Under the pieces are notes generated by a model. The model saw only the letters and a program-made list of their open reading frames with translations. It made no database searches and was not told the origin of the DNA. This document shows, piece by piece, positions 1-32,444 of a stretch of 32,444 bases of DNA. This DNA comes from a virus: positions 1-32,444 of IMG/VR virus record IMGVR_UViG_3300042568_000254. One strand, 5' to 3'. The first letter of the stretch is position 1. Each line of letters starts with the position of its first letter. The position numbers and the translations under genes were made by a program.

Positions 1-2
1 CG

Positions 3-3000
3 ACTACTCAACAAGCCATCTATTTCGGCGATGAGCGCCACGGCATTACGCTTGATTGGCAGACCCATGAGTACCTTCACCGTACTCGCGGCGCTGCTAT
101 CGCGAATGGTTTCTTGGCTAGTGGCTATACGCTGAACAACTCAGCTACCGATGCGGCGACGCAGATTGCAATTGAGTCTGGTACGTTCTTTGACGAGGAC
201 ATGAAGATCGACATCGTGTCGACTGCTACGCCTACCGCTGGTACATACCAACAGAACTTGTTGTTCCCCGCGAAGATTCCAGTCCTGCACTTGCAAGGCA
301 CTTCGTGGGTCATGGATGCGCCCACAGATTTCCCATTTAAGCAGGGCACATCCAGACCACAGTACAACTCAGTCTCAGGTGGTGTTTGGAGTACGGCGGA
401 CGTTGGCAACAACCAACACGCTACGACATGGATTCTGGCCACAAACAATTTAACGTACCCCGTTATTGCGATCATCGGTCAGTCTGCTACCGATAATTTG
501 GGCGAGGCTGAAGCGTTTTCCTTTGCTGATTTAACGCTCATAGGGTTCCCATCAGTTGAGTTTAGGCCGCTGTACAAACTGATTTATAAAGCTTCAAACG
601 GCTACGCAAATAGCGTAAACGCCCAACTTGTCAGCATTATCGATCTGCGTTCTATCTCCGCAGTTGGCTCCGCTGCAAACCCTGCTACTGACCACGGTAA
701 CCTGTCTGGTTTGTCTGACGACGATCACCCGCAGTACGTTCATACATCCGAAGTACGTACGCCGTCTGCTGCTGTTAAGAACAGTTTCTTCCCATCCCAG
801 GTTGGCCAGACTGGTAAGTTCCTCTCGACAGACGGTACTAATACGGTATGGGAGCCGCCACCGTCTGGTTCGCTCAGTTTCACCGGTGACGTAACGGGAA
901 GCGGTAGCACCGGTTCGTCCGTGGCTATGACCCTCGCCGCTAGCGGCGTCGTCGCCGGTCAGTACACCAAGGTCACAGTCGATAGTAAGGGTCGTGTAAC
1001 TGCTGGCACGGGCGTCACAAGCGCCGATGTCACATCCGCTCTTGGTTACACGCCGTACAACGCGACTAACCCTGCTGGTTACACGACTAACGTCGGCACG
1101 GTAACTTCCGTCAGCGGAACCGGAACAGTCAGCGGTCTTACTCTTACCGGCTCTGTCACAAGCAGCGGCAGTCTGACCCTTGGCGGAACGCTGACGCTGA
1201 CTTCTGGTCAGGTGACTACAGCTCTTGGTTATACGCCTTACAACGCGACGAATCCTTCGGGATATATCTCGGGCAACCAAGCGATCACGGTCTCCGGCGA
1301 TGCAAGCGGCTCCGGCGCGACCTCGATCGCGCTAACGCTTGCAAACTCGGGCGTCTCGGCGGGCACCTATACGAAGGTCACGGTCGACGCGAAGGGTCGC
1401 GTAACTTCTGCGACGACGTTAGCGGCTGGCGATGTTCCTACGCTTAATCAAAACACCACCGGCAGCGCCGCGACGCTGACCACCGGGCGCACCATTGGGA
1501 TGACCGGCGACGTCACATGGACGAGCGGCTCATTCAATGGCTCGGCAAACGTAACGGGTACCGCCACGCTTGCAAACTCTGGCGTGACGGCTGGCACCTA
1601 TACAAAGGTCACGGTCGACGCAAAGGGTCGCGTCACGACCGGCGCTTCGCTTGCCTCCGGCGATCTGCCGACCTATACCGGCACGATCACCTCGGGCCAG
1701 GTCACGACCGCGCTCGGGTACACGCCGTACAACTCAACTAATCCCTCGGGCTATCTGACGGATGCGATGCGAAACCGAGGTGGCGTCGCGCAAGCGTCAA
1801 TTGACAGCGCTACGCTCGACGGGTTCTACACGCAAAGCAATCCCGGCGACTCCGACGGTGTTCTTGTGTTTAATGCTGGCGGCTCGCTTGGGCCGCTTCA
1901 GATGCGCTTTAAGTACACAGGGTTATTTGAGTTCCGCAACAAGACTGACTCAAACAGTTGGAATTCGTGGAAGACGGTAGCACACAGCGGAAACTTTACA
2001 TCTTTCGCGCTATCAAGCGGACAGGTGACGACTGCGCTCGGGTATACGCCGTATAATTCGACCAACCCGAGCGGGTACATCACAAGCTCATCGCTGTCGA
2101 GCTATCTGCCGTTGAGCGGCGGGACGCTGACCGGGACAATCACTGTCGGAACTACCGGGTCTGGCTCTCAAGCACGGGCTTTGCGGATAGTTCCAACTGG
2201 AACCAATCCATCATCGTTTGGCAGCTACTCAGGCTCATGGCGATCTGCGCTTGAGATATGGGACAACGCCGCAACGCGGGTGCTGTTCCTCGCGCCGCCA
2301 GACGGCACCAACTTTAACTACTCGTACATCAAGTCGACGGATGCGGGGCTTCTGATTGACGTCGGCTCTGGTGGCGGCACCCGTGCGCTGACCATTGAGG
2401 CTAGTGGAGTAGTAAATGCTCCGCAGGGTTTGCAGTCCGGCGGCAATAACGTTATTACCGCCGCAAATATTGGCTCATACGCTTCTGGGTCGGCCCCCTT
2501 ACTTTCTGCGCTTAACAATTATGTTTGGAGCGCGTCAACACTTCCGACCGGATACAGCCAAGGCATTCAGTGTTCGTTCGTATATAGCGGCTGGCAGAGC
2601 TATGGCTCAGTAATGACGATGAACACATACAGCGGAGGCGGCGGTGCGCTTCAGCTTTATGTGCCATATAGCCCGACATATGGCGGGACAGGTCTTCAGG
2701 CTCGATTCGGTAACTACGACGTTTCGTCGGGTAATTCTTGGACGTCTTGGAAAACGCTGTTAGCGAGCGACAACTACGGCTCTTACAGCACGTTTGGCGG
2801 CAAAGTAACCTCCGGTGGAAACAACGGTTTTGCCAACGATGTCTACTACGGCGCGGCTCGGAATCCAATCTGGTCGTTCGGTAATGCTCCCTCGTACGGC
2901 ATAAGCTATTACCAAGGGGCCGCTGGCGTCGGCGGCGGGGACACTATTGGTTTCTCAGTTAATGGGACAACGTCCGCTACATCAAATAATTTTGCGATTG

Positions 3001-4988
3001 CAAATGGCGCTTCCTACGTAAACAACAACGTAATACTCCACGCAGGGAATTACACCAGCTACGCGCCATCTCTCGGCGGCAGCGGCGCGAGTGGGACGTG
3101 GGGTATCAACATCACAGGTAGTGCCGGATCAGCAACCAGCGCAATCCGCCTTGTATATAATGACGGTCCACGAGACCTTTCGGATAGGTTTCCAAATAGC
3201 TTCACTCGAACCGTAAACTTTGACTTTGTTGGCGCTGGCACAGCCAATGGCACCGGCAACTATGGCGGAGTGATGACGTACTCCCCTTGGACTGGCACAA
3301 CTGCAAGCACCGGAGATTCCTCATATCAGTTGGCGTTTGCAAATAACTCGGGGTTAAATGCATCCGGTCAGCCAAAATTAAGCATTCGCAACGGAATTGA
3401 TACCACATGGAATGCTTGGTATACGCTTCTTCACAGCGGCAACTACACCTCCTACTCTCCCTCGCTAACTGGCAGCGGCGCGTCTGGTACTTGGGGAATT
3501 AACATCAGCGGCTCTGCCGCACAGCTAAACGGCTACTCCTCCGCAGAGAGCGGCGGCAGCGTTGTGCTACGCACCGCTTCCAACGGATATCTGAACTTGA
3601 GCAACTGGATACAGGTAGCAAGCTCCGGTCTGTTCTCAAGCGTCAACGGCGCACACTGGTATCCGAATAATGGCTCCTATGGGGCATGGAAGGCTGATGG
3701 CTCGCGGAACGGATGGGGTGGTATCGAGTTCCCCGGCTCGACCACAGCCGTCAGCCTGATGATTGAGCCGAACGGCGACACGGTTGGATTTCATGCCCAC
3801 AGCTATGGCTGGAAGTTTCGAGTTTCAGGCGGCACTGCCTACGTCGGCAAGAACTATTGGGGTGCGAATGAAGCGACCATTCTCGATAGCAGCAACTACA
3901 CCTCCTACTCCCCCTCGCGCACCGGCAGCGGCGCGAGCGGCACATGGGGAATCAACATCACTGGCAACGCTAGCACGGTCAGCAGCTTAAACGGAGCTAT
4001 TACAATATTGAGCGGCGGCGGTGGCGCGACATTTGGCGCTAACCACTACAGCATGGGCAAGGACATTGCGAATGGCTCATGGAGCCACCCGCACTACTCC
4101 GATCTGATTATTGGCTATCACACCGGCATCCGTCTTGGCGCGGCGTATAGCGGCATTCGTTTCTACGCCAATTCGCCAACTACCGATGCCAACAACGACG
4201 GCAACGGCGATCAGGGCGAAGCATTACTGATGACTGTTGGCGGATATGCTCTTGGCGGCAGCGTCAATATCGTCAACGACTGCTATGCGTACGGATATCG
4301 AGGTCACTCGAACGTAGCCGGAACTGGTCAAGCGAGTTATCACCCTGCTGGTATCTACAGCGTGGGAACGAACTGGCTGTACGGCACCATTTACATGAAC
4401 GGAAATATTATTTCCGGGTGCGGGAACATTTACCTTGACACTAATCACGGGAACTCTGTCGTAGGGCTATATAGCTCTTATAGATACCAAGGCGTATTCG
4501 CCATGGGCGACTCGTACAAGATGTCTGCCGATGGAACAAGCCTCGCCAATATGTACGGCATCGCGTGGTCTCACCCGAACGCTGGCGGTGCAGCAGGCAA
4601 TCTGACCGACCACGGAATGTTGATTATCAACAACGGCAGCTTCCGTTGTGCAATATCCAACTCGATCGTCGCATCTGGAAACATCACCGCGTATTCGGAT
4701 GAGCGTCTGAAGCGCAACTGGCGCGATATGCCAGAGAACTTCGTCGAGCGGCTGGCGCAAGTTCGCGTCGGTTGCTACGAGCGTATCGACGACGGAACGC
4801 AGCAAGTCGGCGTGTCTGCACAGTCGTTGCAGCCGCTACTTCCGGAGGCGATTCAAATCGCAAAGGACGAAATCGGAACTCTGTCCGTTTCGTACGGTAA
4901 CGCTGCAATGGCATCAGCCGTCGAGCTTGCGAAGGAACTGGTCATGCTCAAGCAAGAGCTGGCTGAGATTAAATCAAGACTTCACTAG
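3..4988 (+). CDS. Tail fibre with C-terminal S74 intramolecular chaperone (5' end cut by window)
   Basis: The frame is open from base 3, so the real start lies upstream; the first in-window candidate, TTG at 114, is not needed. The visible 1661 residues begin with an IYFGDERHGIT segment typical of phage fibre N-termini, which attach the fibre to the virion. The middle is glycine/serine/threonine-rich with repeated modules: GYTPYN(A/S)TNP about four times, a YTKVTVDxKGRVT segment three times, three W(N/T)(S/A)W(K/Y)T 'pyocin knob'-like elements, and SGASGTWGINI four times. The last 98 residues are a Peptidase_S74 domain starting SDERLKRNW, with the Ser codon at 4695-4697. In this family the Ser and the Lys of SDxRLK form the self-cleavage dyad that releases the chaperone after trimer folding. 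Receptor binding is inferred from family; the receptor is unknown. Confidence 0.93.
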   Translation, partial: TTQQAIYFGDERHGITLDWQTHEYLHRTRGAAIANGFLASGYTLNNSATDAATQIAIESGTFFDEDMKIDIVSTATPTAGTYQQNLLFPAKIPVLHLQGTSWVMDAPTDFPFKQGTSRPQYNSVSGGVWSTADVGNNQHATTWILATNNLTYPVIAIIGQSATDNLGEAEAFSFADLTLIGFPSVEFRPLYKLIYKASNGYANSVNAQLVSIIDLRSISAVGSAANPATDHGNLSGLSDDDHPQYVHTSEVRTPSAAVKNSFFPSQVGQTGKFLSTDGTNTVWEPPPSGSLSFTGDVTGSGSTGSSVAMTLAASGVVAGQYTKVTVDSKGRVTAGTGVTSADVTSALGYTPYNATNPAGYTTNVGTVTSVSGTGTVSGLTLTGSVTSSGSLTLGGTLTLTSGQVTTALGYTPYNATNPSGYISGNQAITVSGDASGSGATSIALTLANSGVSAGTYTKVTVDAKGRVTSATTLAAGDVPTLNQNTTGSAATLTTGRTIGMTGDVTWTSGSFNGSANVTGTATLANSGVTAGTYTKVTVDAKGRVTTGASLASGDLPTYTGTITSGQVTTALGYTPYNSTNPSGYLTDAMRNRGGVAQASIDSATLDGFYTQSNPGDSDGVLVFNAGGSLGPLQMRFKYTGLFEFRNKTDSNSWNSWKTVAHSGNFTSFALSSGQVTTALGYTPYNSTNPSGYITSSSLSSYLPLSGGTLTGTITVGTTGSGSQARALRIVPTGTNPSSFGSYSGSWRSALEIWDNAATRVLFLAPPDGTNFNYSYIKSTDAGLLIDVGSGGGTRALTIEASGVVNAPQGLQSGGNNVITAANIGSYASGSAPLLSALNNYVWSASTLPTGYSQGIQCSFVYSGWQSYGSVMTMNTYSGGGGALQLYVPYSPTYGGTGLQARFGNYDVSSGNSWTSWKTLLASDNYGSYSTFGGKVTSGGNNGFANDVYYGAARNPIWSFGNAPSYGISYYQGAAGVGGGDTIGFSVNGTTSATSNNFAIANGASYVNNNVILHAGNYTSYAPSLGGSGASGTWGINITGSAGSATSAIRLVYNDGPRDLSDRFPNSFTRTVNFDFVGAGTANGTGNYGGVMTYSPWTGTTASTGDSSYQLAFANNSGLNASGQPKLSIRNGIDTTWNAWYTLLHSGNYTSYSPSLTGSGASGTWGINISGSAAQLNGYSSAESGGSVVLRTASNGYLNLSNWIQVASSGLFSSVNGAHWYPNNGSYGAWKADGSRNGWGGIEFPGSTTAVSLMIEPNGDTVGFHAHSYGWKFRVSGGTAYVGKNYWGANEATILDSSNYTSYSPSRTGSGASGTWGINITGNASTVSSLNGAITILSGGGGATFGANHYSMGKDIANGSWSHPHYSDLIIGYHTGIRLGAAYSGIRFYANSPTTDANNDGNGDQGEALLMTVGGYALGGSVNIVNDCYAYGYRGHSNVAGTGQASYHPAGIYSVGTNWLYGTIYMNGNIISGCGNIYLDTNHGNSVVGLYSSYRYQGVFAMGDSYKMSADGTSLANMYGIAWSHPNAGGAAGNLTDHGMLIINNGSFRCAISNSIVASGNITAYSDERLKRNWRDMPENFVERLAQVRVGCYERIDDGTQQVGVSAQSLQPLLPEAIQIAKDEIGTLSVSYGNAAMASAVELAKELVMLKQELAEIKSRLH

Positions 4989-4997
4989 GAGACTGTT

Positions 4998-5390
4998 ATG
5001 GCTATCGTTTATTCGTACAAGATCAACGCCGCCCGCGTGGTGAGTCAGGACGGACTGACCGACGTGATCAAGGAAGTCGAAGTCACCGTGACCGGCACTG
5101 ACGGCGCGGCGAAGTTCGATCTGCCTACTACCATCAAGCTTGGCGCGGCTGACCCCGGCAGCTTCACTGCCTTTGGCGATCTCACCGAAGAGCAGATCTT
5201 GGCTTGGCTGGACACCCCGCCGACTTCGGACGCGCTGCCGGGTGTGCCGACGCCGCTCGAAGGCATTAAGGCGCACATCGCCTACGTCGTCGCCAAGGAA
5301 GTGGAGAAGCTTGCGATGGAGCAGAAGCCGCTTCCGTGGGAACCCGCTCCCGGTACTCCTGCCCCGGTTGCGCCGCTGACTGCTGAGTAA
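4998..5390 (+). CDS. Small conserved phage tail-associated protein
   Basis: This 130-residue protein starts 9 bases after the fibre stop, with AGGAG at 4987-4991 as ribosome site. It opens MAIVYSYKI, continues with a beta-rich segment, and carries the acidic motif LTEEQILAWLD at about residues 60-70. It ends in a proline-rich tail. Small proteins of this plan commonly follow phage fibre or tail genes and are sometimes classed as DUF7936; that match is by memory and weak. No signal peptide or membrane segment is visible. Function is unknown; a minor virion or assembly role is inferred only from position. Confidence 0.8.
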   Translation: MAIVYSYKINAARVVSQDGLTDVIKEVEVTVTGTDGAAKFDLPTTIKLGAADPGSFTAFGDLTEEQILAWLDTPPTSDALPGVPTPLEGIKAHIAYVVAKEVEKLAMEQKPLPWEPAPGTPAPVAPLTAE

Positions 5391-5393
5391 TCG

Positions 5394-5861
5394 ATGCCTA
5401 CGCCTACCGGAACGATATCGCTCTCAAACGTCAACACCGAGTTGGGGCGATCCGCTACGGCGAACATCAATATGAACGATTCCGCTGTCCGCACCCTCGC
5501 AGGAGTGGGCGGCAGCGGGACGATCATTACGATGGATAATCTGCGAGGGAAGTCTAGCGGCGGCACGTTCAGTCCAGACGGCGGCACAAGCTCCGGATCA
5601 CGCGTCACGCTTTCGGATTACAGAGCGTTCGGAACCGCGTCGGTCACGGTGACTTGTACGCAAAGCGCGACGTGGACTTACGCATTCGTCACCGGCATCT
5701 TTGGCAGCGCAAACGTCGCAAGCGGCGGCACCGGGACGACGATCACGTTCTCGATGGCTAAAGGCGTGAACTACCGTTATTCGGAATGGACGCTTAACGC
5801 TACCTCGGGTAGCACCACCCGCTACTACACAATCATCCTAGAAACGGAAGGCAATGAGTGA
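5394..5861 (+). CDS. Small structural protein with SLSNVNTELG motif
   Basis: The ATG follows the previous stop by 3 bases, so translation is probably coupled. The 155-residue product has an N-terminal block, ISLSNVNTELG ... INMNDSAVRTLAGV ... ITMDNLRGKS (residues about 8-53). This block recurs in many phage tail-tip or fibre-associated proteins. The remainder is Ser/Thr/Gly-rich and predicted beta-strand, like a small immunoglobulin-like domain. I infer a virion decoration or tail-tip role. No enzyme motif is present. Confidence 0.8.
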   Translation: MPTPTGTISLSNVNTELGRSATANINMNDSAVRTLAGVGGSGTIITMDNLRGKSSGGTFSPDGGTSSGSRVTLSDYRAFGTASVTVTCTQSATWTYAFVTGIFGSANVASGGTGTTITFSMAKGVNYRYSEWTLNATSGSTTRYYTIILETEGNE

Positions 5862-5882
5862 GGCGCGTCGGTCGCGCTTGGG

Positions 5883-5928
5883 TTCCTGTAGCAATCAAAT
5901 AGAATTATAATTTCCGCTCGTTACGAGC
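5883..5928 (+). promoter_or_regulatory. Possible sigma70-type promoter and small hairpin before the 55-residue gene
   Basis: A perfect TATAAT lies at 5906-5911. Seventeen bases upstream is TTCCTG (5883-5888), a poor -35. Immediately downstream is a perfect 5-bp hairpin, GCTCG-TTA-CGAGC (5916-5928), in the leader of the gene starting at 5966. The -10 is good but the weak -35 makes this a tentative call. Confidence 0.35.
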
Positions 5929-5965
5929 AGTTTGTTGAATGTTAATTCAATCCAGGAGGTAGTTT

Positions 5966-6133
5966 GTGAATAACCTGAAGTTTGAAGTGTCGATGGAGGA
6001 AGCGAACCTGTTGATTGCGGCTCTTGCCAAGCAGCCGTTCGAGGCTGTGGCTGGCCTGATCCAGAAACTGCAGGGGCAAGCCCAGTCGCAGATGACATCT
6101 GCGCCGGGCGGCGAGATTCCAAAGGCTGAGTAA
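5966..6133 (+). CDS. Small conserved phage protein (55 aa)
   Basis: GTG start with an excellent AGGAGGT at 5954-5960. The product begins MNNLKFEVSMEEANLLIAAL and continues with a helical, glutamine-rich segment ending IPKAE. The pattern 'LKFEVSMEEANLIL..L...PF..V..LI.K.Q.QA' is widespread as a tiny late gene in tailed phages, next to structural genes. Function is not known. It lies between a possible promoter upstream and a strong hairpin 7 bases after its stop, so it may be an independently transcribed unit. Confidence 0.8.
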   Translation: MNNLKFEVSMEEANLLIAALAKQPFEAVAGLIQKLQGQAQSQMTSAPGGEIPKAE

Positions 6134-6140
6134 CCCGTAG

Positions 6141-6162
6141 GAGGGGGGCTTTTGCCCCCCTC
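6141..6162 (+). terminator. Strong GC hairpin, probable terminator
   Basis: Perfect 9-bp stem GAGGGGGGC / GCCCCCCTC with a TTTT loop, 7 bases after the stop of the 55-residue gene. There is no U-tract after the stem, so termination would be incomplete or factor-assisted. It sits just before the promoter at 6176-6203. Confidence 0.55.
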
Positions 6163-6175
6163 TGCCCCTGGGGGA

Positions 6176-6203
6176 TTGATGCCCCTATCGGGCGTGGTAA
6201 TAT
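6176..6203 (+). promoter_or_regulatory. Predicted sigma70-type promoter
   Basis: TTGATG (6176-6181), a 16-base spacer and TAATAT (6198-6203), preceded by TGG. It lies between the hairpin at 6141-6162 and the structured leader of the membrane protein gene, so it could drive the genes from 6319 onward. Predicted by eye only. Confidence 0.42.
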
Positions 6204-6206
6204 ACG

Positions 6207-6239
6207 GGTAGGAAACTCTTACCTGGGCGGACGGCCCGG
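6207..6239 (+). promoter_or_regulatory. Structured leader with two adjacent hairpins
   Basis: Hairpin 1 is GGTAGGA-AAC-TCTTACC (6207-6223, one G-U pair). Hairpin 2 is CTGGGC-GGACG-GCCCGG (6223-6239, one G-U pair) and exposes GGA in its loop. They share base 6223, so they would stack or compete at that position. They fall in the 5' leader expected from the promoter at 6176-6203. The GGA loop is of interest because the phage encodes a CsrA-like protein, but GGA loops also arise by chance. Confidence 0.4.
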
Positions 6240-6318
6240 TTTGTTAGGCACAACTTTAGTATGGTCGAGTCCCATAGACATGCTATTACCCACCCCCGGT
6301 TCCCAGGTTTACCGTCCA

Positions 6319-6540
6319 ATGTCGCTTGAGAACGGGCATAGCAGCGAAGAACGGTATTGGGAGCTGGCGACAAGGCTCTTGGCCCATGAGTCTATGTGCG
6401 AAGAACGGTCCAAGAACGTCTCAGAACGGCTGGATAAGATTGAAGACGGTGTTAAGAATATCAATCAATGGGGACTCGTCATCGGGTTCACGTTAATCTG
6501 TAGCATGGCGGGGATTCTCGTTACCTTGCTACTCAAGTGA
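6319..6540 (+). CDS. Small membrane protein, holin-like (XhlA-type plan)
   Basis: I chose ATG 6319, giving 73 residues beginning MSLENGHSSEERYWEL. Longer starts at TTG 6241 or ATG 6280 would add a Pro-rich extension lacking a good ribosome site. A soluble coiled-coil-like N-terminal part (about residues 10-48, with SERLDKIEDGVKNI) is followed by one hydrophobic segment (GLVIGFTLICSMAGILVTLLL) and a terminal Lys. This plan matches hemolysin XhlA or holin-type phage proteins. A lysis role is an inference, and no endolysin gene is visible nearby. It ends 7 bases before the next gene. Confidence 0.7.
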   Translation: MSLENGHSSEERYWELATRLLAHESMCEERSKNVSERLDKIEDGVKNINQWGLVIGFTLICSMAGILVTLLLK

Positions 6541-6547
6541 GGTACGC

Positions 6548-8266
6548 ATGGTCTACTTCAAACGGGACCGGTTTAGCGGGATTGCACCGGGCGTATCTGC
6601 TAGGCTGCTAGCCGAGCAATTCGGGCAGATCGCCGAGAACATTGACTTCGAATCGGGGCGGCTTACCCCCACCACTGACGACCTGTCAGTGTTCACCCTT
6701 CAGAACAGCATCCGCCGGTCAATCTATTACTACCGGGACACCAACTGGCTTGAGTGGAACCAGGATGGAGTAAAGGCCGTACCCGGCCCTATCCCAGGGG
6801 ATACGCTTGCCCGGCTGTACTTTACCGGCGCGGACTACCCCCGGATGGGTACGGTCAGTACCATCGTAGCCGGTACTACTGGTTACCCGGCTAATAGCTA
6901 TCGTTTGGGGGTGCCTGCCCCTGCGTCGGCTCCGCTGACCACTAAGACCGGCACTCCTGACACCACACAGACCCCAGACGACGTTTCATACGTCTACACA
7001 TTCGTGACTGCGTTTGGCGAGGAAGGCCCCCCTAGCCCCGCTACGGCGGCCCTAGAGCGTACGGATACTGAGACCGTAACCCTGACCATGCCGTCTGGCG
7101 ACCACCCTAGTGGTAACTACAACTTTGGGTCTGGTTCGTTGAAGCGCATCTACCGTTCTAACACCGGTTCTAACAATACGACGTTTCAGTTCCTGGCTCA
7201 GGTGCCGTTTGCAACGACCACCTATGCCGATACGACCCCCTCGGCTGGCTTGGGTGAAGTCCTCCCGAGCGAAACCTGGATAGGCCCACCGGACGATAAC
7301 ACCAGTCTGTATCCGGATGGCCCTTTGAAGGGCCTGATAGCCGTGGCTAACGGTGTGTTTGCAGGGTTTACCGGTAAACGGTTCTGTCTCAGTGAACCGT
7401 TTCTACCGCACGCTTGGCCGGTTGACTACCGCATTACCCTCGAAGAGGACATTGTGGCTATCGGGGCGGTTGGCAACGGTGTTGTAGCCATGACCAACGG
7501 CACCCCGTATTTCATCACTGGCACCGATCCTAGCGCCATGACAGCGATCCGTATCGATCTGCCACAGGCGTGCATCAACGTAAATAGCGTAGTGGACATG
7601 GGTTCCTACCTTCTTTACGCAGGGCCGGACGGCTTGTGTGCCGTTAGCGGTGGTGAGGGGCGCGTGGTCACCGAAGGGTTGATTTCGTCCAAGCAGTGGA
7701 ACGTTGATTACTCTCCGACGACCTTCCGGGCTTTCCGGCACGAGAACACCTACGTGGCGTTTTGGTCGGTGGGCGGTGTCCATAAGGGCTTTGTCTTTGA
7801 CCCCCGTTCTGAAGAAGCAGCTATTTCTACCCTGACTACGGCAGCCGAAGTCCGTGGTGGGTACATGAACCCTAAAGACGGTGAGTTGTACCTTATCGTC
7901 GGGAACCAGATTAAGAAGTACCGTGGCGGAACCACTAAGCGCACGCTTACTTGGAAATCGAAACAGGTGGTCATGCCTAAGCCGGTCAGCATGAGCTGGC
8001 TGTCTGTTAACGCTCAGGCTTACCCAGTAGCGGCCAAAGTCTGGGCTGATGGTGTGCTGATTGCTGAGTACAGTTTGTCGTACGCTGCTGGCGTATACAC
8101 CCAGACGGTGACTGTGCCAGCTGGGGCTACGACCGGTACTTTGCGCGAACCTGTGATGCGTCTGCCGCCTAGGGTCGGCCAGGTGTGGGAAGTCCAGGTG
8201 TCTGGCGCGGTTGATATTGATGAAGTGTGCCTTGCCCAAAGCATGGATGAGATATCCGCCACATGA
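6548..8266 (+). CDS. Virion structural (tail) protein, 572 aa
   Basis: ATG with GAGGT at 6539-6543. The N-terminus, FSGIAPGVSARLL ... QIAENIDFESGRLTP, is a conserved opening of phage structural proteins that precede tail fibres. An Fn3-like segment follows at about residues 145-230 (SYVYTFVTAFGEEGPPSPAT). The rest is a repetitive beta-rich body resembling propeller blades (VDMGSYLLYAGPDGLCAVSGG). No transmembrane segment or enzyme motif is seen. It overlaps the next fibre gene by ATGA, so the two are made together. A tail or fibre-connector role is inferred from position. Confidence 0.85.
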   Translation: MVYFKRDRFSGIAPGVSARLLAEQFGQIAENIDFESGRLTPTTDDLSVFTLQNSIRRSIYYYRDTNWLEWNQDGVKAVPGPIPGDTLARLYFTGADYPRMGTVSTIVAGTTGYPANSYRLGVPAPASAPLTTKTGTPDTTQTPDDVSYVYTFVTAFGEEGPPSPATAALERTDTETVTLTMPSGDHPSGNYNFGSGSLKRIYRSNTGSNNTTFQFLAQVPFATTTYADTTPSAGLGEVLPSETWIGPPDDNTSLYPDGPLKGLIAVANGVFAGFTGKRFCLSEPFLPHAWPVDYRITLEEDIVAIGAVGNGVVAMTNGTPYFITGTDPSAMTAIRIDLPQACINVNSVVDMGSYLLYAGPDGLCAVSGGEGRVVTEGLISSKQWNVDYSPTTFRAFRHENTYVAFWSVGGVHKGFVFDPRSEEAAISTLTTAAEVRGGYMNPKDGELYLIVGNQIKKYRGGTTKRTLTWKSKQVVMPKPVSMSWLSVNAQAYPVAAKVWADGVLIAEYSLSYAAGVYTQTVTVPAGATTGTLREPVMRLPPRVGQVWEVQVSGAVDIDEVCLAQSMDEISAT

Positions 8267-11200
8267 GTACAGCACGAACCAGTAATCCAACGACTATACC
8301 TGGTATTTCTACGCCGCCTGCGGATGTATCCCCAGCGCTTCGTAAGTACCTTGAGACCCTGGCAGAAACAATTGAAATCCGACTTGGGCGTCGTGGTGAT
8401 CCGCGTGATCGAGCGATTACACTTCGTGAGTTGATTGATTCTGGACTGGCTACTGAACTGGCTGCACGTCCGTTTAACCCAAATACTGGTGGCGGACCTA
8501 CGTTTCAACCGCCTTATGACAGCACTGTGCCGCCTACGCCGACTGGGTTTACGGCTAACGGGGGCTACGCGCTTGTTACGTTGTTTTGGGACTACCCGAA
8601 ATACGGTCCTCACGCGCACACAGAGATCTGGCGCAATAGCGCGAACATTATTGGCGACGCGCAGCTAGTCGGCATTAGTTCTGGTTTGTCGTTTGTTGAC
8701 CCTGTTGGCGAGGGCGCGTCGTTTTACTACTGGATTCGCCACGTTTCTGCGTCTGAGGTTTATGGCCCGTTTAACTCTGCAAACGGCACACTAGCTCAGA
8801 CAGCTTTGAACGTAACGTTGCTGTTGGCTACGTTGAATGGGGCTATTACTGAGTCTCAGTTGACTCAGGCGCTTGGGTCGCGAATTAATCTGATAGACGC
8901 TAGTGCTCTTACAGTTAATTCTGTTGCTTATCGGGTAGCCCAAGAAGCGACGGCTCGTTCTACGGCTATTTCAAATGAGGCCGCTGCGCGTGCTGCGGCT
9001 ATTACTTCTGCTGTAGATACATTGCAAGCCCAGATCAATGATCTTTCTGCTATCGCCGAATACAATAACTCTACGGCTTACGTTACCGGAGAACTGGTAA
9101 CTTACAACGGATTTTTGTACAAAGCTAAAAGTGCTACTACTGGCAATCTGCCGACTAATACAACTTACTGGGAGCTGCTAGGCGAGTACAGCAGTCTTGC
9201 TGACATTGTTGATCAGAACGCTGCGTCAATTGTTCAGATCAACACGATTAATGCTACTAGTACTTCAGCCGCGTCGCAGGCTATTCAATCTGTAACAGCT
9301 ACTGTTAACAACCCGACAACGGGAGTGGTTGCTACTTCTAGTGCGCTTGGAGCGTTGACTACTAGAGTTTCAACTGCAGAAGGAAACATAGTATCGAATA
9401 GTTCAGCGATTACTTCGTTGAATAATGCTGTAACTAGCCCTACTACTGGTCTTGCTACCAAAGCTTCGTCTTCTGCGTTGAGTGCTTTAGATAGTCGTGT
9501 AACGGCTGCAGAGGGGGTGAATACTTCACAGTCTACGTCGCTTACGTCGCTGCAAAATACTATCGATCATCCTACTACTGGTCTTGCTGCCAAAGCTTCG
9601 TCGACGGCTTTAAGTGCTTTAGATAGTCGTGTAACTACCGCTGAAGGTACGGTAGCGTCCCAAGGGACGTCGATAACGAATCTTAATAATACGATTAATC
9701 ATCCTACTACTGGGCTTGCTGCCAAAGCTTCGTCTTCTGCGTTGAGTGCTTTGGACAGTCGTGTATCTAGCGCTGAAGGCACGATCTCGTCTCAAGGGAC
9801 GTCGATAACCAATCTTAATAATACGATTAATCATCCTACTACTGGTCTTGCCACCAGAGCTTCGTCAACGGCTTTGAGTGCTTTAACTAGTAGGGTAACG
9901 GCTACTGAGGAAACAAATACGTCTCAAAGTGATTCTATAACTACGCTTGGCAATACAGTAAATGACCCGACTACTGGACTATCTACCAGGGCTTCGTCAA
10001 CGGCTTTGAGTGCTTTAACTAGTAGGGTAACGGCTACTGAGGAAACAAATACGTCTCAAAGTGGAGCTATAACTACGCTTGGCAATACTGTTAACCATCC
10101 TACTACTGGTCTTGCTACTAGAGCTTCGTCAACGGCTTTAACTGCTTTAACTAGTCGTGTATCTAGTACCGAGGAAGATATAACGGCTCAAAGTGAGTTG
10201 ATTACGGCTCTTGGAACTACTGTAAACAATCCTACTACCGGTCTTGTGGCTACGTCTAATGCTGTGAGTCTGTTAAGGAGTGAGATATTTCCTAACGGTA
10301 CAGCTGAAGCCTCGTACATTGATCAAGTTAATGCTGCGGTTGGTGCTAATGCATCGGCTATTCAGGCTGAAGCTACAGCACGCGCAGAGGCTGACGGTAC
10401 TTTGTTTGGGCAGTACACCGTAAAGGTTGACCTGAACGGGTATGTGTCTGGCTTTGGGCTTGCTTCTACCGTTAATAATGCAGCGCCGTTTTCTGAGTTT
10501 ACTGTTCGCGCCGATCGGTTTGCGATTGCGTCACCAGCTCCGCCTGTGGGCTCTCGAGTTATTACCCCGTTTGTAGTCCAGACAACAACTCAGGTTATTA
10601 ACGGTATTACGGTTCCCGCAGGCGTCTTCATGGACGCTGCTTTTATTAAAAATGGCACTATAACCAACGTCAAGATTGGTCTTGGTGAAATCGATAACGC
10701 TAGGATAGCAAACCTTAGCGCCGATAAGATTAATGCTGGCCGACTAAACGCTGCATATATAGCTATTGATAATACTGTTCTTGATACTTACTTTGACCCT
10801 AGTATTAATCAAGAGCGTTTGTACATTCCTAATGCGCGAATAAACAATGCGCAGATTAAGGACCTAGCAGTTACTACCGGAAAAATTAACGACCTGGCTG
10901 TCAGCACGCTAAAAATTGCAGGCAACGCCATTACGCAACCAGAGGTATATACAGCGGGTGACGTATACATTCCAAACAACTCATCAGCTGCGATTCAGTT
11001 AACAAACAGCGGCGTTGCAGAAAACTACAACTTTGTTGGCGCTGGCAATGGAGACTACGAGTACCAGTTGATCTACATTGATCCAGAATTTGGATTCGCA
11101 CAATATGACTACGTTTATGTAGGCCCTAACAACGGCGATTACGTTCGAGTGCTGGTTTACAGTGCTCCGACATTTACAAACGCGATCACTGTTATCGAAA

Positions 11201-11556
11201 CCCCAACAGTTACCGTTGGGGTTGATGCGACAGCTGCTGTGCAGATTGTGTACTACGGAACACATGACGGTTCGATTTACACTTTTAACGACTCCGGACA
11301 GCATCTTTTCATGTTGCTTGACACTGGGTCCGGGTATCGTCTCGTTGCACAACAGCAGGTCGGTCTGCGGACAGACAGTAGCGCAGACACGATGGCATCG
11401 CTGCCGATAGCCATGACGTTTACGGCGAGAAACATCACGACCGCGCGAGTCAAGATCTTGACTGGAAGTCGCCGTGTGGACTTGCCGATGGGTAATTTCA
11501 GTAATGCATGCTGGTTACGAAACAGCACTATTTCATTGCTGGGGGCAAAGCGATGA
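8263..11556 (+). CDS. Long tail fibre / tail-tip protein with tandem coiled-coil repeats
   Basis: This 1097-residue protein starts in an ATGA overlap. In order it shows: an N-terminal region; an Fn3-like domain at about 90-170 (VTLFWDYPKYGPHAHTEIWR); Ala-rich helices (QEATARSTAISNEAAARAA); a carbohydrate-binding-like WxxxxxY module (YVTGELVTYNGFLYKAKSAT) near 275; seven tandem repeats of 42-44 residues (about 351-656); a DUF1983-like segment with FTVRADRFAIASP at about 745-757; then KINAGRLNAAYIAID and a beta-rich tail. The C-terminal half resembles the part after the core of lambda J-type tip proteins. A trimeric fibre is inferred from the L..L..R heptad-like repeats. Receptor unknown. Confidence 0.88.
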   Translation: MSTARTSNPTTIPGISTPPADVSPALRKYLETLAETIEIRLGRRGDPRDRAITLRELIDSGLATELAARPFNPNTGGGPTFQPPYDSTVPPTPTGFTANGGYALVTLFWDYPKYGPHAHTEIWRNSANIIGDAQLVGISSGLSFVDPVGEGASFYYWIRHVSASEVYGPFNSANGTLAQTALNVTLLLATLNGAITESQLTQALGSRINLIDASALTVNSVAYRVAQEATARSTAISNEAAARAAAITSAVDTLQAQINDLSAIAEYNNSTAYVTGELVTYNGFLYKAKSATTGNLPTNTTYWELLGEYSSLADIVDQNAASIVQINTINATSTSAASQAIQSVTATVNNPTTGVVATSSALGALTTRVSTAEGNIVSNSSAITSLNNAVTSPTTGLATKASSSALSALDSRVTAAEGVNTSQSTSLTSLQNTIDHPTTGLAAKASSTALSALDSRVTTAEGTVASQGTSITNLNNTINHPTTGLAAKASSSALSALDSRVSSAEGTISSQGTSITNLNNTINHPTTGLATRASSTALSALTSRVTATEETNTSQSDSITTLGNTVNDPTTGLSTRASSTALSALTSRVTATEETNTSQSGAITTLGNTVNHPTTGLATRASSTALTALTSRVSSTEEDITAQSELITALGTTVNNPTTGLVATSNAVSLLRSEIFPNGTAEASYIDQVNAAVGANASAIQAEATARAEADGTLFGQYTVKVDLNGYVSGFGLASTVNNAAPFSEFTVRADRFAIASPAPPVGSRVITPFVVQTTTQVINGITVPAGVFMDAAFIKNGTITNVKIGLGEIDNARIANLSADKINAGRLNAAYIAIDNTVLDTYFDPSINQERLYIPNARINNAQIKDLAVTTGKINDLAVSTLKIAGNAITQPEVYTAGDVYIPNNSSAAIQLTNSGVAENYNFVGAGNGDYEYQLIYIDPEFGFAQYDYVYVGPNNGDYVRVLVYSAPTFTNAITVIETPTVTVGVDATAAVQIVYYGTHDGSIYTFNDSGQHLFMLLDTGSGYRLVAQQQVGLRTDSSADTMASLPIAMTFTARNITTARVKILTGSRRVDLPMGNFSNACWLRNSTISLLGAKR
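9313..10230 (+). repeat. Seven tandem 126-132 bp coding repeats
   Basis: Six 44-residue units and one 42-residue first unit each begin PTTG and carry ASS(T/S)ALSAL(D/T)SRV..(A/T)E. Total length is 918 bp. At DNA level the copies at 9859-9930 and 9991-10062 share an identical 72-base stretch, and units 3 and 4 share another long block. Recent duplication or unequal recombination is therefore likely. An eighth, partial unit begins at 10231. Confidence 0.95.
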
Positions 11557-11924
11557 GCTTTATGGTCGTGTTCGACGCAAGCGGTAAGTGCAAGTATGTA
11601 CTTGACGGAAGCCCAGACGCTGTCGACGTTAGCGGCGAGGCTGCGGTTGTACACACGGACGAGAAGGTAGACCCGAATACGGTGTGGTACGACTACGCGG
11701 CTAGCAAAATGCTACCGCGCACTCCGTTTAGAATTTTTGTTTCGCGAAACAAGATTGAACGGATACCTGCCGATGCTATCGCACACGTTGGCTCTGATTC
11801 ATTTGTGGTGAGCGACGGCTTTATTGAGCTTGAGGTTGATTACGCGCAGAAAGTAATTGTGACGCTGTTGCATGTGCGCCACTTAGATAGGGTTGTGGAG
11901 GTTCAGTGTGAAGCTGAAGGTTAA
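11553..11924 (+). CDS. Small tail-region protein
   Basis: I chose the ATG at 11553 because it overlaps the fibre stop as ATGA; an upstream start at 11508 would lie inside the fibre gene. The product has 123 residues, MSFMVVFDASGKCKYVLDGSPDAV at its start, and a beta-rich body (KIERIPADAIAHVGSDSFVVSDGFIELEV). I do not recognise a named family. Position directly after a fibre suggests a fibre chaperone or tail-associated protein. Confidence 0.75.
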   Translation: MSFMVVFDASGKCKYVLDGSPDAVDVSGEAAVVHTDEKVDPNTVWYDYAASKMLPRTPFRIFVSRNKIERIPADAIAHVGSDSFVVSDGFIELEVDYAQKVIVTLLHVRHLDRVVEVQCEAEG

Positions 11925-12087
11925 ACAAGATTACGTAGAGATTCGTCGCAAGGAGTACCCAGCGATCGGGGATCAGTTAGACGCTCTTTGGAAGGGCGGG
12001 GTTGACCTGGAGCAGATGCGGGAGAAAGTGCTACAGGTAAAGCAGAAGTATCCTAAACCGACCGGAGACGACAATGCACAAGGGTAA
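11908..12087 (+). CDS. Small conserved tail-cluster protein (59 aa)
   Basis: GTG start at 11908 with TGGAGG about 8 bases upstream; a longer frame from 11893 is less likely. The product begins MKLKVKQDYVEIRRKEYPAIGDQLDALWKGG and ends in a helix (EKVLQVKQKYPKP). The 'RxKEYPxIxDQLDALWKGG' pattern is a frequent small gene in phage tail clusters. Function is unknown. It overlaps the previous gene by 17 bases. Confidence 0.8.
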   Translation: MKLKVKQDYVEIRRKEYPAIGDQLDALWKGGVDLEQMREKVLQVKQKYPKPTGDDNAQG

Positions 12088-12178
12088 AAAATGCGTTCTT
12101 AATGCGCCGGTTAAGCCAATTAAGATGGAAAAAAAGAAGCCATCTAAGGGCTACTCTTCTCCTAAAAAGAAAGGGTAG
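12074..12178 (+). CDS. Possible lysine-rich micro-protein (34 aa)
   Basis: ATG at 12074 with GGAG at 12063-12066, overlapping the end of the previous gene. The product starts MHKGKKCVLNAPVKPIK and about a third of its residues are lysine. Similar tiny basic proteins occur at the ends of phage tail operons. The call rests on spacing, ribosome site and strong charge bias alone. Confidence 0.45.
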   Translation: MHKGKKCVLNAPVKPIKMEKKKPSKGYSSPKKKG

Positions 12179-12208
12179 AATAACCAGCTATGAATTGAGG
12201 GGGTTAGT

Positions 12209-12520
12209 ATGCCTGCTGCTAAACGCATTGATGATGGTATTCCAAAATCGTTTAGCCTAGCTGGGCACAAGATTGAAGTAGTTAACATCCCCCGCAGTAA
12301 GTGGAAGAACGGTAAAAACTGCGTTGGTATGTGGCTGCCGGACAAGTACCGGATTGAGCTGCATGGTTCGTTAGAAGGTACGAACCGCCAGCAGGTGTTT
12401 TTGCATGAAGCCGTGCACGCTATTCTTGACGTGGCTGGATATTATGAGATGTCAGAAGATGAGGCCCTGGTAGACAGGCTGTCTCATCTCCTGCATCACA
12501 TGCTCGTGTCCATGGAATAG
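12209..12520 (+). CDS. HExxH zincin-like protein
   Basis: The 103-residue protein has GAGGGGG at 12195-12201 upstream of its ATG. It carries HEAVH at residues 66-70 and a downstream DEALVDRLSH segment in which Glu85 could be the third metal ligand. This is the plan of small zincin-like proteins (the IrrE/ImmA-like group). The N-terminus has a beta hairpin (HKIEVVNIPRS) and GMWLPDKYRIEL. It probably binds zinc, but no substrate can be named. It is the last plus-strand late gene before the convergent point. Confidence 0.75.
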   Translation: MPAAKRIDDGIPKSFSLAGHKIEVVNIPRSKWKNGKNCVGMWLPDKYRIELHGSLEGTNRQQVFLHEAVHAILDVAGYYEMSEDEALVDRLSHLLHHMLVSME

Positions 12521-12523
12521 TTG

Positions 12524-12751
12524 TCAGTTTCTAGGGTCTAGGTTCCGTAGCCATTGGATATACCAACTGGCTTTGCCTGCTTCTTGGACTGGGTTGTCTT
12601 TTTTACCGTGTCTCCACAGGTAAGCTATAGCGCTGCCTTTACAATAGCCTGTAAATTCTTCAGGCGTTAGACATACACGAAGAGCGTCGATGCACTCGAT
12701 CTCTCCTTTGTAGTGATCTGGGCTTACTGCGTCTGTAATTTTTTTGTTCAT
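12524..12751 (-). CDS. DUF3310 protein (T7 gp1.7-like family)
   Basis: The 75-residue protein shows the DUF3310 signatures HYKGEIECIDAL (about 13-24) and EEFTGYCKGSAIAYLWRHGKK (31-51), followed by EAGKASWYIQWL. The family includes T7 gp1.7, a nucleotide kinase. Whether this short member has that activity is not established. It overlaps the upstream gene by an ATGA junction and is the last gene of the long minus-strand operon. Confidence 0.88.
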   Translation of the reverse strand: MNKKITDAVSPDHYKGEIECIDALRVCLTPEEFTGYCKGSAIAYLWRHGKKDNPVQEAGKASWYIQWLRNLDPRN

Positions 12752-13005
12752 TTTGGTACTTTTTGTTTTCTCGCCCGAATTGCTGCACCGATGTCGTAGT
12801 CCATACCCTCTCGGTAGAATTCATCGGCTAACTTTGCACACGCCTCCCGCTCGGTTTCTGCGACGAGGGCGGCGAAGCGTTGGTCACGAACTTCCAACCA
12901 TATCTCGACCCGTGACTTTCCGGGGTGATATTCGCCTTTTTCGTAGATAGTGTCGGCGTAATCTTCGGCCTCCCGCGCCATGCGGATGATGTCCTCGCGT
13001 GTCAT
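12748..13005 (-). CDS. MTREDI-family small protein, copy 1
   Basis: The 85-residue product starts MTREDIIRMAREAEDYADT and contains RFAALVAETEREACAKLADE, ending in an AAIRARK helix. The family is common in phage early regions with no known function. It is one of three tandem paralogues, each joined to the next by ATGA. Ribosome site GAGGAGG lies in the upstream gene's end. Confidence 0.85.
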   Translation of the reverse strand: MTREDIIRMAREAEDYADTIYEKGEYHPGKSRVEIWLEVRDQRFAALVAETEREACAKLADEFYREGMDYDIGAAIRARKQKVPK

Positions 13006-13244
13006 TTGCCCCTCCTCGCACGGATTGCGTTAACGATTTCCTGCGCGTTGTTGTCGCTGATGCACAGCCCGTAAACGATTGGGCAAATCGCCTCCCGCTC
13101 GGCCTCCCGCTCGGCTGCTGCAACGAGGGCGGCGAAGCGTATCAGCGACGGATGCAAAATCCAGCGTGTCGTGCCGGAGTCGAATGTGTAGTCCATCCGT
13201 ACTCCCGCCTCCCTCGCCATGTGCATGATGTCCTCGCGTGTCAT
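13002..13244 (-). CDS. MTREDI-family small protein, copy 2
   Basis: I chose the ATG at 13244 (MTREDIMHMAREAGVRMDY), which makes an ATGA overlap with copy 3; a longer frame to 13301 would add 19 unrelated residues. The 80-residue protein keeps the shared RFAALVAAAEREAEREA core and the NAIRARRGK end. The middle (FDSGTTRWILHPS) differs from the other copies, as expected for a variable insert. Confidence 0.82.
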   Translation of the reverse strand: MTREDIMHMAREAGVRMDYTFDSGTTRWILHPSLIRFAALVAAAEREAEREAICPIVYGLCISDNNAQEIVNAIRARRGK

Positions 13245-13537
13245 TTGCTCCCCCTCTCTTCGATCAGATGGACGATGTGGTCGCATGCAACTGCCGCGCA
13301 CAGTGCATAATTTCCCCCCAGCGGTGCGTAAAGCCGCCCGCCCACCCTGTACTCTGCAGCATGCTCCTGCGCCAGTTTCTTACACGCCTCCCGCTCGGCT
13401 TCTGCGACGAGGGCGGCGAAGAGTTCAGTTTTCTGCCAAGCGTCTTCGCTTGCTAGCCCCATAGCGTAGTCAGGGAATCCCGCCTCCCGCGCCATCCTGA
13501 TGATGTCCTCGCGGGGCAGGGTGATGTTGTCGGTCAT
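13241..13537 (-). CDS. MTREDI-family small protein, copy 3
   Basis: A 98-residue protein beginning MTDNITLPREDIIRMAREAGF, so the shared motif starts at residue 8. It then has FAALVAEAEREACKKLAQEH and a longer C-terminal part (GGRLYAPLGGNYALCAAV). It is the most upstream and most diverged member of the tandem set. Its start overlaps the upstream stop by ATGA. Confidence 0.82.
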   Translation of the reverse strand: MTDNITLPREDIIRMAREAGFPDYAMGLASEDAWQKTELFAALVAEAEREACKKLAQEHAAEYRVGGRLYAPLGGNYALCAAVACDHIVHLIEERGSK

Positions 13538-13725
13538 CGCTGCCTCTCCATCCGTTCCATCTCGCTGCTCAGGGCTTCCAAGTCAGCGCGAAGTCCTTCC
13601 AACTCCTTAGCGTATTTGTAGCACCGCTCACGCAGTTGACGAATCTCCCGGCGGTACTCATCTGGAGTATGTGCCATCTTGTCCCACTCGTCATCGAACA
13701 GGTCAGGTTGATATTGAATGGTCAT
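13534..13725 (-). CDS. Small coiled-coil protein
   Basis: The ATG at 13725 fits an ATGA overlap with the upstream gene and gives 63 residues (MTIQYQPDLFDDEWDKMAHT). A five-residue longer form is possible. Residues about 22-60 form a charged helix (YRREIRQLRERCYKYAKELEGL) likely to be a coiled coil. Function unknown. Confidence 0.75.
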   Translation of the reverse strand: MTIQYQPDLFDDEWDKMAHTPDEYRREIRQLRERCYKYAKELEGLRADLEALSSEMERMERQR

Positions 13726-13925
13726 GGCTCTCTCATCCAAGCGTCATAAGCATCATGGCGCAGCTGTGCTACCTGATCTTCTAGCTTGTTAATTTCAATC
13801 ATGTATGAGTTGATGCGGCTACGAAGTTCGTAGATTTCAGTCCACAGTTTGCTAACGGTATCGAGTTTGTAATCCATTTCACGTTGCCAAGCATGTTCTT
13901 GATTTTCATGGTATTGGTTTGACAT
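13722..13925 (-). CDS. Small coiled-coil protein
   Basis: A 67-residue, mostly helical protein with a heptad-like stretch (VSKLWTEIYELRSRINSYMI). Its ATG has AAGGA about 8 bases upstream. It overlaps both neighbours. It resembles its downstream neighbour in length and coiled-coil character, but clear sequence homology is not visible. Function unknown. Confidence 0.75.
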   Translation of the reverse strand: MSNQYHENQEHAWQREMDYKLDTVSKLWTEIYELRSRINSYMIEINKLEDQVAQLRHDAYDAWMREP

Positions 13926-14136
13926 CGGAGGGTCCTTGTTTTCGGATGATGTAGTTGTATTGCTTTATACCGCGACTTACAGCAGATCCAATAACTGATT
14001 GTTTTATTCCCCAGGCCACGACTAAGTCTTTATATCGTAATGGTATATCCAACAAGTGAGCTAGTTGTTTCCTACGAGCTAGGATGATGTACTGTTCTAA
14101 AGAAAGCCGGGGGGTATATCTGGATGGTTTAGCCAT
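13906..14136 (-). CDS. Small helix-turn-helix-like protein
   Basis: The 76-residue protein contains RRKQLAHLLDIPLRYKDLVV followed by AWGIKQSVIGSAVSRGIKQY. The second segment has the spacing of a helix-turn-helix recognition unit (residues about 36-60). Small phage proteins with this pattern are likely DNA-binding. Target unknown; regulation of nearby genes is only a guess. It overlaps the upstream gene by 8 bases. Confidence 0.72.
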   Translation of the reverse strand: MAKPSRYTPRLSLEQYIILARRKQLAHLLDIPLRYKDLVVAWGIKQSVIGSAVSRGIKQYNYIIRKQGPSDVKPIP

Positions 14137-14335
14137 AGGATAGAGCCGTTTTGAGTTCAGATACTTGTCCTTCTAGGGTAACCACCCGTAAACGAAGGTC
14201 TTGTATCAGTTGTTCTTGTGTAGAGATCAACTGGGTTTGGACCACAGCTAAATTGTCTGCTCTATCGATTGCTTCTCGGAGAACAGCTAGTTTTGCTTTA
14301 TCTAAAAGCGTTTGTTGGTGGCTATCTAATACCAT
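14129..14335 (-). CDS. Small coiled-coil protein
   Basis: I chose the ATG at 14335 (MVLDSHQQTLLDKAKLAVLR) because AAGGTA precedes it; the longer start at 14368 has no ribosome site. The 68-residue product is almost wholly helical with a heptad pattern (LRLRVVTLEGQVSELKTAL). Its 5' end overlaps the nuclease gene by 14 bases. Function unknown. Confidence 0.75.
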   Translation of the reverse strand: MVLDSHQQTLLDKAKLAVLREAIDRADNLAVVQTQLISTQEQLIQDLRLRVVTLEGQVSELKTALSYG

Positions 14336-14723
14336 GGGATACCTTGTTGTGTATCCATACGGATACATTGTTGAAAGTTACTGCTTGTGAAAGGAACTCT
14401 TCTTTTGACAAAGTAGAGTCCCATGCTTTGTTTTGCAAAATTACTGCTTGTTTCTCACACCCAATTACAACTGCTACAGGCTGGTTGTATTGATGCATGG
14501 CGTTTAGCCAATGGATCTGCTGGGCAGAAAGCGTTGTTTTTATCGGGCTTGTGGGACGTTTTGGAAAAGCTTTTACGTACTTGTATTCGACAAATAGTGT
14601 GCTGGCGGGGCCCGCGTAAAATGCGTCGGGTACCCCACCAGCAAACGTATCATGGATCTTCCACCGGAAAACCTCCGGTGGAAGATATCCATGCACAGCT
14701 CGTATAAAGCTGTGTTCGTTCAT
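14322..14723 (-). CDS. VRR-NUC-like PD-(D/E)XK nuclease
   Basis: The 133-residue protein has the compact nuclease signature: GGVPDAFY with Asp33, VEYKYV with Glu46 and Lys48, and LSAQQIHWL with Gln69. This is the D...ExK...Q order of phage VRR-NUC or Holliday-junction-resolvase-like enzymes. Metal-dependent cleavage of branched or flap DNA is the likely role. It starts 9 bases after the upstream stop and lacks a clear ribosome site, suggesting coupling. A perfect 12-bp hairpin lies within its 5' coding part. Confidence 0.82.
   Translation of the reverse strand: MNEHSFIRAVHGYLPPEVFRWKIHDTFAGGVPDAFYAGPASTLFVEYKYVKAFPKRPTSPIKTTLSAQQIHWLNAMHQYNQPVAVVIGCEKQAVILQNKAWDSTLSKEEFLSQAVTFNNVSVWIHNKVSHGIR
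14656..14686 (-). repeat. Perfect 12-bp inverted repeat inside the nuclease gene
   Basis: ATCTTCCACCGG at 14656-14667 pairs with CCGGTGGAAGAT at 14675-14686 around a 7-base loop. In the transcript it spans the codons for residues about 13-23. It has no U-tract and is not a terminator. Confidence 0.9.
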
Positions 14724-14732
14724 CGGCTATAG

Positions 14733-15407
14733 TTAGCCAATGTCTCGGCCAGAGTGCTGAGCATAAACTGCTTTTGCGTACTCATAGTCTTCTTCGGTAG
14801 CCCAGCCTACGAACTCAGCTTCGAGGTTCATAAACTGAGCACCGGCTTTGTTGGTAACTGAAACGGACTTGAGTTTCCACAAGCCAGAGAACCGATTACC
14901 ACCCTTGAGGCCGATCATTGAGTTCCAGTTACGCGAGATACGCATCTTGGAGCTGGAGAAGTCCATGATTACGGGAGTACGATCAAGTTCACCGGTTTCC
15001 GGATTCTTGACCAACAGGACATGCGAATGCGTGTCCGTAATCGTGTAATCCTGCGGCTTGTCTTGGGTCTTGATCGCTTCTGCAGCGGCGCTTTGTGAGG
15101 AGAAAGATCCGAGGATACCGCCGCCCGAATCACGGTTACGCCATACGACGAACTCGTTCTTGAAGAGGAGGCTAATGACGTACAGCTCTTCGCCGTAGTT
15201 TTGACCTGTCAAGGAGTTCAAGAAGTGACCAGGCTCAGCGCCTTGGATGTACTTTGAGTTGTACTTGTCTACCTCGTCTGACATCTTCTGGAGAAGCTTG
15301 ACGCGGGGGATGGTGACGTTCTGGCCAACGTTCTCGTTGCCGAGACCGGTGCCTTGCAGGACGTGTGCAGGAACGTTGGTTGATACAAGAGCGATTGCGT
15401 TAGACAT
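14733..15407 (-). CDS. Conserved phage protein, possible ssDNA-binding protein
   Basis: ATG with AGGAAG about 9 bases upstream. The 224-residue protein opens with NVTIPRVKLLQKMSDEVDKY, then beta-rich segments (YGEELYVISLLFKNEFVVWR; HSHVLLVKNPETGELDRTPV) and a final LWKLKSVSVTNKAGAQFMNL. It lies between the SNF2 helicase module and the VRR nuclease. Proteins of this type sit in phage recombination clusters and are often suspected to bind single-stranded DNA. No acidic C-terminal tail is visible, so the binding role is inference from context. Confidence 0.65.
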   Translation of the reverse strand: MSNAIALVSTNVPAHVLQGTGLGNENVGQNVTIPRVKLLQKMSDEVDKYNSKYIQGAEPGHFLNSLTGQNYGEELYVISLLFKNEFVVWRNRDSGGGILGSFSSQSAAAEAIKTQDKPQDYTITDTHSHVLLVKNPETGELDRTPVIMDFSSSKMRISRNWNSMIGLKGGNRFSGLWKLKSVSVTNKAGAQFMNLEAEFVGWATEEDYEYAKAVYAQHSGRDIG

Positions 15408-15427
15408 GTTTACTTATCTTCCTTTGT

Positions 15428-15802
15428 TTACAGTGAACGGAAATTGATCTTACGGATGGTCCTTGGTGAAAGGCCGGGGACTCCTTCCCCGAGTTTCAAC
15501 AGCTCTTTATAAGCTGTTGAGCTTACCCGTCGTTGGATCAAGCTAAAGTCACGGGTCGAGATAATGTGATTGTAGAGTGCATCCCAATCATCAACATCTG
15601 GAACTGTGTCTTCGTTAATCGATACTGAGTAGTCGCCGTTAGCAGTACGGGATAGACCCTCAGCATCCATTTTCTTTAAGAGCGCCAGGTCAATTTCGTC
15701 CTGGGCGGATTTCAAATCTTTAAGCCGAACGTTAAGTTGTTCGGTTTCGCGCTTGATCTCAGCGCGCTTTTCAATAAGGTCGTTGATGTTGACTTCAGTC
15801 AC
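15428..15802 (-). CDS. Conserved phage protein with N-terminal coiled coil
   Basis: GTG start at 15802 overlapping the helicase stop as GTGA. The 124-residue protein has a charged coiled coil (residues 8-45, IEKRAEIKRETEQLNVRLKD), then a C-terminal domain with VPDVDDWDALYNHIISTRDF, LIQRRVSS and GVPGLSPRT. The C-terminal pattern is frequent in phage genes beside helicases or single-strand annealing genes. Function unknown. A 9-bp perfect hairpin (15496-15520) lies in its coding region. Confidence 0.75.
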   Translation of the reverse strand: MTEVNINDLIEKRAEIKRETEQLNVRLKDLKSAQDEIDLALLKKMDAEGLSRTANGDYSVSINEDTVPDVDDWDALYNHIISTRDFSLIQRRVSSTAYKELLKLGEGVPGLSPRTIRKINFRSL

Positions 15803-17148
15803 GTAGTTACCCTCATGGGAGTTAGTTGATTGAGAATGTTTAGTAGGTCTTCCATACGTTCAAGTTTGTTTTCAAGCTTGGTGTAAACGTCAGGTTCCCA
15901 CGTATCGCTTGCTGCGATGTGGATGATCTCTGTTTTCTGCGTCTGGCCCGCGCGATAGATGCGTCGGTTGAACTGCTGATAGTGCTCTGCGTTGTACGTT
16001 GGCGACGCCCAGATAACTGTGGTCGCTGTGGTCAGTGTGAGGCCGTGGCCTGCTGACTGAGGATGTGCAAACACTACTTGGAGCTGGCCAGCCTGCATGC
16101 GGTCGACGATGTCTTTGCGTTTGTTGGCTGGAGTTTCGCCGTCGATGACGTCGTACTCAATGCCCATTTCTTCAGCAAGTTTGACCATGTGCTCGCGTTC
16201 GTGACGCCAATTGAATGCTACAAGCGAATGCTTGCGCTCCGATACAAGCTGCATGACCAGTTCGTATCGTTCGTTGTGCACGCCAAGTGATTTGCCGTCT
16301 TCGGTATAGACTGAACCGGTGCACAGCTGCAGCAGTTTCTTGACGCGTGCGCCTGCGTTGATTGCGTTAATGGTTTCTTTACCCGTGTAAAGCACTGAGT
16401 CGGCAGCCAGGAGCTCGTACTGTTTCATGATGTCAGGCGTCAGTTGTACACACATGGTGTGTACAGACTGTTCTGGCATGTCGATGCAGTCTTCGAGTTT
16501 GTAGCGGATGTTGATGTCCTTAATAGAAGCAGCAACGATCTCTTGGGCGTTGGGTTTATCGACCCACTCATTGGCAAAGCCATTGAATCGTGAAGTGCAG
16601 ACAGCGGACCTGAAACCGTAGAAGCGTTTTCCGAGCCGTTCACCGTCGTCAACGATCAGTGTTGGATGCCAAATGTCCAGGATCGTGTTGCTGTTTGGCG
16701 TACCGGACATGGCAATGCGGTACTTAAACTTAGAAGCAAGTTTGAGGATTGCTTTGCTTCGCTGGCTGTCTTTGTTTTTGAATGCTGTGAACTCGTCAAT
16801 GCACAGCGTATCGAAGCCCGTTAGCAGATGTTCGTTCTTGACGATCCACTTAACGGCGTCGTGGTTTGCAATAACGACGTTAGCATCGCTTTTGAAAGCC
16901 TGTTCACGGTTCTTAGCGTAAGCAACTACGTAAGTGATGCTGGGCTGAAATTTCTTGATGTCGTCGCCCCAAGATGCCGAAAGAATCGACAGGGGTGCGA
17001 GCACAAGCATGCGCCCTTCTTTTCTCTGCGCATAAGCGTCTATGACGCTTCGTGTCTTACCAGTGCCTGGATCAGACGTTACGAGTGCGCGAGGGGTTTT
17101 AAGAAGGAAATCAGTAGTCTTAATTTGATGATCGAATTGTTTAAGCAT
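15799..17148 (-). CDS. SNF2-family DNA helicase/translocase
   Basis: The 449-residue protein is an SF2 ATPase of the SNF2 group. Walker A SDPGTGKT is at 25-32, motif Ia APLSIL at about 51-56, Walker B IDEF at 117-120 and motif III SGTP at 148-151. The second RecA-like domain has VVFAHPQSAGHGLTL and motif VI QFNRRIYRAGQT. It is likely an ATP-driven DNA translocase used in phage replication or recombination. It is the short, catalytic-core-only form usual for phages. It is followed by overlapping genes and preceded by the Cys-rich protein gene. Confidence 0.93.
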   Translation of the reverse strand: MLKQFDHQIKTTDFLLKTPRALVTSDPGTGKTRSVIDAYAQRKEGRMLVLAPLSILSASWGDDIKKFQPSITYVVAYAKNREQAFKSDANVVIANHDAVKWIVKNEHLLTGFDTLCIDEFTAFKNKDSQRSKAILKLASKFKYRIAMSGTPNSNTILDIWHPTLIVDDGERLGKRFYGFRSAVCTSRFNGFANEWVDKPNAQEIVAASIKDINIRYKLEDCIDMPEQSVHTMCVQLTPDIMKQYELLAADSVLYTGKETINAINAGARVKKLLQLCTGSVYTEDGKSLGVHNERYELVMQLVSERKHSLVAFNWRHEREHMVKLAEEMGIEYDVIDGETPANKRKDIVDRMQAGQLQVVFAHPQSAGHGLTLTTATTVIWASPTYNAEHYQQFNRRIYRAGQTQKTEIIHIAASDTWEPDVYTKLENKLERMEDLLNILNQLTPMRVTT

Positions 17149-17191
17149 TAGAAGTTATCTCAGTTAAGACTTGATAGTAACGGCATGAGCG

Positions 17192-17791
17192 TCAATGTTC
17201 AAGGAAATATACGGGTTTTTTACTATGCCAACAGTAGCCGCAATCTGCGCATGACTTTGTTAGGCCGAGCTGCTCCGGGCAGACGATACCGTTTTTGCCA
17301 GTTAGTTGCTTGGACGCAACAACTTCCGATCGGAAGTCTACGGCTTTGTCGTCAGAAAACCGTACTCGCCACCGGGTGGGGAACAGCTTGTTTAGGTTAG
17401 CTATGCGCGTACCAATAGGACTATTGTGCCGATGATGCGTATAACCGAACACATGGAGCTGAGGTAGGTTAAGCATCTTTGATAGCCAGAACTTAACGTA
17501 GTCTTCGGAGTGGAAATCGCCGAGTACATGCAGTCGGACAACAAACCCCTTGTCGTATTTTTGCGACAGTTGTACGAGGTTAGTTGCTAGAGTCTGTTCA
17601 AACTCCGGATGTGTGTGATCGTATCTGTAAGCAAAAGGCATGTTGTTGCCGTAGCAGTTAGCCCATTGTTCACAGCTAGGTGGACATGAGTGTCGTTCCT
17701 CTAGCGTTAAGCTAAAGAGAGGGAAGCCTTTCCACCATCCTTTGCGGATAAGGCCTCCCAATTTTTTATTGCTTTTTCCCGATTTCAGCAT
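17192..17791 (-). CDS. Cysteine-rich phage protein, GP88-like
   Basis: The conserved part begins KLGGLIRKGWWKGFPLFSLT and contains LEERHSCPPSCEQWANCYGNN, LHVLGDFHSEDY, LHVFGYTHH and a C-terminal VCPEQ ... CADCGYCWH. The two Cys clusters suggest metal or Fe-S binding. The pattern resembles the mycobacteriophage gene 88 family, whose function is unknown. I prefer ATG 17791 (199 aa), preceded by AGGGA, because the longer GTG start at 17860 (222 aa) would run 95 bases through a well-formed small gene; either is possible. Confidence 0.78.
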   Translation of the reverse strand: MLKSGKSNKKLGGLIRKGWWKGFPLFSLTLEERHSCPPSCEQWANCYGNNMPFAYRYDHTHPEFEQTLATNLVQLSQKYDKGFVVRLHVLGDFHSEDYVKFWLSKMLNLPQLHVFGYTHHRHNSPIGTRIANLNKLFPTRWRVRFSDDKAVDFRSEVVASKQLTGKNGIVCPEQLGLTKSCADCGYCWHSKKPVYFLEH

Positions 17792-17933
17792 TGCCGTCCC
17801 TGGCGGCTTTACGCTTTTTCGGAACTTTGTGTTGGTAAGAACTTGAGTTTGCAATTTCACGACTTTGTTCTCGTAACTTTTTAAGGGTTAATATGATTTC
17901 AAGGGCCGTTAACAGCCTCAAGAAAAAAGCCAT
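17766..17933 (-). CDS. Small protein with N-terminal membrane segment (55 aa)
   Basis: ATG at 17933 with a strong AAAGGAGAG about 7 bases upstream. The product starts MAFFLRLLTALEIILTLKKL, a likely membrane anchor, followed by a charged, basic tail (KKRKAARDGN). It lies between a terminator and the Cys-rich gene, whose start it overlaps, so the two may be coupled. Function unknown. Confidence 0.68.
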   Translation of the reverse strand: MAFFLRLLTALEIILTLKKLREQSREIANSSSYQHKVPKKRKAARDGNAEIGKKQ

Positions 17934-17970
17934 ACACTCTCCTTTCGTTACGTGGACTATTTAATGTCCA

Positions 17971-17997
17971 TAAAAAAGCCCCTCACTGGGAGGGGCT
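17971..17997 (-). terminator. Rho-independent terminator on the minus strand
   Basis: Read on the minus strand: stem AGCCCCTC / GAGGGGCT, 8 perfect pairs, 5-base loop, then TTTTTTA. It lies 34 bases after the stop of the PD-(D/E)XK nuclease gene and would end or attenuate the polymerase-primase transcript before the small membrane protein gene. Confidence 0.9.
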
Positions 17998-18030
17998 AGA
18001 CGGTTTGTAACTGAACGGTTTTTGGGAGAG

Positions 18031-18780
18031 TTACTTAACGCCCCATGTGCACTCGGGATGTTCGCCTTTGCCGTACGGGCACCAGCGACAAGCATCTTTG
18101 CTTGGGGTCGGGTTGAAGTCTTCACAAGTAGTCATAGCGACTGCGCGGCCGTGGAAGCCAGGTGCGAATTGCATTGCTTCTTCGCGGGTGAAACTACGGA
18201 GCGTTGATTCACCTTTGTCCAGATACCAGAGTTCGGTACGGACAAATTGCAGTTGGGGGTAACGGAAGAACGTAGCAATAGCGTACAACAAGCACTGTTG
18301 TGCGTGCGGTATTTCGTTGCCGAACTTCTTACCTGTCTTGAAATCGATTACTCTGGCGCATGTCTCATCCTGATGTACAAGTGCGTCGAGTTTGATGCGT
18401 GCCCAAGTCTGGGGCACCATCCAACCAACAGGTTCCCATTCGATGCTAAAGCCCCATTCGCCTTCGAGTTCTACTTTTGCTTCGGCAAATAAGTGACGAA
18501 GTTCGTGAAACTGATCGTCGAACTTGCTTAGCTCAGGCGGCAATTCTCCAATCTCGGCTTTGACAAAGTCTTCGGCGAGCTTGTGGATTGCCGTGCCACG
18601 ATCAGCAGCTGGGCTAGGAGGCTCAGGGATCTTCTTAACACGTTGGATATAGGTCCTATAGCGACACTCTTCAAAGGTCTTGAGTGCTGAATAGGACCAC
18701 GTTGCAACAGGACCGAACTTCTCGGGTTTGTTCAACCCGTCTGCAGAGTCCGGCCTGGTCGTCTGCGTAAGTTTAATCAC
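18031..18780 (-). CDS. RecB/Cas4-like PD-(D/E)XK exonuclease with Fe-S cysteines
   Basis: The 249-residue protein has WSYSALKTFEECRYRTYIQR with Cys39, GTAIHKLAEDF with His66, RIKLDAL with Asp132, VIDFKTGKK with Asp146 and Lys148, and AQQCLLYAI for the downstream Gln. A C-terminal CRWCPYGKGEHPEC gives Cys231, Cys234 and Cys244, so four cysteines can hold a 4Fe-4S cluster as in Cas4 and AddB. It should be a metal-dependent DNA exonuclease. No cas1 or CRISPR is nearby, so a replication or recombination role is more likely. It lies directly downstream of the primase-helicase gene. Confidence 0.9.
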   Translation of the reverse strand: MIKLTQTTRPDSADGLNKPEKFGPVATWSYSALKTFEECRYRTYIQRVKKIPEPPSPAADRGTAIHKLAEDFVKAEIGELPPELSKFDDQFHELRHLFAEAKVELEGEWGFSIEWEPVGWMVPQTWARIKLDALVHQDETCARVIDFKTGKKFGNEIPHAQQCLLYAIATFFRYPQLQFVRTELWYLDKGESTLRSFTREEAMQFAPGFHGRAVAMTTCEDFNPTPSKDACRWCPYGKGEHPECTWGVK

Positions 18781-18790
18781 TATACCTAAC

Positions 18791-21334
18791 TCAGTTGTAA
18801 TTGACCTTGTTAGTATAGCTATTGTCTTCGGTATGCAACAGTCTTTGATCGGTACCGTCGAAGTATGTATTGATCAGGCGCTGGCGTTCTAGCTCGTCGA
18901 TCTCCCAATTAACGACGGTTCCTGTAACTACATTAACGTCGCGGGGCGCATTGGCCGGTCGTTTACGGGCTGATGTGATTCCATTGCGGCTCATTTGCTT
19001 TGAGAATTCCCGTTGGGACAGACGCGGGTTAGCCTCGGTCTGAACATGGAACACCGTACGGAGGTGCTCCATTGGGATGATCGTGTACTTCTCTTTAGCC
19101 ATGGCAATCCAGTGCTTAACGATGCGCTGGGCCGTAGCTACTTCGTTCATGTTCTGGACGTTAGCCGTGTTGATGTCGAGGATGTCGCTAAAAAACAACA
19201 AGTCTCCACGCTTTAGGGCTTCTGCAAACTCCTCAAGGATCGACATGGATACGTGCCGCATCTCGCTCTTAGCGTTGTTGTCGATGCAAGTGTGCACCAT
19301 CCGCTCCTCAACCTTAAAAGTGTGGAGGATGCCCGCAAACGCATAGAGTTCTTTATCTAATTGATCGAGGTTCTTGAGCAGATCAGGGTGTGCATCTTCG
19401 AGTTTCTGTTCCTGGCGCGGCGGGATGTTGTACCGCCGGTCGCCGTTTTCGATCTTGACTGCATCGTTACGGTTGGTCAGGAAGATGAAGTTTGTGTAAC
19501 TAGGGATCTCGGTCTGGTTAGTCCGCATAGCGCGGATAGTAATAGTGTCTTCTGTGATTTGATTCTTAAGCTTGTCAGCAATTTTCATCGTTCCTATTGA
19601 AGACGATGCCATATGGAATTCGTCTACGATGAGGAAGATTGCGTTACGCATGTACAGGTTGAAGTGCTCTTCGATGCTCTGAAGAGACTTCATCGGGACG
19701 TGTTCTTGGCCGAACAGTGGGCGGAGGATGCGGCTGTAGAACAGGCCTTTGCCCGTGCCCGGTACGCCGCCTAACACCCAGGCTGTCTTGGCTTTCTTTC
19801 TGGTTTGAAAGATGTAAGCCAGCCAGTTGATGAACCGTTCGAACTCCTGATCACCGCCGCCAAGTATGTGGTGGACTAGGGTATAGATCAGAGGACAGTG
19901 GTTAGATATCAGTTTTGCCTGGCCAAACGACAGTTCTTCATCAATGGCTTCGGGATGCAACATGTACTTAGTCTTTCGGTACATGTTGACGAAATAGGGT
20001 ACGTTGTCAAAGTCGATACCGGGGCTTTCGCAGGTTGGGTCAAACACGACGCGTGCGTCGCGTACGAAGTCAGGTTCTGGTCGACCGTGGCTAAGCATGA
20101 AGCTTTCAATGCTGGTCTTGCTAGTGGGTACTAGTGGGTAATCTTCTGTAAACTGGTTAAGGTTTGGGTCGAATACACCGTTGTAATAGATGTCTGTGTA
20201 GTAGTCACGAAGTACAACTGGGTACGTAGCTTTGCCAGACTTTTCAAGATGCGTCTGGAAGATCTCGAAGATGCTTTTGTAAAACTCCTTGTCTGCTTTT
20301 TCAATCTCGAAGATCGGTTCGTCCTTGAAGTTGTACATGTACGTCGGGCGTTCGATGTTGAAGTAGTACGCCCCACTGTCTCCGCCGTTAACATTGCAGC
20401 GGATCCAAGGCATTGCCGAAGTGTCAGCAATAGTGATGGACATCTTGTCAGGATTAAGCAGGACTTCATGAGCCTGGTAATCCACGGTCATTGTCTGGAA
20501 CTTAGCGTTCTTCTTACGAATGCCTTTGACGTCTCGAAGGTCGTCCTTGATTTCTTGGCCAGTCTGGAAGACAGCCTCGGGATTCAAAGACGTCATTGTG
20601 GCAGCTAGATCAAACGACGCGTTTGTTCTGACTACGCGGACAATACGGTCGGCGTCTGAAGTAAACGGGTTATGGGTCGGATCTTCAAACGTCGGAGGCG
20701 CAATGAAGATCAGCTTACTGTTGTCAGCAACTGATACGTCTACTGGGTACTTGAGCGATTGGCCGTTAGCGCTGAGTTCCAACTGATCTTTAAATACCGG
20801 GGTAGCGTAATTAAGGTTCTGCAGCCAAAGTTTAATAGACTTCGGCGGCATTGGAACCGTAAGTAGCATAAAGATATGCATGGAGATACGGTTGCCCTTG
20901 AGACCAAGGCTAGCTGAAGCCTGGGCGATGTAAGTTACATCGTGCAGTTCAGGGGGCAGGTCTGCAATGATCTGCTCAGCGATCAGTTGTACGTCGCTAG
21001 AGTTTAACTTCTTCGAACGTACGATCTGCCGGGGCAATGTGATTGCATCAAAGTCGAGGACAAGCAAGCCGTTAAGAGCCAGTCGGTCGCTTTTTTGTGC
21101 GCGGCTTTCGTTGACGAGCGGGCGACGCAAGGCTCCTTTGAGCATGCAGTCGCCTTTGGATCCGTGAAAACGGATCAAGTTTTCAAGTTGCTCGATGCCG
21201 AGTTGTGAAACTTGGATCGAGTGCTCGTGTGAGGTTACATCTTTTACATGCGGGTATGGTTGTGTTTCGCCGTTGGCGAAGTAATGTTTGCTGAGTGAGG
21301 TGCCAACAGGCCCCTCAAGAAACGTAACCTTCAT
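18791..21334 (-). CDS. Primase-helicase: AEP-like N-terminus and DUF5906/D5-type SF3 helicase
   Basis: The 847-residue protein has GGGAG as ribosome site. The N-terminal half has primase-like motifs: LLVLDFD (residues 90-96, two Asp), SMHIF with His153, and YPVDVSV with Asp199. These fit the metal-binding order of archaeo-eukaryotic primases. The C-terminal half is a helicase: Walker A GVPGTGKG at 523-530, Walker B FLIVDEFH at 567-574, FLTNRND at 618-624 and GDRRYNIP as arginine-finger region. It probably makes primers and unwinds the fork for the family A polymerase. The csrA-like gene precedes it, separated by 18 bases, and the csrA hairpin ends just upstream. Confidence 0.9.
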   Translation of the reverse strand: MKVTFLEGPVGTSLSKHYFANGETQPYPHVKDVTSHEHSIQVSQLGIEQLENLIRFHGSKGDCMLKGALRRPLVNESRAQKSDRLALNGLLVLDFDAITLPRQIVRSKKLNSSDVQLIAEQIIADLPPELHDVTYIAQASASLGLKGNRISMHIFMLLTVPMPPKSIKLWLQNLNYATPVFKDQLELSANGQSLKYPVDVSVADNSKLIFIAPPTFEDPTHNPFTSDADRIVRVVRTNASFDLAATMTSLNPEAVFQTGQEIKDDLRDVKGIRKKNAKFQTMTVDYQAHEVLLNPDKMSITIADTSAMPWIRCNVNGGDSGAYYFNIERPTYMYNFKDEPIFEIEKADKEFYKSIFEIFQTHLEKSGKATYPVVLRDYYTDIYYNGVFDPNLNQFTEDYPLVPTSKTSIESFMLSHGRPEPDFVRDARVVFDPTCESPGIDFDNVPYFVNMYRKTKYMLHPEAIDEELSFGQAKLISNHCPLIYTLVHHILGGGDQEFERFINWLAYIFQTRKKAKTAWVLGGVPGTGKGLFYSRILRPLFGQEHVPMKSLQSIEEHFNLYMRNAIFLIVDEFHMASSSIGTMKIADKLKNQITEDTITIRAMRTNQTEIPSYTNFIFLTNRNDAVKIENGDRRYNIPPRQEQKLEDAHPDLLKNLDQLDKELYAFAGILHTFKVEERMVHTCIDNNAKSEMRHVSMSILEEFAEALKRGDLLFFSDILDINTANVQNMNEVATAQRIVKHWIAMAKEKYTIIPMEHLRTVFHVQTEANPRLSQREFSKQMSRNGITSARKRPANAPRDVNVVTGTVVNWEIDELERQRLINTYFDGTDQRLLHTEDNSYTNKVNYN

Positions 21335-21352
21335 GTATTCTCCCGAAAGGCA

Positions 21353-21562
21353 TTACTCTTGTTTATCATCCGCTGATAAACAAGAGCTTGGTGCATCGTC
21401 GAATGTTTCCTGACGATCTATAGTTATACTTTGATCGGCGACGAATGCTATGCGAACTTGATTTCTGTCTATACGACAGACCTTTACAGTGACGATGATG
21501 TCACCCTCGCGATGTACCACGACTGATTCGTTCAAACGTCTTGTTAGAACAAGCCGGGACAT
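21353..21562 (-). CDS. csrA: CsrA/RsmA-family RNA-binding regulator
   Basis: The 69-residue product reads LVLTRRLNESVVV ... IIVTVKV ... NQVRIAFVAD ... ITIDRQE, matching CsrA (LILTRRVGETLMI ... VTVTVLGV ... NQVRIGVNAP ... VAVHREE). The RNA-contacting residues are kept: Leu6 and Arg8 for CsrA Leu4 and Arg6, and Arg50 for Arg44. CsrA dimers bind GGA in hairpin loops and change translation or stability of mRNAs. The N-terminal extension is two residues, and the C-terminus is longer and acidic. The ATG follows the polymerase TAA directly with no good ribosome site, so it depends on coupling or on the CAGGA in the hairpin upstream. Confidence 0.93.
   Translation of the reverse strand: MSRLVLTRRLNESVVVHREGDIIVTVKVCRIDRNQVRIAFVADQSITIDRQETFDDAPSSCLSADDKQE
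21356..21386 (-). promoter_or_regulatory. Perfect 13-bp hairpin with GCGGA loop at the csrA 3' end
   Basis: On the minus strand CTCTTGTTTATCA pairs with TGATAAACAAGAG around the loop GCGGA. It covers the last codons of csrA and ends at the stop codon, 21 bases before the primase-helicase ATG. No U-tract follows. The exposed GGA makes it a candidate CsrA-binding site; a processing or stability role is the alternative. Confidence 0.72.
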
Positions 21563-23380
21563 TTACTTGCTATACATCCTGTCATAGCCGCCTTCGGCAG
21601 AAAGCGGTAAGTCGGGTGCCCAAGATGGCGGGGTGCACAAATCCTCAATGATCGCTTTCATTGTAGCATCGGGATCTTGATCTGACGCAACAATTACTAT
21701 TTCATCATGGACCGTCAAAGCGACGCGGCCGTTCTGTAAGTTGTTGTCTAGTCTCAATAAACTGTCGGTAATCACGATCCTAGACAACGCTTGGATGACG
21801 TTTTCAGTGATTCGTCCGCCGTATGTCGTCTCTTGCAGGACGCCTCGGGTTTGGTATGTCAGTCCCTGGGACAACATCTGTAGGTTTTCGTACCTCAGAG
21901 CCATCCCATTGGGCAGGACCAATGCTCGATCCTGAACGGTCAGGATACCGTTGCGGTACGGTACGTTGTAATTGTCCCTATGCAATGACTGCTTAAGGAG
22001 GTTCTCAAGCCGGGCCCATAGAAGCGGTATTTGATCGTATGTCGATCGATACGTACTGACTACGTTAAGAGCGTCCGTTTCGGATATCTGCATAGCAGGA
22101 CCGGCTGCTCCAGATTCGAGGGTCAGCTTGAACTTGTTGTGGCCCATGCCGTAGCCAAGACCGAGGATAGCGGTCTTACCTACAAAGCGTTCAGTTGGGT
22201 GATCTTTCTTGTTGATCGATCGGTTGTAGATTTTCGAAGCGAAGTTACTGTATATATCCTCACCTCGACGGAACTGTTCAAGAAGATCTTCTTGGCCAGC
22301 AAGCCACGCAAGCATGCGGGCTTCGATATTGGACAAGTCAGCTACATAAAGCAGCTGGCCAGCCGGAGCAATGAGCGTTTTTCGGAGCTCGCTACCGCGC
22401 GGCAAATTCTGCAGGTTGATCTTTTCAGTACCGCCAAACCGCCCAGTGTGGGCAGCGTAGTACTTGAGTGGAACACTGATAGTGCCGTCATGATGCGCTA
22501 CATCAAGGAACCGCTTGGCGCGTGTTTCACTGATGCGTGATTTGACGGCCTGCCTGGCGTCCCAAATGTGTTTGTGTTGTGGGTATTTAGCAACAAGTTG
22601 CTTCCAACCTGCGTCGTTTTTACCGAGAGCAGGGATGAGTTGTTTAGTAGTAGGGCTTCGTTTTACTGGTGCAGTAATACCAAGTGACTCGATATGCGCA
22701 ACAAACTTCTGGTTGCTTGATAAAACTTCACGTTCAAGACCTGAGTTTTTGATTAGGTCTTCAGCACGGGTGAACTCTTGTTCGTGGTACGTGATCAGTC
22801 GTTCACGGTCAATCATCAACACAGGCTGACAGAACATCCTGGTGGTTAGATTGATTAGGTCAAGTTCAGACTTGGGGTATGTTGTGGCAAGTTTGTTGTA
22901 GACAGCATAAGTAAGATCAACGTCTTGGATACAGTACTTGGCGATTGCCTCTTCTATGTCTGGAGGCAAATCGTACATCCCTTTTGCTTTGACTAAGTCT
23001 TCTCCCTTACGCATTGATTCATCGTCAGGGAACAAGCGGATGCTTGTTTCCTTAAGTGATGCTGATTGGCCAGGGAACGCACCGCGTGCCATGGCAGCAG
23101 TGTCAAGGTAGTAGGCAGGCGTAATGCCGTAATGGCGAGCCAAGATGTAGCCGTCGAATAAAGTGTTGTGGCAAAGCAACATAACGTTGCTCCAGTCAAA
23201 CTGACGCAAAGCGTCTTCGACGTCGTCGGCTCCGTACCACTCAGTTGGTTCGTCGCCCACTTTGATGCCAGCACCCCAGACTTTAAACTTGGGATCCTTG
23301 ACGTATTCCATCGTGGTCATTTTGGTGAGACTTAACTTGACGTCGTAGTAAGTCTCAAAGTCGAGCGTGACTAGAAGCAT
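21563..23380 (-). CDS. polA: DNA polymerase, family A, with 3'-5' exonuclease domain
   Basis: The 605-residue protein has exonuclease motifs DFET (Asp7, Glu9), HNTLFDGY (Asn72, Asp76) and IQDVDLTY (Asp153). Polymerase motif A is VADLSNIEARMLAWLAG at 347-362 (Asp348), motif B follows KTAILGLGYGMG at 402-413, and motif C is TVHDE with His558-Asp559-Glu560. It lacks the 5' nuclease domain, as usual for phage polymerases. SD AGGAG precedes the ATG. It lies downstream of the MoxR/VWA group and upstream of csrA. Confidence 0.95.
   Translation of the reverse strand: MLLVTLDFETYYDVKLSLTKMTTMEYVKDPKFKVWGAGIKVGDEPTEWYGADDVEDALRQFDWSNVMLLCHNTLFDGYILARHYGITPAYYLDTAAMARGAFPGQSASLKETSIRLFPDDESMRKGEDLVKAKGMYDLPPDIEEAIAKYCIQDVDLTYAVYNKLATTYPKSELDLINLTTRMFCQPVLMIDRERLITYHEQEFTRAEDLIKNSGLEREVLSSNQKFVAHIESLGITAPVKRSPTTKQLIPALGKNDAGWKQLVAKYPQHKHIWDARQAVKSRISETRAKRFLDVAHHDGTISVPLKYYAAHTGRFGGTEKINLQNLPRGSELRKTLIAPAGQLLYVADLSNIEARMLAWLAGQEDLLEQFRRGEDIYSNFASKIYNRSINKKDHPTERFVGKTAILGLGYGMGHNKFKLTLESGAAGPAMQISETDALNVVSTYRSTYDQIPLLWARLENLLKQSLHRDNYNVPYRNGILTVQDRALVLPNGMALRYENLQMLSQGLTYQTRGVLQETTYGGRITENVIQALSRIVITDSLLRLDNNLQNGRVALTVHDEIVIVASDQDPDATMKAIIEDLCTPPSWAPDLPLSAEGGYDRMYSK
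21569..21588 (-). promoter_or_regulatory. Candidate CsrA-binding hairpin before csrA
   Basis: On the minus strand GCTAT and ATAGC pair around the loop GACAGGATGT, 6 bases before the csrA ATG. The loop contains ACAGGAUGU, nearly the published CsrA consensus RUACARGGAUGU with the R missing. ACA and UGU can also pair to leave GGA exposed. It overlaps the last polymerase codons and the only SD-like sequence for csrA. Autorepression is inferred. Confidence 0.7.
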
Positions 23381-23425
23381 GGTCTCCTACCTTGCTGATC
23401 GGCCTGAATTAGTAAGAGTATCCTA

Positions 23426-24550
23426 TTAGTCAGGCAAGTAAACAGTAGTTCCGAACGGGGCTTCACGATGGCGGTTGACAGACACCCACAAAACGGGTGC
23501 AGTTGCAATGCGTTCTACTTGTGCAAAGTCGTCTTCATCGGTTTCAAGGTCGGTCAAGTAAACGATTGCTTCGACGTCCGGGTGCTTTTCTGCGATGTAT
23601 TCGAATGCGGGAGCAAACGAAGTACCGCCACGGCCCTTGAATCGAAGGTCGTCGTCATCTAACCGTTGTCCACGCTCAAGTACTTTGACGGATTGAACAC
23701 CGTCGTCACACTGGATGTAGATAACTTGTTCGGGCTGGACCTGAGCCAAGACGGCGGCGGTTTCAGAAATGAACAGTTTACCCTGATCGTCGCTGATTGA
23801 ACCGCTGGTATCAAGCATAACGGCAACTTTGCCGCAGGCTTCCTCGTGCATTGACGGAAGGTATTCGTCTTCGGAAATGTACGCACGGTTAGGCTTGCGC
23901 CAGCTGAAGTCGTCGTTGACAAGGTCCGTGAAGAACGGCCAGAGGACGGTGCGCCAGTCAACCTTCGGCGACATGACTTCTGCTACAACGTGCTCCAGGG
24001 TACCCGGCATCTTGCCACGTGCTTTAGCAACAGAAGCTGCTTCGCCAACGGCAATCTGCCACTGAGATTCAATTTCAGCAGATGATCCGGCTTCGAGGCT
24101 GCCACTTGATGCATCAAGTACGATCCCCCAGGCGCACGGTTTGTGCTTCTTGGGGTCTTGAGCCAGCTTGTTATAGATGGCTTCAGCAGACATGTCCTTA
24201 TAGGCGGGATCATGAAGACCGCCTTTAGGCAGGATGAATCCAGTTTCGATCAGATGGCCATTGATTGCGTAATCGCAAGCAACGTTCCACAGTGAATGAT
24301 CGCGTTCTTGCCGCCGGGTCATGTGGTTAAAGACGCAATGCATAACTTCGTGGGCAATTAACCCACGAAGTTGTATAGGATCTAGCTTAGATACAAAGGC
24401 TTCATTGTAGAAAAAATGGAAGCCGTCTGTAGCTGCAGTCTTGATGTCGTCTTTACGGACGGGGCGGAGCCGGATGGCCAGAGTTCCGAAAAACGGCTGG
24501 TCCATCAGGAGCTGTGAACGCGCTTTGATAAGAGCGCCTTCAGCAGACAT
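23426..24550 (-). CDS. Metallopeptidase-like/VWA protein (DUF2201 type)
   Basis: The 374-residue protein combines an HEVMH motif at 67-71 with a second zinc-binding-like region and a C-terminal VWA-like domain. VMLDTSGSIS at 245-253 is the MIDAS metal site, and RGGTSFAPAF is the next conserved loop. This matches DUF2201/putative metallopeptidase plus VWA. Such proteins are often paired with MoxR AAA ATPases, as here, where the ATPase gene lies two genes upstream. Ribosome site AGGAGG. Substrate unknown; it is probably a metal-dependent adaptor remodelled by the ATPase. Confidence 0.88.
   Translation of the reverse strand: MSAEGALIKARSQLLMDQPFFGTLAIRLRPVRKDDIKTAATDGFHFFYNEAFVSKLDPIQLRGLIAHEVMHCVFNHMTRRQERDHSLWNVACDYAINGHLIETGFILPKGGLHDPAYKDMSAEAIYNKLAQDPKKHKPCAWGIVLDASSGSLEAGSSAEIESQWQIAVGEAASVAKARGKMPGTLEHVVAEVMSPKVDWRTVLWPFFTDLVNDDFSWRKPNRAYISEDEYLPSMHEEACGKVAVMLDTSGSISDDQGKLFISETAAVLAQVQPEQVIYIQCDDGVQSVKVLERGQRLDDDDLRFKGRGGTSFAPAFEYIAEKHPDVEAIVYLTDLETDEDDFAQVERIATAPVLWVSVNRHREAPFGTTVYLPD
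24344..24372 (-). repeat. Perfect 11-bp inverted repeat within the HEVMH-coding stretch
   Basis: AACTTCGTGGG (24344-24354) pairs with CCCACGAAGTT (24362-24372) around a 7-base loop. It covers codons for the QLRGLIAHEV segment. The geometry matches the hairpin in the VRR-NUC gene. Confidence 0.9.
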
Positions 24551-24551
24551 A

Positions 24552-25232
24552 TTAGCCTCCTACAAGTTTAGCTGTTAGTACGATTTCGTTTACGAGTGCG
24601 TCGTCAAAATTAATTTCTTCCTTGATCTCTTGTGCGCGCTGTTTGCGGTTGATTTTAGTATACATACGGGTCATAGATTCATGGGGGACAAAAGATTCGC
24701 CAGCGGGCCAAGCAAGCAGGAGCTGTTTTACACTAGTGCAATTATTAAGTAAGTCGCCAATTTTCCGATAGTATGTAAGTCGATTGTTATGGTGCTCTGT
24801 AACTTGTTGGTGCAGATCGTAACAAGGGGTTTGAAGATCTTGGATAAAGTTCGCAGGAAGTTCTTCAAAATGAACTTCAACACCCCCCCAAGGTCGTTCG
24901 CGGTAAACATAGATTTTAGGCACAAATTCAAATTTAAGGTTTGTAGTTGTATTGTTTCTATTAAAACCATTCGCTGAAACGACGGTAACAGTGGTGGCTT
25001 CGTCGCGGTTTACTCCTTGCGGGGGGCCTCCAAACGAAGAAAATTTGAGTCTATCTTTGGTTTCCCACTGTTTCTGAAGGAACTTGTACGGTTCCGAATT
25101 AATGATCGCATCTCGCATACGATCAGTAAGCCACGTAGAAGCTGTCGGCTCAGGGCGAGCGGTGTCGAAAGCTTCCATAGCACGGTTATGAATATTTGAA
25201 CGGAGGTCTTGAGTCATTCTTACAGAGGCCAT
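24552..25232 (-). CDS. Unrecognised protein between MoxR ATPase and VWA genes
   Basis: A 226-residue protein with a good AAGGAG ribosome site. It begins MASVRMTQDLRSNIHNRAME, with a helical N-terminus, then FEFVPKIYVYRERPWGGVEV, a Cys/His-containing middle (PCYDLHQQVTEHH) and a helical end rich in EIK/EE. I see no catalytic motif. Its tight placement between the AAA ATPase and the VWA protein suggests it is part of that system, perhaps as substrate or partner. Confidence 0.75.
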   Translation of the reverse strand: MASVRMTQDLRSNIHNRAMEAFDTARPEPTASTWLTDRMRDAIINSEPYKFLQKQWETKDRLKFSSFGGPPQGVNRDEATTVTVVSANGFNRNNTTTNLKFEFVPKIYVYRERPWGGVEVHFEELPANFIQDLQTPCYDLHQQVTEHHNNRLTYYRKIGDLLNNCTSVKQLLLAWPAGESFVPHESMTRMYTKINRKQRAQEIKEEINFDDALVNEIVLTAKLVGG

Positions 25233-25242
25233 GTATATCTCC

Positions 25243-26241
25243 TTACATTACGACGTCGACGTTGTCGGTCGTCCAGTCCTTGAATGCTTGTTCGTTGAGT
25301 AGTTGACGGTTCTTGGCTAAACAATCACGCACAAGAACAACCTGGTATTCACGCGGCATGCGTCGGTTGTAACGCATGATGGCGTTGAAGTTGGTTTGGT
25401 CTACGCGCGACGCTAATGCACCAGCAATAGCGTACAAAGCTGATGGATCAGTTGGCACGCGAGTAGTTGACGGGTTCTTGATAAGGTCATCAATGTCTGG
25501 CAATTCCTTGTGAATGGCACGATGCGCCAGATACTCACCAGCCGGACCATCGCCAATGAGCGAGGATACGCCGTAGAACATGTTGTCCATGTGCGGCAGC
25601 TTGCGGCTGACCATCTCCCAGGTACGAGGTGACGGGAAGGCGTATTCGTTAGCGTCTAGGCTGTGAAGCAGCGCGGGACGATATCGAAGGAATGAGATTA
25701 AGCTGTCGTCAATGTTGTTGTTAAGAGCCCAGCCAACCCAGTCGTCGATGTTAGCTTCGAGTACGTAGTGCGCGAAGCGGTTCTTAACAGGGGTTGGCAT
25801 CTCGTGCACAGCGGCACGATCTTGCGAGCGGTTGCCTGCTGCTACGATGATAGTGTTTTCCGGAAGAACATATGTTCCGATCTTGCGATCGAGGGTCAGC
25901 TGCAGTAGTGCGTTCTGAGTGGCCTTTGGTGCGTTGGGCAGTTCGTCGATGAGCAGCACAACAACGCCCTGGTAGTTGGTGTCGGGGTAATCCTCTGGCA
26001 CACCGTAACGAGTACGGTAACTACCATCGGCTTGCTCGACTACCTTAAGGCCGCCTCGAACGTCGACGGGGTCAAACAGGTTTGCACGCAGTTCGAAGAC
26101 TTTGGCGTTAAGAGTTTGGGCAAACTGATAAACGATCTGTGACTTACCGAGACCGGGCGGGCCCCAGATCATGCTTGGCACGCGGGCCATTGCGTTAGAA
26201 CGAAGTTCGGATTTGAGCTGTGTCGGTCGGATAGTACGCAT
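25243..26241 (-). CDS. MoxR-type AAA+ ATPase
   Basis: The 332-residue protein has Walker A GPPGLGKS at 27-34, Walker B VVVLLIDE ending at Glu100, sensor 1 IIVAAGNRSQ at 131-140 and PSPRTWEM as a sensor 2 region. The VDVRGGLK segment is typical of MoxR/BchI-like ATPases. It probably remodels partner proteins together with the VWA protein two genes downstream. It is preceded by a structured 145-base leader, so its expression may be separately controlled. Confidence 0.9.
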   Translation of the reverse strand: MRTIRPTQLKSELRSNAMARVPSMIWGPPGLGKSQIVYQFAQTLNAKVFELRANLFDPVDVRGGLKVVEQADGSYRTRYGVPEDYPDTNYQGVVVLLIDELPNAPKATQNALLQLTLDRKIGTYVLPENTIIVAAGNRSQDRAAVHEMPTPVKNRFAHYVLEANIDDWVGWALNNNIDDSLISFLRYRPALLHSLDANEYAFPSPRTWEMVSRKLPHMDNMFYGVSSLIGDGPAGEYLAHRAIHKELPDIDDLIKNPSTTRVPTDPSALYAIAGALASRVDQTNFNAIMRYNRRMPREYQVVLVRDCLAKNRQLLNEQAFKDWTTDNVDVVM

Positions 26242-26290
26242 GTGATTGATGCTCCGTTATAAATTATGCGAGGTGTTGCATAAAAAGATG

Positions 26291-26377
26291 CCTGACCCCT
26301 AGCTGGCAACAACGCGTCTTTCAGTGCACTGACATACCTGAAATACGGGGGCTTGTTGTTACCGGCCAGAGGCCAGG
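26291..26377 (-). promoter_or_regulatory. Structured leader/attenuator upstream of the MoxR gene
   Basis: A 23-base imperfect inverted repeat (arms 26291-26313 and 26355-26377, about 17 of 23 positions complementary) surrounds a loop region holding the 12-base palindrome TCAGTGCACTGA (26320-26331). On the minus strand the second arm is followed by CATCTTTTTATG. The TTGTTGC of this arm could instead pair with GCAACA at 26276-26281, giving alternative folds as in an attenuator. This is prediction only. The whole stretch 26242-26386 holds no gene. Confidence 0.5.
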
Positions 26378-26386
26378 CGATCGTTG

Positions 26387-26686
26387 TTATTTAGTCTTGA
26401 TTACTTGTACCCAAGTAAACTTGCGGTACGGGAAGCGTTTGGTTTTGATTAAGCGAAGTTCTTCTTGTGGCACATTGCGTTTAGCCCACCACAAGAATAT
26501 GGATATGAGGGCACCGGCCCAGAGGCCAGCCATCATGCCTGCGAAAGTACCGGCAAAGATCCAGATAAAAAAGAATGTTAAGACAATGTCTAAAAAAATG
26601 TCGTATTTAGCAATACGTCTGAGGTTGAGTTTAAGTAGCAAGAAAATCATAGCTAGAGCGGCGAGCAGTCCTGATAGGAAAAACAT
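26387..26686 (-). CDS. Membrane protein, three predicted helices
   Basis: A 99-residue protein with three hydrophobic segments at about residues 2-20, 30-48 and 50-68 (FFIWIFAGTFAGMMAGLWAG), linked by basic loops (LRRIAKYD) and ending in a charged tail. It has a conserved phage-like look and no lysis motif. It could act at the host membrane early in infection; that is inference. Confidence 0.78.
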   Translation of the reverse strand: MFFLSGLLAALAMIFLLLKLNLRRIAKYDIFLDIVLTFFFIWIFAGTFAGMMAGLWAGALISIFLWWAKRNVPQEELRLIKTKRFPYRKFTWVQVIKTK

Positions 26687-26689
26687 AGT

Positions 26690-26896
26690 TTAGCTCTCGT
26701 TGTCTTCTAGTTTATTGTCACGCACCCATTCTTCAGCTACGCAAGTAATGCGCCATTGGTCATAGAAGAACTTGTTTGGGTCAAGTTCCATTCGGGCGAT
26801 ATGGTGCTTAAACGCTTCTAACACTTCGTCGTAGAACCCGTCGCCCAAGTCATCAATAGTCAGGCTGATGGGTATTGTTCGCGGTTGCTTGCTCAT
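26690..26896 (-). CDS. Small unknown protein
   Basis: A 68-residue protein, MSKQPRTIPISLTIDDLGDGFYDEV, with the rest helical and acidic (VLEAFKHHIARMELDPNKF). It overlaps the zinc-ribbon gene upstream by ATGA. No recognisable family. Confidence 0.7.
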   Translation of the reverse strand: MSKQPRTIPISLTIDDLGDGFYDEVLEAFKHHIARMELDPNKFFYDQWRITCVAEEWVRDNKLEDNES

Positions 26897-27081
26897 GCCT
26901 CGTCCTCTTCTATATGGTCATTGAGTTTTGTGCTGAGGCAAGCAGGGCACGCATCTTCACCGACTTCTTCTAGGTATCTACCATCTCCGATGTAATGGCA
27001 GTCGTAGCCAGCAGATACGAATGCTGCTTGGTATTCGTTGAATACTTCCCCGCAGTCTCGGCATATGTATTCGAGTGGCAT
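26893..27081 (-). CDS. Small zinc-ribbon protein
   Basis: A 62-residue protein with CRDC at residues 7-10 and CPAC at 45-48, the C-x2-C ... C-x2-C arrangement of a zinc ribbon. The ATG is preceded by AGGTGA. Acidic C-terminus. Probably a protein- or nucleic-acid-binding module; target unknown. Confidence 0.82.
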   Translation of the reverse strand: MPLEYICRDCGEVFNEYQAAFVSAGYDCHYIGDGRYLEEVGEDACPACLSTKLNDHIEEDEA

Positions 27082-27098
27082 GTTGTCACCTGTAGTGA

Positions 27099-27332
27099 TT
27101 ACCAGTAATCACGCCCGCCCCGGCACGATCTCCAGTTAGGTGGTGGTACCCGGCACCAGTTGTGGTTGTGCAGGCCGATAGGAGATTTAAATAGGTATCG
27201 GGCTAAGCGTTTTAATAGTGAGTTATTTGGGTGGTTTGTGGTTGATGTCGGTGCCGTCAAGCCATATTTCGCAATTACTGCCACGGGCTGAGTCGTCGCC
27301 ACGGTTGTAATTGAATAGTTCACGTTTGGCAT
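27099..27332 (-). CDS. Uncertain small protein
   Basis: A 77-residue frame filling the 140-base gap before the zinc-ribbon gene and ending 18 bases upstream of it. The C-terminal part (LLKRLARYLFKSPIGLHNHN, then two Cys and several Trp) looks protein-like, but the first 36 residues overlap the next gene in another frame and there is no good ribosome site. If this is not a gene, 27082-27222 holds nothing I can name. Confidence 0.28.
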   Translation of the reverse strand: MPNVNYSITTVATTQPVAVIAKYGLTAPTSTTNHPNNSLLKRLARYLFKSPIGLHNHNWCRVPPPNWRSCRGGRDYW

Positions 27333-27435
27333 AGGTGTGCCACTCTTTGCCTGTCATACGTAATTGGGTGTTCTTTGTGTAGTCCCAGCCGAAGTACTTA
27401 CTCCTCGGCTTCAAAGTCACAGTGCCACGGGTCAT
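27223..27435 (-). CDS. Small unknown protein
   Basis: A 70-residue basic protein, MTRGTVTLKPRSKYFGWDYT, with aromatic-rich middle (EWHTYAKRELFNYNRG) and a WLDGTDINHKPPK end. It overlaps the upstream gene by 38 bases. No recognised family; the weak GAGAAG upstream lowers confidence. Confidence 0.62.
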   Translation of the reverse strand: MTRGTVTLKPRSKYFGWDYTKNTQLRMTGKEWHTYAKRELFNYNRGDDSARGSNCEIWLDGTDINHKPPK

Positions 27436-27670
27436 TTTTATCTTCTCGATTTAAGAAGTCGATCTCTTTTAAACAGGGTTTGTTGAGTGCTTCTTTTACT
27501 TTGTCAAGAAAGAATTCAACCTGGTTTAGATTGTCGAATATGAGGTGCGGTTTTGAGTACATACGAGCCATGCCATCGGCGTCGTAATACACCTCGCACA
27601 GCTCTATGTATGTGTCATCTTCGTTGAGGAACTTTGTTTTAAATTCAATGAAGCGGTAGTTCCAGCTCAT
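27398..27670 (-). CDS. Conserved phage protein (MSWNYR family)
   Basis: A 90-residue protein starting MSWNYRFIEFKTKFLNEDDT, with LCEVYYDADGMARMYS in the middle. The SWNYR ... Y.I.EVYYD.DG pattern is a frequent phage early gene of unknown function. Start overlaps the upstream gene by ATGA. Confidence 0.8.
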   Translation of the reverse strand: MSWNYRFIEFKTKFLNEDDTYIELCEVYYDADGMARMYSKPHLIFDNLNQVEFFLDKVKEALNKPCLKEIDFLNREDKNDPWHCDFEAEE

Positions 27671-27906
27671 TTGTCAGACCCTTTTTTCTGGTTAGTCCAG
27701 AGTTCGTCCCAGACTTCTAATTGATCGCCGGTATCGGTCTCGTACAAGATACCGTCTTCAACCCATACGGCGTCTGCGCCGTATTCAATCTGCCACTCTT
27801 CAGTGGCATCAGTTATGTCTTGTATGATTTTGTCGGCGTCTTCGGTGTCGACTCCGTCAACCCCGTTGAATCTGAATACAACTAGAACTTCGAATGACTT
27901 TTTCAT
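27667..27906 (-). CDS. Small acidic protein
   Basis: A 79-residue strongly acidic protein. It has a beta strand near the start (FEVLVVFRFNGVDG), then an acidic helix (DADKIIQDITDATEEW) and a C-terminal LEVWDELWTNQKK. Overall charge could suit a DNA mimic, but that is not shown. Linked by ATGA to the neighbouring genes. Confidence 0.72.
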   Translation of the reverse strand: MKKSFEVLVVFRFNGVDGVDTEDADKIIQDITDATEEWQIEYGADAVWVEDGILYETDTGDQLEVWDELWTNQKKGSDK

Positions 27907-28082
27907 TCTTCATCCTCTTCTAATTGGAGTTCCGCATAATCTTCGCTTCCGCATTCAGGGCAGTGGTACGTAACATGTGTTACTTCCAGGCTTTTAAATC
28001 CCCAGTATTCAATCCACTCTTTATGATCATATCTACGGGGGGTTCTGAATTCGGCATCGCAATTGTCGCAGCGATAACTCAT
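27903..28082 (-). CDS. Small zinc-ribbon protein (59 aa)
   Basis: Found by direct translation: ATG 28082 to TGA 27903. Cys5-x2-Cys8 and Cys41-x2-Cys44 form a zinc-ribbon pair, with a helix containing HKEWIEYWGFK between. The stop overlaps the next start as ATGA, and the strong coding pattern makes it a real gene. The second zinc-ribbon protein in this operon. Confidence 0.82.
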   Translation of the reverse strand: MSYRCDNCDAEFRTPRRYDHKEWIEYWGFKSLEVTHVTYHCPECGSEDYAELQLEEDEE

Positions 28083-28102
28083 GTTTAGACTCTGTTGGTT
28101 GG

Positions 28103-28360
28103 TTAGTTAGATTTTGGTACTTCGAGGTCGCCTATTTGTGTAGCAACTTCTTTAATATGTTCAGCGATCTCATCAACGCTGTCGTTGATTAGTTCGGGTG
28201 GTATGGACTTGTTTGCTGCTACTTGCATGGCACCAAACATAAAGCCGATAGCACTGGCTAGTTCTTGGATAAGGCATTGCACATTTTCGAGTTCAAGATT
28301 TTTGTCTCTGGTGACTTCGAAGATAGCTTCTTGGATGTGTTTTCTTATTTCAGCTCTCAT
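28103..28360 (-). CDS. Small helical protein
   Basis: An 85-residue protein, MRAEIRKHIQEAIFEVTRDK, mostly helical, with LASAIGFMFGAMQVAANKS at about 35-53 and an acidic end. No membrane segment or motif is certain. Overlaps the upstream gene by 11 bases. Confidence 0.72.
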   Translation of the reverse strand: MRAEIRKHIQEAIFEVTRDKNLELENVQCLIQELASAIGFMFGAMQVAANKSIPPELINDSVDEIAEHIKEVATQIGDLEVPKSN

Positions 28361-28664
28361 GAATAAACCTCTTTCTACTTCCCATGTTGTTACCGATCAG
28401 TTGTTTGCGTCCTTCTCTAGTTACGCATAGCTGGCGTATCTGATCGGACTCTAGTCCTAACTCATCGCATATCCATGTGAATGAGCCGACATGCTTATCG
28501 TGTGAGTACACGTAATTGAGGGCTTTATTCCGATCCGCAGAGTCGCGGCCTTCGAGGTCTCGTACGGCTTGCAGTATTACGCTAGCCCATAGCAGTTGAT
28601 ACTCAACATGCTCGCCTCTTAAGGGGTTGTATTCGTTGTCGTTGTCGGGTGTGTAATGTCGCAT
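28350..28664 (-). CDS. Conserved phage protein (early region)
   Basis: A 104-residue protein with LLWASVILQAVRDLEGRDSA, ALNYVYSHDKHVGSFTWICD and ELGLESDQIRQLCVTREGRK. The SFTWICDELGL..DQIRQL core is a familiar phage early-protein pattern, possibly DNA-binding. Function not known. Confidence 0.75.
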   Translation of the reverse strand: MRHYTPDNDNEYNPLRGEHVEYQLLWASVILQAVRDLEGRDSADRNKALNYVYSHDKHVGSFTWICDELGLESDQIRQLCVTREGRKQLIGNNMGSRKRFIHES

Positions 28665-28695
28665 GGCACGCTACTGTCCTGGCCGCCTAATTGTT

Positions 28696-28732
28696 CCTCT
28701 TCCCCCGGCCGGTGACCGACCGAGAGAAGAGG
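28696..28732. repeat. Inverted repeat in the 121-base gap before the next gene
   Basis: CCTCTTC (28696-28702) and GAAGAGG (28726-28732) flank a GC-rich interior with further pairing (CGGCCGGTGACCGACCG). It lies between the end of the gene at 28786 and the start of the gene at 28664. It may be a terminator or an operator; no U-tract follows on either strand. Confidence 0.45.
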
Positions 28733-28785
28733 ATCAAAGTGCCGTTTTGGGGAAGGATAACGGCCAACCCTTGCTCACACGGAGA

Positions 28786-29439
28786 TTAGGCAGCGCGAAG
28801 CTGCTTCATGAAGTCCGAAACCTCGTTGGCTTCGGATTCCTGCTGCAGACGCGTGACTATCTCGTCCATGAGCGGCAGCGCTTCCTGAAAGGACGCGCAT
28901 GTTTTGTCGACAAACCAGTTGCCGTCCTCATCGCGCGCCCGCTGCTCGAAGTGATACAGCGGGTTGATGTCGGTGAGGTACGCCATCTTGGCGCCGAGCA
29001 GAGTGTGCAAACGGTTCAGTGCCATAAAGTCACTGTCGACCAGCTCGGGGATACGCTCGTTAGAGGCGTAGACACCGACCCAGTCACCGACATCTTGGGA
29101 GAAGTCGATACCGTTTCCGAGGTGTTCGGCAGCCGACTTGTCGTTGGCGATGTAGAGGCGGCGAGCCGCCCAACAGACGCCGTTCATGACGGACTGGACG
29201 AAGGTGAGCAGACGCTCCGGCTTGAACTCGGGGCCCGGAACCGGGACTCCCTGGTCAAGTTCAGCGCGGACAGCCGCCTGGCGCTCACGCTGCAAGCGGA
29301 AGAATGCAAGAGCGATACGCTCAAGCGGGTCGTCTGCCTGCTGCGACTCCACATACTTGGCAATGGAACCAAGGGTGGTGTTCTTCTCGGACATGTAGCC
29401 GATAACATTAGGGATGAAGGATTGGTCTTTGACAGTCAT
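28786..29439 (-). CDS. Unknown early protein, 217 aa
   Basis: Starts MTVKDQSFIPNVIGYMSEKN; largely helical, with LERIALAFFRLQRERQAAVR and MNGVCWAARRLYIANDKSAA. AGGT sits about 11 bases upstream of the ATG within the repeated leader motif. I do not recognise the family. The minus frame is preferred over a long open frame on the other strand because it starts with that leader and matches the operon direction. Confidence 0.75.
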   Translation of the reverse strand: MTVKDQSFIPNVIGYMSEKNTTLGSIAKYVESQQADDPLERIALAFFRLQRERQAAVRAELDQGVPVPGPEFKPERLLTFVQSVMNGVCWAARRLYIANDKSAAEHLGNGIDFSQDVGDWVGVYASNERIPELVDSDFMALNRLHTLLGAKMAYLTDINPLYHFEQRARDEDGNWFVDKTCASFQEALPLMDEIVTRLQQESEANEVSDFMKQLRAA

Positions 29440-29467
29440 GAGTAGTTACCTATGGTTAGTTAGTTGT

Positions 29468-29638
29468 TTACTTTTCGCGGATCAGCTTGGCCAACTCGTT
29501 GGCTTCACTGACATCATCCAGCGTGGATTCGATATCCACATCCAGTGATTCGTGGTCAGTCATCCGTTGTTCGTGGTCATTCAACCAGTCCCAATTGACG
29601 ACATTAAGATTAAGCATTGTGTTGTATGGATTAGACAT
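29468..29638 (-). CDS. Small acidic protein (56 aa)
   Basis: Translated directly: MSNPYNTMLNLNVVNWDWLN, then an acidic helix (HESLDVDIESTLDDV) ending AKLIREK. GGAG lies about 9 bases upstream of the ATG. It starts 3 bases after the preceding stop. Function unknown. Confidence 0.75.
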   Translation of the reverse strand: MSNPYNTMLNLNVVNWDWLNDHEQRMTDHESLDVDIESTLDDVSEANELAKLIREK

Positions 29639-29641
29639 TGG

Positions 29642-29809
29642 TTATTTCTCCAGCTCGTCGATGTCGCTCTCGATATCGAGGAGCATAAGGGTCATTACGG
29701 CCAGAAGGATTTCGTCTGGGTGCGCTTTGGCGTATTCCAAAACGCTCCTAGCCTTGTCCATGACCTGTTGTACACGGTTGGTTTTAAGGGGTAGATCTAG
29801 CTGTTGCAT
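29642..29809 (-). CDS. Small helical protein (55 aa)
   Basis: Translated directly: MQQLDLPLKTNRVQQVMDKA, then EYAKAHPDEILLAVMTLMLLDIES. The ATG has AGGTAACTAACC upstream, the same leader as other genes in this region. The hydrophobic helix near the end is short and broken by charges. Function unknown. Confidence 0.78.
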   Translation of the reverse strand: MQQLDLPLKTNRVQQVMDKARSVLEYAKAHPDEILLAVMTLMLLDIESDIDELEK

Positions 29810-29877
29810 GGTTAGTTACCTTGGTTAGTGAACACACATTAGTTACTGACCGCGAGCCCCGAAGGGGCGAGCGTTCT
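29810..29877 (-). promoter_or_regulatory. Repeated leader with GCCCC-TTC-GGGGC hairpin
   Basis: Minus-strand leader of the 55-residue gene. The stem (plus coordinates 29856-29868) is 5 bp with a 3-base loop, flanked by CTCGCGGTCAGTAACTA and then CTAACCAAGGTAACTAACC before ATG. A near copy lies at 31285-31357 with a different but still complementary stem. It has no U-tract, so a regulatory RNA or operator role is more likely than termination. Confidence 0.7.
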
Positions 29878-29884
29878 GGGTTGT

Positions 29885-30184
29885 TCATAGGGGTGGGTGT
29901 TCTGCGCCCCAACGGTGCCAAGAGGCGGCATCGGCTGCTTGATCTTCGGTCTGGTAATAGTCGGAAATACGGTCGTACGGCTCGTATGTCCAACGGTCGG
30001 TGTTGGCGTTGTAGGTAAACGAAGCACGGCCAACATACCATCCGAATCCGGAACGGAGGGGAATTGGGGGTGATACCGCGCAGAGTTCGTGGGTTGCTTG
30101 CTCAGTCAGTTCGTCGATTACATACCGAAAGAACTGATCCAGATTGAACACTCGGATATGGTCAAGATATATGGTGGGAGTCAT
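29885..30184 (-). CDS. Unknown small protein beside the origin-like region
   Basis: A 99-residue protein, MTPTIYLDHIRVFNLDQFFR, with ATG preceded by AGGAGA. It has a helix (YVIDELTEQATHELCAVSPP) and a beta-rich aromatic part (FGWYVGRASFTYNANTDRWT). No known family. It is the gene immediately left of the candidate origin. Confidence 0.75.
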   Translation of the reverse strand: MTPTIYLDHIRVFNLDQFFRYVIDELTEQATHELCAVSPPIPLRSGFGWYVGRASFTYNANTDRWTYEPYDRISDYYQTEDQAADAASWHRWGAEHPPL

Positions 30185-30669
30185 ACCTTGTCTCCTAGTA
30201 AGTCTCCGATTGGTTTACAGATGAAACAATTAGAGGTCAGTTGACCGTGGTTAGGGGTCAATTTTGAGTTATCCACAGGATGTGTGATCACACAATTGGC
30301 ATGTGTGCACCCATGTGTGCAGCAATTTTTCTATATAAATCAATATGTGTGCAGTGTGTGCACCCTTTTTCTTAAGTTCAATTCAAATTTAAGAGATGTA
30401 TTAAAAAAGTATTTTTTCATGTCTCTATATACGAACTGAACTCGAAAAAACCCTGCACACACGTCACACATTTTTCGTGTTTCGTTAGAAATCAAGCACT
30501 TATGTAAAAAACCTAGTGTCCAATGCCTGCACACACCCCGGTTTTTCCCTGCACACACGGCCATAAAGTGCTCACACATTGGCAAATGCCGTCACACAAC
30601 TTTGTTGCACAGTGACCACTGACCGTTGACCACGGGCAATGGGCACTGGCAATGGTCCGTTGTTAGTGG
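30185..30669. other. Candidate replication origin: DnaA box, iterons and AT-rich core
   Basis: No gene fits this 485-base stretch. It has a perfect DnaA box TTATCCACA (30269-30277), the 14-base palindrome TGTGTGATCACACA (30281-30294), four direct TGTGTGCA sites (30302, 30314, 30346, 30355), an AT-rich core at about 30322-30450, then three inverted TGCACACA sites (30454, 30528, 30550) and three TCACACA sites (30464, 30572, 30592). GGTCA/TGACC elements flank both sides. The symmetric array around an AT-rich core is typical of an iteron-type origin or partition/control site. Confidence 0.72.
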
Positions 30670-30876
30670 TCATTCCCACCGGGTCTCGGCCTCCTGTTCG
30701 TTGATCCGTTCCCAGTGGGCACGCAACTCCAGTTTCGCTTCGTCGAGGTCGTTCTTGCAGCGATAGAGGAGCTGCACATAGTCGACTGTGTCCCAACACT
30801 CGGCGACCCAATGGCCGCCGGTGTCGTAATGGTCGTTGGCATAGCGCTTGAGCAGGTCTACATTGTGGTGTGTCAT
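30670..30876 (-). CDS. Small unknown protein
   Basis: A 68-residue protein, MTHHNVDLLKRYANDHYDTG, with Trp-rich GGHWVAECWDTVDYVQLLY and an acidic helical end. GAGGA lies about 9 bases upstream. It is next to the iteron region, on the right. No known family. Confidence 0.72.
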   Translation of the reverse strand: MTHHNVDLLKRYANDHYDTGGHWVAECWDTVDYVQLLYRCKNDLDEAKLELRAHWERINEQEAETRWE

Positions 30877-30881
30877 GGGTA

Positions 30882-31061
30882 TTAGTCCTCTGTGAAGGCG
30901 CGGAGGTAGAGGGCAAAGCCGCCCGTTATAAGTGAGAAGGCGAGGAACGCCACTTGCACTTGGGCGGGGGTGAAGTCCAGGAGTTGAGGGGGCGGGAATA
31001 GGGCAGCAATGAACACTGCGATAGATCCGATGAAGATGACGGATGAAGTGCGGGCATGCAT
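30882..31061 (-). CDS. Small two-helix membrane protein (59 aa)
   Basis: Translated directly: MHARTSSVIFIGSIAVFIAA, a short Pro-rich turn (LFPPPQLLDFTP), then VAFLAFSLITGGFALYLRAF. Two membrane helices in a hairpin. It uses the repeated AGGTAACTAACC leader. Holin-like size, but the early context argues against lysis; function unknown. Confidence 0.8.
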   Translation of the reverse strand: MHARTSSVIFIGSIAVFIAALFPPPQLLDFTPAQVQVAFLAFSLITGGFALYLRAFTED

Positions 31062-31085
31062 GGTTAGTTACCTGTGGTTAGGGGT

Positions 31086-31108
31086 GGGGAGGTTGGAGGT
31101 CCCTCCCC
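31086..31108 (-). repeat. Hairpin in the short gap before the membrane protein gene
   Basis: GGGGAGG and CCTCCCC (7 perfect pairs) enclose a 9-base loop between the stop at 31117 and the ATG at 31061. No U-tract follows on the minus strand. It may protect or space the mRNA, or weakly terminate. Confidence 0.5.
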
Positions 31109-31116
31109 ATTGGGGG

Positions 31117-31284
31117 TTAGCTGAAGAGGTTGAGTACGCCGAGGACGAAGAGGGCTGCCATGTCAGGCTTCTCTTTGGCGTAGGCGATGACGGTCTTGGA
31201 TGCTTCTTTAGCCTTTTCGGCTGCGAGGTATCCGGCGTCGGGGGTCTGGTCTTGGTTGTTGGTGGTCTGGTTGATGTTATCCAT
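31117..31284 (-). CDS. Small early protein (55 aa)
   Basis: First minus-strand gene after the divergent region. Starts MDNINQTTNNQDQTPDAGYL, an Ala/Lys helix (AAEKAKEASKTVIAYAKEKP), and ends in a short hydrophobic LFVLGVLNLFS. Upstream is TAGGAG with the leader at 31285-31357. Function unknown; its position suggests it is expressed first. Confidence 0.78.
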   Translation of the reverse strand: MDNINQTTNNQDQTPDAGYLAAEKAKEASKTVIAYAKEKPDMAALFVLGVLNLFS

Positions 31285-31357
31285 GGTAGATACTCCTAGT
31301 TAGTGATAGATACACAATAGATACTGACCGCGAGACACGAAGTGTCGAGCGTGATTC
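31285..31357 (-). promoter_or_regulatory. Repeated leader with GACAC-TTC-GTGTC hairpin
   Basis: Minus-strand leader of the first early gene, homologous to 29810-29877. Shared sequence: CTCGCGGTCAGTA(A/T)CTA(A/T)TGTGT and ACTAAC before the ribosome site. The 5-bp stem (31334-31346) differs from the other copy at four paired positions yet stays fully complementary, so the structure appears to be conserved. Confidence 0.7.
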
Positions 31358-31603
31358 GTTGGGGGTTACTGGGGGACAAGGTTCCATAGATGAGGGTGAA
31401 AACAAGGTTCCAACGGGTGAATCCGGGAAAAGGGGGGGTGCTGGAGTCCGAGGGGGGAGATAGTGCGTGAGCGATTTAGATAGGAAAAATCGATCACCCT
31501 ACCCCCCTTCAGAAAAACGAAACCTGAAAAAATTTTTATAAAATTTTTTTGCAAGGCGTTTTTGCGTATACTCCCGCCCTTAACCACGGCCCACGAGCCA
31601 CTG
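31358..31603. promoter_or_regulatory. Divergent control region
   Basis: No gene fits. It holds two copies of ACAAGGTTCCA (31376-31386 and 31402-31412, 26 bases apart), a 10-bp inverted repeat with one mismatch (arms GTGAGCGATTT and AAATCGATCAC, 31467-31497), a C-rich stretch and an AT-rich block (31526-31552). These fit operators and promoters between the leftward early genes and the rightward genes. Confidence 0.55.
31549..31572 (+). promoter_or_regulatory. Possible promoter for the HNH gene
   Basis: TATACT at 31567-31572 is a good -10, 31 bases before the ATG. The TTGCAA at 31549-31554 is too close (12 bases) to be the -35, and only T-runs lie at the normal distance. Tentative. Confidence 0.33.
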
Positions 31604-32077
31604 ATGACGGACAGTAAAATCTGTTCACGGTGCCAAAAGGAGCTGCCTTTAACCTCGTTTGAGCAGATCAAGGGGAGGTCGCTGCGGAGTTTCTGTCGCC
31701 CCTGCAAACTGGCCTCTGACCGTCAACAACGGTCCACGGGCTACAGATCCTACCTCTCGAACCTCCTGTCCAAGAGCCGGGACACCAATAGGAAACGGAG
31801 GTTTACCGGTTACGAGGTAACCCTTGATCAGTTGGTCGAACTCTGGGAGACGCAGGATGGCCGCTGCGCAATATCGGGGGTCGTTTTAACCCACCATAAC
31901 GACGGGTCCGGCCTCAAGGACTTTAATGCCAGCATCGACCGGATCGATAGCACCCTGGGGTATGTACCGGGTAATGTTCAGCTGGTGGCTTACCGGGCTA
32001 ACATGCTGAAACAGGCCCTAAGTAGCGACATGCTGTACTGGTGGGTGAAGACTATTTACCAGCACTCTTGTGATTGA
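31604..32077 (+). CDS. HNH-type endonuclease with N-terminal zinc ribbon
   Basis: I chose ATG 31604 (157 aa); a TTG start at 31562 would place 14 residues on promoter-like sequence. CSRC (7-10) and CRPC (31-34) form a zinc ribbon. The nuclease part has GRCAISGVVLTHH, ASIDRIDSTLGYVPGNVQLV and RANMLKQAL, the order of HNH/endonuclease VII-like enzymes found near phage packaging genes. It may help terminase or cut host DNA; a homing role is possible but no intron is visible. Confidence 0.83.
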   Translation: MTDSKICSRCQKELPLTSFEQIKGRSLRSFCRPCKLASDRQQRSTGYRSYLSNLLSKSRDTNRKRRFTGYEVTLDQLVELWETQDGRCAISGVVLTHHNDGSGLKDFNASIDRIDSTLGYVPGNVQLVAYRANMLKQALSSDMLYWWVKTIYQHSCD

Positions 32078-32098
32078 TCATTAGTAGGGCTAATATAA

Positions 32099-32377
32099 AT
32101 GCTGCCGAAAGTCCAGGTATTCGCTATAGAGGGCTTTGACGAGGCTATCATCGGTATCGCCTACAGGGGTGGGTACGAGGTGCTGGTCTACGACGGGGAG
32201 ATAGCCGAGGCCATAGTGGCCACGCTGGCTAAAAAACCCATGTCCCTCCACGACTACCTGACTCATATTGCCCTGCATAAGTTGGGCGATAAGGCACCGG
32301 TTTTTGCATATCTGGGCATAGAAATAGGTGGAGACCTCAGCGATTCAACAAGAGAACCAGGCACCCCTATCCACTGA
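32099..32377 (+). CDS. Small conserved phage protein
   Basis: A 92-residue protein, MLPKVQVFAIEGFDEAIIGI, with YRGGYEVLVYDGEIAEAIVA and a helix around HDYLTHIALHKLG. ATG follows GATCATTAGTAGGG. No catalytic motif. Same direction as the HNH gene and probably co-transcribed. Confidence 0.72.
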   Translation: MLPKVQVFAIEGFDEAIIGIAYRGGYEVLVYDGEIAEAIVATLAKKPMSLHDYLTHIALHKLGDKAPVFAYLGIEIGGDLSDSTREPGTPIH

Positions 32378-32444
32378 CCTCGCTCATTCCGATGAGCTGA
32401 TGTCACATGTCGAGTTCCAGTCGTTGACCCCATACATGGGGCTG
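32328..32444 (+). CDS. Start of a gene cut by the window end
   Basis: A GTG-started frame stays open to the last base: METSAIQQENQAPLSTDL, then SDELMSHVEFQSLTPYMGL. It overlaps the previous gene by 50 bases. The polar start and continuous frame suggest a real gene, but the start is uncertain (ATG at 32400 is an alternative). A terminase-region gene is possible. Confidence 0.45.
   Translation, partial: METSAIQQENQAPLSTDLAHSDELMSHVEFQSLTPYMGL

Follow-up and report, generated by a model that had tools for sequence, protein, structure and literature searches.

The repeat array and its surroundings

The window analysed here is the 32,444-bp IMG/VR record IMGVR_UViG_3300042568_000254, with an overall AT content of 49%. 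Its early genes run leftward and encode a putative AEP primase / SF3 helicase, a family A polymerase, a SNF2-type helicase, a MoxR ATPase accompanied by a VWA protein, and a PD-(D/E)XK nuclease. A repeat array occupies 30.3-30.6 kb, separated by ~9 kb from the gene for the primase-helicase (18.8-21.3 kb), in a region flanked by leftward ORFs at 29885-30184 and 30670-30876 (Table 1). All seven copies of TGTGTGCA in the window fall within 30302-30557, four in forward and three in reversed orientation. Dinucleotide shuffles of the whole window contained 1.27 copies on average and 3 at most, which rejects chance as the explanation for this number. The preliminary description of this locus had listed a perfect TTATCCACA, a 14-bp palindrome, four iterons opposed by three, three TCACACA copies and an AT-rich core, all of which are present as stated; a fourth TCACACA forms one half of the palindrome. 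The IHF consensus site and the 7-bp periodic flanks had been overlooked.

Two further proteins of the early region deserve mention. A CsrA-like protein (PF02599, E 5e-11) is encoded between primase and polymerase (21353-21562, minus strand) and is found in nearly all relatives. The product of 24552-25232 (minus strand), which adjoins MoxR and has weak similarity to Nmad5, is present in all relatives; at 22-67% identity among them, it evolves much faster than its neighbours.

Table 1. Features of the array region and of the genes discussed in the text (window coordinates)
Feature	Position	Strand	Basis or remark
Candidate initiator, 847-aa AEP primase / SF3 helicase (DUF5906)	18791-21334	-	Domain matches; co-inherited with array in L074
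Predicted winged helix of candidate initiator, residues 729-808	18911-19150	-	Models; wing residue 804 = 18923-18925
Family A DNA polymerase	21563-23380	-	Swaps along with primase in L074
217-aa protein adjoining array, rival initiator	28786-29439	-	Highest Mantel r
DnaA box TTATCCACA	30269-30277	+	Sequence; possibly accessory, nearly clade-specific
Palindrome of 14 bp, TGTGTGATCACACA, made of two opposed degenerate copies of the repeat	30281-30294		Sequence
Iteron TGTGTGCA, left arm	30302-30309	+	Sequence, relatives
Iteron TGTGTGCA, left arm	30314-30321	+	Sequence, relatives
Inner pair of iterons at 9-bp spacing (30346-30353 and 30355-30362)	30346-30362	+	Most relatives share this spacing
AT-rich (72.5%) core, probable melting site	30363-30453		Composition
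Inner inverted pair, TGCACACA (30454-30461) and TCACACA (30464-30470)	30454-30470	-	Sequence
IHF consensus site AATCAAGCACTTA	30490-30502	+	Exact WATCAANNNNTTR consensus
Iteron TGCACACA, right arm	30528-30535	-	Sequence
Iteron TGCACACA, right arm	30550-30557	-	Sequence
Degenerate iteron TCACACA, right arm	30572-30578	-	Sequence
Degenerate iteron TCACACA, right arm	30592-30598	-	Sequence
7-bp periodic flank (TGACCAC-type heptads)	30612-30672		Lag-7 and lag-14 peaks
Endonuclease VII-like gene, opposite side of array	31562-32077	+	Right of array

Layout and repeat sequence among relatives

A nucleotide search of the window against phage records gave no match. Searches with two neighbouring proteins yielded about 80 related metagenomic contigs. 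Absence of the repeats from related phages had been named at the outset as evidence against an origin; instead, some 20 close relatives have a mirrored TGTGTGCA array at this locus, with diverged spacers, and arrays with changed repeats are found in many distant ones. When the latter were searched for any mirrored 7-mer array, a two-armed array emerged at the same locus, with a repeat that differs between lineages: TGTGTGTCG in L053, TGTGTGTCA in L066, TGTGTGACG in L094, GTGAGACA in L058 and L074, TGTGTTCCA in L063, TGTGTACCA in L097, L132 and L148, TGTGTACAC in L141, TGTGTGCCA in L160 and L155, CTGTGACA in L064, TGTAGCAG in L179, TGTGCCA in L065, L082, L089 and L092, and TGTGTAGCAG in L077 and L096. 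The layout is kept. Inner copies lie 8-10 bp apart in most relatives, the opposed innermost copies are separated by 77-104 bp, and outer copies are mostly spaced by ~10-12 or 18-22 bp. Among the matches listed per locus, strong two-sided arrays occur at the array locus only. A constant layout combined with a changing repeat implies that the layout itself is selected and that the repeat tracks the preference of a protein, which points to the binding array of an initiator. In one relative (L073, 1640-2020) the arms differ, TGTGTGC on the left facing TGACACA-type copies on the right; this possibly represents a half-way stage of repeat change, or two binding modes.

The exact IHF consensus, WATCAANNNNTTR, is present in 11 of 28 arrays, where shuffles predict 0.49; elsewhere in the contigs its rate is 0.014 per 400 bp. 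The sites lie mostly just beyond the inner right copies. They come from related arrays that are not all independent, but in both orientations and from several clades. The heptad periodicity is likewise shared: in the window (30561-30741) it reaches z 3.9 at lag 7 and 3.6 at lag 14, and the right flanks of relatives have a mean z of 3.3. Degenerate heptads border the array on both sides in most relatives, of the form TGACCAC / GGTCCAC on the right and GTGGTTA / GTGGTCA on the left. Heptad stretches lie at 30561-30741 and 31201-31361 in the window and at 9381-9561, 10521-10781, 10921-11221 and 12061-12341 in the relative G007; in both, such sequence is concentrated within ~2 kb of the array.

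A natural recombinant, L074, links the array to particular genes. Its MoxR (93%), VWA (90%) and endonuclease (72%) proteins are L073-like, and its PolA (81%) and primase N-terminus (78%, over the first 288 aa, which are on the contig) are L058-like. It carries the L058 repeat, and its array is 72% identical to that of L058 overall and 63% with repeats masked, against 47% and 54% for L073. The array thus matches the primase and polymerase, although these lie ~8-10 kb away with unlike genes between. In this recombinant, a single event, the array was co-inherited with the primase/polymerase genes.

The candidate initiator and alternative readings

Which protein reads the repeats? We favour the primase-helicase by about three to one over all else. 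The residues expected for the catalytic D-x-D and H of an AEP fold (D94, D96, H153) and the Walker A residues of its GxxGTGKG stretch are invariant. For the putative AEP part, the LigD polymerase domain and S-2L PrimPol appear among weak structural matches only. An SF3 helicase domain with Walker motifs is present (PF19263 above cut-off; 6k9c match, E 6e-36). The P4-family primase model TIGR01613 scored 28.2 bits, far below its cut-off of 108.7. The predicted C-terminal winged helix is closest to the C-terminus of the NrS-1 primase, aligning with residues 617-718 at Z 6.8, and the next matches are other winged helices, such as ORC, at Z ~3; Foldseek alone returned no match to this domain below E 0.001. 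The structure of the P4 origin-binding domain does not appear among the structural matches listed, an absence that carries no weight against it.

This C-terminal domain varies among phages with different repeats. In close relatives of that kind the last 80 residues are 61-76% identical, against 98-100% for the helicase core. Wing residue 804 separates CAG-type from CCA-type repeats: the seven genomes with CCA-type repeats all have R at this position and the five with TGTGTGCAG T or S, a pattern that crosses clade boundaries. Of 2,118 variable columns, no other one that could be scored in 11-12 of the twelve genomes splits them cleanly with one side uniform. The pattern was spotted first and tested afterwards, and in 24 of 792 cases a random split yields such a column within the winged-helix domain. 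With T at 804 but other repeats, L094 and L179 show that this residue alone does not set the repeat. Most likely, the repeat sequence has been rewritten in step with the phage's own primase-helicase.

An origin whose repeats are read by another phage protein, which in turn recruits the primase-helicase, is the most serious competing explanation, if an unlikely one. The likeliest such reader is the 217-aa protein encoded at 28786-29439, the nearest conserved gene and a fast-evolving one. Mantel tests and column-wise covariation over eight proteins were not decisive and partly favour this neighbour: its correlation with motif distance is the highest (r 0.47, n 15, against 0.15 for the winged helix), and it is over-represented among the top covarying columns. 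The protein matches no known domain family. A profile of it finds counterparts in L065, L077, L096, L148, L179 and L091, but none in L141, L160, L063, L097 or L082, which have intact arrays. In L074, moreover, the corresponding protein is 29% identical to that of L058 and not L058-like, unlike the array. Since the profile finds no such gene in L063, L097 or L082, where the arrays are full, and in L074 gene and array have different affinities, the primase-helicase is preferred.

Might the array serve packaging instead? The pac site of phage P1 has repeat groups on two sides, and a pac/cos site bound by the small terminase could look similar. In the relative G007, which carries terminase, portal and structural genes, TerL, a P22-type portal and a gene with weak similarity to TerS (E 5e-4) lie ~2-5 kb to the right, and three contigs (L029, L032, L055) end within the array. 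We nevertheless regard this as very unlikely. Contig ends are spread: the 10 kb upstream of the MoxR gene contain 41 of them, of which only 5 fall at 4-6 kb. The spread argues against the array as a fixed genome end; the three ends are probably assembly breaks and not genome ends. Also against packaging, G007 and G011, another near-complete relative, represent one species in circularly permuted form, the repeat identity of L074 tracks primase and polymerase, and the AT-rich core and IHF sites suit an origin.

We rank just behind it an operator or centromere controlling transcription or partition for the early genes. Intergenic inverted repeat arrays are often operators, and IHF acts at promoters too; yet a single promoter-like match occurs in 1.6 kb, against 1.7 expected, and lies outside the array. 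The copies are confined to one place, and the small flanking genes vary among relatives while the array stays.

Least probable of all is an oriC-like origin driven by host DnaA, with the repeats secondary. Use of host DnaA had been suggested initially from the perfect box beside the left arm, and members of the closest clade retain that box together with the sequence around it, but it is missing from nearly all other arrays, even those with the same TGTGTGCA repeat (L050, L084, L057), so that it is at most accessory. Conserved DnaA boxes, as a DnaA-dependent origin would have, are not found; outside the closest clade there is one match, near the L065 array, and by count the perfect box is unremarkable (8 sites with at most one mismatch in the window, 6.1 expected).

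A model for initiation and its relation to known systems

Taken together, we interpret the region as very probably the replication origin of an uncultured phage, a reading that is well supported by comparison and anatomy. More specifically, and with a probability of about three in four, we propose that it is the origin of a podovirus-type phage, so assigned from the P22-like portal in a relative, and that its iterons are binding sites for the predicted winged helix at the C-terminus of the phage-encoded AEP primase / SF3 helicase. This winged helix would bind both opposed repeat arms, and the inner pairs would load helicase rings at either side of the AT-rich core, which would then melt. The same primase-helicase may then unwind and prime, leaving extension to the phage family A polymerase. 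An IHF-type bend could join outer and inner copies; contact from arm to arm, raised earlier as a protein bridging the arms, is plausible given the IHF-like bend site.

The opposed arms had also been taken to suggest bidirectional initiation. In the near-complete relatives the plus strand is G-rich almost the whole way round, independent of gene direction. Skew at four-fold sites is about 0 in plus-strand genes and +0.25 in minus-strand genes, and intergenic DNA stands at +0.10. GC skew does not change sign at the array in G007, G011 or G003. A one-sided skew of this kind does not support a bidirectional origin with an opposite terminus. It agrees with synthesis that is mainly one-directional or rolling-circle, but skew is an indirect measure and weak evidence in a phage that may switch to rolling circle. 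Most synthesis would then be one-directional, perhaps by rolling circle later in infection. The skew computed for Pseudomonas phage KPP25, discussed below, is confounded by gene direction.

How does this arrangement compare with known systems? The two-armed layout was reported in 2018 as unique to SaPI/PICI satellite islands (PMC6092414), and our literature search for mirrored iterons in phages returned nothing relevant. The SaPI/PICI initiator helicase, in some cases with a fused primase, recognises the iterons through its C-terminal domain (PMC6092414, PMC7581432), as documented for SaPI Rep (PMC7581432). The array layout is the same as that of the satellite-island origin. However, the island origin lies directly 3' of the rep or pri-rep gene, whereas here the presumed initiator gene is ~9 kb away; the present system belongs to a tailed phage that brings its own polymerase, terminase and portal, not to a helper-dependent satellite; and the IHF consensus recurs in the present arrays. 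The present origin would work like that of a PICI, but, belonging to a phage with its own structural genes and lying 9 kb from the presumed initiator gene, it is not one. In phage P4, the alpha protein unites primase and helicase with a winged helix by which it binds the repeats of its origin (PMC4234260). The P4 primase is of the TOPRIM type, the present one probably AEP. NrS-1 PrimPol appears to share the combination of AEP and helicase, its helicase part matching at E 6e-36, and no repeat array is described for NrS-1 in the literature searched.

A culturable counterpart is KPP25 (Kochitakasuvirus; P. aeruginosa), which encodes a full-length relative of the primase-helicase. A 677-bp gap in its genome harbours a TGTTACGA/TCGTAACA array whose inner pairs, spaced by 8-9 bp, surround an AT-rich core. 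The repeat is another one, the arms are less regular, and there is a second, partial array near 58.3 kb. The same 8-mer occurs at 26394-26825 and 58257-58542 of NC_024123, the second being a partial copy with the same spacings. These two arrays recall phage P4, which has two repeat regions, ori and crr. A de novo search in phiA008 gave no convincing array.

A bolder proposal, which we offer tentatively and consider doubtful as a whole, is that a tailed-phage lineage carries a satellite-island-type two-armed origin in which the repeat code of both arms has been repeatedly rewritten together with the wing residue of the primase-helicase, that relatives would consequently be unable to use each other's origins, and that bulk synthesis would be one-way despite the symmetrical origin. 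What are the implications of such a layout in tailed phages? Its presence there, apparently including the culturable KPP25, bears on the source of the satellites' replication module. About a dozen natural repeat variants within one fixed layout provide a ready test set for the co-change of initiator and origin, and the KPP25 array offers a culturable test case for an origin of this kind.
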